Assembly: GCA_023474345.1 (NCBI GenBank)
Contig: JAMCXS010000023.1
Location: 1-64,000 of the forward strand
Source: Acidobacteriota bacterium
GTDB taxonomy: Bacteria > Acidobacteriota > Terriglobia > UBA7540
Direction: 5' to 3'
Length of the DNA: 64,000 nucleotides
Position numbers and translations under genes: made by a program. Shown in pieces: positions 1 through 64,000 of this stretch; position 1 is the first letter of the stretch, and each line of letters opens with the position of its first letter. The notes under the pieces are model-generated. The model worked only from the letters and a program-made list of their open reading frames with translations, had not been told where the DNA came from and ran no database searches.

Positions 1-434
1 GGCACTTCGCGCGCTGTCTCGGCAGTCGCGCTGAGGGAATCCTCATGGCGCTCCTCGATCGTCACCGGTAGGGGCGATTCATGAATCGCCCCTACTGCCG
101 CGTGGGTCGGGGCGATAAAACGGTAACCGTGGCGCGGCAGCGTTTCGATGAAGCGCGGATTCTCCGCCGAATCGCCCAGCGCTTCCCGCAGCTTGTTGAC
201 GGCGGTATTGACGCTGTGGTCGAAATCCACAAAGGTGTCCGCCGGCCAGAGTTGCCGGCGCAATTCCTCCCGGGTGACGACCCCGCCCGGATGATTGAGA
301 AGGATCGCCAAGATTTGAAAGGGCTTTTCCTGCAGCTTGACCTTCAGACCGTACTTGCGCAGTTCTCCGCCGCGAAGGTCAACTTCAAAAGGCCCGAAAT
401 CAAGCACGCGAGTTGGCGAAGGTGCGTTTTCCAT
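1..434 (-). CDS. winged-helix (OmpR/CadC-type) TPR regulator, N-terminal part only
   Basis: The frame is open from an ATG at 434 down to the window edge, giving about 144 residues. Residues 10-105 form an OmpR/PhoB-type winged helix (motifs LQEKPFQILAILLNHPG, VTREELRRQLWP, VDFDHSVNTAVNKLREALGD, PRHGYRF). The protein then enters a linker containing AIHESPLP, encoded by a perfect 28-bp palindrome at 68-95. This is the N-terminal part of a paralogue of the next gene, which ends only 18 bp upstream, so the two are probably co-transcribed. The DNA is nearly identical to 1964-2397, which points to recent duplication or gene conversion. By analogy with the full-length copy the missing part should hold a membrane segment, a TolB-like domain and TPRs. 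The truncation is due to the window edge, not to a mutation. Confidence 0.85.
   Translation of the reverse strand, partial: MENAPSPTRVLDFGPFEVDLRGGELRKYGLKVKLQEKPFQILAILLNHPGGVVTREELRRQLWPADTFVDFDHSVNTAVNKLREALGDSAENPRFIETLPRHGYRFIAPTHAAVGAIHESPLPVTIEERHEDSLSATAETAREV
68..95. repeat. REP-like perfect palindrome inside a coding region
   Basis: This is a 28-bp perfect palindrome: 14-nt arm GTAGGGGCGATTCA followed by its complement. It lies in the linker of the partial regulator and is read in frame as part of AVGAIHESPLP. The same palindrome occurs at 2030-2057, and close relatives (GTAGGGGCGATTCACGAATC) occur at 58840-58864 and 59655-59680 next to the RAYT transposase. Confidence 0.85.
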
Positions 435-452
435 ATCGACATCCGCCTGGTT

Positions 453-2396
453 CTACGGCGGGAAGTTCATGCGGCGCAGGTAAACCTGGAAGCGCGGGTC
501 GGAGCGCAGGGGGTCCCACCCTGGGGCGACTTGGAGTATGGTAAAACGCCGGTCGCGTTCCTGGTAAGCTTTTTCCATATAGGAAAAAGCCTGGTCTTTG
601 TCACCCAAGCCAGCAAAAAGGTAAGCGAACCAAGACGCGGGGACATAGCGGTGCTTTGATTCTTCCCGCCATCTCCGAATTTGCCAAAGCCAGTAACCTC
701 GGACGCCGTCCTTTGCGTAAGCTTGCCCGAGCGTCGCCACTTCGGCTGCACTCATTCCCCCAAGTAAGTAGCCCTTCTGACGAGCGGCAACCGCTTCCTG
801 ATACCTGTGCTGCGCAATGTAAATGGCCTCGAAGTCTTGGTAAATACCACTGTACTCGGGAAATAACGACGCCGTATCTCGACACTGCTGGAGCGCCTGA
901 TCGAACTCGCGCGCATAAATGTAGCAAATAGCCAGGTTCCTGCTCATCCACGGCGAGAGGGGGTCGAGTTGCTGCGCCCGCTGCGCCTCACGGATACCTT
1001 CCGCATACCGTTTCATGGACGAAAGGTATACGGAGTACCGCTGGTGCGCCATGGCGGAATTGGGGTTGAGTTCGATGGCGCGCTTGTAATCTTTCTCAGC
1101 CGCTGCCCAGTCCCAGTCGTACTCGAAGTAGGAACACGCCAGAGCAGCGTGAGCTTCGGCCGACGCTGGGTCGATTTCGAGCGCCTTCCGCGCGGCGGCC
1201 CTCACCTTTGGAAACAACTCTTTCGGAGGCGCGAGGTATTGTCGGTTGAGCTCCACATATGATTCCGCGAGTTCCGTATAAGCGGGCGTGTAGCCGGGGT
1301 CAATCTCTATGGCTTGCTGGAAATGGTCAATGGCAGGCTTATAACTTTTTTCAGTTCGCTTGTTTAGGTAGAATCGTCCCAACACGTAAAGCCGGTGGGC
1401 CTCGGGATTGACGGGGCGGGCGCTGGCGAGGCGCACCTGCTCCTGCGGCGTGACCTTGACGCGAATCTGCGTGACAATGGCGCGCGCCACTTCGCTTTGC
1501 AGCGCCAGCACGTCGCCCAGGTTGCGCTCGTAGGTTTCAGACCAGAGGTGGCGGTCAGTGGGCGCGTAAAGCAGATTCGCCGTGATGCGCACCCGGTCGC
1601 CGGAGCGCAGCACAGAGCCTTCCACGATGGCGTCCACGTTGAGTTCGCGCGCAATCTCCGGCAAGGGCTTCTTGGCTCCCTTGTATTGCATCACCGAAGT
1701 TCGTGAAATTACCCGCAAAGCGCTGACCTGGCCCAGCGTAGTGATCAACTCGTCGGTCATACCGTCCGCCAGGTATTGCTGGCCGGGGTCGCCGGAGAGA
1801 TTTTCCAGCGGCAGGACGGCGAGGGAGTGGATTGCGGGAATCGGGGCCGCTGCCGGCGGGCCACGGCGGGCTAAGTCTGTGCGGAAGAGGATAACGGCGA
1901 GCAGTCCAACGACCCCGAGGCCAAGCCCTGCCAGCCACAGCTTTTTCGGTGAAGCGTGCGGAGGCACTTCGCGCGCTGTCTCGGCAGTCGCGCTGAGGGA
2001 ATCCTCATGGCGCTCCTCGATCGTCACCGGTAGGGGCGATTCATGAATCGCCCCTACTGCCGCGTGGGTCGGGGCGATAAAACGGTAGCCGTGGCGCGGC
2101 TGCGTCTCGATGAAGCGGGGATTCTCCGCCGAATCGCCCAGCGCTTCCCGCAGCTTGTTGATGGCGGTATTGACGCTGTGGTCGAAATCCACAAAGGTGT
2201 CCGCCGGCCAAAGCTGCCGGCGCAATTCCTCCCGGGTGACCACCTCGCCCGGATGATTGAGAAGGATCGCCAAGATTTGGAAGGGCTTTTCCTGCAGCTT
2301 GACCTTCAGACCGTGATTACGCAGTTCTCCGCCTTGGAGATTTAGCTCGAACACTCCGAAGCGGACAAGACTTGAGGGACGGGCGATCTCAGACAC
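453..2396 (-). CDS. winged-helix DNA-binding, TolB-like and TPR transmembrane regulator
   Basis: A 647-residue protein. Residues about 10-110 are an OmpR/CadC-type winged helix. A REP-encoded linker (AIHESPLP, about 116-123) follows, then one membrane segment near 152-170 (LWLAGLGLGVVGLLAVILF). Residues about 190-310 are TolB/FlgO-like (LAVLPLENLSGDPGQQYLAD, ADGMTDELITTL). The C-terminal half consists of TPR-like helical repeats (for example AIDHFQQAIEIDPGYTPAY, AEKDYKRAIELNPNSAMAH). The topology resembles CadC/ToxR one-component regulators: cytoplasmic DNA-binding domain, one membrane helix, external sensor. The start is GTG at 2396 with GGGAGGT upstream. The family is abundant in Acidobacteriota; its targets are unknown. 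The next paralogue begins 18 bp after the stop. Confidence 0.88.
   Translation of the reverse strand: MSEIARPSSLVRFGVFELNLQGGELRNHGLKVKLQEKPFQILAILLNHPGEVVTREELRRQLWPADTFVDFDHSVNTAINKLREALGDSAENPRFIETQPRHGYRFIAPTHAAVGAIHESPLPVTIEERHEDSLSATAETAREVPPHASPKKLWLAGLGLGVVGLLAVILFRTDLARRGPPAAAPIPAIHSLAVLPLENLSGDPGQQYLADGMTDELITTLGQVSALRVISRTSVMQYKGAKKPLPEIARELNVDAIVEGSVLRSGDRVRITANLLYAPTDRHLWSETYERNLGDVLALQSEVARAIVTQIRVKVTPQEQVRLASARPVNPEAHRLYVLGRFYLNKRTEKSYKPAIDHFQQAIEIDPGYTPAYTELAESYVELNRQYLAPPKELFPKVRAAARKALEIDPASAEAHAALACSYFEYDWDWAAAEKDYKRAIELNPNSAMAHQRYSVYLSSMKRYAEGIREAQRAQQLDPLSPWMSRNLAICYIYAREFDQALQQCRDTASLFPEYSGIYQDFEAIYIAQHRYQEAVAARQKGYLLGGMSAAEVATLGQAYAKDGVRGYWLWQIRRWREESKHRYVPASWFAYLFAGLGDKDQAFSYMEKAYQERDRRFTILQVAPGWDPLRSDPRFQVYLRRMNFPP
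2030..2057. repeat. REP-like perfect palindrome inside a coding region
   Basis: Identical to the palindrome at 68-95 and at the same place in the paralogous regulator, coding in frame for part of AIHESPLP in the linker between the DNA-binding domain and the membrane helix. Because both paralogues carry it, the insertion probably predates the duplication, unless gene conversion copied it. Confidence 0.85.
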
Positions 2397-2672
2397 CGCT
2401 AGACCTCCCGTTTATAGCGAGAGTTTACCACACGCCGAACGGCCGTTCAATAATGATGAGAACTTCGGATGCCTGGCATGAAGTCCTGTGCCATGAATGG
2501 ATTATACGGTGACGTGCAATTGCGCGCGCGATGATCCACTGTGCATTGAAAGGCTCCGCGACCCATGTAAAAGTGGGCTCAACGAACCAGATGCTGCCTG
2601 CCGGCTACGGCGGCTGAGAGCTTGCGGATCCACCGGAAACCGGCCAAAGCAGACTGGGCATGGAGGTGGGCG

Positions 2673-3176
2673 ATGAAAACGATTCGAAGTTTGATGACCC
2701 TGGTTGGGCTTTCTCTGCTGCTTTCCGCCCTGGCTGTAACAGTGGCGAGAGCGCAGAATCTTGTAATCGCGGCAACCGAATTTAGCGGCAGCTTTACTCT
2801 TCCCTTCGAAGCTCAGTGGGGAAGCATGACCCTGCCGGCAGGGGATTACACCCTGAGCTATGGGCGCGTGATCGACAGAGCGGGAGCCTACGCAGTGGCA
2901 ATCGCGGGCGAAGCCAAGGGAGGCCCGCATGGCGTGCTTCTCGTCCAGGGGCGTAGCCAGACTTCAGCCACGAAGGATGCGCTCGTCTGCGCTCGCGGAA
3001 GCAACACACTTATTGTCCGCGCACTCGAGATGGCGGCGATCGGCCAGTCGGTAAGCTTCGCGGCGCCACGCGGCGCGGAAATCCTGGCGCAAAAAGGGAG
3101 CCGCGGCGCCTACACGCAGCTTGCTGAAGCGCCGATGCTGATTCAGCGCGTGCCAGTCAAACTGAATGGGAAGTAA
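2673..3176 (+). CDS. small secreted protein of unknown function
   Basis: A 167-residue protein starting MKTIRSLMTLVGLSLLL, a Sec-type signal peptide with probable cleavage after ARA (around residue 27). The start ATG at 2673 is preceded by GGAGG about 7 nt upstream; an upstream in-frame ATG at 2622 would add 17 residues ahead of the signal peptide and is less likely. The mature part is small, without cysteine clusters or a recognisable catalytic motif. Phrases such as TLPAGDYTLSYG resemble many small exported proteins of Acidobacteriota. It is transcribed divergently from the regulators at 453-2396, so regulation by them is possible but not shown. Confidence 0.75.
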   Translation: MKTIRSLMTLVGLSLLLSALAVTVARAQNLVIAATEFSGSFTLPFEAQWGSMTLPAGDYTLSYGRVIDRAGAYAVAIAGEAKGGPHGVLLVQGRSQTSATKDALVCARGSNTLIVRALEMAAIGQSVSFAAPRGAEILAQKGSRGAYTQLAEAPMLIQRVPVKLNGK

Positions 3177-3204
3177 GTTTGCGGTAAAGGATCTGTTCAC
3201 TTCC

Positions 3205-3258
3205 GGGGGCGGGCCCGCGGTTTCGCTGAGGGAACTGAGGCCCGTCCCCGCCTCTTTT
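3205..3258 (+). terminator. possible intrinsic terminator after the small secreted protein gene
   Basis: A GC-rich stem (GGGGCGGGCC at 3206-3215 with GGCCCGTCCCC at 3239-3249, one bulged T) with a long loop is followed by CCTCTTTT. It sits about 30 bp after the stop codon. The long loop and short T-run make this a moderate call. Confidence 0.4.
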
Positions 3259-3533
3259 CGGCCTGCCACTCAGGTTGGCGTTTGAACTCCAACCCTGATT
3301 CGTTTGCTTGTGAGGGACTCCAAACTTCGAAGAGCGCTCAACAGGCTAAATATGCCAAAATGGAACGAGAGGATGTGTGCGGGAGAAAAGTGGAGGGGCG
3401 CGAGAGAATTTGAATGCGCAGAGACTTCGGAATTCGGAAATAAGCGCGTGGGGAAACGAGTCCGCAAATTTCCGCAGGCAGCCCGAAAGGGCCTTCTGGC
3501 TTCAAACTAATTTCGTGACGTTAAATTAAAAAC
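3259..3533. other. intergenic region with no supported gene
   Basis: Between the putative terminator and lgt. A 68-codon reading frame at 3304-3510 has no ribosome-binding site, no family resemblance and a low-complexity basic composition, so I do not call it. A promoter for lgt presumably lies here but no convincing -35/-10 pair was seen. Confidence 0.4.
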
Positions 3534-4451
3534 ATGATTCCAATTCTTTTCAAACTGGGCCCGATTACCATTTACAGCTATGGGCTGATGATGGCGCTGG
3601 GATTCATTGCCGCGTACCTGCTGCTGGTGGTGGAGTGCCGGCGCCGAAAACTATCTTCGGACTTCGCCTCGTCGATTATCGTGTGGGGGGCCATCGGCGG
3701 ACTGGCGGGAGCACGGCTGTGGGACGTATACGATCAGTTCCCAAGCTACGCTCAACACCCGCTGTCGATAATTTTCTCAAGTTCAGGCTTTGTATGGGAC
3801 GGCGGGCTCCTGGGCGGGCTCCTGGCTGTTTACCTTATCTCGCACTATTACAAAGTCCCCTTTCTCACCACGGCGGACATGGCCGCCCCCGCAGTCCTGA
3901 TTGGGCAGGCGCTCGGCCGAATGGGATGCCTGCTTTCAGGCGACGGCGACTGGGGCCTGCCAACCAAAATGCCCTGGGGCATGTCTTTCCCTCATGCCAT
4001 CGTAGGGTGGAACTCACAAACCGTGCTCAAGCTGAACGCGCACGACCAACTGGTTTCAGGTTTTTACCCGGGCGTGCGGGTCCAGCCCACACCGATTTTT
4101 GAAGCAGTGCTTTACGTGGCAATCGCCGTGTTCCTGATTTGGGCGATGCGCAAGCGACACTGGGCCGAAGGGCGAGTCTTTTACGCATTCCTTGTGCTGT
4201 CCGGGGGCGCGCGCTTCCTGGTGGAATTCTGGCGAATCAATCCCCGCGTGCTGTGGGGGCTGACCGAATACCAGATCTTTTCAATCCTGCTGATGGCTGT
4301 CGGGGTCGCGGCGCTGGTGATAACAAGGAACAGGAAGCCCGCAGCCGTATCAGCCTTAGCCGGTCCCGATGAATCGGGGAGATCCGACTCTGCATCCACA
4401 CGTCGCAAAAAGCGTGGCCTAAGCGCCACCACAACTCAGTCCGGCAAATGA
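3534..4451 (+). CDS. lgt: prolipoprotein diacylglyceryl transferase (Lgt)
   Basis: A 305-residue polytopic inner-membrane protein that would transfer diacylglycerol from phosphatidylglycerol to the lipobox cysteine of prolipoproteins, the first step of lipoprotein maturation. Features seen: the N-terminal pattern LGPITIYSYGLMMALGF, a glycine-rich helix (WGAIGGLAGARLWDV), GLLGGLLAVY, GQALGRMGC at 125-132 and a C-terminal GGARFLVEFWR segment. The usual family signature GRxGNFxNxE is replaced by GRMGCLLSGDGDWG (128-141), a variant I associate with a divergent Lgt subgroup. The last 30 or so residues are a polar basic tail. The 3' end overlaps the convergent carbonic anhydrase gene by 16 bp. Confidence 0.9.
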   Translation: MIPILFKLGPITIYSYGLMMALGFIAAYLLLVVECRRRKLSSDFASSIIVWGAIGGLAGARLWDVYDQFPSYAQHPLSIIFSSSGFVWDGGLLGGLLAVYLISHYYKVPFLTTADMAAPAVLIGQALGRMGCLLSGDGDWGLPTKMPWGMSFPHAIVGWNSQTVLKLNAHDQLVSGFYPGVRVQPTPIFEAVLYVAIAVFLIWAMRKRHWAEGRVFYAFLVLSGGARFLVEFWRINPRVLWGLTEYQIFSILLMAVGVAALVITRNRKPAAVSALAGPDESGRSDSASTRRKKRGLSATTTQSGK

Positions 4452-5071
4452 ATGACCTGCCCCGTGGTTAACTGGTAGAGGGCTTTGATCAGGGTGAGCC
4501 TGCCTGCCTTGACTCTTTGCTGGAGCAGCGGACTGTTGCGCAACAGGTCGGAGGCACTTTGGTGGACGTTGGCTTGCTCTGCCAGCCTGAGCAACTCCTC
4601 GCCTCCGGCGCGGCCTTTGACGCTTGCGAGCGCCGGACGAACCTTGTCCACGATCGCTTCCAGATTCGGGGAAGGTGGCGTCTCACCCGAGACCGCCGCC
4701 GCAACTGCGCCGCACTTCTCATGGCCCATGATGACGAGGACCCTGGCGTCGAGGAACTCCGCAGCGTATTCAATACTGCCCAGAGCCACCGGGTCAGCCA
4801 CGTTGCCTGCCGTTCGAATCACAAAGAGATCACCGAGGTTCTGATCGAAGACCAGGCTGGGGGACACGCGGCTGTCCGAACAGGTCAGCACGATGACCCG
4901 CGGGCGCTGCCCGTTGGCGAGTCCCGCGCGCCGGTGAACATATTCACGGGGCGCGGGATTGCCGTCCTGAAATCTCTTGTTCCCTGCCATCAGGCCAGCC
5001 CAGATCTCCTCCGGACTTCGCTCCGGAAGTGACCCCGGTCTTGAAACCGAGTTCGTTCGTGTCGTGGTCAT
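4436..5071 (-). CDS. beta-class carbonic anhydrase
   Basis: A 211-residue soluble enzyme catalysing reversible CO2 hydration. Zinc ligands and catalytic dyad are visible: CSDSR (Cys64, Asp66, Arg68) and GHEKCG (His117, Cys120). SPEEIWAGLMAGNKRF near the N-terminus and VADPVALGSIEYA are also typical of bacterial beta-CAs. I take ATG 5071 as the start: GGGAG lies about 9 nt upstream and the family homology begins soon after. An in-frame ATG at 5179 would add 36 residues unlike the family. The gene follows the FNR-like reductase by about 104 bp on the same strand and overlaps lgt tail-to-tail. Confidence 0.92.
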   Translation of the reverse strand: MTTTRTNSVSRPGSLPERSPEEIWAGLMAGNKRFQDGNPAPREYVHRRAGLANGQRPRVIVLTCSDSRVSPSLVFDQNLGDLFVIRTAGNVADPVALGSIEYAAEFLDARVLVIMGHEKCGAVAAAVSGETPPSPNLEAIVDKVRPALASVKGRAGGEELLRLAEQANVHQSASDLLRNSPLLQQRVKAGRLTLIKALYQLTTGQVIHLPD

Positions 5072-5175
5072 GGCAAATAACTCCCGCGGAGCAATCCCGC
5101 ACTCAGGCAGATGGTGATTGCCGGCAATCAGCGGTATGGAATCCGGCGATCGTTGACTGCCGCTACAGAGTAAAG

Positions 5176-5886
5176 TCAATCGTACTTTTCGTAGCTGAGT
5201 GCCTTGCGGTCATAGCCCATACTGCGGAGTTCCTGCGAGACGTCATCAATCATTTTGCGCAGGCCGCAGATATAGGCATGGAATCCCTTTTTGTCCGCCA
5301 GATAACGGACCACATGGCGCTGGACATAGCCGGTGTGGCCGGTCCAGCCGGGATCGGGACGGCTGAGCGTAGGAACAAAATGAAAACCGGGATGCTCTTC
5401 AGCTATCTTCTCAAACTCTTCGCGATAAAGAATGTCGGGCTCTTTTCGAACGCCAAAGATGAGCCACACTTCAGAATGATGCGGGCGGCTATAGAGCTGC
5501 TGCAGCATAGCGCGAATGGGCGCAATGCCGGTGCCGGTGGCGATAAAAGCGGAAACAGCATCAGATGGTTCCCGCAAGGTGAAAAAACCGAAAGGTCCTG
5601 AGAAGCGAATCGCGTCACCGGGCTTCAGGTGGAAAAGCCAGGAAGACGCCCGGCCTTCCGGAAGAATGTTTACGCAAAGGTCGAACCCGTTGTCGGCGCG
5701 CGGCGCGGAAGCAATCGAGTATGGCCGGCGGATTTTCTTGCCGTTCGGCTCGAGCTCCAGCGAGATAAACTGGCCAGGTTGGAAATCGAACCGGTGGCCG
5801 TTTGAGACCTGAAACTCGAAGTGCTTCGTCCGCTCGTTCGTGTACCGAACGCTGCGAAGAAAGGCTTCATGGTGGGAAAGACTCAT
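5176..5886 (-). CDS. ferredoxin-NADP reductase-like FAD oxidoreductase
   Basis: A 236-residue protein of the FNR superfamily. The N-terminal FAD-binding barrel carries RRPYSIAS (the RxYS flavin motif, about residues 53-60). The NAD(P)-binding half carries GTGIAPIRAMLQQL (pyrophosphate loop), LIFGVRKEPDILYREEF and CGLRKMIDDV near the C-terminus, with a terminal YEKYD resembling the aromatic C-terminus of bacterial ferredoxin/flavodoxin reductases. There is no 2Fe-2S domain in the chain, so it would act with a separate electron carrier. The start ATG overlaps the stop of a possible small gene upstream (ATGA). It is followed by carbonic anhydrase. Confidence 0.85.
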   Translation of the reverse strand: MSLSHHEAFLRSVRYTNERTKHFEFQVSNGHRFDFQPGQFISLELEPNGKKIRRPYSIASAPRADNGFDLCVNILPEGRASSWLFHLKPGDAIRFSGPFGFFTLREPSDAVSAFIATGTGIAPIRAMLQQLYSRPHHSEVWLIFGVRKEPDILYREEFEKIAEEHPGFHFVPTLSRPDPGWTGHTGYVQRHVVRYLADKKGFHAYICGLRKMIDDVSQELRSMGYDRKALSYEKYD

Positions 5887-6194
5887 AGGTCCGCCTTAAT
5901 TTCTCCTTCCGAGACTTCTTGAGCCCTGCCGAGGACGAACGATGCCATCTCCGGATGATCCTCCAACGATTGGCCAGGCTGAATCTCTACCCCCGGATGT
6001 TTCCGCGCTTCAGGGGCACCCGGCTCCGGCCGGCCAGGGCCGGGAAGCGCAGCCCACACATAGAGATAAGAGCCAGCAGACGGAACTCCCGCGGCCAAGT
6101 CCTGAGCCCTTTGGTTCGCTCGCTCAATGGGGCTGCCATCCGCACACAACCCAACAGCAGTCCGATGATCTTCATTGGACATGGATGATTCCAT
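5883..6194 (-). CDS. possible small protein of unknown function upstream of the reductase
   Basis: A 103-codon frame whose TGA overlaps the ATG of the reductase, as in translationally coupled genes. I recognise no domain. The product is rich in Pro, Ala, Gly and Glu with an acidic C-terminal segment (SLEDHPEMASFVLGRAQEVS). Several other frames are open across the same stretch, including one on the plus strand, so openness alone is weak support. The overlap is the main reason for listing it. Confidence 0.35.
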   Translation of the reverse strand: MESSMSNEDHRTAVGLCADGSPIERANQRAQDLAAGVPSAGSYLYVWAALPGPGRPEPGAPEARKHPGVEIQPGQSLEDHPEMASFVLGRAQEVSEGEIKADL

Positions 6195-6247
6195 ACTAAA
6201 AAGTATATTTTACCGCGGAATGCTCTGCCTGGGTAGATACTTCATCA

Positions 6248-6312
6248 TTCCAGAGCCATCACCAGAGCGGGCCCGGAAGACATGAATGTGTTCAGGCTTT
6301 CAAAGAAAGCCT
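6248..6312 (-). pseudogene. short degenerate fragment of ndk
   Basis: About 62 bp closely match the inside of the intact ndk gene at 7059-7122, with roughly four substitutions and one inserted base. On the minus strand it still reads ESLNTFMSSGPALVMALE before a TGA; ndk has ESLTTFMSSGPALVMVLE. No flanking ndk sequence remains on either side. Confidence 0.65.
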
Positions 6313-6385
6313 ATCGCGTTCGCTCCGGCAGGGCAGGGAAGTCCTCCGTTTGTAAAAAGGAAGCCAACGAAAGCTCAGCGGTCGA

Positions 6386-6568
6386 TCAGCCGCGCCCGGC
6401 TTGGTCACGCAAGGTAGGACAGATTGGTGGTATATTAGTTGACTTGAGACGCTCCTCAATAAATTGCTTATAAAGCCTGAGTTCCGCTCTTGACCGAAGG
6501 CTAGACAGAATACCCCCCAAAGCACAACCAGATACGAACACCACAGCTAAATCCATCCATGTGTACAT
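6386..6568 (-). CDS. putative small single-pass membrane protein
   Basis: A 60-residue frame starting MYTWMDLAVVFVSGCALGG: one hydrophobic helix (residues about 5-22) followed by a basic/amphipathic stretch (SLRSRAELRLYKQFIEER) and a short tail. The ATG at 6568 is preceded by GGGGG about 8 nt upstream, which decides this start over a longer form from 6682 lacking such a site. The layout resembles small membrane-anchor proteins. I do not recognise a family. Confidence 0.5.
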   Translation of the reverse strand: MYTWMDLAVVFVSGCALGGILSSLRSRAELRLYKQFIEERLKSTNIPPICPTLRDQAGRG

Positions 6569-6872
6569 GATGATTTCCCCCTGGACTCGGCAATTGCTGG
6601 TTTTGTGGCATGAGCATAGCGCACTCAAAAACTTAAAATGCTGGAACGTGTTACTAGTAGCACAAGGACCTTGCATTTTCAAGTAATAATCTAGTCAATG
6701 CATTAAACCGATTACTGAATGCCCTACAACCCCTTTCTTGCCTTACGGACGGGTTGGTTTTCTGCTTGATGCTTGCCACAACAGTCGTTGGGCGCTTTTC
6801 GCCGGCAATTTCCCGGATATAGTGCGGCCATCGGCCTGCGCCACGAAACGCTCCGGCGCTGTGAAGGAAGGG
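6569..6872. other. intergenic region, nothing recognised
   Basis: About 300 bp between the small membrane protein and ndk. It is more AT-rich than its surroundings near 6600-6730. The 64-codon frame at 6738-6932 runs antisense into ndk and has no support. No tRNA, terminator or clear promoter was found. Confidence 0.4.
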
Positions 6873-7292
6873 TTAAATGAGTTCTACGCCGGGAAAGAAA
6901 TAACCGATTTCAAAAGCAGCGGTTTCGGGTGAGTCGGAGCCGTGGACGGCATTGCGCTCGATGTTTTGAGCGTAAAGCTTGCGGATGGTGCCGGGATCGG
7001 CTTGATCGGGATTGGTGGCGCCCATTGCCTGGCGCAGGCGCGCGATAACGCGTTCGCCTTCCAGAACCATCACCAGCGCGGGGCCGGAAGACATGAATGT
7101 GGTCAGGCTTTCAAAGAAGCCCTTCCCCCGATGCACCGCATAGAAACCTTCCGCTTCTTTCTTGGTCAGGCGCACGAGGCGCGCGGCAACCAATGTGAAA
7201 TGATTCGCCTCGAAAATTTTGATGATGTCGCCAATGTGACAAGCCGCGACAGCGTCGGGCTTGACGATGGTAAGCGTACGTTCGAGCGCCAT
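6873..7292 (-). CDS. ndk: nucleoside diphosphate kinase
   Basis: A 139-residue enzyme transferring the gamma-phosphate between nucleoside triphosphates and diphosphates through a phosphohistidine. Features: ERTLTIVKPDAV at the N-terminus, the loop residues FYAVHRGKGFF, and the active-site NAVHGSDSP with His117. The ATG at 7292, preceded by GAGAGGCAC, matches the normal family N-terminus; an upstream in-frame ATG at 7319 would add nine non-homologous residues. It lies about 100 bp downstream of sucD on the same strand. A fragment of this gene lies at 6248-6312. Confidence 0.95.
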   Translation of the reverse strand: MALERTLTIVKPDAVAACHIGDIIKIFEANHFTLVAARLVRLTKKEAEGFYAVHRGKGFFESLTTFMSSGPALVMVLEGERVIARLRQAMGATNPDQADPGTIRKLYAQNIERNAVHGSDSPETAAFEIGYFFPGVELI

Positions 7293-7398
7293 GTGCCTCT
7301 CTGTATCTATGCTCGGCAATAAGATACCGGCATTAATGACAAAATTATGAATTACAAATTACCAACGAAGGACTAGTCCATTATCTCATGCAGCGGAG

Positions 7399-8289
7399 TT
7401 AGGTTGCTGAACCCGCCCTGGCCCCGAGCGCGCGCGCCATGGTTTCCCCGATCAGCGCGGGGCTTGCTGCGACATTGATCCCCGCCGCCTGAAAGGCCGC
7501 GATCTTGTCAGCGGCGGTGCCTTTGCCTCCGGAAATGATGGCGCCGGCGTGGCCCATGCGGCGTCCGGGCGGCGCGGTGCGTCCGGCGATAAATCCGACG
7601 ACCGGCTTTTTCACGTTGGCCTTAATGAAGTCGGCTGCCTGCTCTTCGGCGCTGCCGCCGATTTCTCCGATGATGACAATGCCGTGGGATTCCTCATCCT
7701 CGTTCATCAGCTTGAGCGCGTCCACAAAGTTCGTTCCGATGATGGGGTCGCCGCCGATGCCGATGCACGTGGATTGGCCGATGCCGAGCGCCGTAAGCTG
7801 CCCGACGGCTTCGTAAGTCAAAGTACCGCTGCGCGAAATGACGCCGACGTTTCCCGGCCGGTGGATTGAGGCCGGCATGATGCCGATCTTGCACTTGCCA
7901 GGTGAAATGATGCCGGGACAATTGGGACCGATCAGTCGCGTCTGCGTTCCAGCCAGGAACTGTGCAACGCTCACCATGTCGAGGGTCGGAATGCCCTCGG
8001 TAATCGCCACCACCAGGGGCAGCCCGGCGTCCGCCGCCTCCATAATAGCGTCCGCCGCAAAGGGCGGAGGAACAAAAATCACCGAGGCGTTGGCTCCGGT
8101 GGCATCCTTCGCCTCGCGCACGGTGTTGAATACCGGAATGCCGTCGATCGTCGTTCCGCCCTTGCTGGGCGTGACTCCGGCCACCACCCTGGTGCCGTAA
8201 GCTATCGCCTGCTGAGTGTGGAACATGCCCTCGCGGCCCGTAATGCCTTGAACAAGCAATCGCGTTTCTTCGTTAACTAAAATAGCCAT
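7399..8289 (-). CDS. sucD: succinyl-CoA ligase alpha subunit
   Basis: A 296-residue subunit of the TCA-cycle enzyme interconverting succinyl-CoA and succinate with nucleotide phosphorylation. The N-terminal CoA-binding Rossmann domain carries [39 protein letters not shown] follows, and the phosphohistidine loop [18 protein letters not shown] lies near residue 247. It is the second gene of a sucC-sucD pair (67-bp gap), the standard arrangement. Length and motifs are normal. Confidence 0.96.
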
Positions 8290-8355
8290 ATAGACAACCT
8301 GTTAGAGATTGGCACGTAATACTGCAGCAATCACCCATTGCAAATCAAAAATCAT

Positions 8356-9516
8356 TTATTGCTTCGCCGCCGCGACGGCCTTTTCCGCTGCGTCCTTCAT
8401 GCCGTTCGCGACGCTGAAGCTCAGTCCCGACTCGCGCAGAATCTTCTGGCCGAGTTCCACGTTGGTGCCTTCGAGACGGACGACGATGGGCACTTTGATT
8501 CCCAGGCTCTTTGCAGCCGCTACCACGCCGTTGGCGACGATATCGCAGCGCATGATGCCGCCGAAAATATTGATCAGCACGGCGCGCACGTGAGGGTCAC
8601 CCAGGATGATCTCGAATCCGCGGCGAACCTGCTCTTCGTTGGCGCCGCCGCCCACATCCAGGAAGTTGGCCGGCTGTCCGCCCGCGTACTGGATAATGTC
8701 CATGGTGGCCATGGCAAGGCCCGCGCCGTTCACCATGCACCCGACTTCGCCATCCAGGCGAATGTAATTCAGGTTGTAATTCGACGCCTTGACCTCCAGC
8801 GGATCTTCTTCATCCAGATCCCGCAGTTCGCGGATGTCTTTGTGGCGGAAGAGCGCGTTGTCATCAAAATTCATTTTGGCATCGAGGGCCAGCAAGCGGC
8901 CGTCTTTGGTGAGCACAAAAGGATTGATTTCGACCAGTGAAGCGTCCGTGGCGCGGAAGGCCTGGTAAAGGGAAGAGAAGAACTGCGCGGCCCCTTTGAC
9001 CAAAGCCGGGTCCAAGCCCAGTCCATAGGCTATCTTTCGGGCCTGAAATGGCTGAAGTCCAACAGCGGGATTGATACCTTCCTTCAGGATCTTTTCCGGA
9101 TGCTTGGCGGCCACAACCTCAATTTCCACCCCGCCTTCGCTTGAGGCCATGAACACGGGCTGCGCCGCCACGCGGTCAATGACCAGACCCAGATAAAATT
9201 CCCGAGCAATGTCCAGGCCTTCCTCGATCAGCAGTCGCCGGACGATTCTGCCCTCCGGGCCGGTTTGCGCCGTGACCAGTTTCTTGCCCAGGATTCCATC
9301 AGCCACGCGCTCCGCTTCAACGGCGCTGCGAACGACTTTCACGCCGCCGGCCTTGCCTCTGCCGCCGGCATGGATTTGGGCCTTCACCACTACCGTTCCG
9401 CCCAGGCGGTTTGCAACTTCACGCGCTTCTTCGGGCGTATACGCGACCTCGCCACGGGGGACGGTGACGCCGAAGCGGGCTAGAATTTGTTTAGCTTGAT
9501 ATTCGTGGATCTTCAT
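8356..9516 (-). CDS. sucC: succinyl-CoA ligase beta subunit
   Basis: A 386-residue ATP-grasp subunit that binds nucleotide and succinate and pairs with SucD. It begins [17 protein letters not shown], typical of the family. It contains the ATP-grasp stretch [20 protein letters not shown], the metal/nucleotide segment [13 protein letters not shown] and the C-terminal [16 protein letters not shown]. It is the first gene of the sucCD pair and is divergent from trpD, so the 9517-9670 interval should carry promoters for both. Confidence 0.96.
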
Positions 9517-9672
9517 GGTTGACCAATGTGGTTGCCTGATCTCGCCCCGGACGTCCGGTATTCGGCGAGATTTTGGACGGCGTTAGCTTAAACTTTTGTA
9601 AAGGAATGCGGTTTCCATCGTACAATATAAAAATGCAACGTTCGAAGAACCTCACAGTATAGGTAATGTAAG

Positions 9673-10761
9673 CTGAAAAAGCAAATCGGGAACCCAACAA
9701 AACGAGAAAACAAGCTAACCGCAGCGATCGAAAAGCTGAAGCAAGGCGAGGGCCTTACGCGCCCGGAGGCCCGCGACGTCATGCAGCAGCTTCTTTCCGG
9801 GCACACGCCGGATGAGGAGATTGTTGCGCTGCTTACGGCGCTTCGTGACAAGGGCGAAACGGCCGATGAACTGGTGGGCTTTGCGGAGGTGATGCGGGCC
9901 CAGGCCAAACAGGTCCTGGCGGACGCCGGAGTGCGAGCTGAGGAGTTCATCGATTCGAAAGCGCTGCTCGACACCTGCGGGACGGGCGGCGACGGGCGAG
10001 GAACGATCAACATTTCAACCGCCACAGCGCTGGTGGTGGCAGCCTGCGGAGTGCCGGTGGCCAAGCACGGTAACCGATCCATCTCCAGCCGCTGCGGCAG
10101 CGCCGATGTGCTGGAAGCGCTGGGCGTAGCCATTGACTTGCCGCTCGCGCTCATTCCCGCCTGCCTTGAGCAAGTGGGGATGGTTTTCCTCTTTGCGCCG
10201 CACCTGCACCTGGCCACGAAGCACGTGATGAACGCGCGGCGTAGCATCAAGACGAAAACCATTTTCAACCTTCTCGGCCCGTTGACCAATCCGCTGGCCG
10301 CCTCCGCGCAACTGGCCGGCGTTTACGACCAGGCACGCACCGAAATGCTGGCGGAAGCGCTGGGCGCCGTGGGAACCCTTCGGGCCTTTGTCGTCTCGGG
10401 TTCGGACGGAATTGATGAGATTACCCTGACCGGTCCGACCAAGCTTTCGGAATACGATTCGGAAAAAATTCTGACGCGCCTGATTCATCCCGAAGATTTC
10501 GGACTCGCGCGCGCTTCCACCAGTGAAGCACGCGGCGGCGATCCCGAAAGTAATGCGCGCCTGCTTTCCGAAATCCTGGACGGAAAGAAGAGTCCACTGC
10601 GGAATTACGTTCTCGCCAACGCCGCCGCAGCGCTGGTGGCGGCCAGAAAGGCCGGCGGCTTCGAAGAGGGGGTTGCCGCCGCCCAGGAAGCCATCGACTC
10701 CGGGGGCGCGCGGCAAACCCTTTTATCATTGATCGAATTTACGGGTAAGCATCGCCGCTAA
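9673..10761 (+). CDS. trpD: anthranilate phosphoribosyltransferase
   Basis: Transfers a phosphoribosyl group to anthranilate, the second committed step of tryptophan synthesis. Motifs: DTCGTGGDGRGTINISTATA (PRPP loop), AKHGNRSISSRCGSADVLEA, FAPHLHLATKHVM and FNLLGPLTNP. The start is unusual. The first ATG (9781) begins at MQQLLSGHTPDEE and omits the normal first helix, but the frame is open upstream to a stop at 9664 and encodes AAIEKLKQGEGLTRPEARDV, which matches the family N-terminus. There is no in-frame ATG, GTG or TTG there; CTG at 9673 is the best candidate. The 9781 start is the alternative. trpD stands apart from trpE and trpG, which lie 5-8 kb away on the other strand. Confidence 0.9.
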   Translation: MKKQIGNPTKRENKLTAAIEKLKQGEGLTRPEARDVMQQLLSGHTPDEEIVALLTALRDKGETADELVGFAEVMRAQAKQVLADAGVRAEEFIDSKALLDTCGTGGDGRGTINISTATALVVAACGVPVAKHGNRSISSRCGSADVLEALGVAIDLPLALIPACLEQVGMVFLFAPHLHLATKHVMNARRSIKTKTIFNLLGPLTNPLAASAQLAGVYDQARTEMLAEALGAVGTLRAFVVSGSDGIDEITLTGPTKLSEYDSEKILTRLIHPEDFGLARASTSEARGGDPESNARLLSEILDGKKSPLRNYVLANAAAALVAARKAGGFEEGVAAAQEAIDSGGARQTLLSLIEFTGKHRR

Positions 10762-10845
10762 AACCAAACTCATTCAATGTTCGTGGCGCGCACGGTTCTC
10801 TCAGACAAAGCCTTTTTGTCCGTGGACTTTTGACTCAAGCCGCTT

Positions 10846-13029
10846 CTACTTGCTTTCTGGCTGCAGGTTGTCTTCAAAAAATTTGAGCAGACGATCGACA
10901 AGATACAGCCGAGCAGAATAACCGACGAAGCCGTGTTTTTCGCCGGGCTGAAGATAGAGCTGGTAAGACTTGCCGTCGCGGATCAGCGCTTCGATAAAGT
11001 TGATAGTGTTCTGCAAATGCACGTTATCGTCGTCCACGCCGTGCATCAGCAGCAGCTTGGCGCGCAGGTTGCCGGCGGCGTCGAGCGGTGAGGATTCCTG
11101 GTACCCCTCGGGGTTTACTTTCGGCGTTCTCATGTAGCGCTCCGTATAAATGCTGTCATAAAACCTCCAGTCGGTAACCGGACCGCCCGCCGCTCCGCAC
11201 TTGAAAACCCGCGGCGCGTGGGTCAGGGTATAGAGCGTCATAAAGCCTCCATATGACCAGCCCCAAATGCCCATGCGGTTCGAATCGACGTAAGGAAGAG
11301 ATTTCAGATAATTCACGCCGGCCATTTGGTCGCTGAGTTCCTGCCGTCCCAGGTGCTCAAAAATGGTGGTTTCCCAGGCGTGGCCCCGTCCCCACGATCC
11401 GCGGTTATCGAGTGACCAGAGCAGGAAACCGTGCTCGGCAAAAAGCTGATCCTGAAGCGAGGTCACTCCCCATGCATCCTGGACAATCTGCACCTCCGGC
11501 CCTCCGTAGACGTTCACGATAACGGGATATTTCTTGTGGGGATCAAAATCCGGCGGCTTGACCAGCCGCGCATAAAGCTTGGTTCCGTCGGGAGCCGTGA
11601 CCGTGACAAATTCGGTCTGGCCCAGCGCGTAATCGTGGAGATGGTTTTCAGGCTTGTCAAGGGTGGCCACAAAAGCGCCGTCCGATTTGAACAAACGCGT
11701 GATGGGGGGAGTTTTGTAATCTGAAAAGGTTTCCACGTAAAAGCGGCCGTCCGGTGAAAGAAGCAAGGTGTGAGTTCCGGGTTCTTTCGAAAGCCGTTCG
11801 AAGTGTGAACCGTCCAGACGAACGCGATAGATCTGCCGCTGGCGCGGGTCGGGCTTGGTGGAGAGAAAATAAACCCAGCCGGAGTCCCCTCCATATTGAA
11901 ACATGGGGAGGCTTGAGAAGAGCGGGTGGTCCAGCATCCAATTTCCGCTGGTGAGTTTTCTCAGTAGCGTGCCCTGGCGGCTATAAAGGTATAGGTGCAA
12001 CCAGCCGTCACGCTCGGAGAGCCACAAGAAACGCCCGTCACCGAGGAAGCCGGGAGGATAAAGGGAATTGATCCAATATGGATCTTTTTCTACCAGTAAC
12101 ACGCGGTTGCTCCCGGAATCCGCGTTCCAGAGATGCACTGCCATCTCGGTTTGATCCCGGTTCAGCGTGAGAAACGCAATGGCCTTCGAGTCCGGCGTCC
12201 AGGAAAACGACGGACCGAAATATTCAATGGGCAAGGAATTGCGGGGGGGAACCCAGTCGTGTCTCTCGCGAGTGCTGACGGAAACCACATGGAAGGTGGC
12301 GTGCGGGTTGGGGTCGCCGGGTTGAGGAAATCGCTGCAGAGAAAACTTCACATGGGTCGAAAGGAAATGAACCAACGGGTATTCGGGTACCGGAGTGTCG
12401 TTGAGCCGAAGATAGGCGATTTCTTTTCCGTTGGGCGACCATTCATAAGCCCGCCCTGTGGCGCGATCCGCAAGCTCTTCCTTGTAAACCCAGTCGAGTT
12501 TGCCGTTGAGGATGAGCGGCGTTCCATCGCTCGTGAGCTGGGTGATTTTCCCGGTCTGCAAGGATAGGGTGAAGAGGTTGTTCTGCCTGACAAAGGCAAC
12601 GCGATCTCCCGTGGGAGAAAAAGTGGGTTCTTCCGCTTTTTGCGCTCCACCCGTCAGACGCCTGGTTTTGCCGCTCGCCAGGTCAAAAAGCCAAAGATTG
12701 CCCCCGCCCTCAAAGAGAATCCTGTCACCCTTGGGCGACCAACGGTAAGAGTCAAGGTCTACTCCTGCGGTCGAAGATACGTCGACGCGACGCTTCTGGC
12801 GGGTTGCGACATCATAAATCCACAAGCTGTCATCTTCGTCCCTGTGGCGGATGTAGCTAATCTGCTCGCTCCCGGGCCGCCAGCGCACGCGACTGATCGC
12901 GAGCGGAACAATCTGTTGCTCGCTCGTGACGAGTTCGGGTGTAAGAGTTTTTTTCGCCGCCCAGCCTGAGACTGAAAGCACCGACAGAATGGCCAGGAAA
13001 GCGCAAACGCGTGTGAGTGATTTCGTCAT
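10846..13029 (-). CDS. S9B dipeptidyl-peptidase IV-like serine peptidase, exported
   Basis: A 727-residue protein with a signal peptide (MTKSLTRVCAFLAILSVLSV). A beta-propeller DPPIV_N-type domain (about 60-460) is followed by an alpha/beta-hydrolase domain. Catalytic residues: the nucleophile Ser in GIWGWSYGGFMTLY, Asp in LLMHGVDDDNVHLQN and His in PGEKHGFVG. The propeller entry has the LTPELVTSEQQIVPLAISRV segment seen in bacterial DPP-IV-like enzymes. It would cleave dipeptides from peptide N-termini in the periplasm or outside. ATG 13029 has AAGGA upstream and directly begins the signal peptide; an in-frame upstream ATG at 13161 would put 44 residues before it. Confidence 0.92.
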   Translation of the reverse strand: MTKSLTRVCAFLAILSVLSVSGWAAKKTLTPELVTSEQQIVPLAISRVRWRPGSEQISYIRHRDEDDSLWIYDVATRQKRRVDVSSTAGVDLDSYRWSPKGDRILFEGGGNLWLFDLASGKTRRLTGGAQKAEEPTFSPTGDRVAFVRQNNLFTLSLQTGKITQLTSDGTPLILNGKLDWVYKEELADRATGRAYEWSPNGKEIAYLRLNDTPVPEYPLVHFLSTHVKFSLQRFPQPGDPNPHATFHVVSVSTRERHDWVPPRNSLPIEYFGPSFSWTPDSKAIAFLTLNRDQTEMAVHLWNADSGSNRVLLVEKDPYWINSLYPPGFLGDGRFLWLSERDGWLHLYLYSRQGTLLRKLTSGNWMLDHPLFSSLPMFQYGGDSGWVYFLSTKPDPRQRQIYRVRLDGSHFERLSKEPGTHTLLLSPDGRFYVETFSDYKTPPITRLFKSDGAFVATLDKPENHLHDYALGQTEFVTVTAPDGTKLYARLVKPPDFDPHKKYPVIVNVYGGPEVQIVQDAWGVTSLQDQLFAEHGFLLWSLDNRGSWGRGHAWETTIFEHLGRQELSDQMAGVNYLKSLPYVDSNRMGIWGWSYGGFMTLYTLTHAPRVFKCGAAGGPVTDWRFYDSIYTERYMRTPKVNPEGYQESSPLDAAGNLRAKLLLMHGVDDDNVHLQNTINFIEALIRDGKSYQLYLQPGEKHGFVGYSARLYLVDRLLKFFEDNLQPESK

Positions 13030-13340
13030 TTGTATCCTTGTCCGATGATGCCGCTTTGAGCGGGGCCTATGCAGGTTGAATTCATTGTTCCTTGCACAAG
13101 CCTGATAAATTTCTGCGGGTTTCGCTGTTCCGACTGCGAGACTTGCCCGGGATGCTTTCACCCGCCCCGGCTCAAACGCAAAACGTTACCGCTTTTGGCG
13201 GCGATTGTAAACTTTCTTCCACTTCGAGCCGATGGCTACTTTAAGTGCGAAACAAAGTGTCGCTGTTCTGTCTGTGCGGTTGCCCGGCACGCAGAATGGA
13301 GTTTACGTCTTTCAGAACGGAGGAAGTTTGCGGTCTGCTT
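13030..13340. other. divergent intergenic region
   Basis: Separates the minus-strand S9 peptidase from the plus-strand glycoside-hydrolase-like gene and should contain both promoters. No convincing -35/-10 pair or operator was identified. The upstream extension of the next gene's frame (from 13245) is not considered coding. Confidence 0.4.
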
Positions 13341-15305
13341 ATGAGATTCCGTTTTCAGTCGCTTCCGCAACCATCATTTTGGGTCCGCCGTCGCGGAGCG
13401 AATGCTCTTGCCGGTCTGCTGGCCGTTATCGGCGCGCTCGTTTCTTGTCCCGTTGCGAGCAGTTCACCGCGCACACGGGTTATCTGGAATTTTGACCATC
13501 GCCTCACTAATTCTTTAGGCGGCCAATATAACGCATTCTCAATGGAACCCTCCTGGACACGAACTTATTTGGACCCGATTGTTCATCGGTTTGCGTCGGG
13601 CCACTCGCTTCGGATTACGGCCCATCGTGAGCCCGAAGGGTTCTGCGGAGTCTGGTTCGATTTTTATCCGGCCGCCTCCATCCCGAAGCGATACTTCGAT
13701 GCCCGCCTTTATCCGTATCTCAGCTTCTGGATCAAGGGCGCGAAGCCCGGCGGAGATTTTGACATCAAGATTGTCGATGCGCGAGGCGAAAGGCGCGATG
13801 GCGTTGCCGCCACGCAGCCGCTTCACGATTATCTGCCCATGGGAATTACCACGGGTTGGCAGAAAGTCGCGATTCCCCTTGCCGATTTCCCTGAAACGGA
13901 TCCTGGTTCGCTGGCCCGGCTGGTGTTCATTTTTTCCGTGCCGGGCGATTACCAGTTCTATGTGGATGACATCGCGGTCGAATCCTCCATCAATTCTCCT
14001 GACGTCGCGCCATTCGCAAATGAGCAGGAACATTTAACGAATGAAGACATGATGGCATACCACTCGATGTGGGTCTGGAACACGGTAGAACTTCTCACGA
14101 GCGCCTGGGCGGCCGACCGTTTTTTTGACTTCTGCGCCCACATGGGCTTGAAGGAGATTTATCTCTCCGTGGATTTCGAGCCGTCTTCCGCGAGTTCGGT
14201 CCCCGCATCGCTCCAGGACGCCGGGCGTTATGGGAATTTTCTCAGGATGGCGCATCAGCGCGGACTACGCGTCGAAGCCCTGGCCGGGGCCCCCGCCTGG
14301 GCCGCAAGCGCGAATCATCCGCGAGCGACTGGCGCAGTTCGGGCAATTGTCAAGTTTAATGCCGTGGCGGCTGTTGAGGAGCGATTTGATGGCATCCACT
14401 TTGACGTTGAGCCTTACCTGTTGCTGGGTTTTGCCGTGCCGCACTACCGGAAACGCCTTCTTGAAGAGTATCTCGAAATGGTTGCGGAATGTGCCGAAGC
14501 TGCCCGACGGGAGCACATTGCTTTCACCTGTGACATTCCATGGTGGTTTTATCCTGTGACCCCTGCCGCACGCGAACAGTTCACCGTCAGTTTCCAAGGC
14601 AGGGAAGAGACCGTAGGCAAGCACGTTACGGACCTGCTTGATTCCGTGACAATCATGGACTATCGGAATGAAGCCGACGGCGCGGGGGGAATCATCGCCT
14701 CTGGAACCGAGGCGCTGGCCTACGCGGCTAAAGTTCACAAAAAGATCCAGGTAGGGCTTGAAACGTCGGCGGAAAAAGAGACCTCCGTCGAGTTTGTCGT
14801 GGCGCTGCCCGCCAATGAATTCCTTGCCAAACTGCAGGAAAAGCATCTCGCCGACCAGCGCTCATTCGAGGGTTACACTCTGCATGCCTTGCGAGCAGAA
14901 ACCGTGGTCTTTATCGGTCTCGGGCCGTCGCCTTCTTCGGGCTTCGCTCCCAAGGTGCCGATTGAGGTTGCGCTTACGCGCCTTCGAAGGATGTTCGCCG
15001 TGAAGTCCGGAGATCGTCTCTCCGTCAAGAGAGGAATCCAGCAAGCCCGCTCCGCTATTGCCATGGACCCTGAGTGGAAAGATTTTGAGCCGGTGGAACT
15101 TCGTGAGTCCGGATCGGACGTGATGGTTGCAGCCTTCCGGGCCATCCGTGGCACCCCTTCGATAATCACCTTCCGCGGACTAGGCCGGAAAGTTTTCGAA
15201 GAGGAATCGCGCTCAGCAGCCGAGTGGCTGGGAAAATACTCGAGCTTCGGCGGACTCGCCATTCATTACTACCAAAGCTTTCGGGCGTTAATGGCAACGC
15301 CTTAA
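13341..15305 (+). CDS. exported protein with a carbohydrate-binding-like domain and a TIM-barrel hydrolase-like domain
   Basis: About 654 residues from ATG 13341, which immediately precedes a signal-like segment (GANALAGLLAVIGALVSCPV). Residues about 40-230 look like a beta-sandwich carbohydrate-binding/NPCBM-type domain: VIWNFDHRLTNSLGG at the start, FWIKGAKPGGDFDIKIVDA, and QFYVDDIAVES at the end. The remainder resembles a TIM-barrel glycoside hydrolase: KEIYLSVDFEP, RFDGIHFDVEPYLL (acidic pair at a strand end), DIPWWFYP and SVTIMDYRNEA. I cannot name the family or substrate. The start is uncertain; GGAGGAAG lies 14 nt upstream of the chosen ATG, and further in-frame ATGs lie at 13299 and 13245. 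Confidence 0.7.
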   Translation: MRFRFQSLPQPSFWVRRRGANALAGLLAVIGALVSCPVASSSPRTRVIWNFDHRLTNSLGGQYNAFSMEPSWTRTYLDPIVHRFASGHSLRITAHREPEGFCGVWFDFYPAASIPKRYFDARLYPYLSFWIKGAKPGGDFDIKIVDARGERRDGVAATQPLHDYLPMGITTGWQKVAIPLADFPETDPGSLARLVFIFSVPGDYQFYVDDIAVESSINSPDVAPFANEQEHLTNEDMMAYHSMWVWNTVELLTSAWAADRFFDFCAHMGLKEIYLSVDFEPSSASSVPASLQDAGRYGNFLRMAHQRGLRVEALAGAPAWAASANHPRATGAVRAIVKFNAVAAVEERFDGIHFDVEPYLLLGFAVPHYRKRLLEEYLEMVAECAEAARREHIAFTCDIPWWFYPVTPAAREQFTVSFQGREETVGKHVTDLLDSVTIMDYRNEADGAGGIIASGTEALAYAAKVHKKIQVGLETSAEKETSVEFVVALPANEFLAKLQEKHLADQRSFEGYTLHALRAETVVFIGLGPSPSSGFAPKVPIEVALTRLRRMFAVKSGDRLSVKRGIQQARSAIAMDPEWKDFEPVELRESGSDVMVAAFRAIRGTPSIITFRGLGRKVFEEESRSAAEWLGKYSSFGGLAIHYYQSFRALMATP

Positions 15306-15410
15306 ACGGCCCTGTCGGCAGCCGATTATGGTTTTGGCGTGGTTCCCGCAGTGGAGCGGTTTATGGACCGGCTTCGAACGCATGGAATCCCCGAGCCGCG
15401 CGCCAGCCCG

Positions 15411-15974
15411 TTAGAGTTTAAGGAAATTTGCCAGAAGCTGTTTCCCGGAGTCGGTCAAAACGGATTCGGGATGGAACTGAACGCCTTCCACTTTCATTTT
15501 TTTATGGCGGAAACCCATGATCAGTCCATCGGGCGAGGTGGCGGAAACAGCAAGGCAGCCGGGAAGACTCTCGCGCTCCACGATCAGGGAATGATACCGG
15601 GTGGCAAGGAAAGGATTGGACAGACCGGAAAAAATGGTTTTACCGTCGTGACAAATTGAACTGGTTTTGCCGTGCATGATTTCCGGCGCTCGGATTACCT
15701 TACCGCCGAACGCCTGCCCAATGGCCTGATGGCCCAGGCAGACTCCCAGAATGGGCATGCGGCCGGAAAACGTACGGATAACATCCAGGCAGATGCCGGC
15801 ATCGGATGGAGTCTTCGGGCCCGGAGAAATCACAATGCGTTCGGGCTTGAGGTGTTCGATTTCGTCCAGCGTGATCTGGTCGTTGCGGTGAACTTCGAGT
15901 TTGGCACCAAGCTCGCCGAGATATTGCACCAGGTTATAGGTGAACGAATCGTAGTTGTCGATAACAAGAATCAT
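15411..15974 (-). CDS. trpG: anthranilate synthase component II (glutamine amidotransferase)
   Basis: A 187-residue class I glutamine amidotransferase that supplies ammonia to TrpE. It may also serve aminodeoxychorismate synthesis, as PabA does in many bacteria. Motifs: [20 protein letters not shown], the nucleophile Cys in [15 protein letters not shown], and the His-Glu pair in [11 protein letters not shown]. trpE is on the same strand but separated by an oppositely oriented gene at 16043-16945, so the two are not in one simple operon. A TATAAT box lies upstream at 16004-16009 (minus strand). Confidence 0.95.
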
Positions 15975-16003
15975 TCGCTTGCCTTCGAGTCCCCAATGTG
16001 CTC

Positions 16004-16009
16004 ATTATA
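16004..16009 (-). promoter_or_regulatory. -10 box for trpG
   Basis: A perfect TATAAT on the minus strand, 30 bp before the trpG start. No good -35 hexamer lies at the usual spacing, so an activator or extended contacts may be needed. It sits in the 68-bp interval shared with the divergent gene at 16043. Confidence 0.4.
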
Positions 16010-16042
16010 CGCTGATATTCAGGAGAGGAGAGAACGAAACCC

Positions 16043-16945
16043 ATGAAAAAATCAGCTCGTCGTTCGTTCTTAAAGCATGGACTTGTAAGCCTTGCCGGCC
16101 TGGGAGCCGCCGGCACGGCCATCAACGCGCCGTTAGCGGCAGCTCGCCCGCAGGGATCTACGGAGAACCCGGAAGCACCGAGAAATTTTAAATTGGGCCT
16201 AGTGACTTACAACCTGGCCAGGAACTGGGATATCGATACCATCATCAAGAACTGCGAGATCTGCGATTTCAAGGGAGTGGAACTGCGCACCACCCACAAA
16301 CACGGTGTAGAACCTACGATCAGCAAGGCCGAACGGGCGGAAGTTCGCAAGCGATTTGAGGATTCGGCCGTACGTTTGGTCAGCCTGGGTACAGTTTGTG
16401 AGTTCGAATCACCTGACCCGGCCGTTGTCGAGCAGAACATCGAGGTGGCCAAGACATTCTGCGAGCTTGCCCACGACGTCGGCGCGATCGGCATTAAGGT
16501 GCGGCCGAATGGCTTTCCGCCCAACATTCCTCATGCAAAAACTCTCGAACAAATCGGGCACGCGCTCTCGAAGTGCGGGGGTATTGCGCAGTCGAACGGC
16601 GTTGAAATCTGGTTGGAAGTCCATGGCCGGGGCACCGAGCTTCCCAAGAACATTCGCCGCATCATGGAGGTTGCCGACCATCCTTCGGTCGGCATCTGCT
16701 GGAACTCGAACCCCACGGACGTAGTGGGAGATTCTGTGAAACCGAGTTTTGATTTAATCGGCCGCTGGCTCCGCAGTTGCCATATCAACGAACTCTGGAA
16801 GAAGCAATATCCGTGGGGGGAACTTTTCGCCTTGTTCCGGAGCGCGGGCTACAGCCGGTATACTTTTGCGGAAATCCCGGAAAGCTGCGAACCCATCCGC
16901 TTGATGCACTACTATCGGCGGCTGTGGGAATACGAGACGGCGTAG
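16043..16945 (+). CDS. Tat-exported sugar phosphate isomerase/epimerase-like TIM-barrel protein
   Basis: A 300-residue protein beginning MKKSARRSFLKHGLVSLAG, a twin-arginine signal (RRSFLK) with a hydrophobic stretch. The mature part has the xylose-isomerase-like TIM-barrel (AP endonuclease 2 family) pattern: FKLGLVTYNLARNWDIDTII, FKGVELRTTHKHGVEP, KVRPNGFPPN, IWLEVHGRG, VGICWNSNPTD, SCHINELW and YTFAEIPES. The His, Glu and Asp residues at strand ends suggest a metal site. It probably acts on a sugar or polyol in the periplasm; the substrate is unknown. It lies between trpE and trpG on the opposite strand. SD: GGAGAGGAGAG upstream. Confidence 0.85.
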   Translation: MKKSARRSFLKHGLVSLAGLGAAGTAINAPLAAARPQGSTENPEAPRNFKLGLVTYNLARNWDIDTIIKNCEICDFKGVELRTTHKHGVEPTISKAERAEVRKRFEDSAVRLVSLGTVCEFESPDPAVVEQNIEVAKTFCELAHDVGAIGIKVRPNGFPPNIPHAKTLEQIGHALSKCGGIAQSNGVEIWLEVHGRGTELPKNIRRIMEVADHPSVGICWNSNPTDVVGDSVKPSFDLIGRWLRSCHINELWKKQYPWGELFALFRSAGYSRYTFAEIPESCEPIRLMHYYRRLWEYETA

Positions 16946-16973
16946 CGGCGGCAGATCTCCGCCGGAACGCACG

Positions 16974-18491
16974 CTAAAGTCCTTTCTCCGCCAATTCAAA
17001 GGCCTTCAGCATGGCGCGAGCTTTGTTCATGGATTCCTGGTATTCGAGCGCGGGGACGGAATCGGCTACAATGCCGGCGCCGGCTTGCAGATAAGCATTT
17101 GAATCCTTGATAAGCACCGTGCGGATAACAATGCAAGAATTCAGATTGCCGGAAAAGTCAGCGTAGAGGACCGCGCCGCCGTAAAGGCCGCGCCTGGTGG
17201 GTTCAAGTTCATCAATAATTTCCATGGCGCGAACCTTGGGCGCCCCCGTCAAAGTTCCCGCCGGAAAGCAGGCGGCCAGCGCCGCATAACTATCAGCATC
17301 GGGTTTGAGTTGTCCCTTAATCAGGGAAACCAGGTGCATCACGTGCGAATAGCGCTCCACGAACATGATACGTTCCGGACGGACCGAGGAAAACTCCGAC
17401 ACCCGCCCGACATCGTTGCGTCCCAGATCAACCAGCATGATGTGTTCGGCGCGCTCTTTTTCGTCAGAGAGCAGGTCGGCCTCCAGGCGTTTGTCTTCAG
17501 CTTCTGTTTTGCCGCGCGGCCGAGTGCCGGCAATCGGACGGTATTCGACTTCGCGCCCTGTCACCTTGACCAGCATTTCCGGCGAAGACCCGAGCACGGT
17601 CACTTTGCCGAGCTGAAGGTAGTACATGTAGGGTGACGGGTTCACTACGCGCAGTGCCCGATAGACCTGGAAGGGAGGTACGCGGACAGGAACCGTCAAG
17701 CGTTGAGACAGAACCACCTGGAAAACATCTCCGGCGCGAATGTATTCCTTGCCGCGTTCAACCATCGTCTCATATCGTTTTTCCAGCATATTCGAGCGAA
17801 CCTGAAGCTTCCCTTGTGGGGGGCGAATACGGGGCAACCGCAACGGGCGCGAGAGCTTTCGCTCTAACCGGTCGAGTTCATGCACAGCGGCATCGTACTT
17901 GGCGCGAAGGCCGCCCGGGTCTTCTTCTGTGAGCACATTCGAGATCAGGAATAGCCGGTGCCGGACATGGTCAAAAGCAACCAAGGTCCGGAAATACATG
18001 AAAATAGCGTCGTCGGTTTCAATATCGGGTTCAACCCGCGCCGGCAAGCGCTCAAGCTGGCGTACAGCCTCGTAAGAGAGATAACCTACTGCTCCGGCAG
18101 TGAAGGGTGGCAAGCCGGGCAGCGTGACCGATCGGTATTTTGATCCTACCCGCCTCAAGAACTCGAAGACGTTGCCTGTTTCCTCAGTCTTCTGCCGCCC
18201 TCGAACCAATATGATTCGATCGCCGCGGCAGGAAATCACCTGAAACGGATCAACACCGAAAAACGTATAACGCCCAACCCGTTCTCCTCCTTCCACGCTC
18301 TCCAACAGAAAACAGTAGTGGGAATTGTTTCTTCCCTGAAGGTTTGGTCCCTTAAGAGCTTGCGGCTTAAGCCTCAGGAAGGCAGAAACCGGGCTGAGCA
18401 GGTCGGCCACAATGGTTCGGTATAAAGGCACAACCGTGCCCTGGTTCGCCAAGTGTCGGAATTCTGAAAAGTTGGGGGTTGTCTCAGTCAT
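16974..18491 (-). CDS. trpE: anthranilate synthase component I
   Basis: A 505-residue chorismate-utilising enzyme forming anthranilate with TrpG. The N-terminal region carries VPLYRTIVADLLSPVSAFLR and a tryptophan-site-like segment (FLLESVEGGERVGRYTF, the LLES motif of feedback-regulated TrpE). The catalytic domain carries YIRAGDVFQVVLSQR, SPEMLVKV, RPIAGTRPRG, LVDLGRNDVGRVS and the PAGTLTGAPKVRAMEIIDEL segment. Length is normal. The LLES residues suggest feedback inhibition by tryptophan (established for the family, not shown here). Upstream on the same strand are mscS and aroDE. Confidence 0.95.
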   Translation of the reverse strand: MTETTPNFSEFRHLANQGTVVPLYRTIVADLLSPVSAFLRLKPQALKGPNLQGRNNSHYCFLLESVEGGERVGRYTFFGVDPFQVISCRGDRIILVRGRQKTEETGNVFEFLRRVGSKYRSVTLPGLPPFTAGAVGYLSYEAVRQLERLPARVEPDIETDDAIFMYFRTLVAFDHVRHRLFLISNVLTEEDPGGLRAKYDAAVHELDRLERKLSRPLRLPRIRPPQGKLQVRSNMLEKRYETMVERGKEYIRAGDVFQVVLSQRLTVPVRVPPFQVYRALRVVNPSPYMYYLQLGKVTVLGSSPEMLVKVTGREVEYRPIAGTRPRGKTEAEDKRLEADLLSDEKERAEHIMLVDLGRNDVGRVSEFSSVRPERIMFVERYSHVMHLVSLIKGQLKPDADSYAALAACFPAGTLTGAPKVRAMEIIDELEPTRRGLYGGAVLYADFSGNLNSCIVIRTVLIKDSNAYLQAGAGIVADSVPALEYQESMNKARAMLKAFELAEKGL

Positions 18492-18553
18492 GCTGGCAAT
18501 GGGGTTAAGGAGTGATTGCTGCCGGTTGCGGGGGGCGTAATGCCACCGAACGC

Positions 18554-19576
18554 CTAATCCTCCTTCACTTTCTCTCCCTCCGCCTCCGCCGATTGCGCTT
18601 CACGAGATGGCCTCACTAGCGCCTGCTGAGAGCGTTCATCAAGCACCTCGCGGATTAACGATTTCAACTGCTCACGGTCATCTTCTGAGCGAATCGTAAA
18701 AGGCTTGCTGGCTTCTCCAAAATAAATGCTTCTGTGCGGGAAGGGCATCTCGATGCCCAATTCATCAAATTTCTTTTTAATGCGGCGATTCATTTCGCGC
18801 CCCACCGTCCATTGCTGAATGGGCAGCGTCTTAAACCGGGCCTTGATGATGACTGCCGAATCCCCGAACTCATCAACGCCGAGAACCTCCAAGGGCTCCA
18901 GAATCAGCGGCTTGTACTTCTCCTCGTCCATCATCTCGTCGCCAAGCTGCTTGACGACTTCAATGACGCGGTCGGTATCCTCTTTGTACGCTACTCCGAT
19001 ATTGAATACGTAATAGGAATACCCGTGCGTCATATTGGAAAGACTCGTAATCGCACCGTTTGGAAAGACGTGAATGGTCCCGTCCAAGCTGCGGAGCACA
19101 ATGGTCCTCAAGTTGATTTGTTCCACGAGACCACCCGTGCCGTTGATAATCGCCACATCGTTTACGTGCACTTGGTTCTCGAGCAGCATGAACAAACCGG
19201 AAACCAAGTCACGGACAAGGTTTTGGGCGCCAAAGCCTATTGCTAAGCCAACTACGCCTGCCCCGGCCAGTATGGGACCTACGTCAAACCCGGCTTCTTT
19301 AAGCGCCATAATGATAGCGACGATCCAGATTACGACCACGACCGTTTTGCGGAAGTGGCCGCTCAAGGTCGCGGCGCGTTTTTCCAGTTCAATATCAGCC
19401 CTGCCACGCCGCTTCATGTTGTCAACAATCTGCACTCTGATCTTGGGAATTGATTTGTTAAGAATTTTGGCGGTGACGAAGGCGGCAAGCAGGATTGCAA
19501 TGATCCGAATAAAATGATCGACGAGCGCGTACAAACTGGATACCGACAGAGTCTGGGGCATAGAAATTAGTAACAT
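18554..19576 (-). CDS. mscS: small-conductance mechanosensitive channel (MscS family)
   Basis: A 340-residue inner-membrane channel. Hydrophobic helices lie at about 15-40 and 72-92. The pore helix region has the Gly/Ala-rich pattern GPILAGAGVVGLAIGFGAQN followed by LVRDLVSGLFMLLENQV, both characteristic of MscS. A cytoplasmic beta/alpha-beta domain follows (VNDVAIINGTGGLVEQINLR, VFPNGAI). The C-terminal 35 residues are charged. It would open on membrane tension during hypo-osmotic shock. It lies between aroDE and trpE on the same strand. An alternative start at Met6 (19561) is possible. Confidence 0.9.
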   Translation of the reverse strand: MLLISMPQTLSVSSLYALVDHFIRIIAILLAAFVTAKILNKSIPKIRVQIVDNMKRRGRADIELEKRAATLSGHFRKTVVVVIWIVAIIMALKEAGFDVGPILAGAGVVGLAIGFGAQNLVRDLVSGLFMLLENQVHVNDVAIINGTGGLVEQINLRTIVLRSLDGTIHVFPNGAITSLSNMTHGYSYYVFNIGVAYKEDTDRVIEVVKQLGDEMMDEEKYKPLILEPLEVLGVDEFGDSAVIIKARFKTLPIQQWTVGREMNRRIKKKFDELGIEMPFPHRSIYFGEASKPFTIRSEDDREQLKSLIREVLDERSQQALVRPSREAQSAEAEGEKVKED

Positions 19577-19800
19577 ACCAAAACTCGCTTGCAGGATTTC
19601 ATGGGTCGCGCCCGTTTGCCCAAACCGGTTAGCTGGGGGATAGAAACCGAGGGCACTTCAACAACTTAAGACTTTCTCCCGGTAGATGTCAAACCAAGGC
19701 TGCAATGGCAAGCGCTGAGCCGGCGGATACTTTCGGAATTCTCCGCAGAGGAATAGCATAACCCAGCCACTTGTAAAGGAAAGAGATTGCCCGGTTTGGT

Positions 19801-21318
19801 CTAGCCGGCGGCGGAATGATTAATCGCCTGGCGGACAGCTTGTTCCATAAGCGCGCGCGGGGCTGGCTGGCCGGTCCATATCTCAAATTGCCGCGCTCCT
19901 TGCGCCACCAGCATCTCGATTCCGGAGATTGTTACCAACCCGCGCCCGCGGGCATCGGAGAGAAAGCGGGTTTCAAGAGGGTAGTAGACCATGTCAAAGA
20001 CCACTCGGGTCCGCAGCCGTGCAAGGTCGATAGGTGAAACTTCCGTGTAAGGAGGCATTCCTACCGGAGTGGCATTGATGACCGCATCCACGTCCAGGCC
20101 GTCAGCGCTATCCCATGGGATGGCTTGAGCGCCAACACAACGAGCGAGGCTGCGCGCCGCCGCTTCGCGCCGAGCTGCGATAAGAATTTGCGCATTCTTG
20201 GCGCGCAACGCGTACGCCGCAGCCCGCGCGGCGCCACCCGCGCCGAGGATCAAGATGCGGCTCCCTTCGAGCCGCAACCGCTTGGTCAGGACTTCGATGA
20301 CGGCTGCGGAATCGGTGTTCCAACCCATCCATTTGCCGTGGCGAATAGCCACCGTATTGCACGCCCCGATCTCCGCCGCGAGGGGATCGACCCACGTAAG
20401 TTTCCGCAGGATGGATCTCTTGAAAGGCATGGTGACGCTGAATCCCGCAAACCCGAGGGAACGTGCGAAATTGAGGAAATCCCTCAAATGTTCTGTCTGG
20501 CAAGGTAAATACAATGCATTCACGCGCTTGGCCTGGAACGCGATGTTCTGCATCACGGGAGAAAGCGACATCGAGGCCTTGGTCCCAACCACGCCGAACA
20601 ATTCCGTGTGACGGTCGAGATGCTCAATACGGTAAACTCCGCGCATAACTTCCGCCGGAAGCTGCCCATCTGCGACTCCGGTGTGGTTCCCCGTCGAGGC
20701 GTACGTGAACGGACAACCCCACTGGAAAGCCAGCAGCCGGGAACAAATGCCGGCGCTTCCCATGGCGTGAGCGACCAGCATCGGGTGATGGCGACGACGA
20801 TGCGCCTTCAGCAACTTGAGAACCTTCAAGTTATCCTGAAGCGTGCGTGCGTAGCTTGCAATCTTCACCACCTGGGCCGGCAGACGAACAAGTTTGCGAT
20901 AGATCGCCCCCAGCGCCGGCGTACTGCGGTAGTTATGATAGGAAACAATAATCTTGGAAGAAGCGAATTGCTTGGCCCAAGTGTCCCGCAAGGTGGACAC
21001 GGACTCAATTTCAATATCCACCCATTGGCAACCGGCGCGAGCCGCCGCCTTCAGGATGTTAAGTTGCTCCTCAATAGATCCCTGAAACTGACCTCCTGCC
21101 GCTTGGCGCCGACACGTAGCGATAGTTTGCGGATAGTGCAAACGAACGAGCATTTGATGGAGGTTAGATTCAAGCCCGTCGTAATCGCGCAGATAGTCCA
21201 AACGGAGCTCAAAGCCCAACGTTGGAGATGTTCCGAGGGAAGAGATGTGCTTCTCGACCGTGTCCAAACTGGTCGCTGGCAGACTAACAAAGATGCGAGG
21301 AATAGCAGATTTTGCCAA
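19801..21318 (-). CDS. aroDE: bifunctional 3-dehydroquinate dehydratase / shikimate dehydrogenase
   Basis: A 505-residue fusion catalysing two consecutive shikimate-pathway steps. Residues about 5-225 are a type I dehydroquinase: GFELRLDYL, IIVSYHNYRSTP (catalytic His region) and VVKIASYARTL (Schiff-base Lys). Residues about 235-500 are shikimate dehydrogenase: LFGVVGTKASMSLSPVMQN, FSVTMPFKRSIL (catalytic Lys), NTDSAAVIEVL, the Rossmann loop ILILGAGGAARAAAYAL and VINATPVGMPP. The fusion is familiar from plants and some bacterial groups. It feeds the chorismate used by TrpE and TrpG nearby. A 224-bp gap separates it from mscS. Confidence 0.94.
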   Translation of the reverse strand: MAKSAIPRIFVSLPATSLDTVEKHISSLGTSPTLGFELRLDYLRDYDGLESNLHQMLVRLHYPQTIATCRRQAAGGQFQGSIEEQLNILKAAARAGCQWVDIEIESVSTLRDTWAKQFASSKIIVSYHNYRSTPALGAIYRKLVRLPAQVVKIASYARTLQDNLKVLKLLKAHRRRHHPMLVAHAMGSAGICSRLLAFQWGCPFTYASTGNHTGVADGQLPAEVMRGVYRIEHLDRHTELFGVVGTKASMSLSPVMQNIAFQAKRVNALYLPCQTEHLRDFLNFARSLGFAGFSVTMPFKRSILRKLTWVDPLAAEIGACNTVAIRHGKWMGWNTDSAAVIEVLTKRLRLEGSRILILGAGGAARAAAYALRAKNAQILIAARREAAARSLARCVGAQAIPWDSADGLDVDAVINATPVGMPPYTEVSPIDLARLRTRVVFDMVYYPLETRFLSDARGRGLVTISGIEMLVAQGARQFEIWTGQPAPRALMEQAVRQAINHSAAG

Positions 21319-21585
21319 GTCTTTTCCCTGTGCAGACGGCCCTTGCCAGTTGCAAACGGCTAATTATAAAGTATTTGCGCCACATCGGGAAGAAAAATTT
21401 GGAGCGCTTGTATCCGAATCTCATCTGGGGGGCGTGCGGATTGTCCCAACACGCTTCCAACAACAGAAACAGGCCACTCTGCAGGTAGGCGAATGGTGAC
21501 AGTCACGTTCATAATTAAACGGGTCGCGGCTTTCTCCCTTAAAGGTATCGTCCCCAGGCGTCTCAGAATGCCGTAAAATCCCGTT

Positions 21586-23013
21586 ATGAGGTTGGCAATG
21601 AAAAGCGTCCTCTCCGTCGCAATGCTTTTTGTGTTTGGGATTCGCCTTTCTGCGGCTTTGCCGGTCGAATCGTCAGCAGATGCCGCGCCCTGCCTTAATT
21701 GGACGGAATACGAGAACGCGACTGTTCGGCTGATGCGCAAATACCTCCGGATTGAGACTTCCAATCCTCCCGGGAACGAACTGGAAGCGGCCGAGTTCTT
21801 TCACCGCCTGTTCGACGCAAACGGCATTCCTAATACGGTTTTCTCCGTGGCGCCCAAGCGAGCGGACATCTACGCCATCCTGAAGGGTAACGGAACCCTC
21901 CGCCCGATTATTTTGCTGAACCATATGGATGTAGTCCGGGCGGTCCCTCAGGATTGGAAAGTCCCGCCATTTTCGGGCGAAATCCTGAACGGAATGATGT
22001 ACGGCCGGGGGGCGCTGGACATGAAGGATATCGGGTTGTTGCAGGCCATGGTCATGATCATAGTGGCCAATGAGCAGCTCCATCTCAAGCGTGACCTGAT
22101 TTTCCTCGGGACTGCGGATGAAGAAATTGGTGATACTGGCACACTGTGGTTTCTGGCTCACCACGCTGATTTGCTCCGTCACGCAGCCTATCTTCTGACG
22201 GAGGGGGGAACGTCCGTGACGTATCCCGGCAAGGGCGCGTTTTATGGGATCGATGTGGCGGAAAAAGCACCGTTTTGGATCCGAGCCACGGCTCGGGGAC
22301 GGGGAGGCCATGGGGCCATTCCCATTCCTGACTCGGCGCCTAATCGTCTGGTGGAGGCGATGGATCGCGTTATCCAATGGCAAACGCCGATTCACGTGCT
22401 GCCGGTGGTCGAAGAGTATTTCCACCAGATTGCCCGATTGCAGGAAGAGCCCTTCAGAGATGATTTCTTAAACCTTCGTGAATCTCTTAAGAACCCCGAA
22501 TTTCGCAACGCTCTCCTGAGCGACTCGGACTTCAATTACTTGTTGCGCGATACGGTATCGTTAACTGTCCTGCGTGCAGGCGAGCAGACCAATGTGATTC
22601 CTGACGCGGCTTATTCCGAACTCGATGTACGCTTGCTGCCGGGGGATGATCCGCAGGATTTCCTTGCTCAACTCCGGAAAGTTGTTAGAGATCCCGCGAT
22701 TAATCTGGAACCCGTCGGGCAATTTAGAGCGCCCAATTCTTCTCCTATCACGACGATGCTCTATCGGGTAATCGAAGAAGTTGTTCACCAGCACGACCCC
22801 CAGGCGGTTATTGCGCCCGAACTCAATGGCGGTTACACCGAAAGCCAGATGTTCCGGCCGCTTGGAATCACTGCTTACGGATTCAGCCCGGTTAAGGTAA
22901 GCCCGGAAGTGGAGGAAACCCAACACGCCGCGAATGAGCGAGTGCCGGTCGAGCAACTCCGGCAAGGGCTGAAAATACTTTTTGAAGTGGTGACAAGGGC
23001 GGCCAATCAATAG
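21586..23013 (+). CDS. M20-family metallopeptidase/amidohydrolase, exported
   Basis: A 475-residue protein with a signal peptide (MRLAMKSVLSVAMLFVFGIR). It has M20 di-zinc features: ILLNHMDVVRAVP (H-x-D), MMYGRGALDMKDIGLLQA (bridging Asp), GTADEEIGDTGTLWF (the Glu-Glu pair) and a C-terminal YTESQMFRPLGITAYGFSP. A dimerisation domain lies between (RGRGGHGAIPIPDSAPN). It would hydrolyse peptides or acylated amino acids in the periplasm. The Nudix gene starts 10 bp after its stop, so the pair is probably co-transcribed. Confidence 0.9.
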   Translation: MRLAMKSVLSVAMLFVFGIRLSAALPVESSADAAPCLNWTEYENATVRLMRKYLRIETSNPPGNELEAAEFFHRLFDANGIPNTVFSVAPKRADIYAILKGNGTLRPIILLNHMDVVRAVPQDWKVPPFSGEILNGMMYGRGALDMKDIGLLQAMVMIIVANEQLHLKRDLIFLGTADEEIGDTGTLWFLAHHADLLRHAAYLLTEGGTSVTYPGKGAFYGIDVAEKAPFWIRATARGRGGHGAIPIPDSAPNRLVEAMDRVIQWQTPIHVLPVVEEYFHQIARLQEEPFRDDFLNLRESLKNPEFRNALLSDSDFNYLLRDTVSLTVLRAGEQTNVIPDAAYSELDVRLLPGDDPQDFLAQLRKVVRDPAINLEPVGQFRAPNSSPITTMLYRVIEEVVHQHDPQAVIAPELNGGYTESQMFRPLGITAYGFSPVKVSPEVEETQHAANERVPVEQLRQGLKILFEVVTRAANQ

Positions 23014-23023
23014 AGCAGGCTCC

Positions 23024-23497
23024 ATGAAGCGTGAATATCCTAAGCAACCTATCGTCGCTGTGGGCGGCGTGGTGATTCAAGGCAGCCGCGTTCTGCTGGT
23101 CCGGCGCGGGCGGGAACCGCACAAGGGCGAGTGGTCGATTCCCGGCGGAATGCTGGAACTGGGAGAAAGCCTGGTCGAAGGAGTGCGCCGCGAGATTCGA
23201 GAAGAAACCGGAGTGCACGTGGAACCGCTGGAAATCCTCGGTGTTTTTGACCGCATTCAAAAAAAAGGACCGCGCGTCCAATACCATTACGTTATCGTCG
23301 ACTATGCTTGCCGCCGGACCGGCGGGCGATTGAACTCCGGAAGCGACGTGCTTGATGCCCGTTGGGTCAAACGTGAGGAGTTGCCGGACTACTGCGTCGC
23401 TCAGAAAGCGGCCTTGGTGATCGCTCGTGCCTTCAAGTTCGCCGAAAAATCCCCAAAAGTCCCATCCGCCCCCAAAGACGCAGAACAGGCTTTGTGA
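23024..23497 (+). CDS. Nudix hydrolase
   Basis: A 157-residue Nudix-fold protein, which would hydrolyse a nucleoside diphosphate linked to another moiety. The Nudix box is complete: GGMLELGESLVEGVRREIRE continuing into ETGV, matching G-x5-E-x7-REUxEExGU. It starts MKREYPKQPIVAVGGVVIQG. PHKGEWSIPGG before the box resembles the ADP-sugar/NADH-type pyrophosphatase subgroup, but the substrate cannot be assigned. The C-terminal 20 residues are a charged tail. Co-directional with the M20 peptidase. Confidence 0.9.
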   Translation: MKREYPKQPIVAVGGVVIQGSRVLLVRRGREPHKGEWSIPGGMLELGESLVEGVRREIREETGVHVEPLEILGVFDRIQKKGPRVQYHYVIVDYACRRTGGRLNSGSDVLDARWVKREELPDYCVAQKAALVIARAFKFAEKSPKVPSAPKDAEQAL

Positions 23498-23544
23498 AAA
23501 CCTTGCCTGGGCTTTGGCTACCTCAGATTCCAGCGCCCAAAATC

Positions 23545-23583
23545 AAAAACCCCTGGCCTTGCTCGGACAGCAAGACCAGGGGG
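23545..23583 (-). terminator. strong intrinsic terminator of a minus-strand transcript
   Basis: A 14-position stem with one mismatch (CCCCTGGCCTTGCT at 23550-23563 against AGCAAGACCAGGGG at 23569-23582) and a 5-nt loop. On the minus strand it is followed directly by TTTTTG. It lies at the end of the putative small transcript that starts near 23766, about 48 bp after the Nudix stop on the other strand. There is no T-run on the plus-strand side. Confidence 0.8.
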
Positions 23584-23702
23584 CGGATACTGACTAGGAT
23601 TGGCTTCCCCGAACTTAGCAGGGAACTGGCGCTGCCTAGCGCCGTGCCATTATTCCTCTCTTCGCTAGCGAGAGGTCCTTACAAACTAGCACTAGCGAGC
23701 GC

Positions 23703-23744
23703 CTAAGCCTCAGCACCCTCGCTACAGTTACAATCAATTTGCAT
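23703..23744 (-). CDS. 13-residue micro-ORF with an exceptionally strong ribosome-binding site
   Basis: ATG to TAG encodes MQIDCNCSEGAEA. AGAAAGGAGGTGATCC (23760-23745) directly precedes the ATG and is the complement of the usual bacterial 16S 3' end over 16 nt, with GGAGG 6 nt from the start codon. A promoter lies just upstream, so the leader would be only about 20 nt. The peptide is acidic with a Cys-x-Cys pair. I recognise no family. It might be a functional peptide, a leader peptide, or the outcome of a ribosome-binding RNA element without peptide function. Confidence 0.45.
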   Translation of the reverse strand: MQIDCNCSEGAEA

Positions 23745-23772
23745 GGATCACCTCCTTTCTAGCGTGACTCCG

Positions 23773-23801
23773 ATATTAAAGGCCTCCAGAAGTTGAGTCA
23801 A
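23773..23801 (-). promoter_or_regulatory. sigma70-type promoter of the small transcript
   Basis: On the minus strand, TTGACT (23801-23796), a 17-bp spacer, then TAATAT (23778-23773); shifting by one gives TTTAAT with a 16-bp spacer. The predicted start is about 23766, immediately ahead of the strong ribosome-binding site. It lies 24-52 bp after the GT2 stop codon, so it is downstream of, and separate from, that gene. Confidence 0.6.
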
Positions 23802-23824
23802 GAAAAAAATGCATGGAAAAGATT

Positions 23825-24559
23825 TCAGGCGAAGTATTGATGCCTCCAGGAACGCCACCTCAGTGCCAGCAGATCGAAGAACATGCGAATTGAATCGCGC
23901 AGAAAGTGGACTTTCGTGGCCGGGTTATCATTCCACCGCACTGGCACTTCCACGATCTTTCCGCCCATGCGGTGGATCAAAAACAACACCTCCGGATCAA
24001 ACCCAAATCGCTCCACCCGCTGTAACTCAAAAGCCCTCCGGGTTGTGGCCCTCCGAAACAGTTTGAAGCCACACTGGGTATCGCGAATGTTGAGGCCGGT
24101 AAGCAGGCGCACAAAAAAATTGAAGCACCGGCCGGCGAACTCGCGAGTCCATGGCTGGTGGATGCCAATCAACTTCCGGTCGAGCGCCCGGGACCCCACG
24201 GCCGCGTCACTCGACGACGACTCCATCGCCGCAAGCAGCTTGTCGGTCTCCTCAATTGGAGCGGACAGGTCGGCGTCGGTGAACAGGATGACGTCACCGT
24301 GCGCTTCAAGCATCCCGCGCCGCACGCTGAACCCTTTGCCCCGGTTTACCTCGTTTTGAAGGATCCGCGTGTGGGGCCACAAGGACTGAAGCTGACGGAA
24401 CAAGTCGGGTGTGGAGTCGCTCGATCCATCGTCCACCAGGATCAGTTCGGTGACGAATGGCCTCGAAGCGACGTACCTCCGCACGCCTTCAAGCGCTTCC
24501 CCCATCCTCGACGCTTCGTTGTAAGCGGGAATGACGATACTTAAGTATGGCGTAGCCAT
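23825..24559 (-). CDS. family 2 glycosyltransferase (dolichyl/polyprenyl-phosphate type)
   Basis: A 244-residue GT-A enzyme resembling polyprenyl-phosphate hexosyltransferases (DPM1/ALG5-like). Motifs: LSIVIPAYNEASRMGEAL, ELILVDDGSSDSTPDL, NRGKGFSVRRGMLEAHGD, LFTDADLSAPIEE (the D-x-D metal site), RDTQCGFKLFRR and FGFDPEVLFLIHRMG. There is no membrane segment. It probably charges undecaprenyl phosphate with a sugar for envelope glycans. It stands alone on the minus strand, followed by the small transcript unit. Confidence 0.9.
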   Translation of the reverse strand: MATPYLSIVIPAYNEASRMGEALEGVRRYVASRPFVTELILVDDGSSDSTPDLFRQLQSLWPHTRILQNEVNRGKGFSVRRGMLEAHGDVILFTDADLSAPIEETDKLLAAMESSSSDAAVGSRALDRKLIGIHQPWTREFAGRCFNFFVRLLTGLNIRDTQCGFKLFRRATTRRAFELQRVERFGFDPEVLFLIHRMGGKIVEVPVRWNDNPATKVHFLRDSIRMFFDLLALRWRSWRHQYFA

Positions 24560-24741
24560 CGAGGCAGACTATAATTCGGGAGCGTTCCGGATTGCAATGG
24601 CATTCTAGGCTAAAGGCAGTCTAACCGCCAAACCATGAAACACGCTATGTTCTGGGAAAACGAACTGGAAACCGTCCCACATTGCCTTGCTATTTAGCCC
24701 TTGCACATTTCTGAAGATTGTAATATATTACATCGCCAGTT

Positions 24742-25473
24742 ATGGTCTGGCTTTGGGAAGGCGGAATTTTATTGGTGGTTGCCCTTGGGCTTCGGCGTGT
24801 ACTGCACATGGGTTGCCACGACATTTCGACTGATGCGTTGGCCCGGCGACGCACACCGCAAGTCGAACCTGTTTATCGGCCGGTTGCTTCGGAAATTGAA
24901 GCTCGCAGTACAATCCTTGCCGTCTCCCTTAACGACGCCTTCGAAGAACAAAAGGCTGGGGAATTCGAAGCGGCTTGCTGCATGGTCAGTTTATTCGCCA
25001 GCGAATGGGACCGCCTGACCGGGCTGGTTCAGGACCTGCAACAATTGGCCCTCAAATATCTCCCCGCGGTGGATTTGCCAGTCCCCGCACGCAACCTGGA
25101 TGCTGGCCACTTCCGGTCAGGAACTATGATCGAATTCGTCAGATTCCATGGTTTCGTGGATCAATTCGTTTTCCGTCCAAAACTTCGTTTCCAATTACAT
25201 CTCCGGCTGCAGCGTCAGGCCATTGCAATGCTCAGTGAAGAATTTCATCGCACATGCAGCAGAACGGATGGGGATGGCGAGTTGCTTGGATACACTTTGA
25301 CGCAACTCGATTTGTACTTTCACGATCTGGACCGGCTTGCCAAGGAAACCTTGCTCGCGTTACGGGCGGAGTTATCCTGCCTGCCCGGGTATGTTTTGGC
25401 CGACGTCAATGTTGAAATTCAAGACCTCATCAACCACGGCGTGTTAAAACCTCTGGTTCCCGCAGCTCGATAA
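24742..25473 (+). CDS. protein of unknown function with an N-terminal hydrophobic segment
   Basis: A 243-residue frame starting MVWLWEGGILLVVALGLRR, which could be a signal anchor. The rest is mostly helical by composition, without glycine loops or conserved catalytic motifs; it includes a histidine-containing segment (FHGFVDQFVFRPKLRFQLHL) and ends in LINHGVLKPLVPAAR. No strong ribosome-binding site precedes the ATG. I recognise no family. The long clean frame and the absence of competing frames favour a real gene. Confidence 0.6.
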   Translation: MVWLWEGGILLVVALGLRRVLHMGCHDISTDALARRRTPQVEPVYRPVASEIEARSTILAVSLNDAFEEQKAGEFEAACCMVSLFASEWDRLTGLVQDLQQLALKYLPAVDLPVPARNLDAGHFRSGTMIEFVRFHGFVDQFVFRPKLRFQLHLRLQRQAIAMLSEEFHRTCSRTDGDGELLGYTLTQLDLYFHDLDRLAKETLLALRAELSCLPGYVLADVNVEIQDLINHGVLKPLVPAAR

Positions 25474-25587
25474 ACTCGATAAACCTCGCCATCTACAAAC
25501 TTGAAGGGAAAATTCTTGCCGACGAATGTAGGTCCACTCCGCGCGTGGTGGATTCCGCCGGAGCGGACCATAATCCCGCTTCAATTT

Positions 25588-26637
25588 CTACCCGTAGAAA
25601 ATTTCGGCCGTCTGGATCAACTCAGGATCGACAAACTTCAACTTGCGCATGGCGTCCGAGAGAGGAATGTCCGTGATCTTATTCCCTTTTAAGCACACCA
25701 TGCTTCCGAATTTGCCCTCGTGGATCAGATCAACAGCCTTGACGCCGTAACGGGTGCCAAGGACGCGGTCAAATGCCGTGGGCGAACCTCCGCGTTGGAT
25801 GTGTCCAAGCACCGTCACGCGTGTCTCGTAACCCGTCTTTTTTTCAATCTGATCAGCGATCACTTCTCCGATTCCACCCAAGTGAACGTGGCCAAATTGA
25901 TCGAGTTTCTGGTTCTTAGTCACCAGTTCCTCGCCGCCCTCCAGCTTGAAGCCTTCTGCCACGACGATAATGGAAAATAATCGGCCGCGGGAGTGGCGCT
26001 TGGCCAGAATTTCACAAATCTCGTCGATATTCATCGGGTGCTCTGGGATCAGAATACAATCGGCTCCTCCCGCCAGCCCTCCGACAACCGCGATCCAGCC
26101 GGTATGCCGGCCCATAACCTCAACTACCATGACACGTTGGTGGGATTCCGCCGTGGTGTGCAGGCGGTCGATCGCTTCGGTCACGATCGAAACGGCCGTA
26201 TCAAAACCAAAAGTTTGATCGGTCCCTTCCACATCATTGTCGATGGTCTTGGGAACTCCCACGACCTTGACTACTCCTTCTTTAGCAAGGCTCCGCGCGA
26301 CGCCCAGCGTATCTTCGCCTCCGATGGCGATTAAGTAATCAAGGCCCAACTGTTTCACGTTCTCCAGCACAGCTTTCTTGTCATTCTCGTCTTTCAGAGG
26401 GTTTGTCCTCGAAGTGCCAAGAATGGTGCCGCCGCGGGGCAAGATGCCTGAGACCTTCATCAGATCAAGCGGTTCAACCAAACCTTTCACAAGACCATAC
26501 CATCCGTTCTTGATCCCGATCGTCTCGTAACCCAGCATGTAAGCGCGCCGAACCACCGCGCGAATCACCGCATTCAGTCCGGGACAGTCTCCACCCCCTG
26601 TTAAAATACCGATTGCTTCCTTGCCGTTTCTAGCCAT
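25588..26637 (-). CDS. pfkA: 6-phosphofructokinase, probably pyrophosphate-dependent
   Basis: A 349-residue group A phosphofructokinase phosphorylating fructose 6-phosphate in glycolysis. Seen: IGILTGGGDCPGLNAVIRA, the donor-site motif GGEDT (106-110), PKTIDND (129-135), VVEVMGRHTGWIA and GHIQRGGSPTAFDR. ATP-specific enzymes usually have GGDGS and PGTIDND. The Asp in GGEDT and the Lys in PKTID are the residues associated with PPi-dependent enzymes, so PPi is the likelier donor (inference from family knowledge). ATG 26637 has GGAGAA upstream. It appears monocistronic. Confidence 0.9.
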   Translation of the reverse strand: MARNGKEAIGILTGGGDCPGLNAVIRAVVRRAYMLGYETIGIKNGWYGLVKGLVEPLDLMKVSGILPRGGTILGTSRTNPLKDENDKKAVLENVKQLGLDYLIAIGGEDTLGVARSLAKEGVVKVVGVPKTIDNDVEGTDQTFGFDTAVSIVTEAIDRLHTTAESHQRVMVVEVMGRHTGWIAVVGGLAGGADCILIPEHPMNIDEICEILAKRHSRGRLFSIIVVAEGFKLEGGEELVTKNQKLDQFGHVHLGGIGEVIADQIEKKTGYETRVTVLGHIQRGGSPTAFDRVLGTRYGVKAVDLIHEGKFGSMVCLKGNKITDIPLSDAMRKLKFVDPELIQTAEIFYG

Positions 26638-26792
26638 TGTTGATCAGTTCTCCTAGTGAAATATAGATTCTCTCGCCAAGGTCAGAAAGTGCTAGCCTGG
26701 TTCAGACCTGCCTTTCTCGAAAAAACAGTTTCCAAAACCCGAAATATACATATCTATCAGGAAAAGAATACCACGGTCAAACCGATCTCCGC

Positions 26793-27407
26793 CTAGCTCC
26801 CCGAGTACGCCCGCCAAAAATACAGAGCACCCAGGACAAGAAGGAGGATATTGGCAACGCGAAAAAGGTGGCGATTGAACTTTTTGTGCAGCCCCGTACC
26901 CCAAGCCATTAGCCAGACTGAGGCGAATGCACTTCCGTAATAGCCCACCAGACTCCCGGCGAAAAATGGGGCCACATGCCAGTAACCTGCTTGGCGCCCT
27001 TCAGCGATAATCGGCCCCGCGATTGTCAGCCAGTACACCCATGTTCCCGGAGCTGTGATTTCAACCAGCGTCGCTACCGATACGCTGCGGTGCGTCAGGG
27101 CCCAGGAGTGGACTGTCTCCCCTGGATTATTCGGGGGAGCATTGCAAAGTGAAAATCCTCCAAATGCCGCCAGCGCTACGCCACCGGCGTACGCGGTATA
27201 GTGCGCGATCCCGAACGGAATATACTGGTAGAAGAAAAAAGTCGTGACAAGGAAAATACCGTCCACCAGCATCGGTGGGCCGACCAGAAGCAAAGTAGTC
27301 CGCATCCACTGGTCCAACGTAGCCTGCGTCAAAGCAATAAGATGCAGAGGGGTGGGGACCAAGCCTCCTACAATGCCCATCCCAAGCCCTAGTAATAACA
27401 GGTCCAT
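26793..27407 (-). CDS. LysE-family-like membrane transporter
   Basis: A 204-residue protein with about six hydrophobic helices (for example LLLLGLGMGIVGGLVPTPL, LLVGPPMLVDGIFLVTTFFF, YAGGVALAAFGGFSLC, GTWVYWLTIAGPII, LFRVANILLLVLGALYFW). Length and helix pattern fit the LysE/RhtB export superfamily, although the usual N-terminal motif is not clear, so the assignment is tentative. No substrate can be inferred. It lies downstream of truB on the same strand with a 126-bp gap. Confidence 0.65.
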   Translation of the reverse strand: MDLLLLGLGMGIVGGLVPTPLHLIALTQATLDQWMRTTLLLVGPPMLVDGIFLVTTFFFYQYIPFGIAHYTAYAGGVALAAFGGFSLCNAPPNNPGETVHSWALTHRSVSVATLVEITAPGTWVYWLTIAGPIIAEGRQAGYWHVAPFFAGSLVGYYGSAFASVWLMAWGTGLHKKFNRHLFRVANILLLVLGALYFWRAYSGS

Positions 27408-27533
27408 TGTTATGTTTGCCGTGACCAGTATCTCTGCTTACCGAACGTAAGGAAGCGAATACAGACACCGCTTTCTTTTCAGCCTTGGGAACAATTTTAA
27501 CCGCGGGTGTGAAGCGGCGCGAGTCAACGCGCA

Positions 27534-28451
27534 CTAGACCAGAACAAGATCCGGATGATAAATGCTCCCTTTTACGTGCCGCGCCACGGCAATCAGACGC
27601 CGTTCCGCATCCATGATCTTCAGTAGCGTCACTGCCTGAAGGCGCCCTGTCCCACGCCCAAACCGCTCGGCCTGCGCAAGCTCGAACCGGTGCCCGTGGC
27701 GCACACTTTTCTCTTCCCGACCGCGCACCACCAGTTCCGGGCAATCCGGCAAAAGAGCTTCCAGAGGCACTAGACAACTCCGGAGTTCTCCCTCACGGAC
27801 TGATTCCGCCAGTCTTTCCAGCGTTACCGCACGGTCAAGCGTAAATTCCGCTACAGTCGTGCGCCGTAAGGTCTCCAGGTGTGCTCCGCACCCCAGCCTT
27901 CGGCCGACATCGTGGGCGAGCGACCTCATATAGGTTCCTCCGGAACATTCGGCAGCGAAGCGTGCCCGCTCGCCATCGAACGCCAACAACTCAAAAGCGT
28001 AAATTTCCACCTCAACCGGAGTCAGTTGCACCGGCTTATTCTGCCGTGCCAAATCATAGGCCCGCGCCCCCCCGATCCGCTTGGCTGAGTATGCCGGAGG
28101 AGTCTGCATCAGGCGACCGGTAAATTCGCGAAAGAGTTTTTCTAGTTCAGCCATCTCGACCGAAACGCGAACCGCCTCGGAAGTGGGCTTACCGGTGGCG
28201 TCATAGGTGTCAGTGGAAAACCCTAACCGCATTGTGCCTTCGTAGGCTTTTCTCGATTTGAGATAAAACTGGGCGAAACGCGTGGCCTTGCCGACCGAAA
28301 GGGGCAGCACACCGGTCGCGAAGGGATCAAGCGTTCCGAAATGCCCTATTTGGCGTATTCCCACAAGGCGTCGCACGTGGGCTACTACGTCATGCGACGT
28401 CATACGGTCGGGCTTGTCGATGATCAGAACTCCAGAAATTTCTCGATCCAT
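27534..28451 (-). CDS. truB: tRNA pseudouridine-55 synthase
   Basis: About 305 residues; makes pseudouridine 55 in the tRNA T-loop. Motifs: SGVLIIDKPDRMTSHDVV, the catalytic Asp in GHFGTLDPFATGVLPL, YEGTMRLGFSTDTYDATG, TPPAYSAKRIGGARAYDLAR and CSGGTYMRSLAHDVGRRLG. The C-terminal part (about 230-300) resembles the PUA-like extension (VPLEALLPDCPELVV). I take ATG 28451; a TTG at 28466 is in frame and would add five residues. It is the last gene of the rimP-nusA-infB cluster. Confidence 0.95.
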   Translation of the reverse strand: MDREISGVLIIDKPDRMTSHDVVAHVRRLVGIRQIGHFGTLDPFATGVLPLSVGKATRFAQFYLKSRKAYEGTMRLGFSTDTYDATGKPTSEAVRVSVEMAELEKLFREFTGRLMQTPPAYSAKRIGGARAYDLARQNKPVQLTPVEVEIYAFELLAFDGERARFAAECSGGTYMRSLAHDVGRRLGCGAHLETLRRTTVAEFTLDRAVTLERLAESVREGELRSCLVPLEALLPDCPELVVRGREEKSVRHGHRFELAQAERFGRGTGRLQAVTLLKIMDAERRLIAVARHVKGSIYHPDLVLV

Positions 28452-28603
28452 GGATACGTCTGGCAAACAATCAGATGTGTAATGCGATTCTTTTCAGCGT
28501 TGCTACAAACAATTGAAACACCCGCCGCCAACCCCGTTCTTTAGCTGGTAAGAGGCGAGTCGCGATTCAGCCTTCGGGAGGCGAACACGGATTTTCGTCT
28601 CCC

Positions 28604-28957
28604 TCAGTTTTGCCCGTTGATCTTTTCGAGCAAGGATTCGACCTTAAGAGCATCCTGAACACCGCGATCCAAGACAAAAGTCAGCTCCGGCACCCGCCGC
28701 AACCGGAGCCGAAGGCCGATTTCGTGCCGGAGGTATCCTGCCGCCGACAACAATCCTTCAAGCGTCATTTGCTGCGCTTCCTCGTCGCCCAAGACAGACA
28801 CCCAAACGCGCGTAGTGCGGAAATCACGGCTCAGCTCAACATGGGTTACGGTTACAAAACCAATCCGGGGATCCTTCAGTTCCAGCGTAATGATCTCCGC
28901 CACTTCCGTCCGGATTTGGTCTGCGAGCCTCTCTTGGCGGCGTCCGGAGACGGTCAT
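28604..28957 (-). CDS. rbfA: 30S ribosome-binding factor A
   Basis: A 117-residue KH-fold protein assisting late 30S maturation and 16S processing. Features: RRQERLADQIRTEVAEIITL at the N-terminus, DPRIGFVTVTHVELSRDFR, and the strand-helix LRHEIGLRLRLRRVPELTF. Length is normal. It lies 28 bp after the DUF503 gene, in the order infB-DUF503-rbfA-truB, which is widely conserved. Confidence 0.95.
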   Translation of the reverse strand: MTVSGRRQERLADQIRTEVAEIITLELKDPRIGFVTVTHVELSRDFRTTRVWVSVLGDEEAQQMTLEGLLSAAGYLRHEIGLRLRLRRVPELTFVLDRGVQDALKVESLLEKINGQN

Positions 28958-28985
28958 TCCAATGCTCCTCCACCCTGGCTTGTGC

Positions 28986-29267
28986 TCAGAAGAACTCGAT
29001 CACGTGGTGGGCTACATCCTCCCCGAGAATATTCTCAGATTCCCGGAGAGCCTGTTGGAGGACGGAATCGAGAAGCGGTTGGCTGTCCGATATAGAAACG
29101 ACCCCCAGCGTGGCCTGTTGCCATACGTCACGATGGTTTAGTTCCGCGACAGCCACATTGAACCTGGACCGCAGGCGGTCACGAATCTTGCGCAACACCG
29201 CTCGCTTCTCCTTGAGGGAATGCGCGTAGGGCAGATGGATTTCCAAGGTCAACAGGCCGACTGGCAT
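28986..29267 (-). CDS. DUF503 (YlxP-like) family protein
   Basis: A 93-residue protein of the YlxP/DUF503 family: VGLLTLEIHLPYAHSLKEKR, VLRKIRDRLRSRFNVAVAEL and TLGVVSISDSQPLLDSVLQ. Its usual place is between infB and rbfA, as here (18 bp after infB). The molecular role is not established; the neighbourhood links it to ribosome assembly or translation. Confidence 0.92.
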   Translation of the reverse strand: MPVGLLTLEIHLPYAHSLKEKRAVLRKIRDRLRSRFNVAVAELNHRDVWQQATLGVVSISDSQPLLDSVLQQALRESENILGEDVAHHVIEFF

Positions 29268-29285
29268 TTTTGAGATATCACCCCG

Positions 29286-31964
29286 TCAGGCCAAGGCAGG
29301 TTCCATAACCCGCTCGACGGCGTACGCTTCGAGGACATCGCCGACCTTGATGTCGTTAAAGTTCTCGAGCGCAATGCCGCATTCCGTGCCGGACTTCACC
29401 TCCGGAACGTCTTCCTTGAACCTGCGAACGGACCGGACACGCCCTTCATAAACCACCACGTTATCTCGCAGCAATCGAATCTTGGCGTCCCGCGTGACCT
29501 TCCCTTCCTGCACGTAGCAGCCGGCCACCGTGCCGACTTTGGAGATGTGAAAGGTATCCCGAACTTCCGCTCGCCCCAAAGAAGTCTCTTTGTAGACCGC
29601 TGAAAGCAGACCGACCATCGCCTTCTTGATTTCTTCGACCACCTCATAGATGACAGTGTGAAGACGGATATCGACACCTTCGAGCTGCGCCAACTCGTTG
29701 GCCTTACGCTCTGGCCGCACGTTGAATCCTACAATCACAGCGTTCGATGCCGACGCCAAAAGCACATCGGTTTCTGTAATAGCGCCCACGCCGGCATGGA
29801 TGACCTTGGTCTTGACCTTTTCGTTTCCTAGCTTGCCCAGCGTGTCAGCAAGCACCTCGACAGAACCCTGAACGTCTGCCTTGATGACCAGCGCCAGCTC
29901 CTTTACTTCACCGGCCGCCATCTGTTCGTGCAACTGTTCCAAGGTAAGCCGCGCGGACTTGGCCAGGGCGGCTTCACGAAGCTTGGTTTGTCGATGCACG
30001 GAGATTTGGCGTGCTTTCGTCGTGTCCTCAAGCGCCTGCATGCGGTCGCCGGCCTGCGGGACATCGTCCAAACCCAGGATTTCCACCGCGGTGCTTGGCG
30101 GAGCTTCTGTGCATGGCCGACCGCGGTCGTCAAACATGGCCCGAACTTTTCCGTAGATTGCGCCGACAATAAAAGAGTTCCCCACATGCAATGTGCCATT
30201 CTGCACGATTACCGTGGCAACCGGTCCACGGCCTTTGTCCAGCTTTGCCTCCAAAACGGTTCCTGAAGCCAACCGTGCAGGATTCGCTTTGAGCGCCTGC
30301 ATATCGGCTACCAGCAAAATCATTTCGAGCAAAAGGTCCAAATTTTTTCGCTGTTTGGCGGAAACTTCCACTACTACCGTATCGCCACCCCAATCCTCTG
30401 CCATCAGCCCACGGTCTGCCAGTTGCTTTTTTACCCGTTCCGGCATCGCCTCCGGTTTATCAATCTTATTAATGGCGACCACGATGGGGACTTGAGCGGC
30501 ACGGGCGTGGTTGATAGCCTCGAGGGTTTGTGGCATTACCCCGTCATCCGCAGCTACAACCAAAACGACGACGTCGGTTACCTTGGCCCCGCGGGCGCGC
30601 ATCAACGTGAAGGCTTCATGGCCGGGCGTATCCAGGAAAACGACCTTCCGCCCCTGAGTCTCAACTTCGTAAGCCCCGATGTGCTGGGTGATTCCTCCCG
30701 CTTCGCCAGCCGCCACTTTCGTTTCCCGAATCGCATCGAGCAACGAGGTCTTACCGTGGTCGACGTGCCCCATGACGGTGACCACCGGGGCACGCGGCAC
30801 CAGTTCTTCCTCCCGCTCTGCCTCCTCATTTTCTCGGAAAACCTCATCCTCAAAGCTGATCACCTTAGTCTCAGCTCCGAAGGCGCGGGAAATCTCGGAA
30901 GCTGTTTCGCTGTCCAGCGTCTGATTGATCGTGGCAAAGATCCCTTTGTCCAACAGCCTCTTTAAGACGTCGCGCGCACGGACTTCCAGCTTCTCGGAAA
31001 GTTCCTTTATACTGACTCCTTCGGTAATCGTAATGGTGCGCGTGACCACAGTTTCTTCAGGGGCTACGGGATGGGATGGCGCCGGAACTGGATGCCGCTC
31101 TGCGGACGGAGCCGCCGGCTGCCTTCGAGCCACCGGTTTTGCCGCTGTCCGCGCACTAGCCGGAGCGGGCCGTGTAGCCGTTGGATGCATCGGACGCGGC
31201 TCGCCGGGCCGCCGAAAACTGTGGGCGCGACTGGGAACAGCTTTGGGCAAACCAGCAGTCGGGTAGATTGGCTGCTTTAAAACAGAAGCCAAGTTGGAAT
31301 GTTGTGTCATTTTGCCAGGTTTGGCAGCCGGTGCTACCGATTCTGCAAGCTTGGCGGGAACAGAAGGCTTAGGCTTTTGGGTGACTGGCTCAACCGATTG
31401 AACACTGGTCACAGCAGGTTTAGCGGCGACTGGGGCCTTGGGCTTTCGCGTGACTGACTCAACCGGTTTAACACTGGCCACAGCCGCTGTTGGCGATGCC
31501 AAAACTCGCTCACCGGCTGGCACAGGGCTGGGACGCACAACAGGGCCTGCCGGAGCCTCCGTAATAAGTTGTTCGTGTCTCACAGGGCGCGGTGGGGGAG
31601 GAGGTTGAGGAGGTGGTGGCGGCGGGGCTACGGTCCTGCGTGCTGCCGCCTTGATTTCAGCAATCGACCTTCTAAACGATTGTCGCACTGGTCCGGTCTC
31701 CGGAGGCCTTGCTTGCGTCTGGTTCGCGTCCGGAGGCGGCGTTTTACTTTCCGGGGCGGGTACCGTTTCTGGCTTTTCGTCGCTGCTCTCTTGGGGTTCA
31801 CCCTGGCTGCTGAAGTATGCACGGACTCGATCTGCTGTTTCGTCGTCAACTGAACTTGAGTGCGATTTCTTCTCTGTAACTCCCAGTTCCTCGAGACAGT
31901 CCAGGATTGCCCGGCTTTTTACCTCCAGCTCTCTTGCCAATTCATTTATTCGGATACCGCCCAT
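29286..31964 (-). CDS. infB: translation initiation factor IF-2
   Basis: An 892-residue GTPase placing fMet-tRNA on the 30S subunit. The N-terminal domain has [21 protein letters not shown] Pro/Ala/Lys-rich linker (about 60-330) contains a two-copy internal repeat ([15 protein letters not shown] and [15 protein letters not shown]). A second IF2_N-like segment ([20 protein letters not shown]) follows. The G domain has [19 protein letters not shown] (G1), DTPGHEAF (G3) and INKIDKPEA (G4). The C-terminal domains include [13 protein letters not shown] and [28 protein letters not shown] overlaps the start. The ylxR gene that often lies between nusA and infB is absent. Confidence 0.97.
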
Positions 31965-32050
31965 CTCACCTCTTCTTCGTTTCCTTCAAATCACAAACGC
32001 TTGGGGCTTAAATCTCACCAACCCCTTAGTGTAACGTAACTGTGACTAAA

Positions 32051-33547
32051 TTACTCCTTCTCGTCCCCGGTTCCCTCCGTTTCTTCGTCATTCAAAAGTT
32101 CAGTCTCCCCAGGTTCTTCTTCTTTGGCGGTTGGGGTTGGCGCCGCCTCTTCCGCAGCACCCTCTTCTGCCGCTTCCGATTCCCCTTCGGGTAACGTCTC
32201 AACGGTTTCGGGAGTTTCCCGAAGCACTTCCCCTGTTTCCGCCTCGATGCCCTCCTGAATTTCCGCCATTTCCAACTCTTCGCGGCCCTTTTCGAAGTAG
32301 TCCGTGACCACGCGCCTTATCCGGTCAATGGTCTTATCGCCGATGCCCTGGATTCCCATAAGGTCTTCAGGCGTCATCTGGGCCAATTGCTCGACACTTT
32401 CGATACCGTGGCTCCGCAACCTTTCCAGGGTCTTTTCGCCAAGCCCCTCCAGTTCCGAAATGGGCGCCCCGCGCAATGCCATTGCCGCCATCTGCGACTC
32501 GATTTCCTGACGCTTCTCCTCTTCGCTCTTGATGTCGATCTGCCAGCCCAGCAACTTGGCAGCCAAGCGAACGTTTTGCCCTTTCTTGCCAATGGCCAAA
32601 GAAAGCTGGGAATCGTCGACGATCACCTCCAGGTGTTTCTGCTCGGGGTCGACAACGGAAACGTGATTGATTTTGGCGGGACTCAGCGCATTTGCGGCGA
32701 ATACGACCGGGTCTTCATTGTACTCGATGATGTCGATTTTCTCGCCGCGCAATTCGCGAATCACCGACTGCACGCGCATACCTTTCATGCCCACGCAGGC
32801 GCCCACGCAATCAACGTCAGGATCACGTGAGTGAACCGCAACCTTGGTTCGCTCTCCGGCTTCCCGTGCAATGGCCTTGATCACCACGGTACCGTCGTAG
32901 ATTTCAGGCACTTCCATTTCAAAAAGCTTCTGTACCAGGCTCGCATCGGCCCGGGAGGCGATCACCTGAGGTCCCCGCGCGGCCCGATCCACCATGGTAA
33001 TGACCGCACGCACACGGTCGCCGATCTGATAAGTTTCAAGTCTCGACTGTTCGCGCCGGGGCATGCGCGCCTCGGTTCGGCCAAGGTCCATAATCACATC
33101 CGGGCCTTCCATGCGCTTGACAGCGCAGTTTACCAACTCCCCTAGCCGCTGGCTGTATTCTGCGTAGACAGTATCCCGCTCGGCCTCACGCACCTTTTGA
33201 AAGATGACCTGCTTGGCCGTCTGCGCCGCAATGCGTCCCAGAACGTCCGTGGCCTTGGGGATTCGGACCTCGCCATCTACCCCGACCTCAGAATTCCACT
33301 TGCGAGCCTCGACCAGGGAAATTTCGTGGTCAGGATCGGTTACTTCCTCAACCACCTTCTTGACCGCATACACTTCCACTATGCCGGAATCTTTGTTGAA
33401 ATGCGATTCCAGGTCTTCCGCGCTCTTATAGTATTTTCGAGTTGCCACCAGGATGGCATCCTCAACAGCGGCAATCACAACTTGAGGATCGATGCCTTTT
33501 TCCCGGCTCAATTGGTCGATCGTTTGATACAGAAGACTGGTCGCCAC
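32051..33547 (-). CDS. nusA: transcription termination/antitermination factor NusA
   Basis: A 498-residue RNA-polymerase-associated factor controlling pausing, termination and antitermination. The N-terminal domain begins LLYQTIDQLSREKGIDPQVV. An S1 domain (about 135-200, GDRVRAVITMVDRAARGPQV) and two KH domains follow (DCVGACVGMKGMRVQSVIRE, LSLAIGKKGQNVRLAAKLLG). Helix-hairpin-helix repeats come next (LEGLGEKTLERLRSHGIESV, LMGIQGIGDKTIDRIRRVV), and the C-terminus is an acidic Glu-rich tail of about 75 residues. It is the second gene of the rimP-nusA-infB operon. Confidence 0.97.
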   Translation of the reverse strand: MATSLLYQTIDQLSREKGIDPQVVIAAVEDAILVATRKYYKSAEDLESHFNKDSGIVEVYAVKKVVEEVTDPDHEISLVEARKWNSEVGVDGEVRIPKATDVLGRIAAQTAKQVIFQKVREAERDTVYAEYSQRLGELVNCAVKRMEGPDVIMDLGRTEARMPRREQSRLETYQIGDRVRAVITMVDRAARGPQVIASRADASLVQKLFEMEVPEIYDGTVVIKAIAREAGERTKVAVHSRDPDVDCVGACVGMKGMRVQSVIRELRGEKIDIIEYNEDPVVFAANALSPAKINHVSVVDPEQKHLEVIVDDSQLSLAIGKKGQNVRLAAKLLGWQIDIKSEEEKRQEIESQMAAMALRGAPISELEGLGEKTLERLRSHGIESVEQLAQMTPEDLMGIQGIGDKTIDRIRRVVTDYFEKGREELEMAEIQEGIEAETGEVLRETPETVETLPEGESEAAEEGAAEEAAPTPTAKEEEPGETELLNDEETEGTGDEKE

Positions 33548-33632
33548 TATTATCTCCCCCCGCCTGCCATGCCTCCGGCCACCTTGTCAATCGGCCTCGG
33601 CAGAACTGAGTGGCCAAATCCGGCCATCCCGG

Positions 33633-34091
33633 CTAAAGGTCTGGCAGAAGTTTGGCCTTTAAAATGTTCGAAAGTTCAACCTCCGCCACACCATCGTTAC
33701 CGAGGTCGAGTTTGACGCGCCCTTCTTCAAGTCCCACCAGCATGCCTTCGAAAACTTTACGGTCCGCAACCGGCTGACGTAACACCACCCTGACTCGCCG
33801 CCCGGCAAAATAAGCATACTCACGCGGTTTCACCAGCGTTCGGTCCAGCCCTGGCGACGACACCTCAAGCAAGTAACTCCCCGGGAAGGGGTCCTCCACG
33901 TCAAGGATAGCGCTCATTTGCTCACTTACCAGCGCGCAGTCCGCGTGAGAGACGCCACCCGGCTTATCGATGTAAACTCGTAAGAGCGGATTGGACTTTC
34001 CACCCTTCAGTTCGATATCGATAAGCGTCAATCCTTCACCGTTCGCCACGCGTGTGGCGATGGCTTCGATCTTCCCTACGTCAACGCTCAT
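33633..34091 (-). CDS. rimP: ribosome maturation factor RimP
   Basis: A 152-residue two-domain protein needed for 30S assembly. Seen: TLIDIELKGGKSNPLLRVYI, GGVSHADCALVSEQMSAIL, PGSYLLEVSSPGLDRTL and the C-terminal SH3-like domain (RRVRVVLRQPV, FEGMLVGLEEGRVKLDL). It heads the nusA operon; a promoter (34207-34235) and a terminator-like hairpin (34163-34184) lie upstream. Confidence 0.95.
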   Translation of the reverse strand: MSVDVGKIEAIATRVANGEGLTLIDIELKGGKSNPLLRVYIDKPGGVSHADCALVSEQMSAILDVEDPFPGSYLLEVSSPGLDRTLVKPREYAYFAGRRVRVVLRQPVADRKVFEGMLVGLEEGRVKLDLGNDGVAEVELSNILKAKLLPDL

Positions 34092-34162
34092 CTCGTATGG
34101 AAACGGTTCTAAACCGCCGTCAGTTGGGCGTCGTCATAGCAACCGTTCAACTCAGCCCCAAC

Positions 34163-34184
34163 AAAAAAGTGGGCTTACGCCCAC
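34163..34184 (-). terminator. terminator-like hairpin in the rimP-nusA leader
   Basis: On the minus strand GTGGGC-GTAA-GCCCAC is followed by TTTTTTG: a 6-bp GC-rich stem, 4-nt loop and T-run. It lies between the predicted transcription start (about 34200) and the rimP start codon (34091), so it would interrupt the operon's own leader. It could be an attenuator; NusA itself stimulates termination at such sites. On the plus strand it lacks a T-run. Confidence 0.6.
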
Positions 34185-34206
34185 CCCAACTCCTGCCATC
34201 TTTCAA

Positions 34207-34235
34207 ATTATAGCGTCCTGAACGCCTCAGCGCAA
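34207..34235 (-). promoter_or_regulatory. promoter of the rimP-nusA-infB operon
   Basis: On the minus strand, TTGCGC (34235-34230), a 17-bp spacer, and a perfect TATAAT (34212-34207). The predicted start near 34200 gives a leader of about 110 nt that includes the terminator-like hairpin at 34163-34184. Confidence 0.65.
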
Positions 34236-34348
34236 GCTGCAGGAAGGAAACTTGGTGCACGATGGCGAATTCCACGTGCCGCTGAGCTTAGAAAGGGGGG
34301 ATGCTTGAAACATTTTTTGTCTTCTGATAGGCTCGGTGCGGCTCGTCC

Positions 34349-34714
34349 ATGGCAACTCCTTGTCGAAAGTGCGGAGCAACCAAGACGGAATCCGTTCCCC
34401 ACGGATTTTTGTATTTACTTGCGAAGAAATTCAACTATCGTTTGCGAACCTGTTCACGGTGCCGGCGTTATCGGTTGCTTCATCTTGACGAGCATCCAGA
34501 CGCCCCTGTCGTGCGAAGCAGTTCGAAAACGTTTGTTCCGATGCCACTGACTCCCGATTTGGAGCCGAAACGAAGCCACGTCGTCAGATGTCCACGCTGT
34601 GGCAGCCCTGACTACCGCAGGTCAAAGCGCCGCTGGCACGAGCGTCTTTACCGCCGCTCTCCCATGGCCCGCTGCCGCAAGTGCCAAAATCGATTTCCAA
34701 TTTCTTCCTTCTGA
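34349..34714 (+). CDS. double zinc-ribbon protein of unknown function
   Basis: A 121-residue basic protein with four CxxC pairs: CRKC and CSRC in the first half, CPRC and CRKC in the second. This implies two zinc ribbons joined by a linker rich in Pro and Ser (VRSSSKTFVPMPLTPDLEP). Arg/Lys-rich segments (YRRSKRRWHERLYRRSP) could contact nucleic acid. I recognise no named family. It lies between the rimP promoter region and murJ, 141 bp before murJ on the same strand. No strong SD was seen. Confidence 0.7.
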   Translation: MATPCRKCGATKTESVPHGFLYLLAKKFNYRLRTCSRCRRYRLLHLDEHPDAPVVRSSSKTFVPMPLTPDLEPKRSHVVRCPRCGSPDYRRSKRRWHERLYRRSPMARCRKCQNRFPISSF

Positions 34715-34855
34715 TGAAGGACTGGGTGGGTGGCCGTTGCTTCAGCCTGTTCCGGCGCCCGACAAGGTTTTTGTGCGAGGTTTTCGCCGGAGTTTCTTTC
34801 GTTTTAGAGATCAAATTGTGGCCAAAATACCTCAAAACGTGGTACACCATCGCCC

Positions 34856-36442
34856 ATGACTACACGTTCCTTAAACCGCCGCATCGCGCTCTCGGCGGGC
34901 ATCGTGATGGCCAGCGTGTTGGCAAGCCGACTGCTCGGCTTCCTGCGCGAGTGGACGGTTGCCCATCAGATCGGGTCCAACGCCATTACTGATGCATATT
35001 ACGCGGCCTTTACGCTGCCCGACTTTGTAAACTACCTGGTTGCAGGCGCCTCACTCAGCATCACCTTCATTCCCGTCTTTACAAAATACGTGGCAGAAGA
35101 CAGCGAGGATGAAGGTTGGCGGGTTTTTTCAACCGTGATAACCAGCATGACTCTTTTGCTTCTGGTCCTGGTTGTGGCGGGGGAATTCTTTGCTCCCGGT
35201 CTTCTCCGCGTGATCGTTCCTGGATTCCATTCTTCGGAGAAAGCTCGCGCCATTTTCCTGACCCGTCTGATGATGCCGGCACAGATCTTTTTTTATCTTG
35301 GCAGCATCCTGAGCGCGGTCCAGTACGCGAAAGGCCGTTTCCTCATCCCGTCTCTTGCCCCGGTGATCTACAACCTTGGAATCATTCTCGGCGGTGTTCT
35401 GCTTTCATCGAGATACGGTATTACAGGCTTTTCAGTGGGCGTTCTGGCGGGAGCTTTATCCGGAAATTTTCTGCTTCAGATTTACGGGGCGCGGCGGGTT
35501 GGCGCTCGTTTCAGGCCGAACCTCAACTTCCGGCACCCGGGTTTCCGCATGTTCATCAAGCTGACCATCCCCATCATGCTGGCGTTCTCGCTGGTCTTTT
35601 CCGACGACTGGATCATCCGCTGGTTCGGTTCGTACTTGATGCCCGCATCGATCACGTGGTTAAGCTACGCAAAAAACCTGATGCGAGTCCCTCTCGGTGT
35701 TGTGGGCCAAGCTGTTGGTGTGGCTTCGTTCCCTTTTTTGGCACAGCTTTATGCAGAGAAAAAATATGACGAATTCAACCGCATTGTGAATACCACGCTC
35801 AAGGGATTGCTCCTGCTCGTTGTACCGATTTCCGCGCTTACCATTAGCATGAGCCGTCCGTTGGTTTATTTTGTCTTTTCCCACACGCGCCTGCGTGGGC
35901 CTGACCTGAATGCCACGGCCGCCGCTCTGGCGTTTTTCTCGCTTGGTATGTTTGCCTGGGGCGCGCAAAGTATTCTGGGAAGGAGCTTTTACGCGCAGCG
36001 TGATACCTTGCGGCCCGCTCTGATCGGTACCGCGCTTACAGCCCTGAACCTGCCGGTTTACTGGCTGTTGGTTAAACCGCTCGAATACAAGGGGTTGGCG
36101 CTTGCAAGTTCAATCGGCATATCAGCTTACGTGATTGTTCTCTTTGTCTTGCTCTACCGCCGCACTGGTAATCCAGGGGCGATAGGGGTGGTGGGGTTCT
36201 TCCTGAAGCTTGCAGCGGCTTCGTCGTTGGGAGCGGCGGGTGCATACGAAATCGTTCGCTGGCTTGAGACGCGCATCCATTGGCAGACCACCACGGGCGC
36301 TTTCCTCATCCTGATTGCCGCAACTCCTGTCGGCTTAGCCTTGACTTGGGCGGTTGCAAAACTAATTCGCATTAGGGAAATCGACGTCTACCTGAAATCG
36401 CTTCCGATGCCATGGCGCTCACAACGTAGTCCTGAAAGTTGA
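34856..36442 (+). CDS. murJ: lipid II flippase MurJ
   Basis: A 528-residue polytopic MATE/MVF-family protein that flips the peptidoglycan precursor lipid II across the inner membrane. It begins with ALSAGIVMASVLASRLLGFL and REWTVAHQIGSNAITDAYYA, as in MurJ/MviN. About 14 hydrophobic helices are visible, for example LLLVLVVAGEFFAPGLLRVI and GITGFSVGVLAGALSGNFLL. Segments such as AYYAAFTLPDFVNYLVAGAS and the later RSFYAQRDTLRPALIGTALT are characteristic. Length is normal. Confidence 0.94.
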   Translation: MTTRSLNRRIALSAGIVMASVLASRLLGFLREWTVAHQIGSNAITDAYYAAFTLPDFVNYLVAGASLSITFIPVFTKYVAEDSEDEGWRVFSTVITSMTLLLLVLVVAGEFFAPGLLRVIVPGFHSSEKARAIFLTRLMMPAQIFFYLGSILSAVQYAKGRFLIPSLAPVIYNLGIILGGVLLSSRYGITGFSVGVLAGALSGNFLLQIYGARRVGARFRPNLNFRHPGFRMFIKLTIPIMLAFSLVFSDDWIIRWFGSYLMPASITWLSYAKNLMRVPLGVVGQAVGVASFPFLAQLYAEKKYDEFNRIVNTTLKGLLLLVVPISALTISMSRPLVYFVFSHTRLRGPDLNATAAALAFFSLGMFAWGAQSILGRSFYAQRDTLRPALIGTALTALNLPVYWLLVKPLEYKGLALASSIGISAYVIVLFVLLYRRTGNPGAIGVVGFFLKLAAASSLGAAGAYEIVRWLETRIHWQTTTGAFLILIAATPVGLALTWAVAKLIRIREIDVYLKSLPMPWRSQRSPES

Positions 36443-36622
36443 TCCTGCGCAATAGGGGGCTGGGGAACCCCGGTTGTCCACAAATCAAGTTGTTTCCGCG
36501 CATCCGGTGACCTGAAGAGCTTCAAATTGGTGGCCACTGCGACACTCCATGCGCTCCTTGTTGAAGCTTGGGAGGCGCAGAGGAACAAAGTCCCGATTTG
36601 GCTGCGGTAGAGCTGCGCTGCG

Positions 36623-38020
36623 TTATTTTCCAACACAAAATTTGGAGAAGATCATTCCCAAAATATCTTCTACGTCGGTTGTTCCCGTCAGTGTGTCCAA
36701 TTGGTGGAGGGCATCATACAGGTCCAAAAGGAGCATTTCGTGATGCACCTCGAGTTCAGCAGCACGGTGGCAACGGCGCAGCGCCGCAACCGACGCCTTG
36801 AGCAGTTGCTGGTGGCGAAGGTTCGTGACAAGTTCACCTTCCGAACCGAGATTTTCTCCGGCCGCCACACTCTGAAGAATCTTGTCCCGCAGTTCCTCGA
36901 TCCCTTGGCCCGTCAGCGCGGAAGTAGTGATAATTTCCGAGGGCGGAGTTCCTTCGCCGCTTTCAGCCCGGAGCAGGTTTTCAATCTTCGCCTTCGGAGT
37001 GCGGAGCGGCAGGTCTGCCTTGTTCGCTGCTACCAGCATAGCTCCAAGATGTCGCGTCTTGTGGAATAACTCGGTGTCTTCTTCAGTCCAATCCTGGGAG
37101 GAGTCCACCACCAGCAGCCGGAGATCGGAATCGGCCATTGCCTGATGGGATCTCTCGACGCCGATCCTCTCCACATCATCGCTGGCCTTGCGGATCCCCG
37201 CCGTATCGACCAGACAAACGGGAATGCCCCCAATTGACGCGGTTTCCGTCACCAGGTCCCGTGTGGTTCCGGGAACAGAGGTCACGATGGCTCGATCCAT
37301 ATTCAAAAGTCGGTTGAAGAGGCTTGATTTCCCGACGTTCGGGCGTCCTACGATGGAAAGGCTCAGCCCTTCACGGACAATCCGGCCATAACCGAAGCCT
37401 TCAGCTAATTTCCCCAAGTCCGCACTGACCGCGTCGAGGCGCTTCAGAATTTCCGTCCGGTTCACGACCTCGACGTCGTCGTCAGCGAAGTCGATGCCCG
37501 CTTCGAGGATGGCGATCAGCTCAACCAGAGCTTGTTTGTGAGGTTTCAACCGGGCAGAAAGACCGCCGCCGAGCTGGGTTGCGGCGACCCGAGCCTGGTA
37601 AAGAGTGCGAGCTTCAATTAAGTCACGGATGGCTTCGGCCTGAGTCAGGTCAATCCGCCCGTTCAAAAAAGCGCGCATTGTGAATTCGCCGGGCTCGGCG
37701 GCCCTTGCTCCCCGCTCGAGACAGCATTGAACCAGATAACCCAAAATCACCGGAGCGCCGTGGCAGGAAATCTCCACCACATCTTCGCCGGTATAGGAAT
37801 GTGGCTGGCGATAGCAGGTGACCACGACCTCATCCAGAATTTTGCCCGTTTCCGGGTCCACCGCCGTGCCGAGAGTCGAGCGCTGAGTATCGGGAGGCTG
37901 TTTCCCCAGCCGCACGAGTCCCAAGGTGAGCTCCATGGCACGATCCCCGGATAGCCGAACCACGCCGATGCCCCCGCGACCGGGAGGTGTAGCAATGGCC
38001 ACGATGGTGTCTTCGGTCAT
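36623..38020 (-). CDS. mnmE: tRNA uridine-5-carboxymethylaminomethyl modification GTPase MnmE
   Basis: About 465 residues. With MnmG it modifies wobble uridine in tRNA. The N-terminal folate-binding domain carries DTIVAIATPPGRGGIGVVRL and EFTMRAFLNGRIDLTQAEAI. The inserted G domain carries SIVGRPNVGKSSLFNRLLN (G1), DTAGIRKASDDVERIGVER (G3) and ANKADLP (G4). The C-terminus is the catalytic GMIFSKFCVGK (C-x-G-K). ATG 38020 is preferred to the in-frame GTG one codon earlier. It ends the rpmH-rnpA-yidD-yidC-jag-mnmE run. Confidence 0.97.
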   Translation of the reverse strand: MTEDTIVAIATPPGRGGIGVVRLSGDRAMELTLGLVRLGKQPPDTQRSTLGTAVDPETGKILDEVVVTCYRQPHSYTGEDVVEISCHGAPVILGYLVQCCLERGARAAEPGEFTMRAFLNGRIDLTQAEAIRDLIEARTLYQARVAATQLGGGLSARLKPHKQALVELIAILEAGIDFADDDVEVVNRTEILKRLDAVSADLGKLAEGFGYGRIVREGLSLSIVGRPNVGKSSLFNRLLNMDRAIVTSVPGTTRDLVTETASIGGIPVCLVDTAGIRKASDDVERIGVERSHQAMADSDLRLLVVDSSQDWTEEDTELFHKTRHLGAMLVAANKADLPLRTPKAKIENLLRAESGEGTPPSEIITTSALTGQGIEELRDKILQSVAAGENLGSEGELVTNLRHQQLLKASVAALRRCHRAAELEVHHEMLLLDLYDALHQLDTLTGTTDVEDILGMIFSKFCVGK

Positions 38021-38038
38021 CACGTCAGGACCAGCGGA

Positions 38039-38554
38039 TCAGCTCGTGGAGGGAGATGCGGCGGGGTAGATGACAACTTTGCGATGCTCACCTGTTCCTT
38101 CGCTCAGGGTCCGGACCCCGGCTTCGTCTTTGAGCGCCAGGTGAACAATGCGGCGTTCGCGCGGGTTCATGGGATTCAAATAAAATGGGCTCCCTGTTTC
38201 AATCACCTGCTGGGCCGCAATAGAGGCCGTGAGTTTCAGTTCCTCCGCCCGCACCCGCCGCCATCCTTGGCAGTCAAAAATAATTCTGCCTGAGATGTTT
38301 TCGTCGGCGCGCACCGCTTTGAGTACCAAATATTCGAGCGCGTCGAGCAGGGCGGCGTTCTTCTCGAGCAGCAAGTCGGTGTCTGCCCCCTCAAAATCCA
38401 CAACCGTTCCGGGGGTTTCAAATTCCTGCTCGGCGGCTTCGCACCTCCGGATCGTAAACTTCAAGTCAAAACTACCGTGCTGGATGATTTTTCCCAGGAG
38501 TGAATCGATTGCATTCAAACAGTTATCTGTGGGTTGCTCAGAAGAAGTTGTCAT
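38039..38554 (-). CDS. jag: Jag-like RNA-binding protein (KH and R3H domains)
   Basis: A 171-residue SpoIIIJ-associated-type protein. The N-terminal half is a Jag KH-like region (LLLEKNAALLDALEYLVLKA). The C-terminal half is R3H-like (NPMNPRERRIVHLALKDEAG, with VRTLSEGTGEHRKVVIYP). It normally follows yidC, as here. ATG 38554 begins MTTSSEQPTD and overlaps the last bases of yidC; an ATG at 38581 lies inside yidC. It probably binds RNA; its link to YidC is by conserved gene order. Confidence 0.88.
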   Translation of the reverse strand: MTTSSEQPTDNCLNAIDSLLGKIIQHGSFDLKFTIRRCEAAEQEFETPGTVVDFEGADTDLLLEKNAALLDALEYLVLKAVRADENISGRIIFDCQGWRRVRAEELKLTASIAAQQVIETGSPFYLNPMNPRERRIVHLALKDEAGVRTLSEGTGEHRKVVIYPAASPSTS

Positions 38555-38567
38555 AATTGTATGAGTC

Positions 38568-40271
38568 CTAGGCTTTCGCACCCACTGCCTTTTCCGGAAC
38601 CAAAGGGGGTTGTTTCGGCGTCATCATCCGGTTGATGAAGACTTGCTGACCGATACCGATCAGGTTAGCGGCCAGAAAGTAAAGCACCAAACCGCTCGCC
38701 AGCCTAAAGAACATCAACCCGAAGACCAGCGGCATTAACATCATCATGCGCTTTTGCGCGGGGTCGACCGTGGCCATGGGCGTCATCTTTTGAAGAATAA
38801 ACATACTCACGATCATGATTACAGGCAAGATGGGAATCGGAATGCCGAGAATGTGCGAGTTGTCCGGCATCGAAAGGTCTTTGACCCACAATATCCACGG
38901 CGCCTGCCGAAATTCAATCGGTGTTTCGAGCATTTCATAGAAACCGTAAAGGATGGGCAACTGCAGCAACATTGGCAAGCAGCCGCCGAGGGGGTTGATG
39001 TGGTGCTCCTGGTAGAGCTTCATGATTTCCTGATTCATGCGCTGTTTCCGCGGGTCGTTGAACTTGTACTGCTTGTAACGGTCCTGGATGCTCTTAACCA
39101 AGGGCGCGACGCGTTGCATCTCCTGCGCGGAGCGGATACTTTTGAGTTTCAAGGGGAACAGCGCCATATTGATAAAGAAGGTCAGAATCACAATATCCCA
39201 GCCGTAGTTGTGAACCCAGTGGTTATGCACGTACCGCATGGCCAGGAATAAGGGTTTGGCGATCATGCTAAACCAGCCGAAATTCACCAAAGCTTCCAGC
39301 GCGGGGTCCGTAGCGTTAAGAATCTTCAAATCCTTGGGTAACACTGCCAACTGGAAGTCAAGCGGCTGCGCCTGCTGGCTTCCCAACTCGCCAAAGAGCG
39401 CTTTTGGTGGTTCTTTCTTCCCCCAGCCTTGTGGCGTCCAGCTTTGCTGGCCCGCAAGGAAGTCCTGTTCTCCGGAGCCCGGGAAAAAGATTCCGGCAAA
39501 GTAGCGGTCTTCGAGCCCCGCAAAAGCTAAGGGACCGGACAGGTGCCGGACTTCTTCAATTTTGTGCTGGTCAACCGTTTCCAGTTTTCCGTCCGACTCA
39601 TATACCAGGTTGCTTTGAGCGATCTGCGTTTCTTCAGGCAGGGAGTGGTCTCCGAATCCTCCGCGCCAGGCGACTTTGATGGGTACATAGTGCTGGTCCT
39701 CGGCCACGCTCACGCTGATGTGCACTTTGTAATCCGAACCGAAGGAGAACTTCTTTTGAACCTGGACGTGCCCGTCGCTGTATGTCAATGTCAGCGTTGT
39801 CGGGACCTTAAGAGTTGTCACTGAAGGCGTCGCGACGTACAGAGCTTGGTTGATCTTCTGGTTCAGGGAGGAATCCGCAGTGGTGATGCTCATTGGGTAG
39901 CCAAGCTGCTCACACGCCGCAGTATCAATGATATCGAGAGGTTTGCCATTCTCATCCTTGTACTTTCTGAGGATCCAACTCTTCACCACGCCACCCTGAG
40001 TCGAGAACACCACTCGGTAAATGCTGCTCTCGACCGTAATGTCTTGCGCCTGGGTGCCTTGAACTACCGGAATCTTCGGCGGAGGTGGAATCTTGGGAGT
40101 TGCGGGCGGCTTCGCGGCTTTAGCAGGAGTCTGCGGCTTTGCGCCATGCTCGATGGTCACCGATGAAGATGAGGGAGGCGGGACCGCCTCTTTCAGAAAC
40201 AGCACTCGCCATAACATCAGCAGTATGAAGGAGAGCGCAAATGCGATGAGCATCCGCTTTTCAGTGTTCAT
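38568..40271 (-). CDS. yidC: membrane protein insertase YidC
   Basis: A 567-residue inner-membrane insertase. An N-terminal anchor (MLIAFALSFILLMLWRVLFL), a Pro/Lys-rich linker and a large periplasmic beta-rich domain (about 80-340) precede the conserved five-helix core. The core carries NYGWDIVILTFFINMALFPL, MQRVAPLVKSIQDRYKQYKF, NPLGGCLPMLLQLPILYGFY and a C-terminal MLMPLVFGLMFFRLASGLVL. The positively charged residues of the substrate groove are consistent with KSIRSAQEMQR. The ATG overlaps the yidD stop (TAATG). Confidence 0.96.
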   Translation of the reverse strand: MNTEKRMLIAFALSFILLMLWRVLFLKEAVPPPSSSSVTIEHGAKPQTPAKAAKPPATPKIPPPPKIPVVQGTQAQDITVESSIYRVVFSTQGGVVKSWILRKYKDENGKPLDIIDTAACEQLGYPMSITTADSSLNQKINQALYVATPSVTTLKVPTTLTLTYSDGHVQVQKKFSFGSDYKVHISVSVAEDQHYVPIKVAWRGGFGDHSLPEETQIAQSNLVYESDGKLETVDQHKIEEVRHLSGPLAFAGLEDRYFAGIFFPGSGEQDFLAGQQSWTPQGWGKKEPPKALFGELGSQQAQPLDFQLAVLPKDLKILNATDPALEALVNFGWFSMIAKPLFLAMRYVHNHWVHNYGWDIVILTFFINMALFPLKLKSIRSAQEMQRVAPLVKSIQDRYKQYKFNDPRKQRMNQEIMKLYQEHHINPLGGCLPMLLQLPILYGFYEMLETPIEFRQAPWILWVKDLSMPDNSHILGIPIPILPVIMIVSMFILQKMTPMATVDPAQKRMMMLMPLVFGLMFFRLASGLVLYFLAANLIGIGQQVFINRMMTPKQPPLVPEKAVGAKA

Positions 40272-40549
40272 TATCGAAAAGCTTTCCTCTTTTGCCTAAG
40301 CCCCGCACTCAAGTCGCAGGGGACAGGATCGTATCCTTGCCCGCCCCAGGGCCGACAGCTCGCGAGGCGCCTAACAATCAGCCGCGTTCCCTGCCAAACG
40401 CCCCATTTTTCTACAGCCTCATAAGCATAAGCCGAGCATGTTGGATAATAGCGGCACGAGGAGGGTGTAATGGGTGAAAGGCAGACTTGATAAAAACGAA
40501 TTAATCCCAGCGCCAGAAACCTTAGCGCGTTGGATACCCGCGAGAGGAT
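40271..40549 (-). CDS. yidD: membrane protein insertion efficiency factor YidD
   Basis: A small protein with the YidD signature: [40 protein letters not shown] and RRLASCRPWGGQGYDPVP. It is thought to help YidC-dependent insertion. The start is unresolved. The frame runs back into rnpA, but between the conserved region and 40801 there is no in-frame ATG, GTG or TTG. The coordinate given uses an in-frame ATC (40549), the nearest rare-start candidate; the long form from ATG 40801 would carry 84 residues read out of frame from rnpA. The stop overlaps the yidC ATG. Confidence 0.85.
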   Translation of the reverse strand: MLSRVSNALRFLALGLIRFYQVCLSPITPSSCRYYPTCSAYAYEAVEKWGVWQGTRLIVRRLASCRPWGGQGYDPVPCDLSAGLRQKRKAFR

Positions 40550-40902
40550 GCGCTCGGCGCTTGCCTGGGGAACAGACGCAACAGTTGCTCCTTGAGAACT
40601 GGATAAGCGATGGTGGCTGCCTTTTTGCGGGGATTGACTACGATGTCCCAGCCCTCCGCAAGCATCCACCGGTTCAGCCGGAAAATTTCTCGAACCCGTC
40701 GCTTGATGCGGTTGCGAAGCACTGCTCCGCCCAGACGCGCCGACACGGTGACCCCCAGGCGCGTTTCCGCTCGGCCGTTTGGCCGGAAAAATACTGTGCA
40801 TACCGACGCGCTTCGGCGCTGCCCCTCCTCGTAAACTAGCCGGAATTCCACCTGGCGCAGCAGCCGGAATTTCTTGGGGAAAGCACCTGAACCTGGATTC
40901 AT
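40522..40902 (-). CDS. rnpA: ribonuclease P protein component
   Basis: A 126-residue basic protein that assists the RNase P RNA in tRNA 5' maturation. Motifs: [40 protein letters not shown] and [20 protein letters not shown], the last two spanning the RNR-type RNA-binding motif. Its ATG overlaps the rpmH stop (ATGA) and its 3' end overlaps the upstream extension of yidD in another frame. Confidence 0.95.
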
Positions 40903-41033
40903 GGAGTCAGACGCTGGCGACCCTTTTGACGCCTGCGTTTTAGCGTCTGACGTCCTCCCGGAGTTCGCATGCGCACACGAAATCCATGAGTCTTGGCACG
41001 ACGGCGTCGATTGGGTTGATACGTCCTCTTCAA
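40899..41033 (-). CDS. rpmH: 50S ribosomal protein L34
   Basis: A 44-residue protein recognised from its sequence: [20 protein letters not shown] then [20 protein letters not shown] and LTP at the end. The start is TTG (41033) and the stop TGA overlaps the rnpA ATG, which supports coupling of the two genes. It heads the conserved rpmH-rnpA-yidD-yidC-jag-mnmE order, although dnaA, which often lies beside rpmH, is not within the window. Confidence 0.95.
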
Positions 41034-41079
41034 AGTGCTGGCTCCCTGTTAAGTTGATAACTCAAGGCTTAAACTCATA

Positions 41080-41108
41080 CGATAACCTGTTGCTTCTCGT
41101 CTCGTCAA
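41080..41108 (-). promoter_or_regulatory. possible promoter of rpmH
   Basis: On the minus strand, TTGACG (41108-41103), a 17-bp spacer and TTATCG (41085-41080), or TATCGT with 18 bp. It is about 50 bp before the rpmH start. The -10 match is weak. No cluster of DnaA boxes was found in the 41034-41284 interval. Confidence 0.35.
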
Positions 41109-41284
41109 GCAACAGTCACGCTGCAAACGCCCATGGCACATTTCCCAGCATAGTCAGCGCAGCGGAATTGCCAGCGTTAGCCGGTTGCTGACAAACTCGC
41201 ACAACGCCATACTAAGCAGCCCCATTATTTGCTTTCAAAAAGACCCAACAAACGCTTCACGGACTTTTCCCGTCGCGAAACAAG

Positions 41285-42886
41285 TCACTCGTTTGAGGCT
41301 CCTTTGGTCCCCTTTCCCTTGCTGCCGTATTCCTTTTTGAGCTTGTAGGCGATGCTGTCCACCAGCGCTTGCCAGCTTGCCTCAATAAGGTTTTCAGACA
41401 CGCCCACCGTGCTCCATCTCTCACGGCCGTCGCTTGATTCCACCAGCACCCGAACCTTGGCGTCAGTGGCGCTTTCAGGGTTCAACACGCGAACCTTGTA
41501 ATCGGTCAGGCGAAGCTCGCGGATGCAGGGGAAGAACGTAGTTAACGACTTCCGCAAGGCCCGGTCCAAGGCGCTGACGGGACCCACGCCTTCCGCGGCT
41601 GTATGTTCTTCTATTCCCTCGACGCGCAATTTGATGACGGCCTCCGACAACGATTCGGCGGCTCCTTTTTTCTCTGTAATAACGCGAAAGCCGTCCAGGT
41701 CGAAAAAGTCCTTGGAGTTATGCACCAGCTTATTGAACAGAATTTCAAAGGAAGCTTCGGCCCCCTCAAATTGATAACCGGAATGCTCCATTTCTTTGAG
41801 CTTGTCCACCACAAGCTTGGCGGCGGGCGAGGATTTGTCGATCTTTAACCCGCGTTCGGCGGCCTTATAGAGCACGTTGCTCTTTCCGGAAAGTTCCGAT
41901 ACCAGGACGCGGCGTTCATTGCCGACCAGCGCGGGATCAACGTGCTCGTAAGCAGCGGCGGCTTTCATCACTGCACTCACATGAATACCGCCTTTGTGGG
42001 CGAACGCGCTCTTCCCCACGTAAGGGAGATCCTGGCGAGGCGGCAAGTTGGCCAACTCGCTGATGGAGCGTGACACTTGCGCGAGTTGCTTAAGGTTTTC
42101 TTTTCCAATCGATTGCATTCCCAGTTTCAGCTCGATATTGGGGATGACGGAGCAAAGGTTGGCATTCCCGCAGCGTTCTCCATAACCGTTGATAGTCCCC
42201 TGCACGTGCACTGCTCCCAGTTGCACGGCGGCAATGGCATTTGCGACGGCCATCTCGGCATCATTGTGAGTGTGAATGCCTAAGCGTGACTTAACGTGTT
42301 GGGAAGCCGACTGGAACCGTTCGCGAAGGTCGGAAGTCAGCGTGCCGCCGTTCGTGTCGCACAATACCAAGAGGTCTGCTCCCGCCTCTTCGGCCACCGT
42401 GAGCGTGGCCAGCGCATAGGCGGAATCAGCCTTAAACCCATCAAAGAAATGCTCGGCGTCGTAAATCACTTCCTTCCCCTTGGATTTCAAGAAAGCTACG
42501 GACTCCCGAATCAAGTCGAGATTCTCTTTGAGTGAAATCCCGAGGGCCAGCTTCACATGGAGGTCCCAGGCTTTTCCGAAAATGGTTACCACTGGCGTGT
42601 GGGCTTCGACCAGCGCTTGGAGGTTAGGGTCCTGGGCCACACTGTGGCGCGGATGACGGGTGCTGCCGAACGCCGCCAACTTTGCATGCTTTAGCTTGAG
42701 GTCGCGGGCATGGCGGAAGAGTTCGATGTCTTTGCTATTCGAACCGGGCCAACCGCCCTCGATATAATCCACCCCCAGATCGTCCAGTTTCTTGACAATG
42801 TGCAGCTTATCTTCCAAAGAGAAGGAGATGCTCTCGCCTTGCGAGCCATCACGAAGAGTTGTGTCGTAAATTTGAATCTTTTTCAT
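41285..42886 (-). CDS. cimA: (R)-citramalate synthase
   Basis: A 533-residue enzyme condensing acetyl-CoA and pyruvate to citramalate, opening the threonine-independent route to isoleucine. Seen: [20 protein letters not shown] (HMGL-like catalytic motif), [52 protein letters not shown] (metal-binding His pair), [20 protein letters not shown] and, at the C-terminus, a LeuA-type regulatory domain ([20 protein letters not shown]). Length and GGWPGSN favour CimA over LeuA. It appears as a single gene. Confidence 0.92.
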
Positions 42887-43147
42887 AGCCTCACTTAAAC
42901 CCAGGGAACGGGGATGGACTGAGGATGACCTATGCGTACAAAGAAGTCAAACTTCACCCGTGGAATTGAGCGGCCATCGCTCCAGCCTCCCCTAGGATTA
43001 TGGCACACTTGGAGACCTCCCATACGGCTGCAAGAAGTCTTTGGTGGAAGCAGAGCTGTGGACAAAATAGGGCTCGACGCAGGCTTCTGAACCGGGGATG
43101 ATAGAAGATAAGGGAGCATATTTACCTCAACCACGTCAAAATGACCT

Positions 43148-43810
43148 ATGAGCGTCACGGTCCTTTTTGAGGCACAACGGCATGCAATGATCGACCGGCA
43201 ATTGCGCCGTCGCGGGATCCAGGATGAGAAGGTGCTCAGCGCAATGTTTGAAGTGCCGCGCCATGAGTTTGTGCCTGCCGTTTACCGGGAGGCGGCTTAC
43301 GATGATTGCCCTATCGCTATCGGGGAAGGACAAACAATCTCGCAGCCTTACATCGTGGCGGCCATGACGGAGGCCGCCCGGATTGAGCCGGGTGATAAGG
43401 CGCTCGAAATCGGCACCGGGTCGGGCTACCAGGCGGCTATACTGGCGCATCTCGGGGCTCGAGTAATTACCATGGAACGTAACCCGTGGCTTGCGGCGAC
43501 AGCGAGGGAACGCCTCGTGCGTTTAGGCTACGGTGGCATCCAGGTTATTGCTGAAGATGGGAGCGGAGGTTACGCCGCCGGCGCTCCGTATGCAGCGATT
43601 TTAGTGACCGCGGCAGCCCCGAAAGTGCCACAGGTCCTTTTTGATCAACTGGACGACGGCGGCCGGTTGGTGATCCCGGTGGGGACGCTTCACCAGCAAG
43701 TCCTCGAGTTAATTTCAAAACATGGGGACAAAGCTTCGGTGTGCGACCTGGACCCCTGCCAGTTTGTCCCTTTGATTGGCAAAGAGGGTTGGCCGGAAGG
43801 CGTAAGGTGA
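43148..43810 (+). CDS. pcm: protein-L-isoaspartate O-methyltransferase
   Basis: A 220-residue SAM-dependent methyltransferase that repairs isoaspartyl residues. Motifs: MIDRQLRRRGIQDEKVLSAM, VPRHEFVP, GEGQTISQPYIVAAMTEAAR and the SAM loop ALEIGTGSGYQAAILAHLG, followed by VITMERNPWLA and GGRLVIPVGTLHQQ. Length is normal. It stands between the divergent cimA and the lysS promoter. Confidence 0.94.
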   Translation: MSVTVLFEAQRHAMIDRQLRRRGIQDEKVLSAMFEVPRHEFVPAVYREAAYDDCPIAIGEGQTISQPYIVAAMTEAARIEPGDKALEIGTGSGYQAAILAHLGARVITMERNPWLAATARERLVRLGYGGIQVIAEDGSGGYAAGAPYAAILVTAAAPKVPQVLFDQLDDGGRLVIPVGTLHQQVLELISKHGDKASVCDLDPCQFVPLIGKEGWPEGVR

Positions 43811-43952
43811 TGTGCAGGATTCTCGATCGGCACTGGGCAGAATAGATTCTTGAGGGTAACGGAAGCTTGCTATCCAAAGATTCTAAAGCGGATAATTGAG
43901 CGTACGGTCGCGCGCCCGGGCACGCAAAGTGACACTGAAAGAAGCCTTTACC

Positions 43953-43982
43953 TTGACACGTTTTTGGATGGCTTCCTATAAT
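43953..43982 (+). promoter_or_regulatory. consensus sigma70 promoter of lysS
   Basis: Perfect TTGACA (43953-43958), an 18-bp spacer and perfect TATAAT (43977-43982). Transcription should begin near 43989, leaving a leader of about 45 nt before the TTG start of lysS. It may also serve the co-directional lolC/E and lolD genes. Confidence 0.75.
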
Positions 43983-44033
43983 GCAGCTTTTCGAACCCAA
44001 CGGTTAATAGAGGTCGGCGCGAGGGTCTAATCT

Positions 44034-45587
44034 TTGTCTACGATAGAAGGTGAAAGCCGGGAACTGGTTCTACAGCGAGAGAAGAAGCTGCACGCAATCA
44101 CAGAACTGGGTTTTGAACTCTACCCGCATAAATTTGATTTTACTCATACGATTCCTCAAATCTTGTCCTTGTACTCCGCGCAAAGTGCCGAAGACCTAGC
44201 GGCAGCGAAGGTTAACGTCCGGGTAGCGGGCCGGATTATGACGATTCGTCCCCACGGCAAGGCGGGGTTTGCGCATTTGCAGGGCGGAGGGGAACGGCTG
44301 CAAATCTACGTCCGCCTGGATGCCGTCGGAGAGCGCGATTTTGAGTTGTACAAGCTGCTTGATCTGGGAGACCCGATCGGCGTTGAAGGGTACTTGTTCC
44401 GTACGCGAACGGGCGAACTTACGATTCATGCCGAGCACATTTATCTCCTGGCTAAAGCGCTTCTGCCGCTGCCCGAAAAGTGGCATGGCTTGGCGGATGT
44501 GGAGATTCGTTATCGGCAGCGTTATCTCGATCTGATGGTTAACAACGAGGTGCGCCGGGTTTTCGAGCGACGGTCGCGGCTGATCCGATCTTTGCGGGAT
44601 TTTCTTGAGGCCGAGGGCTACCTGGAAGTCGAGACTCCGATGATGCAGTCCCTGGCGGGCGGGGCCATGGCCCGGCCGTTTGTGACCCACCATAATACCC
44701 TCGATATGGATCTTTACCTTCGCATCGCTCCGGAGCTTTACCTGAAGCGGCTGATTGTCGGAGGGCTCGACCGTGTGTACGAATTGAACCGCAACTTTCG
44801 TAACGAGGGAATCTCGACCCAGCACAATCCTGAGTTCACCATGCTGGAGTTCTATCAGGCATATTCGGATTATCTGGATATGATCGAGATTTCTAAGCGT
44901 CTCTTGCGGCATGTGGCCCAAGCCGTTCTGGGTTCAGTCGATTTCGCCTACGGCGAGCACCACATCTCCTTTGAAAAGTTTGAGTCCTACACGATGAAGG
45001 AGGCTGTTGTCCGGTTCTGGCCGGACGGAGCAACGAAAAAGCCCAAGGTCGAAAGCCTCGCCGAACCTAAAGCCGTTTTTGAATGGGCGCAAGTGTACAA
45101 CCAATGGGCCGAACAATCTGAAGGCTCGCATCCTCCCCTTGCCGTGCCGCCAGGGACAGCGCCGGGGATAGCCTTTCAGGAGCTTTTTGAAACTGTGGCT
45201 GAGCGGCATTTGATTCAACCCACGTTTATCCTGGACTTCCCGCTGGAAGTTTCGCCTCTTGCCAAGCAGAAGCCGGATGATCCCAACTTCGTTGAGCGCT
45301 TTGAGCTTTATGTGGGTGGAATGGAAATTGCCAACGCCTTCAGTGAATTGAATGATCCCGCCGAGCAACGCGACCGTTTCCGATACCAGCAACTTCTGCG
45401 GGAAAAGGGGGATCTTTCCGCCCATGCTATTGATGAAGACTATATCCGCGCTTTGAGTTATGGCATGCCGCCGACGGGCGGGGAAGGTATCGGAATCGAC
45501 CGCCTTACGATGCTTCTCACCAATTCCCATTCCATTCGCGATGTGATTTTGTTTCCCTTGCTACGTCCTGAAAAGACCTCGGCTTGA
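44034..45587 (+). CDS. lysS: lysyl-tRNA synthetase, class II
   Basis: A 517-residue class II synthetase charging tRNA-Lys. An OB-fold anticodon domain (about 55-150, [20 protein letters not shown]) precedes the catalytic core. The core has [20 protein letters not shown] (motif 1), [20 protein letters not shown] (motif 2) and [20 protein letters not shown] (motif 3). It starts at TTG (44034), confirmed by the normal N-terminus [20 protein letters not shown], although no good SD is seen. The consensus promoter lies 50 bp upstream. Confidence 0.95.
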
Positions 45588-45799
45588 TGGCATCCGGTGA
45601 TTCCAAGGTATTCTTTTGCGCATTCGAGGAATGTTTCAGGTCCAGCACTCATATATCACGCACGTGTTTCTATTTCCCCAATCCGGCGCACAAGCCTGAA
45701 CTCGACAATCCTTATGGGGGCTTTGCATCAAGGAGGCTGGGTGTTCGATCTAAATGAACTTTCCATAGGCTGCAATGTCACCGATAATACTTAGTAGCC

Positions 45800-47029
45800 A
45801 TGCGTTTTGAACTGTTCGTTGCTATGCGTTACTTGAAGGCGAAGCGGCGGCAAGCTGCCATCTCGGTGATCACCGCCATTTCGGTGGTTGGCATAATGGC
45901 CGGAGTTTGCGCGCTGGTTGTGGCGTTGGCCATTAACGACGGATTCCGTGAGAAACTTGTGAACAATCTCCTCGGCGCCACGTCCAACATTAACCTGATC
46001 CGTACACAGAATGACGGTATTCGACACTATGAAGCGTTGACGGCGCGGCTTTCGAAGTTGCCGCATGTGGTGGCTGCGGCCCCGGCCCTTTACGAGGAGG
46101 TGCTGATATCAAGCCAGCAGCGGGCTCAGGGTGTGGTCCTCAAGGGAGTCGATCCCGTGCGTGAGGTCAAGGTGGGCGACCTGCTGCAGCACTTGACGGA
46201 AGGCTCACTCAAAGGGCTTTCAGAAACTTTTCCCGGCGCCGATCCGATTATTATAGGGAAAGATTTGGCGAAATCTCTGGGCGTTTTTGTGGGTGACACG
46301 GTGATGGTGACGAGCCCTCAGGGGGCGCTCACACCTTTTGGAGTTGTGCCAAAGTACAAACACTTCCGTGTAGTGGGTATATTCGATTCCGGTTTCTTCG
46401 ATTTTGACTCGACCTGGGCATTTACCAATCTCAGTGCCGCCCAGCAGCTTTTTGACTTAAAGAATGTTGTCTCGGTCATTGAGTTCAAGCTGGATAATGT
46501 TTATAAGGCGGATGCCGTGGCGAAGGTCATCCGTAAAGCCGCCGGACCCGGATTTACGACGACCACTTGGATGAACCAGAATCGTTCGCTCTTTCACGCT
46601 CTGAGTCTGGAGCGCCTTGTAACGATTCTTACCATCGGCCTGATCGTTCTGGTTGCAGCGCTGAATATCTTTATCACGTTGGTGATGATGGTCATGGAAA
46701 AGAACCGCGATATTGCGGTTTTAAGGTCTATGGGTGCAAAGAAGAGGCAGATCTGGACTGTTTTCACGTTGCACGGATTGCTCATTGCCCTAGTGGGCAC
46801 GGTGCTGGGCCTGGCGCTCGGCTACGGGACTTCCTGGGCAGGGCAACATTACAAGCTTATACCGCTGCAGGCGAGTATTTATGGCCTCTCGTCGGTGCCG
46901 TTCCATCCCCGACCATGGGATGGCCTGTGGATAGCTGCTGCGGCCCTGGGTGTTAGCTTCCTCGCGACACTCTACCCATCGCTGGCGGCGACAAAGCTGG
47001 ACCCGGCTGAAATCTTGCGTTACGAGTGA
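45800..47029 (+). CDS. lolC: lipoprotein-releasing ABC transporter permease (LolC/LolE)
   Basis: A 409-residue inner-membrane subunit of the LolCDE complex, which extracts outer-membrane lipoproteins for delivery. An N-terminal helix (ISVITAISVVGIMAGVCALV) is followed by a large periplasmic domain (about 45-265). Three C-terminal helices follow (TILTIGLIVLVAALNIFITL, LLIALVGTVLGLALGYG, GLWIAAAALGVSFLATLYP), with the FtsX-type motif EKNRDIAVLRSMGAKKRQIW. The gene ends LDPAEILRYE, typical of the family. lolD follows after 166 bp. Confidence 0.93.
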   Translation: MRFELFVAMRYLKAKRRQAAISVITAISVVGIMAGVCALVVALAINDGFREKLVNNLLGATSNINLIRTQNDGIRHYEALTARLSKLPHVVAAAPALYEEVLISSQQRAQGVVLKGVDPVREVKVGDLLQHLTEGSLKGLSETFPGADPIIIGKDLAKSLGVFVGDTVMVTSPQGALTPFGVVPKYKHFRVVGIFDSGFFDFDSTWAFTNLSAAQQLFDLKNVVSVIEFKLDNVYKADAVAKVIRKAAGPGFTTTTWMNQNRSLFHALSLERLVTILTIGLIVLVAALNIFITLVMMVMEKNRDIAVLRSMGAKKRQIWTVFTLHGLLIALVGTVLGLALGYGTSWAGQHYKLIPLQASIYGLSSVPFHPRPWDGLWIAAAALGVSFLATLYPSLAATKLDPAEILRYE

Positions 47030-47195
47030 CGGCCACGCATGCCCGCAGACTGCTTGGATGTCTCTTTTGCGCGTGCGAGACGGAACTGGGTTGAGAACAT
47101 CTTTTCGATGCATCGGTAAGGGTTCGATTCTGAAAGGCGGTTTACCCGGACCAGGGGCCACGCGCCTCCGGGAAACTTAACGCGGTCTCTAATTC

Positions 47196-47897
47196 ATGGA
47201 ACCAGGCATTATATTGAGCGTCAGGAACCTTTCGAAAATCTTCCGTTCGGGCGAAGAAGAGGTGGTTGTTTTTGAAGGCCTAAATTTGGAAGTGCGGCAA
47301 GGGGAGTTGGTGGCCCTCGTGGGGGAGTCGGGAACAGGCAAAACCACGCTGTTGCACCTGCTTGCGGCTCTGGACACCCCTACAGAAGGTGAGTTATACT
47401 TTGCTGGGCAGAGGTTATGCGATCTCAGCGCTGAAGCGCAAGCCGAGTACCGCAATCAACGGATCGGTTTTGTCTGGCAAATGCATTATTTGCTGCCCGA
47501 ATTTAGTGCGGTCGAGAACGTGATGTTACCGCAGCTTATTGCAGGCGGGGATGCCAAGGTGGCACAGAACCGTGCCAGGGAACTCCTGGCGGAGGTGGGG
47601 CTGGAAAAGGCCTTAGGGCGCCGGGCAGGCGAGCTCTCCGGTGGAGAGCAGCAGCGCGTCGCACTGGCGAGGGCGTTGGTGAACGGTCCATCGCTGCTGC
47701 TAGCCGATGAGCCCACCGGGAACCTCGATCACCACACGGCAGAGCTTGTCATCGATCTGCTCGAACGGCTGCACCGGGTTCACGGACTGACTTCGGTGTT
47801 AGCCACGCACAATATGGAACTCGCGCAACGCGCGACCCGGATGTTGCGCCTGGAGAACAGGCAACTTTCCGAGGTTGTAGTTCCACGGTTTAACTGA
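47196..47897 (+). CDS. lolD: lipoprotein-releasing ABC transporter ATP-binding protein LolD
   Basis: A 233-residue ABC ATPase partnering the permease upstream. Walker A GESGTGKTTLLHLL, Q-loop region NQRIGFVWQMHYLLPEFSAV, signature LSGGEQQRVALARALVNGPS, Walker B LLLADEPTGNLD and the switch His in LATHNMELAQRA are all present. It provides ATP hydrolysis for lipoprotein release. It lies before clpC (58 bp). Confidence 0.95.
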   Translation: MEPGIILSVRNLSKIFRSGEEEVVVFEGLNLEVRQGELVALVGESGTGKTTLLHLLAALDTPTEGELYFAGQRLCDLSAEAQAEYRNQRIGFVWQMHYLLPEFSAVENVMLPQLIAGGDAKVAQNRARELLAEVGLEKALGRRAGELSGGEQQRVALARALVNGPSLLLADEPTGNLDHHTAELVIDLLERLHRVHGLTSVLATHNMELAQRATRMLRLENRQLSEVVVPRFN

Positions 47898-47955
47898 CAG
47901 CCTGCTCTTCTGAGTACGGATGAGGGGCGGAGTCTATAGGAAGAACTGAGGAGCT

Positions 47956-50394
47956 ATGTTCGAGAGATACACAGAGAAAGCCCGGCGTGTTATCTTTTTC
48001 GCTCGCTACGAAGCCAGCCAGTTTGGCAGCCCCTACATCGAGACCGAGCACTTGCTGCTTGGTCTGCTGCGTGAAGATAAGGCTCTTACCAACCGTTTCT
48101 TACGTTCCCATGCGTCCATTGAATCGATTCGCAAGCAGGTGGAGGCGCGCACTCCGATTCGGGAGAAGGTCTCGACTTCCGTTGAGCTGCCGCTCAGTCA
48201 GGAGTGCAAGCGGGTCCTCGCCTATGCTGCCGAAGAAGCTGAGCGCTTATCGCACAAACACATTGGCACTGAACACCTTTTACTGGGGCTGCTGCGCGAG
48301 GACAAATCATTCGCCGCCGAGATTCTTCACGACCGGGGTTTGCGGTTATCAACGCTTCGGGAAGAGTTGAGCCGGGCGCAGACCGAAAAAGTATCCTCGA
48401 GCCGTTCCAAGGAGACTTCATTGCTGGCTGAATTCAGCCGGGACCTGACTCAGGCCGCGCTTGAAAATCAGCTTGACCCACTGGTCGGCCGGGAGAATGA
48501 AGTCGAGCGTGTGGTGCAAATCCTTTGCCGGCGGACCAAGAATAATCCGGTGCTGATCGGCGAGCCGGGGGTTGGCAAGACGGCCATTGTGGAAGGTTTG
48601 GCCGAACGCATTGCCGAAGGGGATGTGCCTTCGTTTCTTGCTGATAAGCGCATCCTGGCGCTCGACCTTTCATTGATTGTGGCCGGCACGAAGTACCGCG
48701 GACAATTTGAGGAACGCCTGAAGACCATCATGAAAGAGTTGATGGAAGCGCAAAATGCTATTATCTTTATCGATGAATTGCACACCCTGGTGGGGGCGGG
48801 CTCGGCTGAAGGTTCGCTGGACGCCGCGAATATTCTTAAGCCGGCGCTTTCCCGGGGTGAGATTCAATGCATCGGAGCGACGACGCCGGCGGAATTCCGA
48901 AAATCCATCGAGCGGGACCGGTCGCTTGAAAGGCGGTTTCAGGCGGTGAAGGTGCCTCCGCCGGACGAAGCTCAAGCGGTCAAGATTCTGTTCGGAATCA
49001 AGGAGCGGTACGAGAAATTCCATGCAGTTACCTATACGGACGAAGCTCTGTCGAACGCTGTCTATCTATCCAGCCGTTACATCCCGGACCGGTTCCTTCC
49101 CGATAAAGCTGTTGACCTTATCGACGAAGCGGGCGCGCGGGTGAAGTTGAGGCAGAGCACCTTGCCGGAAGAGATGATTGACGTTCAGAAGCGGATCAAG
49201 TTTGTGGTTCACCGCATGGAGAACGCCATCGCCAATCACGAATTTGAAAAGGCGCGTTTTTATTCCGACGAAGAGCGGAAAGAGCGCGAGAACCTCCGCC
49301 TACTGAGGGAAAAGTACAATATTGATGAGACCTCGATTGGTTCGGTAACGAGCGTGGATATCGAAGAAGTAGTGTCGCGCTGGACCGGGATACCTGTCAG
49401 CTCGATCAAAGAAGAGGAAACGTCGAAGCTGCTGCGGATTGAAGATGAGTTGCACAAGCGCATTATCAGTCAAGACCGCGCGATTTCAGCGCTCGCCCGG
49501 GCCATTCGGCGTTCACGCGCCGGACTGAAGCCCCCGGGCCGTCCCGTGGGATCGTTCCTTTTCCTGGGCCCCACCGGCGTGGGGAAGACGGAAATGGCGC
49601 GCTCACTTGCCGAGTTTCTGTTCGGCAGTGAACGAGCGCTGATCCGCTTTGATATGTCGGAGTTTATGGAAAAACACTCCGTCTCAAAGCTGATTGGTTC
49701 TCCTCCCGGCTATGTGGGCTACGAGGAGGGCGGACAGCTTACGGAACGTGTGCGGCGTACGCCTTATTCACTGATCTTGCTGGATGAAATCGAGAAGGCG
49801 CATCCGGACATCTTTAATATTCTTTTGCAAGTTTTTGAGGACGGGCAATTGACCGACGGGTTGGGCAACACAGTTGATTTTAAGAATACCATCCTGATCA
49901 TGACCTCCAATATCGGGGCCCGGTACCTGGAGCGACGGTCCAATTTGGGGTTTCAGTCGGCGGCGGAAGGAGCGACCGAGAAAAAGATTGGCGACCTCGT
50001 TATGGCCGAGGTGAAACGCCTGTTCAATCCCGAATTTTTAAACCGTCTTGATGAGGTGATCATCTTTAATGCTCTAAACGATAATGATTTGCTTCAGATT
50101 CTTGATTTGCTTGTTAGCATGATGAATCAGCATCTGGCGCAAAAGAATATTTCGTTGACGCTTTCCCCTGAGGCAGGGAAGTGGATTCTGGAAAAGACTT
50201 GTGCGGACCGTTCTTACGGGGCCAGGCCTTTGCGGCGGGCGTTGCAGAAATACATCGAGGATCCGCTTTCGGAAGCGTTGATTCAGGGCGAAGTCCAACC
50301 CCCGACGGTCCTGGAGGTGGTTGTCGAAAACGAATCGCTGTATTACCGCCCTGTGAACGATAAGCTGGTCGCGGCCACGCCACTCTCTCACTAG
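47956..50394 (+). CDS. clpC: ATP-dependent Clp protease ATP-binding subunit ClpC
   Basis: An 812-residue HSP100 unfoldase feeding ClpP. The two Clp_N repeats lie at about 1-140 ([38 protein letters not shown]). AAA1 has [15 protein letters not shown] (about 206). A UVR motif ([19 protein letters not shown]) lies in the middle domain, marking it as ClpC rather than ClpA or ClpB. AAA2 has [20 protein letters not shown] (about 540) and arginine-finger regions follow. The LGF segment (RSNLGFQ) needed to dock ClpP is present. SD GAGGAG is 5 nt upstream. Confidence 0.95.
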
Positions 50395-50574
50395 TGCAAC
50401 TCAATTCCGATGGGCGCCGGAGAGTCCGCGAAGAATCTGAATACCCAACGCATCCTCAGAAATTTGGCTTTGGAGCTCAGTCCTTTCAAGCCAAGGACGC
50501 CAGCCAACTCTAGAGAAATTGACCGCATCGGAGATGCTTAAGTTTTCATCGAGAATGGGGAGAAAGGCTGTTTC

Positions 50575-53568
50575 TTGAGGCTTTCTACAGGTAGTCGCCG
50601 AAAACAGACACACGAGGTGGGAATCTGTCTCGCGACCACGATTCTGACCGTAATCTTCATTGCCTTTATTGGACCTAAGCTTCGCGCGCAGAGTTCTCCT
50701 CCCCCATCCGCGCAGAAACAGCCGGCTACGCCTCAAAATGAGCAGAAGAAGGCTCCCAATCAGACGCCCCCCACCCAGGCTCCCGCACCAGAGCTCGAAC
50801 AGTTGCAGCTTGAAACTCCTCAACTCAAAACGCCAACGGCTCCGAAGCCGCAAAAGCCTTCAAAAAAAGTTCAGCCAACCAAGCCGAAGGTCCCTTTGAT
50901 TGAGGCAATCGAATTTCGAGGCAATCGGCGCGTTCCTTCCTCCGTCCTGCGAGCGCGGATTCTATCTCGGCCGGGTGAGGTCTATAACATCAATAGCCTT
51001 GAGCGCGATTTTATGGCTCTTTGGAACACCGGCTATTTTGATGACATCCGTTTAGAAGTCGAGAATGGGAAGACGGGGAAGATTGTGATTTTTTATGTGC
51101 GCGAGAAGAAATTGATCAGGGCGATCAGTTATAAAGGCTTAAGCACTATATCAGAATCAGACGTCATGGAGGCGTTCCAGAAGCGCAAGATCGGCCTGAC
51201 GATCGACTCTCAATACGACCCTGTGGTTATCAAACGGGCTGAGGTTGTTCTTCACGATATGCTTGCCGCCCACGGAAGACAGTTTGCGACCGTGCGGCAT
51301 CGCACCCGCAATATTCCTCCAAACTCCGTGGCCCTCACATTTATCATTACAGAGGGTCCTAAAGTCAAGGTCGGCAACATTCGATTTCAAGGGAACACGG
51401 TATTTTCGAACAATACGCTGGTTCGGCAGATGAAACTGTCTCGACCCGCGGGTGTCCCGCCCTGGTTCTATTGGTTTCATAAGACTTACGATCATGACAA
51501 AGTTCTTTTCGATTTGGAAAAAGTGCGCGAGCTTTACCAGGATCACGGTTATTTCTTTGCCCTTCCGGAAGAGCCAAAAGTGAAGATGCGGAACACGGTG
51601 CACCGGTGGCCGTTTTTCTTTTGGAGTTGGGGGCACGGGAAAGCCGTGGACGTTACCATCCCTATTGAGCAGGGTCACCAGTATAAGCTCGGGAAGTTTA
51701 CGATCCGGGGCAACAAGCTCTTTAAACAAAAGCAATTGGAGATGTTCCTCGGGATGAAGCCTGGGGACGTCTTCGATCTCTCCAAGGTTCGCAAAGCAAT
51801 CGACAACCTGACCAAGCTCTACGGAGAGTTCGGCTATATCAACTTTGTTGCAACTCCGGACCCGGAGCCCGACCGCAAAAAACGTGTTGTTAACCTGGCG
51901 CTGGACTTTGATGAAGGCAAGCAATTTTTTGTTCACAGGATCAACTTCTCAGGCAACACCAAAACGCGTGACAAGGTCATTCGGCGTGAACTGTTGCTGA
52001 ACGAAGGAGAAGTTTTTGACACCCGCCTTTGGGATTTGAGCGTTTTGAAAGTTAACCAACTTGGCTTTTTTGACCCAATCAAGAAGGAAGACTATAACAT
52101 CAGGCAAAATGCCAAGAACAACACGGTCGATATCGATTTGAAGGTCAAGGAAAAGGGGCGTAACTCGATTGGCTTTTCCGGAGGAACGAGCGCGCTGTCG
52201 GGAAATTTCATCGGTTTTAATTACTCGACAAGCAATTTCCTGGGTCTCGGTGAAACACTTAGTGCGAGTGTGCAAACCGGACAGTACGAAAAAATGTATC
52301 AGTTCGGCTTTACTGAGCCGTACATTGTTGACCGGCCTATCACAACTGGTTTCACCGTCTTCAAGAGCGATATCAATTTCAACCAACTGCAGCAGACGAG
52401 CGTTTTTTCGGGCGTCAGCCAGACATCGCTGGTTTCGGCATTCGGGGCCAGTTCGTTTCAAAACTTCGCTGAGAATTCAACAGGCTTTACGGCTTTTGCC
52501 AGCTACCCTCTTAAGCGCCACTTTGCGCGCTTGGGCCTGACGTATAGTTTCTCCACGGACAGCTTGCAGACATTCAGCCTGGCGTCCCAGGCTTACTTCT
52601 CAGCCCTCAATTTTCAAAACATCGTGTCGGGGCCGAATTCCCTTACAGGCATCCGAACGAGCGCGGTGATGCCGACTTTTAATTACAGCACTGTGGACAA
52701 TTACATGAGTCCCCACCGCGGGAAGTCCCTTTATGCTTCGTTGCAATTTGCCGGGAGTTTTCTGGGGGGAAATGTCAATAGCATAACACCAACTGTGGAG
52801 GCTAAGTATTACCACCCTATTAATCACAATCGGAACACGCTGGCCTTCCACGCCCTGTTTTCGACGGTCGCGGGATACGGCGGCCGGGTGCCCCCGCCCT
52901 TCTCGCGATTCTACATGGGAGGCGAGAACGACATCCGGGGATTTGACATTTATTCCATCAGCCCGATTGCTTTCTTCCCGACAGTGGCTCAGGTTTGTAA
53001 CCGGGATGCCGCCGGCAATACCATTCCTGCCTTGGACTCCAGCGGGAATTCGACCGGTGCCTGCGGGTCGTACACAAGCTTTCCTGTGAATACCGTCACG
53101 TTCCCCGGTGGGGATACGGAATGGGTCACGAATTTCGAGTATCGTATTCCCATCATCGGCCCGGTGACCCTTGAGCCTTTCATCGATGCGGGAATGGACT
53201 TCATTTGGCATACCAGCCAATTGAACTTGCGGCCGAGCGCGCTTTTGCCGATTACCCAGAACTATTCTTATTTCCCGGTTCCTAAGCAACTGCCGATTGT
53301 GGCGGGGACAAACTATCAGCCTCGCAGTTCGGTGGGCGTGCAGGTTGCGGTGATCGTCCCGCATTTTAATATCCCATTCCGAGTCTACTATGGTTACAAT
53401 TGGCTTCGTCTGAACGAGATTATAAATCCACCAGAGGGTGCAAATCTTCCACCTGCTTCGCTCTTCCCGAATACCGCAACGTATGACCAGATCATGCCGT
53501 ATTTTCAACCCTTTCGATACGCCGAGCGGAGATCGATGGTGGGGTTCACCGTGTCCCAAACTTTTTAG
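50575..53568 (+). CDS. bamA: outer membrane assembly factor BamA
   Basis: A 997-residue Omp85 protein that folds beta-barrel proteins into the outer membrane. An N-terminal hydrophobic segment (ATTILTVIFIAFIGPKLRAQ) precedes a Pro/Gln/Lys-rich linker (about 40-105). POTRA domains follow (about 108-480; IEAIEFRGNRRVPSSVLRAR, VKVGNIRFQGNTVFSNNTLV, YKLGKFTIRGNKLFKQKQLE, FFVHRINFSGNTKTRDKVIR). The barrel begins near 515 and ends in Phe (VGFTVSQTF), with the RGFD-like motif ENDIRGFDIYS. It starts at TTG with GGAGAAAGG 7 nt upstream; a GTG at 50617 is an alternative. The long Pro-rich linker is unusual. skp follows. Confidence 0.95.
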   Translation: MRLSTGSRRKQTHEVGICLATTILTVIFIAFIGPKLRAQSSPPPSAQKQPATPQNEQKKAPNQTPPTQAPAPELEQLQLETPQLKTPTAPKPQKPSKKVQPTKPKVPLIEAIEFRGNRRVPSSVLRARILSRPGEVYNINSLERDFMALWNTGYFDDIRLEVENGKTGKIVIFYVREKKLIRAISYKGLSTISESDVMEAFQKRKIGLTIDSQYDPVVIKRAEVVLHDMLAAHGRQFATVRHRTRNIPPNSVALTFIITEGPKVKVGNIRFQGNTVFSNNTLVRQMKLSRPAGVPPWFYWFHKTYDHDKVLFDLEKVRELYQDHGYFFALPEEPKVKMRNTVHRWPFFFWSWGHGKAVDVTIPIEQGHQYKLGKFTIRGNKLFKQKQLEMFLGMKPGDVFDLSKVRKAIDNLTKLYGEFGYINFVATPDPEPDRKKRVVNLALDFDEGKQFFVHRINFSGNTKTRDKVIRRELLLNEGEVFDTRLWDLSVLKVNQLGFFDPIKKEDYNIRQNAKNNTVDIDLKVKEKGRNSIGFSGGTSALSGNFIGFNYSTSNFLGLGETLSASVQTGQYEKMYQFGFTEPYIVDRPITTGFTVFKSDINFNQLQQTSVFSGVSQTSLVSAFGASSFQNFAENSTGFTAFASYPLKRHFARLGLTYSFSTDSLQTFSLASQAYFSALNFQNIVSGPNSLTGIRTSAVMPTFNYSTVDNYMSPHRGKSLYASLQFAGSFLGGNVNSITPTVEAKYYHPINHNRNTLAFHALFSTVAGYGGRVPPPFSRFYMGGENDIRGFDIYSISPIAFFPTVAQVCNRDAAGNTIPALDSSGNSTGACGSYTSFPVNTVTFPGGDTEWVTNFEYRIPIIGPVTLEPFIDAGMDFIWHTSQLNLRPSALLPITQNYSYFPVPKQLPIVAGTNYQPRSSVGVQVAVIVPHFNIPFRVYYGYNWLRLNEIINPPEGANLPPASLFPNTATYDQIMPYFQPFRYAERRSMVGFTVSQTF

Positions 53569-53636
53569 CTTGACACCGATTCCGGTGACAGTGGCAAGAT
53601 TAAGGATGAGTTTTTTTGAAAGAAAAAGGAGTACGG

Positions 53637-54260
53637 ATGAGAAATCGAGCCTATGCTATTTTCGTGTCTTTTGCCTTGCTGACTAGCCCGCTTCTCCTTG
53701 CCGGGCAGAGTTCGGTTCCTTCTGGCGCGGGGGGAAAAGTCGCAGTGATCAATATCCAGGATGCGATCCTCAGCACGGCGGAAGGCAAAAAGGCGATGCA
53801 GGATCTCCAGAGCAAGTACATGCCGCGCCAACAGGAGATTCAACGGAGGCAGCAGGAGGTCCAGCAGTTACAGGAGCAGCTTCAGAAACAAATGATGACC
53901 TTGAGCGATAGCGAACAGCGGCGGATGAGCCGCGAACTCGAGGAGAAGCAGAAGATCCTGCGAAGAATGACCGAGGATGCTCAATCAGATTTCCAGAACG
54001 ACCGCGACGACCTGATGCGGAGGATCGGGCAGAAGATGATCAAGGTCATTGATCAGTACGCGTCGCAAAACGGCTATTCTCTGGTCATCGATTCAGGCCA
54101 AGTTCCTGTCTATTATGCTGGGAAGGGCGTCAACATTACTCCGGAAATTGTTAACCTGTATAACTCCGAAAACCCCGTGCAGGCGGCTTCGTCAGCGACC
54201 GGAGGAGGCAGTGCGGACGCTGGCGCGCCTGCGAAGGCAAGTCCAAAGCCCAAGCGTTAG
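53637..54260 (+). CDS. skp: OmpH/Skp-family periplasmic chaperone
   Basis: A 207-residue exported protein: signal peptide MRNRAYAIFVSFALLTSPLL, then GGKVAVINIQDAILSTAEGK, a long coiled coil (about 55-140, RQQEIQRRQQEVQQLQEQLQ) and the C-terminal GYSLVIDSGQVPVYYAGKGV with NITPEIVNLYN. It would hold unfolded outer-membrane proteins for BamA, whose gene lies immediately upstream. The ATG at 53637 has AAAAGGAG upstream; a TTG at 53616 would precede the signal peptide. The C-terminal tail is Ala/Gly/Lys-rich. Confidence 0.92.
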   Translation: MRNRAYAIFVSFALLTSPLLLAGQSSVPSGAGGKVAVINIQDAILSTAEGKKAMQDLQSKYMPRQQEIQRRQQEVQQLQEQLQKQMMTLSDSEQRRMSRELEEKQKILRRMTEDAQSDFQNDRDDLMRRIGQKMIKVIDQYASQNGYSLVIDSGQVPVYYAGKGVNITPEIVNLYNSENPVQAASSATGGGSADAGAPAKASPKPKR

Positions 54261-54332
54261 TCAGCCGCGTCAGCATAACTTGTTGCAGCCTGCCGTTAGG
54301 AGCCTGAGCTAACCCATTGGTGTCGCCGCAAG

Positions 54333-55760
54333 CTATCTTGCGCTCTTTGGCTCGGCGTGGATGTTCACTTTTGATATCTGGGGGAAGGCCTCGCGGAACC
54401 TGAAGGCTAAGTCTTCTGTAATGTCGTGCACCTGGCCAATGGGCAAGTCAGCTCCAACAGTGCAGTGAAGACTGACCAGGATGCTCCCGCCCACCAGATG
54501 CGCCTCGACAGAATGGCAGTCTTCGAGCCCGGGGGTTTCTCTCGCAATGCTCACGAGTTTTTTCTCGATGGCGCCTTGATCCAGAGGGGCACTGTTGGCG
54601 GGTTCGACCCGCCTCAAAAGTGGTTCAAGGTGCACGTTGACTTGGTCCACCTCGGGCAGTTCCGCCTTGATCCCTACCTCCAGGCTGTCCGCTTGAGTAT
54701 GGGCTGCCGTAAGCTTCAGGTCAGGCTCGACCTCCAGATCCAGATTAACGTTGATGTGCCCGTTGGCGTCGTAAGCTGTGACATCGTGAACGCGAAAGTT
54801 GAGGCGATTTGCCACGGCGCGAACCTTTTCCACCAAGTCACCTGAGGCAGGCTCGCGAGGAGTCGCGTGGATCACCACATCCGCGGCCGGGAAAAGGTTG
54901 CGCACCTTGGCATCTACGACGTCCATGACAGATTGAGCATGTTCAAGCGGGATGTTGCTTTCGAGTGTCAGGCGCAGGTCTACGAAAAGGCGGCTTCCAC
55001 TCTGACGCACGCGGATGCGATCACCATGCAGAACACCATCGACCGTTGATACGGCCTCCTGGATGGAAGCCGCGACGCCTTCGGGTGCCGCATCGACCAG
55101 GGCATCCACGGTTCTCCGTCCCAGGCGCAGGCTGATGCTGACCACAATTCCCGCCACGATCAGGGCTGCCACCGGATCCGCAAACTTCAGCCATGTGATA
55201 TCCCACCGCTCGGAAACGAAGACCAGAAGCAAACCCAGAATGACGACGCCTGAGCTGTAAATGTCGGTCGAAAAATGCAAGGCATCGGCTTCGAGCGCCT
55301 GGCTGTTGTACTTCTTGGCCACACGCGAAAGCGATCTGGACCGATAAGTGTCAACGACAATTGAAACGCCCATTGCCGTGAATGCCCATACGGATGGATC
55401 GACATGAACTTCACGGAAGAAGAACCTGCGGATGGCTTCGAACGCAATCCACGCACAGGTCAAAAGGAGTAAGGTGGTTTCGATAAAGGCGGAAAGGTGC
55501 TCGACCTTTCCATGGCCAAAAGGATGGGAAGAATCCGCGGGCTTGTCCGACACCCGGACAGAAAAGTACGTCACCCCGGCGGCGACCAGATCAAGCGCTG
55601 AGTGGGCGCCGTCCGACAAAACGCCCAGGCTTCCTGTAGCCAGGCCAATACCGAGTTTGAGCGCGGTTAAACCCGCAGCGGCCAGCACGGACAACAGCGC
55701 CACGCTCTGCTTTTCGCGCAGCGGCATGCCTTTGGCATTCAAGGTCTCAAGGGTTGGCAT
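54333..55760 (-). CDS. CDF-family metal cation efflux transporter with three C-terminal domains
   Basis: A 475-residue transporter. The six-helix core (about 15-210) carries LGVLSDGAHSALDLVAAGVT (TM2 metal site HxxxD), SSHPFGHGKVEHLSAFIET and LEADALHFSTDIYSSGVVIL (TM5 HxxxD). The CDF C-terminal domain appears three times: about 222-305, 308-385 and 395-473. The copies end in related motifs (VVIHATPREP, VNVHLEPLLRR, VNIHAEPKSAR). Most CDF proteins have one such domain, as far as I know. It would export Zn, Fe, Mn or similar divalent cations; the metal cannot be read from the sequence. Confidence 0.88.
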   Translation of the reverse strand: MPTLETLNAKGMPLREKQSVALLSVLAAAGLTALKLGIGLATGSLGVLSDGAHSALDLVAAGVTYFSVRVSDKPADSSHPFGHGKVEHLSAFIETTLLLLTCAWIAFEAIRRFFFREVHVDPSVWAFTAMGVSIVVDTYRSRSLSRVAKKYNSQALEADALHFSTDIYSSGVVILGLLLVFVSERWDITWLKFADPVAALIVAGIVVSISLRLGRRTVDALVDAAPEGVAASIQEAVSTVDGVLHGDRIRVRQSGSRLFVDLRLTLESNIPLEHAQSVMDVVDAKVRNLFPAADVVIHATPREPASGDLVEKVRAVANRLNFRVHDVTAYDANGHINVNLDLEVEPDLKLTAAHTQADSLEVGIKAELPEVDQVNVHLEPLLRRVEPANSAPLDQGAIEKKLVSIARETPGLEDCHSVEAHLVGGSILVSLHCTVGADLPIGQVHDITEDLAFRFREAFPQISKVNIHAEPKSAR

Positions 55761-56221
55761 CGCTCAAGTATTATAGCCGGAGTCGCAGTATTCCGCTTAT
55801 CATGGACTGCCCGCGAGCGGGTAATCTTTACCCGGTGTGCAGAAAAGATACAACTTTTGCCTCGAGCTGTATTTTTAAGGCTTTGAAATTTTTATATCTC
55901 GTTTATTATCAACATGTTAAAAAAATAACGTTTTACGATTCCCGATGTCCCATTTGTCCCATTTTCGCCTACCCCGCCGCATACTAGCCTACATTAAGAG
56001 GCTCAGTAGGGGTAGAATGCATCCCGAATGGCTTTTTTCGGTGGCTAAGCTGTTAGTGCTTTCAGCCGCGCCAATCATCAATCCGCCGCGCGCCCATTTG
56101 CCGCTTCCGGATCGTGAATCTCAAATCTCAAATCATCTCCCACGGAGCTTGCGCTCGTGGCAAGATGTAGTCGGCCCGAATGTGTCGATCTACGTGAGCA
56201 AGAACGTTTAAGGAGGCGGAG
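55761..56221. other. AT-richer intergenic region with no supported gene
   Basis: A 461-bp gap upstream of a Tat-exported protein gene. The stretch 55850-55950 is markedly AT-rich, with a run around TTAAAAAAATAACG. A short simple-sequence motif AATCTCAAATCTCAAAT lies near 56118-56137 and recurs in longer form near 57765-57830. The downstream gene has a strong SD (AAGGAGG). No RNA gene was recognised. Confidence 0.4.
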
Positions 56222-57676
56222 ATGAAAAGGCGAGAGTTCCTGCAAGTTTCGCTGGCGTCGGGGGTGCCCGCCGTCATTCAGAGCCCTTTGGGAGCCGAGG
56301 CCGGGGCTTCCGGCGGCAACCTTGCCGAATCTGACCAGGCTGCCATTATTGTCGGCGTAAGGGCGGCTCTCGATAATTCGCTTTATCCTGCTTTGCGCGA
56401 GCGGGCATATCCGGGCCACTTCACGATTGTTGCGGACGGCAAGCAATACGGCGCGGAGACCACCTGGCCCGGCCTGGACTCCTGGCAGATGGCCGGAGCG
56501 TATCTGCTGCTGGGCAAGCACCGTGAGATGCTTGATTACTTCGATTTCGTTCAGGCGTCGCAGCGTCCCTGCTCGGATCGAGACACGTTCTATGCGCGCG
56601 GCAACGTGCCTTTCGCCATTTTCCCGGCGGACAAGCCTTTCACGGATTTGGACCACTCGACCCTTCGCGGCCTCCGGTATCCCGCGGACGTTTACACCTA
56701 CCAGCCGCGGGTGCGTCCGGGCCAGCCGAAGTACTCCGACCTACGCGCGCGCAAATGGATCGGTCTTTTCACGCACTGGCAGGAAATTGCCAACCCGCTG
56801 AGCGTGCTGGCACCGATCTGTTTTGTTCTGACCGGGCAGGAGATTTTTGCGGCCACCCAATCCGAAGCGTGGCTGGCGGAAAAGATGCCTGCTCTCGAGG
56901 CCGCAGGCCACTACCTCCTGACGCGGATCAGTTCCAACGGATTGCTGGGCGGCGCGGGTTTTTACGTTGAATCGCCGCCCCGCAACCAATGGGACGGCGT
57001 CACCCAGTGCTATGGCATTCGCGCATTTCGGCAGCTTGCGGCGCTCGGTGGAATCCTGGGCAAACGGGATGCCGCGGCCGTCTGGGACCGTCATGCCGAC
57101 GCACTGCAGGCCCGGTTCCTGCAGGTCTTCTGGCAGGGCGATCATTTTGCCGAATACGTTCATCCGGAGCACGGCGTGGTCGATTCGCACGGGCTCGCCG
57201 ATGCCAACTGGGCGGCCATCGGGCTGGAGGTGGCCACGGACGTCCAGATCAAGCAACTCTGGCCCGCTCTCCTCGCACAGCCGATGTTCTGGCGCGGAGG
57301 GATGCCGACGCATCTGGTGACGCGGCCCCGCACGTATAAAAGGTGGGAATTGTCGGAGCCGGTGCCCTTTGATTACGATTCCTGGACGAACGACGTCGCG
57401 GCGATGGGGCGCGTCTGGTATCTGGAAGTGCTGGCCTGCCAGCGCATGCGCGACCATAAGCGCCTGCGGGAGTCTGTCGTAAAAGTCTGCCAGCGGGGCC
57501 AGAAGGATGGCGGGCTCTGGTATGAGCGCTATCACGCCGGGGCAGGCAACACCGTCAAGCCCGGCGGAGCGCGCGGCTACTGCGAATACCCGGCCATCCT
57601 CGTTCGCGCCGTGCTCGGCAACCTTGCAGTTTTCCCTGAGTGCAGGATTTTCGCCCCTTCCGGCCGTGGACTTTAA
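56222..57676 (+). CDS. exported protein resembling six-hairpin glycosidases
   Basis: A 484-residue protein starting MKRREFLQVSLASGVPAV, a Tat-type signal (RRREFL variant of RR-x-F-L). The mature part is rich in aromatic residues and has helical-hairpin patterns with Trp/Gly turns: YGAETTWPGLDSWQMAGAYL, FFIHGW-like turns are absent, but WDGVTQCYGIRAFRQLAALG, GLADANWAAIGLEVATDV and YDSWTNDVAAMGRVWYLEVL fit an (alpha/alpha)6 barrel. Acidic residues (ETTWPGLDSW, DANWAA) could be catalytic. It is probably a carbohydrate-active enzyme, but I cannot name a family. SD AAGGAGG at the proper distance. Confidence 0.65.
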   Translation: MKRREFLQVSLASGVPAVIQSPLGAEAGASGGNLAESDQAAIIVGVRAALDNSLYPALRERAYPGHFTIVADGKQYGAETTWPGLDSWQMAGAYLLLGKHREMLDYFDFVQASQRPCSDRDTFYARGNVPFAIFPADKPFTDLDHSTLRGLRYPADVYTYQPRVRPGQPKYSDLRARKWIGLFTHWQEIANPLSVLAPICFVLTGQEIFAATQSEAWLAEKMPALEAAGHYLLTRISSNGLLGGAGFYVESPPRNQWDGVTQCYGIRAFRQLAALGGILGKRDAAAVWDRHADALQARFLQVFWQGDHFAEYVHPEHGVVDSHGLADANWAAIGLEVATDVQIKQLWPALLAQPMFWRGGMPTHLVTRPRTYKRWELSEPVPFDYDSWTNDVAAMGRVWYLEVLACQRMRDHKRLRESVVKVCQRGQKDGGLWYERYHAGAGNTVKPGGARGYCEYPAILVRAVLGNLAVFPECRIFAPSGRGL

Positions 57677-57764
57677 TCCAGATGGCAGCGACGGCACCGG
57701 GTTTGTGCCTTTTAAAGGCCAAGGCATTACGAACCCACGGCATCTAAGGCATGCGTGGCCAACT

Positions 57765-57850
57765 CGAATCTCAAATACGAATCTCAAATCTTCAATCTCA
57801 AATTTCAAATCTCATATTTCAAATCTCAAATGCCCGTACGGCAATTACCA
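57765..57850. repeat. degenerate AATCTCAAAT simple-repeat tract
   Basis: A run of related heptamer-like units (AATCTCAAAT, ATCTTCAATCTC, AATTTCAAATCTC, ATATTTCAAATCTC) that lies between the 56222 gene and the hicAB repeat. A short version lies near 56118-56137. It is AT-rich compared with its surroundings. Confidence 0.5.
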
Positions 57851-57989
57851 ATTCAGAACTCGCAATCTGTAATCTGTAATTTGTAATTTGCGATTCATTT
57901 GCCCCCACCCCTGACGCGTAAGCTCCGTTGCATTTCCCGCGCCTGGGATGTATATAGTTGGGGTTTCGATTTTGCGGTTACCGCGCGGC
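57851..57989 (+). repeat. 139-bp direct repeat, copy 1, upstream of hicA
   Basis: Matches 58533-58671 over its whole length with scattered differences. Shared blocks include ATTCAGAAC, GCAATCTGTAAT, CCCCTGACGCGTAAG, TTGCATTTC, CGCCTGGGATGTATATAGTT and ATTTTG...TTA.CGCGCGGC. It contains a promoter-like sequence (TTGCAT-17 bp-TATATA at 57928-57956). Together with copy 2 it brackets hicA and hicB. Confidence 0.8.
57928..57956 (+). promoter_or_regulatory. promoter-like sequence upstream of hicA (repeat copy 1)
   Basis: TTGCAT (57928-57933), 17 bp, TATATA (57951-57956), about 80 bp before the proposed hicA start. The same arrangement is kept in repeat copy 2 at 58610-58638. Confidence 0.5.
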
Positions 57990-58033
57990 TGTGCGCATCG
58001 CGCCAGGTGCGCCCCACATGGAAAGGAAGACAC

Positions 58034-58303
58034 TTGGCGACTAAGAAGACACTTGAAAAGATTCTGCGCGGAACTTCCGACGCCAATATTTTCTTTGCCG
58101 ATTTGCGGGGCGTGCTGCGGAACCTGGGGTTCGACGAGCGAGTTCGAGGCGGTCATCACCTCTTCTCCCGCGAGGGAGTGGCGGAGATTCTCAACCTGCA
58201 GCCCAAGGGCAACAAAGCTAAGCCTTATCAAGTCAAGCAAGTCCGGCATGTTATACTAAAATACCGTATGGGAGGCGAGCCGAGTGCCAAAGCCCAGGTA
58301 TGA
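58034..58303 (+). CDS. hicA: HicA-family toxin (mRNA interferase)
   Basis: An 89-residue protein with a HicA-type dsRNA-binding-like fold: TLEKILRGTSDANIFFADLR, VLRNLGFDERVRGGHHLFSR and QPKGNKAKPYQVKQVRHVIL. GGHHLF holds the conserved catalytic-type histidine (the family's G-x-H-H motif). It starts at TTG (58034) with AAAGGAAG a few bases upstream; a GTG at 58008 is an alternative. The 3' end overlaps the start of hicB by 20 bp. It would cleave mRNA unless bound by HicB. Both genes lie between the 139-bp direct repeats. Confidence 0.85.
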   Translation: MATKKTLEKILRGTSDANIFFADLRGVLRNLGFDERVRGGHHLFSREGVAEILNLQPKGNKAKPYQVKQVRHVILKYRMGGEPSAKAQV

Positions 58304-58499
58304 AGTGATTATCTACTGGAGCGAGGAAGATCAGGCTTTCATCGCCGAGGTTCCGGAGTTACCCGGCTGCGCGGCCGACGGCAAAACCTACCACGAAGCC
58401 CTCGCCAACGTCGAAGTCGTCATCGAGGAGTGGATCGAAACGGCCAAGGAACTGGGCCGCCCCATTCCCCAGCCCAAAGGCCGCCTCGTCTTCGCCTAG
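58284..58499 (+). CDS. hicB: HicB-family antitoxin
   Basis: A 71-residue protein of the HicB family, with the partial RNase-H-like fold: YEVIIYWSEEDQAFIAEVPE, LPGCAADGKTYHEALANVEV and VIEEWIETAKELGRPIP. It lacks the C-terminal DNA-binding helix-turn-helix or ribbon-helix-helix that many HicB proteins carry, so repressor activity may be missing or provided otherwise. It starts at GTG (58284) with GGAGGCGAG upstream. It neutralises HicA by direct binding in known systems. Overlapping toxin-first order is normal for hicAB. Confidence 0.88.
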   Translation: MPKPRYEVIIYWSEEDQAFIAEVPELPGCAADGKTYHEALANVEVVIEEWIETAKELGRPIPQPKGRLVFA

Positions 58500-58532
58500 C
58501 CCGTTGCCATCGCCCGTCGCCTTTAACCCGGA

Positions 58533-58671
58533 ATTCAGAACGCGTAATTTGCAATCTGTAATTTGTAATTTTCGATTTATTTCTCTAAACCCCTGACGCG
58601 TAAGTTCCATTGCATTTCACCCGCCTGGGATGTATATAGTTAAGGTCATAATTTTGTGGTTATCGCGCGGC
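58533..58671 (+). repeat. 139-bp direct repeat, copy 2, downstream of hicB
   Basis: Second copy of the repeat at 57851-57989, in the same orientation. It begins 33 bp after the hicB stop and runs up to the RAYT palindrome array. Its promoter-like sequence is preserved. Confidence 0.8.
58610..58638 (+). promoter_or_regulatory. promoter-like sequence in repeat copy 2, facing the RAYT region
   Basis: TTGCAT (58610-58615), 17 bp, TATATA (58633-58638), a duplicate of the hicA promoter. It points toward the palindrome array and the RAYT gene about 280 bp downstream. Confidence 0.45.
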
Positions 58672-58698
58672 GGCCAGGCACATTGCAGCTGGTAGCGA

Positions 58699-58918
58699 CG
58701 CTCAATCGGCCTCCTGATTGAGCCTGGGTTCGTCGTGTTTCAAAAGGCCCACGGACAGGAAGGCTCTGTCCGTGGCTGCCAACTGAGACGTTCCAGCGGA
58801 ACGTCTCTACAAGGGCGCGCAGGGCGACCGCGTGCGAAGGTAGGGGCGATTCACGAATCGCCCTGGCGCGGTAATTCGGCGACCACATCTACGAGGGCAA
58901 TTCATGAATTGCCCCTAC
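58699..58918. repeat. left five-palindrome REP array of the RAYT locus
   Basis: Five successive palindromic units: (a) CGCTCAATCGG...TGATTGAGC 58699-58723; (b) GCCCACGGACAG...CTGTCCGTGGC 58747-58776; (c) GAGACGTTCC-AGC-GGAACGTCTC 58785-58807; (d) GTAGGGGCGATTCACGAATC and onward 58840-58864; (e) GGGCAATTCATGAATTGCCC 58895-58914 followed by CTAC. The same five units in the same order recur at 59514-59733 after the RAYT gene. Confidence 0.9.
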
Positions 58919-58920
58919 GG

Positions 58921-59481
58921 ATGCCAAGGATGGAATTTGAAGTTCATCACCGGCGCTCGCTTCGGTTGCGCGGATACGATTATTCCCTTCCTGGAGCCTA
59001 TTTTGTCACCATCTGCACGCACAAAAAGCAGCACCTGTTGGGGCAAGTCGTTGAAGGGGGAATGTGCCGCAGCGAATTCGGGAAGGTGGTGGAATTATAT
59101 TGGCGAGATTTGGAACATCGTTATCCGCAGGTCCGGCAGGATGCGTTCGTGGTGATGCCCAACCACGTTCACGGCCTCATCGAAATCGCGACTCCCGAAC
59201 CGGCCCGGAGCGGAAGTTGGCCAACCACGAGCGGCGGGGCAATTCGTGAATTGCCCCTACGGGAGCGACGGCGCGGCATGGCCCTGTCAAAAATCGTGGG
59301 ACGCTTCAAAATGACGGCTGCAAAGCGCGTCAATGAAATACGCAGGACGCCCGGCGCGGCCGTCTGGCAGCGCAATTATTACGAACACATCATCCGCAAC
59401 TTACACGAGCTCGAGAGCATCCGGGAATATATCCGCACAAATCCCGCCCGGTGGGACACTGACCCCGAGAATTACAGTTGA
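58921..59481 (+). CDS. REP-associated tyrosine transposase (RAYT, Y1/HUH family)
   Basis: A 186-residue single-strand transposase-like nuclease. Motifs: RRSLRLRGYDYSLPGAYFVT, HHLLG-type strand QHLLGQVVEGG, the HUH pair in VVMPNHVHGLIEI (His82, His84), LSKIVGRFKMTAAKRVNE and VWQRNYYEHIIRN (Tyr153/154; the family nucleophile tyrosine lies in the C-terminal half but I cannot fix it without alignment), then IREYIRTNPARW. The frame extends upstream through the REP array to 58735, but homology starts at 58921-58930. Residues 106-113 (GAIRELPL) come from an internal REP palindrome. RAYTs are thought to act on REP palindromes like those flanking the gene. Confidence 0.92.
   Translation: MPRMEFEVHHRRSLRLRGYDYSLPGAYFVTICTHKKQHLLGQVVEGGMCRSEFGKVVELYWRDLEHRYPQVRQDAFVVMPNHVHGLIEIATPEPARSGSWPTTSGGAIRELPLRERRRGMALSKIVGRFKMTAAKRVNEIRRTPGAAVWQRNYYEHIIRNLHELESIREYIRTNPARWDTDPENYS
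59236..59260. repeat. REP palindrome inside the RAYT coding sequence
   Basis: GGGGCAATTCGTGAATTGCC continuing to CCCTAC: a unit of the same type as (e) in the flanking arrays. It is read in frame as GAIRELPL in a variable loop between the HUH strand and the LSKIVGRFK helix, so the gene appears intact despite it. Confidence 0.85.
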
Positions 59482-59513
59482 GGGCAGGGGGTGGGACCTG
59501 GTGTGGCCGGTAA

Positions 59514-59733
59514 CCACGCTCAATCGGGCTTGATTGAGCGTGGGTTCGTCGTGTTTCATAAGGCCCACGGACAGGAAGGCTCAGTCCGTGGCTGCCAACT
59601 GAGACGTTCCAGCGGAACGTCTCTACAAGGGCCACAGGGCGACGGCGTGCGAAGGTAGGGGCGATTCACGAATCGCCCTGGCACGGAAATCGGCGACCGC
59701 ATCCACAAGGGCAATTCATGAATTGCCCCTACA
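59514..59733. repeat. right five-palindrome REP array of the RAYT locus
   Basis: Direct-orientation copy of the left array: (a) CCACGCTCAATCGG...GATTGAGCGTGG 59514-59543; (b) 59563-59592; (c) 59601-59623; (d) 59655-59680; (e) 59709-59728 plus CTAC. The intervals between units are also nearly conserved, so the two arrays are copies of one roughly 220-bp block. Confidence 0.9.
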
Positions 59734-59745
59734 AAAGCGGATTTT

Positions 59746-59814
59746 GCGGGAATAAAAAAGGCGCAGACTTCGAAAGGCGCGAAGTTTGCGCTGCCTCGCT
59801 ACAGGAATTCCCGC
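59746..59814 (-). terminator. nested palindrome with a terminator-like inner hairpin (minus strand)
   Basis: Inner stem GCGCAGACTTCG (59761-59772) with CGAAGTTTGCGC (59780-59791), 7-nt loop. On the minus strand it is followed by TTTTTT (59759-59754). Outer arms GCGGGAAT (59746-59753) and ATTCCCGC (59807-59814) enclose it. No minus-strand gene lies upstream that it could serve, so it may be a further mobile palindrome rather than a true terminator. Confidence 0.4.
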
Positions 59815-60082
59815 GTTATAGATGCCGCTGCGGTCGATGGGGTGAGATGAGCGCAGAGTTATTTTGTGAATGAGGAAATGGCTGTGACTTTAGGAATATT
59901 CATTGTCACAGAGTCATGAAAGAGGTAAGGTGGGGCAGAAAAGCGCCGCAGTAGAGCAGAGTCATGGCATAGTTAACCTGGCAGTACTAAGCTCCGAGGG
60001 GTGTGCCTGCCGGCATGCCACAGCAATCTCCCGGATTCGGAGAGAATCGCATTCAAGTCAGCTTTTCGGAAGGGTGATGGGT
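59815..60082. other. intergenic region before the GH5-like gene
   Basis: The frame of the next gene is open back to 59903, but that extension lacks homology and precedes a Tat-type signal region, so I regard it as non-coding. No promoter or RNA was recognised. Confidence 0.4.
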
Positions 60083-61153
60083 ATGGCAAAACCAGAAAAG
60101 CTTAAGGACCAGAGCGCGGCGGTCTCTCGACGCACGGTGTTAAAAGCGGGCCTCGGCCTGGCAAGTGCAGGGGCCTTGCAAGAAAAAAGTGGTATTTTAG
60201 GGTCTGCAGAGGCTTCCATGGCGCCCAGGCAGTCTGAAACTTACGCTCACATTCGCGGCTTTAATTACCAGCCGAGTTGGGATTTTAATGGAAGTGTCAT
60301 TTGGCGACAGTTCAAGCCCGAACTCTTTGATCTGGAACTGGGCCAGGGGAAGAGATACTTTCCCGGGATTAACACTATCCGTTTATGGCTTTCCTTTGAT
60401 GCCTTCATCGGCGGGGCAGTTGCGAACCAGGAAGTGGTCGCCGGACACTTCGAAACTGCGCTACGCATCGCAAACAAGTACGATCTGAAGGTAATCCCCA
60501 CTTTGTTCAACGGCTGGCACAGCGTGCCGGATTTCGGCGGGGTCGCGCAGGAAATGGTCAAAAACTGGATGGACGACCGGTACCCAACTACCCCAAGAAA
60601 CGTCTTTGTGCCCTACCTGGAGAAGTTCGTTGGGGAGCATGCGGCTGACCACCGTATTTTGATATGGGACTTGTGCAACGAGCCTTTTGACAGTGGAGTG
60701 ACGCCCGAACTCTTGAAGTGGCTGAAATTCCTTTACAGGAAATGCAAGGAGCTAAAAGCCACCGCTCCCATCGGCGTCGGTACGCCTCCCAGCATGGATC
60801 ACCTGAGGCTCCTGCTGCCGGTAAGCGATGTCCTGACAATTCATCCCTACGGAAACCGAGAGTTTCTCGCTGAGGCCCTCGATCTTGGACAAAAGACCGG
60901 CAAGCCGGTGCTGGCGACCGAATGTTGCTGGGGCTCCACAGACGATTTGAAAAGAGCAAGAATTATCGAGACCGAGTTAAGCGAGTTGCAGAAAGCAGGG
61001 ATCGGATTTCTTGCGCACGTTCTGCACCACAGCCTGGTGGCGGATTGTCACCGGGAACAGTACGGGCCGGTGAGTGTTGCCGGCTATATGGCTTTTATTG
61101 AGGCAGATGGTTCGTTGCGTCGGTATCACGAGGTGTTTAACAAGTTCATTTGA
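60083..61153 (+). CDS. Tat-exported GH5-like glycoside hydrolase (cellulase-type fold)
   Basis: About 356 residues. The N-terminus (MAKPEKLKDQSAAVSRRTVL) continues to KAGLGLASAG, a twin-arginine signal (SRRTVLK). The mature region follows the GH5/clan-A pattern: HIRGFNYQPSWDFNGSVIW, INTIRLWLSFDAFIGG, YDLKVIPTLFNGW, RILIWDLCNEPFDSG (acid/base Glu in N-E-P), VLTIHPYG and GKPVLATECCWGS (candidate nucleophile Glu). The substrate is unknown. ATG 60083 is preferred because GGAAGGG lies 8 nt upstream; an ATG two codons earlier (60077) also fits. It is followed by an SDR gene after 26 bp. Confidence 0.8.
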   Translation: MAKPEKLKDQSAAVSRRTVLKAGLGLASAGALQEKSGILGSAEASMAPRQSETYAHIRGFNYQPSWDFNGSVIWRQFKPELFDLELGQGKRYFPGINTIRLWLSFDAFIGGAVANQEVVAGHFETALRIANKYDLKVIPTLFNGWHSVPDFGGVAQEMVKNWMDDRYPTTPRNVFVPYLEKFVGEHAADHRILIWDLCNEPFDSGVTPELLKWLKFLYRKCKELKATAPIGVGTPPSMDHLRLLLPVSDVLTIHPYGNREFLAEALDLGQKTGKPVLATECCWGSTDDLKRARIIETELSELQKAGIGFLAHVLHHSLVADCHREQYGPVSVAGYMAFIEADGSLRRYHEVFNKFI

Positions 61154-61179
61154 AATTACTTCTAATTCCGGAGGTGAAT

Positions 61180-61965
61180 ATGGAACTTCATGGCAGCGTA
61201 GCGCTTGTGACCGGAGGGGCGAAGGGAATCGGGAAAGCCAGCGGCGCAAGCATGCTCCGCAAGGGGGCTTCTGTCGTCTTTTTCGATACTGACCGGGAGG
61301 CCCTTGAGAAAACGGCGGCGGAACTGAAAAGCATCAGCGAGAAACTTGGCTATTATGCGGGCGACATTTGCCGGCCCGACGACGGCCGCGCCGCCGTAAA
61401 AATGGCCGTGGATCAATTTGGCGGCCTTGACATTCTGGTGAACTGCGCGGGCATCCAGACCTGGGGGGACGTTTTGACGACCTCGGAAGAAGTCTGGGAC
61501 CGGACCATGAATATCAACCTGAAGGGCCATTGGCTGATGTCGAAATCGGCGGTTCCCGAAATGCTGAAGCGGGGCAAGGGCTCGATTGTCAACATCTCGA
61601 GCGCACAAGGACTGGCGTCGCAAACCAACGTTATGGCCTACGTCACCAGCAAGCATGCCATGATCGGCCTCACGCGGTCGATGGCGGTGGATCTGGCATC
61701 GCGCGGCGTGCGCGTCAATTGCGTATGTCCGGGCACGGTGGATACTCCGATGATCCGCCACACCATCAGTCTGGATCCGGACCCGCCAAAGTTGGAAGAC
61801 ATCCTCAACAAGATGCATCCCCTTGGGCGCATCGGCAAGCCGGAAGAGATCGGAGAGGTCGTTGCCTTCCTCGCCAGTGACGGCGCCTCTTTCATGACCG
61901 GCTCCATCGTCACGGTCGATGGCGGTCTCCTCGTTCCTATTGCCGGATCGCCGAAGCAGGACTGA
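61180..61965 (+). CDS. short-chain dehydrogenase/reductase
   Basis: A 261-residue classical SDR. Features: VALVTGGAKGIGKASGASML (TGxxxGIG cofactor loop), NCAGIQTWGDV (NAG-type motif as NCAG), NISSAQGLASQTNVMAYVTS ending just before the K of YxxxK (catalytic Ser, Tyr, Lys), and VNCVCPGTVDTPM. The C-terminus MTGSIVTVDGGLL is typical. The Asp in VVFFDTDREAL after strand 2 suggests NAD rather than NADP. SD GGAGG is correctly placed before ATG 61180. It probably oxidises or reduces a sugar or sugar acid; it may be in one operon with the GH5-like gene. Confidence 0.92.
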   Translation: MELHGSVALVTGGAKGIGKASGASMLRKGASVVFFDTDREALEKTAAELKSISEKLGYYAGDICRPDDGRAAVKMAVDQFGGLDILVNCAGIQTWGDVLTTSEEVWDRTMNINLKGHWLMSKSAVPEMLKRGKGSIVNISSAQGLASQTNVMAYVTSKHAMIGLTRSMAVDLASRGVRVNCVCPGTVDTPMIRHTISLDPDPPKLEDILNKMHPLGRIGKPEEIGEVVAFLASDGASFMTGSIVTVDGGLLVPIAGSPKQD

Positions 61966-61978
61966 TCAGGGCTACAAT

Positions 61979-61998
61979 CGGCGGTGGGGAGACCGCCG
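61979..61998. repeat. REP-like hairpin, second type, left of the URO-D-like gene
   Basis: CGGCGGT (61979-61985), 6-nt loop, ACCGCCG (61992-61998), with GCTACAATC on both sides. The right-hand CCGCTACA end is shared with 63322-63346. Confidence 0.65.
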
Positions 61999-62115
61999 CT
62001 ACAATCCGGGGTTGTGGTTTGGTTGCTTGCGGCGGGGATTTGTGGTATCAGTCTTGGAGACGGATGACGCCAAAGCCAGGAACCCCTAAGTCATCCTTCA
62101 GATGGGGGTTTTCTA

Positions 62116-63285
62116 ATGTCGATGACTTCCAAGCAACGGTTTCTGACCACCATTCAACACGGAAAAGCCGACCGGATGCCGGTGACCACGCACCACCTGA
62201 TGCAGTATTACCTGGACACGTATGAGGGAGGAATTTCCAGCGAGGAATTCTTTGACCGCTACGGCCTGGACCCGATCACCTGGCAGGTGCTGCACAAGCC
62301 CGCGCCGGGCTCGGGGGATTATTACGATCCGATACAGGGCGAGCCGGGCTTTCTGGAAGCGCGCCGCATCTGGTCAGACAGTTGGCGGACGGAGTGGGAG
62401 GATATTCCGAACACAGCATACACGACCCGGCGCTACCGCTTTGTAACGCCCAAAGGAACGCTGACGATGGTGACGGAAGCGAACGCGCAGACTACCTGGG
62501 TCAGCGAATACCTGATCAAGAACAAGCGGGACATCGACCTGATCGGTGAATTCATCACTAAACCCCTCTGCGACGTGGAGGCTTTCAATCAGGTTGCCGA
62601 GGATTACGGCGAGCGCGGCCTGGTGCGCAGCCACATCCCCTGCTTCGATGTGTTCGGGCAGCCGGGCACCTGGCAGGACGCTTGCTGCCTCTATCCCACC
62701 GAGCAACTTATCCTTGAAACCTACGACGACCCTGCCTGGGTCCACGAATTCCTGGGCATCCTGATCGAGCGCAAAAAAGTGTACATCCGGTCGATGGCGG
62801 GCGCAAAGATTGACGTGGCGGAACTGGGCGGCGGCGCGGCGTCGTCCACGGTGATTTCACCCAAGATCTTTGACGAATTCGTGGCGCCCTATGACTCGCA
62901 ACTGATCGCGCTCGCCCATCAGGCCGGCCAGCGGATTGTCTACCATACTTGCGGCGGCATGATGCCCTTCCTTGAAAGGATCGCGGCCATGCAGCCCGAC
63001 GCCATGGAAACCTTTACCCCCTCGGACATGGGCGGCGATGTCAACCTGGCCGAAGCAAAGCGCCGCATCGGCGACCGCGTTTGCATCATCGGCGGATTCG
63101 ACCAGTTCCACTGTCTGATCAACTGCACGCCGGAAGCAACCCGGGCAGCCGTGCAAAGATGCTTTGAGACCGCCGGCGAGGGCGGGAGTTATATCCTGTG
63201 CCCTTCCGACCACTTCTTTGACGCCGACCCGAGCCTGGTCCGCGCCTACGCCGACGAAGGCCGGCAATGCTCGTACGCAGCCTGA
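62116..63285 (+). CDS. uroporphyrinogen decarboxylase (URO-D)-family protein
   Basis: A 389-residue TIM-barrel protein. The family includes HemE and the MtaA/CmuA methylcobamide:CoM methyltransferases. Seen: TSKQRFLTTIQHGKADRMPV, RSMAGAKIDVAELGGGAASS, SPKIFDEFVAPYDSQLIALA, IVYHTCGGMMPFLERIAAMQ, MGGDVNLAEAKRRIGDRVCI and the C-terminal GGSYILCPSDHFFDADPSL. The His-x-Cys and CGG residues are of the methyltransferase-like rather than HemE type. Its position in a sugar/one-carbon set and outside any haem cluster argues against HemE. The substrate is unknown. It is bracketed by type-2 palindromes. Confidence 0.85.
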   Translation: MSMTSKQRFLTTIQHGKADRMPVTTHHLMQYYLDTYEGGISSEEFFDRYGLDPITWQVLHKPAPGSGDYYDPIQGEPGFLEARRIWSDSWRTEWEDIPNTAYTTRRYRFVTPKGTLTMVTEANAQTTWVSEYLIKNKRDIDLIGEFITKPLCDVEAFNQVAEDYGERGLVRSHIPCFDVFGQPGTWQDACCLYPTEQLILETYDDPAWVHEFLGILIERKKVYIRSMAGAKIDVAELGGGAASSTVISPKIFDEFVAPYDSQLIALAHQAGQRIVYHTCGGMMPFLERIAAMQPDAMETFTPSDMGGDVNLAEAKRRIGDRVCIIGGFDQFHCLINCTPEATRAAVQRCFETAGEGGSYILCPSDHFFDADPSLVRAYADEGRQCSYAA

Positions 63286-63321
63286 AACGATACGGCATAA
63301 ACCTCTACAGAAAAGCAAGGC

Positions 63322-63340
63322 CGGCGATCATAGATCGCCG
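63322..63340. repeat. REP-like hairpin, second type, right of the URO-D-like gene
   Basis: CGGCGATC-ATA-GATCGCCG, an 8-bp perfect stem with 3-nt loop, followed by CTACAG. It lies 36 bp after the URO-D-like stop and mirrors the hairpin at 61979-61998. Confidence 0.7.
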
Positions 63341-63438
63341 CTACAGAAGAGCCTGGCAGCCGCGACAAGTGGCTTTTCGATCATTTCTGTAATAGTCTGC
63401 TTTTAAGCGAAGTAAAAACGCCGACGAGGAGGTTCTCC

Positions 63439-64000
63439 ATGCGGCGCAGATCCTTCTTTGGCAGTGTCTTTGCCGGCCTGGCGGCCAGCACCGCATTTGG
63501 CGCAAGAGCGCGCAAGCCAAGAGCAGGTGACATTCCCCGCCGGGTTTTCGGGAAAACTGGCGAAAAACTCACGGTGATTGGACTGGCCGGCGGGCGGTTC
63601 CCTTTGATCTCCTTTGAAGAGGCCAAGGCGATCACGTTGCGCGCCTATGACCTGGGCATCAACTACTTTGACAACGCGCACAATTACTGGGGCGGGCGGT
63701 CCGAGGAAGTATACGGGGCCGTTCTTCCACCCTTCCGAAAAGAGGTGTTCATCACCAGCAAAGCGATTGCTCGAACCCGCAAAGGGGCTGAAGCGCAGTT
63801 GGAGCTTTCCTTGAAGCACTTGCGGACCGATTACCTCGATCTCTGGCAGATTCATGGCGTCAGCGAAAAGGAAGACGTGCAAAAGATCTTTGCGCCCGGC
63901 GGAGCAATCGAGGCTTTTGAAGCGGCGAAGAAAGCGGGGAAATGCCGGTTCATCGGGTTTACGGGCCACCACGATCCTTACGTTCACCTTGAAATGCTTC
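63439..64000 (+). CDS. exported aldo/keto reductase, N-terminal part
   Basis: Starts MRRRSFFGSVFAGLAASTAF, a Tat-type signal (RRRSFF), with SD GAGGAGG upstream of ATG 63439. The mature part is an AKR TIM barrel: RRVFGKTGEKLTVIGLAGG, AYDLGINYFDNAHNYWGGRS (catalytic Asp and Tyr), VFITSKAIARTRKGAEAQLE (catalytic Lys), YLDLWQIHGV (catalytic His) and CRFIGFTGHHDP. The full active-site tetrad is therefore present before the window edge cuts the gene. Export of an NADPH-dependent fold by Tat implies that the cofactor is bound before export (inference). It is co-directional with the SDR and URO-D-like genes. Confidence 0.88.
   Translation, partial: MRRRSFFGSVFAGLAASTAFGARARKPRAGDIPRRVFGKTGEKLTVIGLAGGRFPLISFEEAKAITLRAYDLGINYFDNAHNYWGGRSEEVYGAVLPPFRKEVFITSKAIARTRKGAEAQLELSLKHLRTDYLDLWQIHGVSEKEDVQKIFAPGGAIEAFEAAKKAGKCRFIGFTGHHDPYVHLEML

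Follow-up and report, generated by a model that had tools for sequence, protein, structure and literature searches.

A putative translated, structured small RNA of Acidobacteriota with a super-Shine-Dalgarno sequence and probable distant homology to Ms_IGR-5

A 64,000-nt stretch of an acidobacterial contig (the window) carries on its minus strand a micro-ORF preceded by a complement of the 16S rRNA tail, or super-Shine-Dalgarno (super-SD) sequence. Comparison with related genomes indicates that this feature makes up the 5' half of a small RNA gene of about 220 nt, which stands alone with its own predicted promoter and terminator. The reading that we favor, with a probability of roughly 0.6, is that the gene specifies a translated, structured small RNA, distantly homologous to the actinobacterial RNA Ms_IGR-5 (RF02471), whose fold would be coupled to ribosome loading and termination. 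An analysis of the window by itself (the sequence-only reading) had described a 58-nt unit made of the SD and the ORF; both of these are real, but the unit to which they belong is larger, a structured RNA gene.

The small RNA gene and its super-SD

The elements assigned at the window locus, and the basis for each, are as follows.

23545 to 23766, minus strand: whole small RNA gene, predicted transcript of about 222 nt (promoter, nucleotide conservation, terminator, sub-threshold RF02471 match)
23796 to 23801, minus: -35-like box TTGACT, separated by 17 nt from the -10 box (TTGAC the same in all 27 aligned homologs of family f1)
23773 to 23778, minus: -10-like box TAATAT (TAtnAT conserved in the f1 alignment)
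23760 to 23764, minus: helix P1, 5' strand CGCTA, predicted to pair with 23720 to 23724 (4-bp core covaries; RNAalifold)
23745 to 23761, minus: super-SD TAGAAAGGAGGTGATCC, complement of the whole single-stranded 16S tail
23703 to 23744, minus: micro-ORF MQIDCNCSEGAEA-stop, with ATG start and TAG stop (reading frame and stop retained in all 93 homologs)
23720 to 23724, minus: P1, 3' strand TAGCG, within the ORF at codons Cys-Ser-Glu (fixed-register pairing)
23712 to 23718, minus: helix P3, 5' strand GGGTGCT, within the ORF, predicted to pair with 23585 to 23591 (RNAalifold in family f10, pairing counts)
23592 to 23604, minus: conserved unpaired motif GCCAATCCTAGTC, upstream of the P3 3' strand (CAATCYCAAC in most relatives)
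23585 to 23591, minus: P3, 3' strand AGTATCC, immediately before the terminator (RNAalifold, pairing counts)
23545 to 23583, minus: putative intrinsic terminator, CCCCTGG..CCAGGGG stem and T run (sequence; stem conserved in homologs)
23024 to 23497, plus: NUDIX hydrolase gene, convergent neighbor (PF00293, 8e-23)
23825 to 24559, minus, the strand of the RNA: family 2 glycosyltransferase gene, upstream neighbor (PF00535, 1.6e-27)

The transcription start, placed from the -10-like box, would lie near 23766 on the minus strand, and boxes similar to this -10 were found upstream of the f10 and deeper homologs as well. The f1 alignment (f1 being the family of the source genome) shows the same order of elements throughout: a TTGAC-17/18-TAtnAT promoter, CGCTAG, the super-SD, an ATG, a short ORF, hairpins, a GCCAATCCC.TCAG motif and a CCCCTGG..CCAGGGG-TTTT terminator. 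In f1 and f7 the RNA often has a gene of the NUDIX family beside it, usually as the convergent downstream neighbor, and in these contexts no consistent same-strand gene was found downstream of the RNA. A ThiF-family gene is a frequent neighbor in f1, farther upstream.

On the minus strand, AGAAAGGAGGTGATCC occupies 23745 to 23760 with zero mismatches and is followed directly by the ATG, which lies 6 nt from the GGAGG; the sequence-only reading was right about the match and its spacing. This 16-mer is found a single time in the source genome and is unique within the window even when 3 mismatches are allowed; at that tolerance dinucleotide shuffles give 0.6 matches. An exact 16-mer has a chance of about 3e-5. 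The source genome is a 75%-complete MAG from whose assembly the 16S gene is absent, and the 16S 3' ends of family members were used instead. In all four of these (L052, L055, L059 and L060) the complement of the 16S 3' end is TTAGAAAGGAGGTGATCCAGCC, so that the match has a length of 17-18 nt (TAGAAAGGAGGTGATCCA), and none has the divergent tail that would have spoken against the assignment.

The predicted duplex between the SD of the micro-ORF and the 16S tail has an energy of -29.8 kcal/mol, versus -15.4 kcal/mol for the best of the 44 long ORFs in the window, the set to which this comparison is confined; the earlier statement that the complementarity goes far beyond an ordinary ribosome-binding site is borne out. 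Among 101 relatives, the exact 16-mer is present in 0-2 copies per genome and the reversed 16-mer, used as a control, is absent; the matches inspected were, without exception, loci of the window type or 16S genes. Near-complete complementarity to the 16S tail is retained in 80 homologs, with predicted energies of -21.5 to -37.9 kcal/mol. Matches to AGAAAGGAGGTGATCCATGCA in Patescibacteria (L061-L065) resemble 16S genes on the opposite strand rather than relatives.

A nucleotide search with 241 bases located the element in 32 of the 101 related genomes, mostly of family f1. A covariance model of 73 positions (R1) then matched 110 of 299 genomes of the class, one copy each save in two assemblies, in each of which the extra match lies at a contig edge; most of the homologs found by R1 had been missed by an earlier phylum-wide pattern search that was overly strict. 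Many of the R1-positive genomes are single-contig assemblies of family f10, and R1 also matches in the acidobacterial families f27, f30, f48, f57, f63 and f79. The source genome has one clear R1 match; a weak second one (17.6 bits, E 0.075) was seen at G000:C17:33753-33847. The R1 match in L192 (f92) proved to be a false positive within a coding gene and was excluded from the homolog set.

The reading frame and the fold

For the frame and stop counts 93 homologs were retained, and SD phase, ATG frame and ORF length were tabulated for the first 80 of them. All 93 have a start codon (ATG, GTG or TTG) near the SD that is in frame with a stop at one fixed structural place; the identity of that stop varies (TAG 80, TAA 7, TGA 6). 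Among the 80, the ORFs are 12-22 codons long and the distance from start to stop is always a multiple of 3; ORFs of 11 codons, for example MSSNHSEVAET-stop, are found in deeper families. The distance from the SD to the stop spans all three phases (0/1/2 = 54/16/10), and of the ATGs found 5-14 nt after the GGAGG in these 80 homologs 74 are in frame and 1 is out, counts that are not usable as probabilities because the homologs are related and do not represent independent events. The kept frame makes a strong comparative case for translation of the micro-ORF, which is likewise supported by published ribosome footprints on Ms_IGR-5 homologs, considered below. The ORF is under selection to remain translatable; we found no homolog in which the RNA was kept and the frame lost.

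The sequence of the encoded peptide is a different matter. In f1, pairwise differences at codons 2-6 comprise 504 non-synonymous and 70 synonymous changes, whereas at codons 7-13 there are 92 non-synonymous and 167 synonymous changes. The peptide as such is weakly conserved. The Cys-x-Cys micropeptide envisaged earlier was rejected, since the CxC motif is present in only 5 of the 93 homologous peptides and most of the differences at codons 2-6 of f1 replace the amino acid. The sole recurring part of the peptide is its C-terminal end, [S/R/G]-E-[V/G]-[A/T/P]-x-x-stop. The codons for this motif double as strands of the covarying helices P1, P3 and P2, and its E and V may be by-products of RNA pairing. 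In three f27 members (L185, L186 and L189) the peptide has two SEV/REV-like units (MSYHSRSEVFDRTREVAAT), as if from duplication of a GCGAGGTG segment.

The codons that lie in the loop, from the start to the 3' strand of P1, have a G+C content of 0.39 and strongly favor AGT among Ser codons (106/180) and TGT among Cys codons (54/74). One simple reading is that the AGT/TGT preference avoids pyrimidine runs that could pair with the SD. The same codons (23726-23741 in the window) are almost without Ala or Val in all homologs, despite the GC-rich genomes.

In the predicted fold, P1 is formed by the first nucleotides of the RNA and ORF codons -6/-5, P3 by GGUGACUG of the ORF and CAGUUCACC immediately ahead of the terminator, and P2 by GGACGCCUC and the region of the stop. 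The loop of P1 would contain the super-SD and start codon, and P2 the stop. The SD block is predicted to be only slightly more accessible than the RNA as a whole (0.44 versus an average of 0.35). The P3 5' strand region is also SD-like (GAGG) and lies 11 nt ahead of the stop. RNAalifold recovered P1 and P3 without guidance from 24 f10 sequences.

The 4-bp core of P1 is fully paired at a fixed register in 87 of 93 homologs, with compensatory changes that yield CACG/CGTG, CGCT/AGCG, CACT/AGTG, CACC/GGTG, CACA/TGTG, CGCA/TGCG, CGCG/CGCG and CAAG/CTTG. Taken jointly, P1, P3 and P2 have 93.1% paired cells; none of 500 shuffles reached their covariation score, and every slid register scored lower. 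Cognate strands outperformed swapped partners in 1274 of 1460 comparisons for P1 and in 1105 of 1460 for the duplexes between the ORF and the 3' motif. The weakest helix is P2 in its outer part (79% paired). Its pairing around the stop, clear in f10, does not transfer to f1 via one alignment, and f1 departs from the f10 form in P2 and in the post-stop region. The f9 homologs L133, L136 and L151 keep the 5' half, with an ORF ending CEVTAV-stop, and no CAATCYCAACAG motif was recognised in their 3' half.

C-terminal codon changes (GTG to GGT; GCT to ACT, TCT or CCT) have matching substitutions on the 3' partner strand in several cases, which suggests that pairing outranks amino-acid identity in these codons. 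Comparison of the homologs thus shows a conserved set of predicted elements: promoter, terminator, super-SD, kept frame, fixed stop and covarying P1 and P3, with P2 weaker.

Possible modes of action

Because the near-complete complement of the 16S tail is combined with an ORF that is woven into the folded core, it is very likely that ribosome binding belongs to the way in which this RNA works. We propose that the 5' end of the RNA would pair with codons of its own ORF to form P1, displaying the super-SD and start codon in the loop. A 30S subunit would bind this super-SD and the ribosome would translate the 12-22 codons, with the initiating ribosome melting P1 and next P3 and P2. The ribosome would then halt over the core at the fixed stop, helped by the SD-like GAGG 11 nt upstream. 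The helices would refold after ribosome release, the last ORF codons forming P3 with the pre-terminator motif and P2 around the stop codon. Output would pass through the conserved CAAUCYCAAC between P2 and P3, a likely contact for an RNA or protein partner, with access to it gated by translation. As translation would open P1, P3 and P2 and refolding would follow, the state of the RNA would report or use ribosome loading and termination.

This specific translation-gated mechanism is tentative, and we would give it clearly less than even odds. Control of access to CAAUCYCAAC by opening and refolding of the helices, and a regulatory output of the RNA, are what the arrangement of the elements would predict, and the act of translating may outweigh the N-terminal residues of the peptide in importance. 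It is a speculative and rather unlikely extension that the RNAs of Acidobacteriota and Actinobacteria form one family whose state is set by ribosome loading, with refolding of the core as against its occupancy by the ribosome as the signal, and which would act in trans as a stand-alone device that senses free ribosomes or the capacity for initiation.

The same data could describe a dual-function RNA, in which the super-SD ensures that a short acidic peptide with the ending E[V/G][A/T/P]xx is made at very high levels and acts on a protein partner. Retention of frame, start and stop in 93 homologs, the excess of synonymous changes at codons 7-13 in f1 and the C-terminal REVA motif that the acidobacterial peptides share with those of Nocardia and Tsukamurella would all be expected of such a peptide. 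However, codons 2-6 in f1 are without amino-acid conservation, the length varies from 12 to 22 residues, CxC is not conserved, and the V to G and A/T/S/P exchanges at the C terminus accompany changes in the pairing partner. We therefore consider a peptide product improbable as the main function.

It is more doubtful still that the RNA is a decoy that captures free 30S subunits through a duplex of about 17 bp and so tunes or buffers initiation, the ORF merely serving to free the subunit. The complementarity in the 80 homologs is indeed more than initiation needs, and in f10 it extends to GATCCAGCC, towards the h45 segment. The f10 members, however, have a 1-nt bulge within the SD duplex; capture needs neither a frame kept over 12-22 codons nor a fixed stop, and a single-copy gene would need extreme abundance to titrate 30S subunits.

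A cis-acting leader or attenuator of a downstream gene is very improbable: thiG (thiazole synthase) lies just past the terminator on the same strand in 14 of the collected f10-type contexts (for example L138:3216-3995), perhaps by chance synteny, but a strong predicted terminator closes the RNA, the downstream neighbor in f1 and f7 is usually the convergent NUDIX gene, and the Nocardia neighbors differ again from the acidobacterial ones. That the RNA is purely non-coding and its frame a coincidence of RNA constraint is scarcely credible, for although the C-terminal codons are located in helices, the ATG is in frame in 74 cases against 1, the SD-to-stop distance occurs in all three phases and the stop changes identity at its fixed place.

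The original observation of the super-SD was right and its interpretation as a micropeptide gene half right: translation appears to be conserved, the Cys-x-Cys peptide is not, and the part played by RNA goes further than had been supposed.

Relation to Ms_IGR-5 and other RNAs

Ms_IGR-5 has been described as a discrete small RNA in Mycobacterium smegmatis (PMC10454040) and in Streptomyces (PMC8079986, PMC8780764). In two mycobacteria, M. abscessus and M. smegmatis, ribosome footprints were reported on its homologs (PMC4974804); the authors caution that RNPs and classical non-coding RNAs are footprinted as well. We found no assigned function for Ms_IGR-5 or the peptide in the literature searched, subscription papers being outside its scope. 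Rfam describes Ms_IGR-5 as an sRNA, and the ORF, super-SD and P1/P3 are absent from the descriptions that we found.

A scan of the window against Rfam at gathering thresholds gave no match. At a permissive threshold, RF02471 aligned with 23542-23765 over its entire length (model 1-184/184; 20.8 bits, E 0.0068), and it matched the acidobacterial loci L131 (E 2.9e-4) and G040 (39.2 bits, E 5.5e-7); when ten loci were scanned, six matched, the best with 42.6 bits and E 1.6e-6. By score, the acidobacterial RNAs fall short of membership, at 20-43 bits against a gathering cut-off of 45, but the model aligned end to end and in register (1-184/184) with the window locus, with f10 and f3, and with several of the deeper families. 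In the reciprocal direction, R1 matches the Nocardia farcinica Ms_IGR-5 (L177, 3001-3068; E 6.1e-5) at the same nucleotides; this locus scores 142.7 bits with RF02471. A plasmid copy in Tsukamurella is matched by R1 with E 0.007.

The Nocardia RNA encodes MDSSRTREVAVR-stop at the equivalent place, ending REVAVR-stop, and the Tsukamurella copy encodes MVNFRTEEVAAA-stop, whose end coincides with the acidobacterial ending REVAEA-stop. Given the two-way matches between RF02471 and R1 and the equivalent Nocardia ORF, we treat the acidobacterial RNAs as distant Ms_IGR-5 homologs with a translated ORF, an assignment that we hold to be highly probable. The two share, in register, an ACAC start, GGAAGGAGGUGGUCC, GUGAGGUGGCUG, GCGAAU..CC..GCAGUCACC and a terminator, but differ in the middle domain. 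The Tsukamurella tyrosinosolvens plasmid copy (L178:1490-1700) is shortened; SD, micro-ORF and terminator are kept, the middle domain is mostly gone, and P1 is unpaired at the standard register.

If this homology is correct, an actinobacterial orphan sRNA regarded as 'non-coding' extends to a second phylum, acquires a conserved frame, a super-SD that is universal and a structure backed by covariation, and becomes a testable ribosome-linked device. The RNA is present as a single copy per genome in much of the Acidobacteriota and is also found in soil and pathogenic actinobacteria, and the homologs collected here allow constraint at the level of the RNA to be told apart from constraint at the level of translation.

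Likenesses to other small RNAs are partial. The consensus of CC2171 (RF01867), a Caulobacter sRNA, likewise carries GAAAGGAGGUGAUCCAGUG near its 5' end and would be another sRNA that is complementary to the full 16S tail; its model gave 14.2 bits (E 0.65) and 13.2 bits (E 1.2) against a cut-off of 75, and these scores do not demonstrate homology. SgrS/SgrT and rnTrpL/peTrpL are dual-function sRNAs in which a small RNA gene contains a translated short ORF. The acidobacterial RNA resembles them in this respect, but unlike theirs its ORF lies inside the conserved fold and its SD spans the whole 16S tail. Long SD:anti-SD pairing is shared with the extended SD sequences of Staphylococcus aureus, which lie in ordinary mRNAs (PMC13009471), whereas in Acidobacteriota it belongs to what appears to be a single-copy structured RNA.

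Follow-up and report, generated by a model that had tools for sequence, protein, structure and literature searches.

In this work, we address the question of how one ordered set of palindromes came to stand on both sides of a RAYT gene in an Acidobacteriota genome, and whether this set is a mobile element in its own right. The window, i.e. the whole stretch of DNA that was analysed, comprises 64,000 nucleotides of contig JAMCXS010000023.1 (G000:C24), and the genome searched amounts to 2.0 Mb in 33 contigs (75% complete). The first-pass annotation had described a block of five different palindromes in fixed order, repeated directly around the gene, and had proposed a composite mobile unit or a BIME-like cassette transferred in one piece. 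The locus is real and well delimited; it is a REPtron of subclass 2.4 whose compound block is unusual (Table 1).

Two copies of the block and their surroundings

The two blocks are in direct orientation and 92% identical over 231 columns (BLAST E=3.6e-90), a similarity far beyond chance. All five palindromes (a to e) occur in both copies in identical order; the bracketing is thereby confirmed, and the coordinates first given for it are correct, apart from a deviation of some 12 bases at the left end. The identity includes the unique spacers between the palindromes, not the palindromes alone, which speaks for one copied sequence and not for parallel accumulation. The block-to-block alignment starts at the GGTAG of a (2-3 bases before it also match) and ends on the right exactly at the CTAC of e, and outside these limits the sequences are unalike, with no clear homology. 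Only 2 bases separate the end of the upstream block from the first possible ATG of the RAYT gene; judging from sequence and fold, REP hairpins would lie in the leader of this gene if transcription begins upstream.

Table 1 Features of the RAYT locus (positions in the window)
Feature	Position	Strand	Remarks
Compound block, upstream copy (a>..<b, <c, d>..<e)	58688..58918	+	outer tags GGTAG (58691), CTAC (58918)
Compound block, downstream direct copy	59506..59732	+	
REPIN a-b, upstream	58691..58780	+	inverted GG[TC]AGCCACG-type REP pair, outward tags; one long hairpin when folded
REPIN a-b, downstream	59509..59596	+	
Single REP c, upstream	58785..58810	-	GTAGAGACGTTCCGCTGGAACGTCTC on minus strand
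Single REP c, downstream	59601..59626	-	
REPIN d-e, upstream	58840..58918	+	GTAGGGGCGATTC... paired with ...GAATTGCCCCTAC, outward tags
REPIN d-e, downstream	59655..59732	+	
Palindrome a	58700-58723 upstream; about 59516-59541 downstream		
Palindrome b	58749-58775 upstream; 59565-59591 downstream		
Palindrome c	58785-58807 upstream; 59601-59623 downstream		
Palindrome d	58844-58863 upstream; 59659-59678 downstream		
Palindrome e	58895-58914 upstream; 59709-59728 downstream		
RAYT / TnpAREP subclass 2.4 gene (placed by motifs and REP features), intact Y1-type	58921..59481	+	second in-frame ATG 58930, 183 aa from there; NHVH, WQ, YIRTNP
In-gene REP, e type	59237..59260 (palindrome 59237-59256)	- (GTAG tag)	in frame, encodes GAIRELPL

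The locus is neighboured by a hicAB-like gene pair on one side and a weakly GH5-like gene on the other. This toxin-antitoxin pair, HicA/HicB-like, immediately precedes the block and is itself surrounded by a 140-bp direct repeat (57850-57989 and 58532-58671, 84%); 16 bp lie between the second repeat copy and the block start. At the beginning of the window there is a 300-bp direct duplication (1-300 and 1963-2262, 97%) with a perfect double-foot REP, GTAGGGGCGATTCATGAATCGCCCCTAC, in each copy.

Three REP families and their dispersal

The orientation of the GTAG tags, the same in both block copies, reads a>...<b, <c, d>...<e. The palindromes described as five different ones are indeed five, in the order given, but they belong to only three REP families and form two REPINs, a-b and d-e, with the single REP c between them. 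Family a/b has GG[TC]AGCCACG in common, family d/e shares GTAGGGGCRATTC, and family c is GTAGAGACGTTCC. Nor was five the full inventory, as a sixth palindrome, of the e type, is present inside the RAYT coding sequence. Both d and e carry GTAG tags, and double-foot, symmetric GTAG...CTAC copies of their family are found at C8, C25, C32 and C24:68-95. The a-b and d-e pairs show an inverted arrangement, outward tags, a conserved spacer and several genomic copies, and REPIN d-e folds as a single long hairpin (RNA fold z-score -5.4 for 58836-58960). In being dispersed inverted REP pairs they resemble REPINs and BIMEs as presented in the available text of PMC3116915 and PMC2817692; unlike the elements presented there, the block unites two REPINs from different families with one lone REP, fused and copied as a unit.

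Pattern and similarity searches, which give lower bounds on copy number in a 75% complete assembly, located REP c at 15 sites (13 away from the locus) and the d/e family in 25 matches at up to 2 mismatches. Besides the two copies at the RAYT locus, d-e REPINs with recognisable spacers occur three more times in the genome (C1, C30, C22), and a further a-b REPIN once (C19) and twice in the same-genus genome G001, where a-b and c elements are present without a close copy of the RAYT. The full block was found nowhere in the 2.0-Mb assembly (75% complete) beyond the two sites flanking the RAYT, nor in 60 relatives, where single modules only were seen among the matches listed. Since the modules disperse separately and the full block exists only at the RAYT locus, the order a-e is a local construct. 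The block is therefore a locally built compound, later copied whole, and a dispersed five-part element was rejected on the strength of these genome-wide searches. The idea of a cassette moving as a whole stands locally, where the block was copied tag-to-tag, and fails for a dispersed ordered unit; likewise, joint dispersal of a to e holds within the REPIN modules a-b and d-e but not for the five-part unit, as a-b, c and d-e are separate. A composite transposon moving as a dispersed unit was also rejected, there being two block copies and one RAYT copy and not the several sites expected of such a unit.

Palindromes of the a/b type also adjoin a different, DHWH-type Y1 gene on C25 and, on C30, what by eye resembles a decayed Y1 gene; a-b may be the REP of this other, DHWH-type RAYT. 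The same genome contains three DHWH-type Y1 transposase genes (L034 1216-1857, L033 1235-1876, L032 950-1830), which are not NHVH and not close to subclass 2.4. Other palindromes (GGGTAGCGCAGAGTC..., GGGTAGCGAGGACCGCCGG...) lie close to them, and at least two of the three have such palindromes both upstream and downstream. At another site (L013 1504-1966, C25:191349-191811) a unit of ~435 bp with an e-type double-foot REP is present twice in tandem, with other palindromes between.

The RAYT gene and the palindrome inside it

The gene between the blocks is a RAYT, as first annotated, according to its matches to profiles NF047646 (65 bits, under its 80-bit cut-off) and PF01797 (1.5e-6) and to Foldseek matches of its predicted structure to the REP-bound RAYT structure 4er8 and to ISDra2. 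Its motifs and REP features place this small, domesticated transposase gene in TnpAREP subclass 2.4 (RAYT group 4). The core motifs NH[IFV]H, WQ and YIxNNP are present, YIxNNP with T in place of its first N, and the invariant residues in A1 are H79, H81, W146, Q147, Y167, N171 and P172. The gene is flanked by GTAG-tagged REPs of a family that also has double-foot copies, and the e-type palindrome is in frame between the HuH and Y motifs; this palindrome together with the motifs underlies the assignment. An IS200/IS605 insertion sequence, for which multiple near-identical copies per genome are expected, was rejected, as the genome has a single close copy of the gene, its other Y1 genes being only 27-35% identical. 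No plasmid match to the locus was obtained. A phage collection search gave one match, a Y1 protein 33% identical over 97% of the query, encoded on an unannotated 'Bacteriophage sp.' sequence of 4.8 kb that was obtained from human faeces (MT839559.1:109-591, H1).

The in-gene REP falls in the linker between the HuH motif/strand and the next helix, modelled with low confidence as a loop (about residues 90-120). In-gene REPs in subclass 2.4 have already been published (PMC6006769). In-frame REPs within protein genes, probably situated in flexible linkers, have likewise been reported for intragenic GTAG REPs (PMC3733652); the present REP differs in residing in the transposase gene and in matching the flanks of that gene. 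For comparison, 69 matching frames were collected from relatives and public genomes, of which 54 had both motifs, some of them from the same or related genomes. In these 54 genes the HuH-Y linkers held 41 palindromes in 12.6 kb, a clear concentration as against 2 in 18.2 kb of remaining gene sequence, and 35 of the 54 had a linker palindrome, where codon shuffles predicted 1.55. In the 26 genes with both elements, the linker core agreed with its own flanks at 16.3 of 20, compared with 11.2 for the flanks of other genes (0 of 20,000 permutations, shared ancestry being ignored). Two RAYTs of one genome, L085 and L096 of G003, have different REPs, each matching its own gene. The phenomenon of in-gene REPs is thus known, and the quantified match of the in-gene core to the flanks is the addition made here. 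Two other subclass 2.4 homologues (L174, gene 1485-2927, and L172, gene 1525-2382) have HuH-Y linkers of 1098 and 522 nt, composed of low-complexity repeats containing REPs, and are an extreme case of linker growth.

Origin of the bracket and its place among RAYT loci

Repeats shared by the upstream and downstream 300-nt flanks were found for 30 of the 54 RAYT genes and, among 346 control intervals drawn from loci of this kind, for 12. Around the RAYT genes 22 were direct and 5 inverted (14 and 1, respectively, at 45 bp or more), the control intervals having overall 5 direct and 6 inverted. GTAG-to-CTAC repeat limits were seen also in L083, L088, L090 and L154. Bracketing among subclass 2.4 homologues is hence mostly direct, a statement to be taken with the caution that REPINs hold both orientations.

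We regard it as probable that the locus is a subclass 2.4 REPtron in which a compound of the cognate d-e REPIN and a-b and c elements of other families was copied whole across the gene, most likely by HuH/tyrosine strand transfer. The d-e family would be the transposase's own REP, present also in frame inside the gene, and a-b and c, other REP families of the genome presumably served by other RAYTs, would have landed next to it on one flank of the gene. This compound, with outward GTAG tags at its left (a) and right (e) limits, may then have been copied in one piece to the opposite flank, in the manner of one over-long REPIN; the likeliest step is cleavage of a single strand at the outer REPs followed by its transfer. 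TnpAREP enzymes cut single-stranded REP, but not its complement, at CT dinucleotides and then rejoin the ends (PMC8266576, whose biochemistry concerns groups 2 and 3); a unit with outward tags at both ends suits such an enzyme, which favours copying of the compound in this manner. The anatomy of the block, tag orientation, tag-to-tag limits, separate modules, the d-e REP inside the gene and the direct bracketing in relatives support this course of events, and from them we infer enzymatic copying of the block by the RAYT. Its weak point is the outer left tag, that of a, which comes from a non-cognate family, so that either one enzyme would have to act on both tags, unlike as they are, or a second enzyme must have taken part.

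The most serious competitor, which we nevertheless hold to be unlikely, is homologous recombination, whereby a circle or donor with one block and the RAYT was joined by RecA into a chromosomal block without any enzyme action on the REPs. Direct copies, as observed and as common in relatives, are its necessary outcome, and it accounts for the presence of the whole compound, beyond the cognate REPIN, on both sides; it requires, however, a pre-existing identical block at the target, while no third copy was found in the genome (75% complete) or the 60 relatives and neither a circular nor an empty form was seen. The comparison with an empty site suggested in the first pass came to nothing, since a search of the 60 relatives with the right-hand neighbour gene gave no more than one partial match, in G001, which lies in unrelated surroundings and is not syntenic. 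Segmental tandem duplication of block and RAYT, with one of the two RAYT genes lost afterwards, fits the direct orientation, and the 300-bp duplication on the same contig tells that such events occur here. However, homology stops at a REP tag at either end, and the sequence behind the downstream block shows no remnant of a RAYT, which leaves this route improbable. That the same REPs reached the two sides independently, by accumulating at random in a region rich in REPs, would draw on the ability of REPs and REPINs to gather near RAYTs (PMC2817692); this idea is refuted by the common order, orientation and identity of the copies, spacers included, and has next to no chance of being right. Neither an empty site nor an intermediate was found by which RAYT copying could be told from homologous recombination or tandem duplication with loss.

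Gammaproteobacterial RAYTs have been described as always flanked by inverted REPs (PMC2817692). The present locus shares with them GTAG-tagged flanking REPs, sometimes in BIMEs, and REP-RAYT co-evolution, whereas the subclass 2.4 genes studied here are mostly bracketed by direct REP or REPIN copies; the nearest single REPs at our locus, e and a, are still mutually inverted despite the direct block copies. It differs from the subclass 2.4 REPtron, as far as the available text of PMC6006769 describes it, in that three unlike REP families make one compound in two direct copies, and neither the bias to direct brackets nor a quantitative co-divergence of in-gene and flanking REPs was found stated in that text. 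One might suppose that subclass 2.4 genes are directly bracketed because the gene acts or acted as an IS200-like unit, in which same-strand REPs on both sides and the matched in-gene REP would allow excision or copying of the entire REPtron by the enzyme, with mixed compound REPINs mobilised by their outermost tags; we offer this wider proposal as a doubtful one.

The mode of REP spread is unsettled, and a three-family compound copied tag-to-tag offers a natural experiment that bears on the definition of the mobile unit. Direct bracketing together with a matched in-gene REP leads to testable predictions for subclass 2.4.
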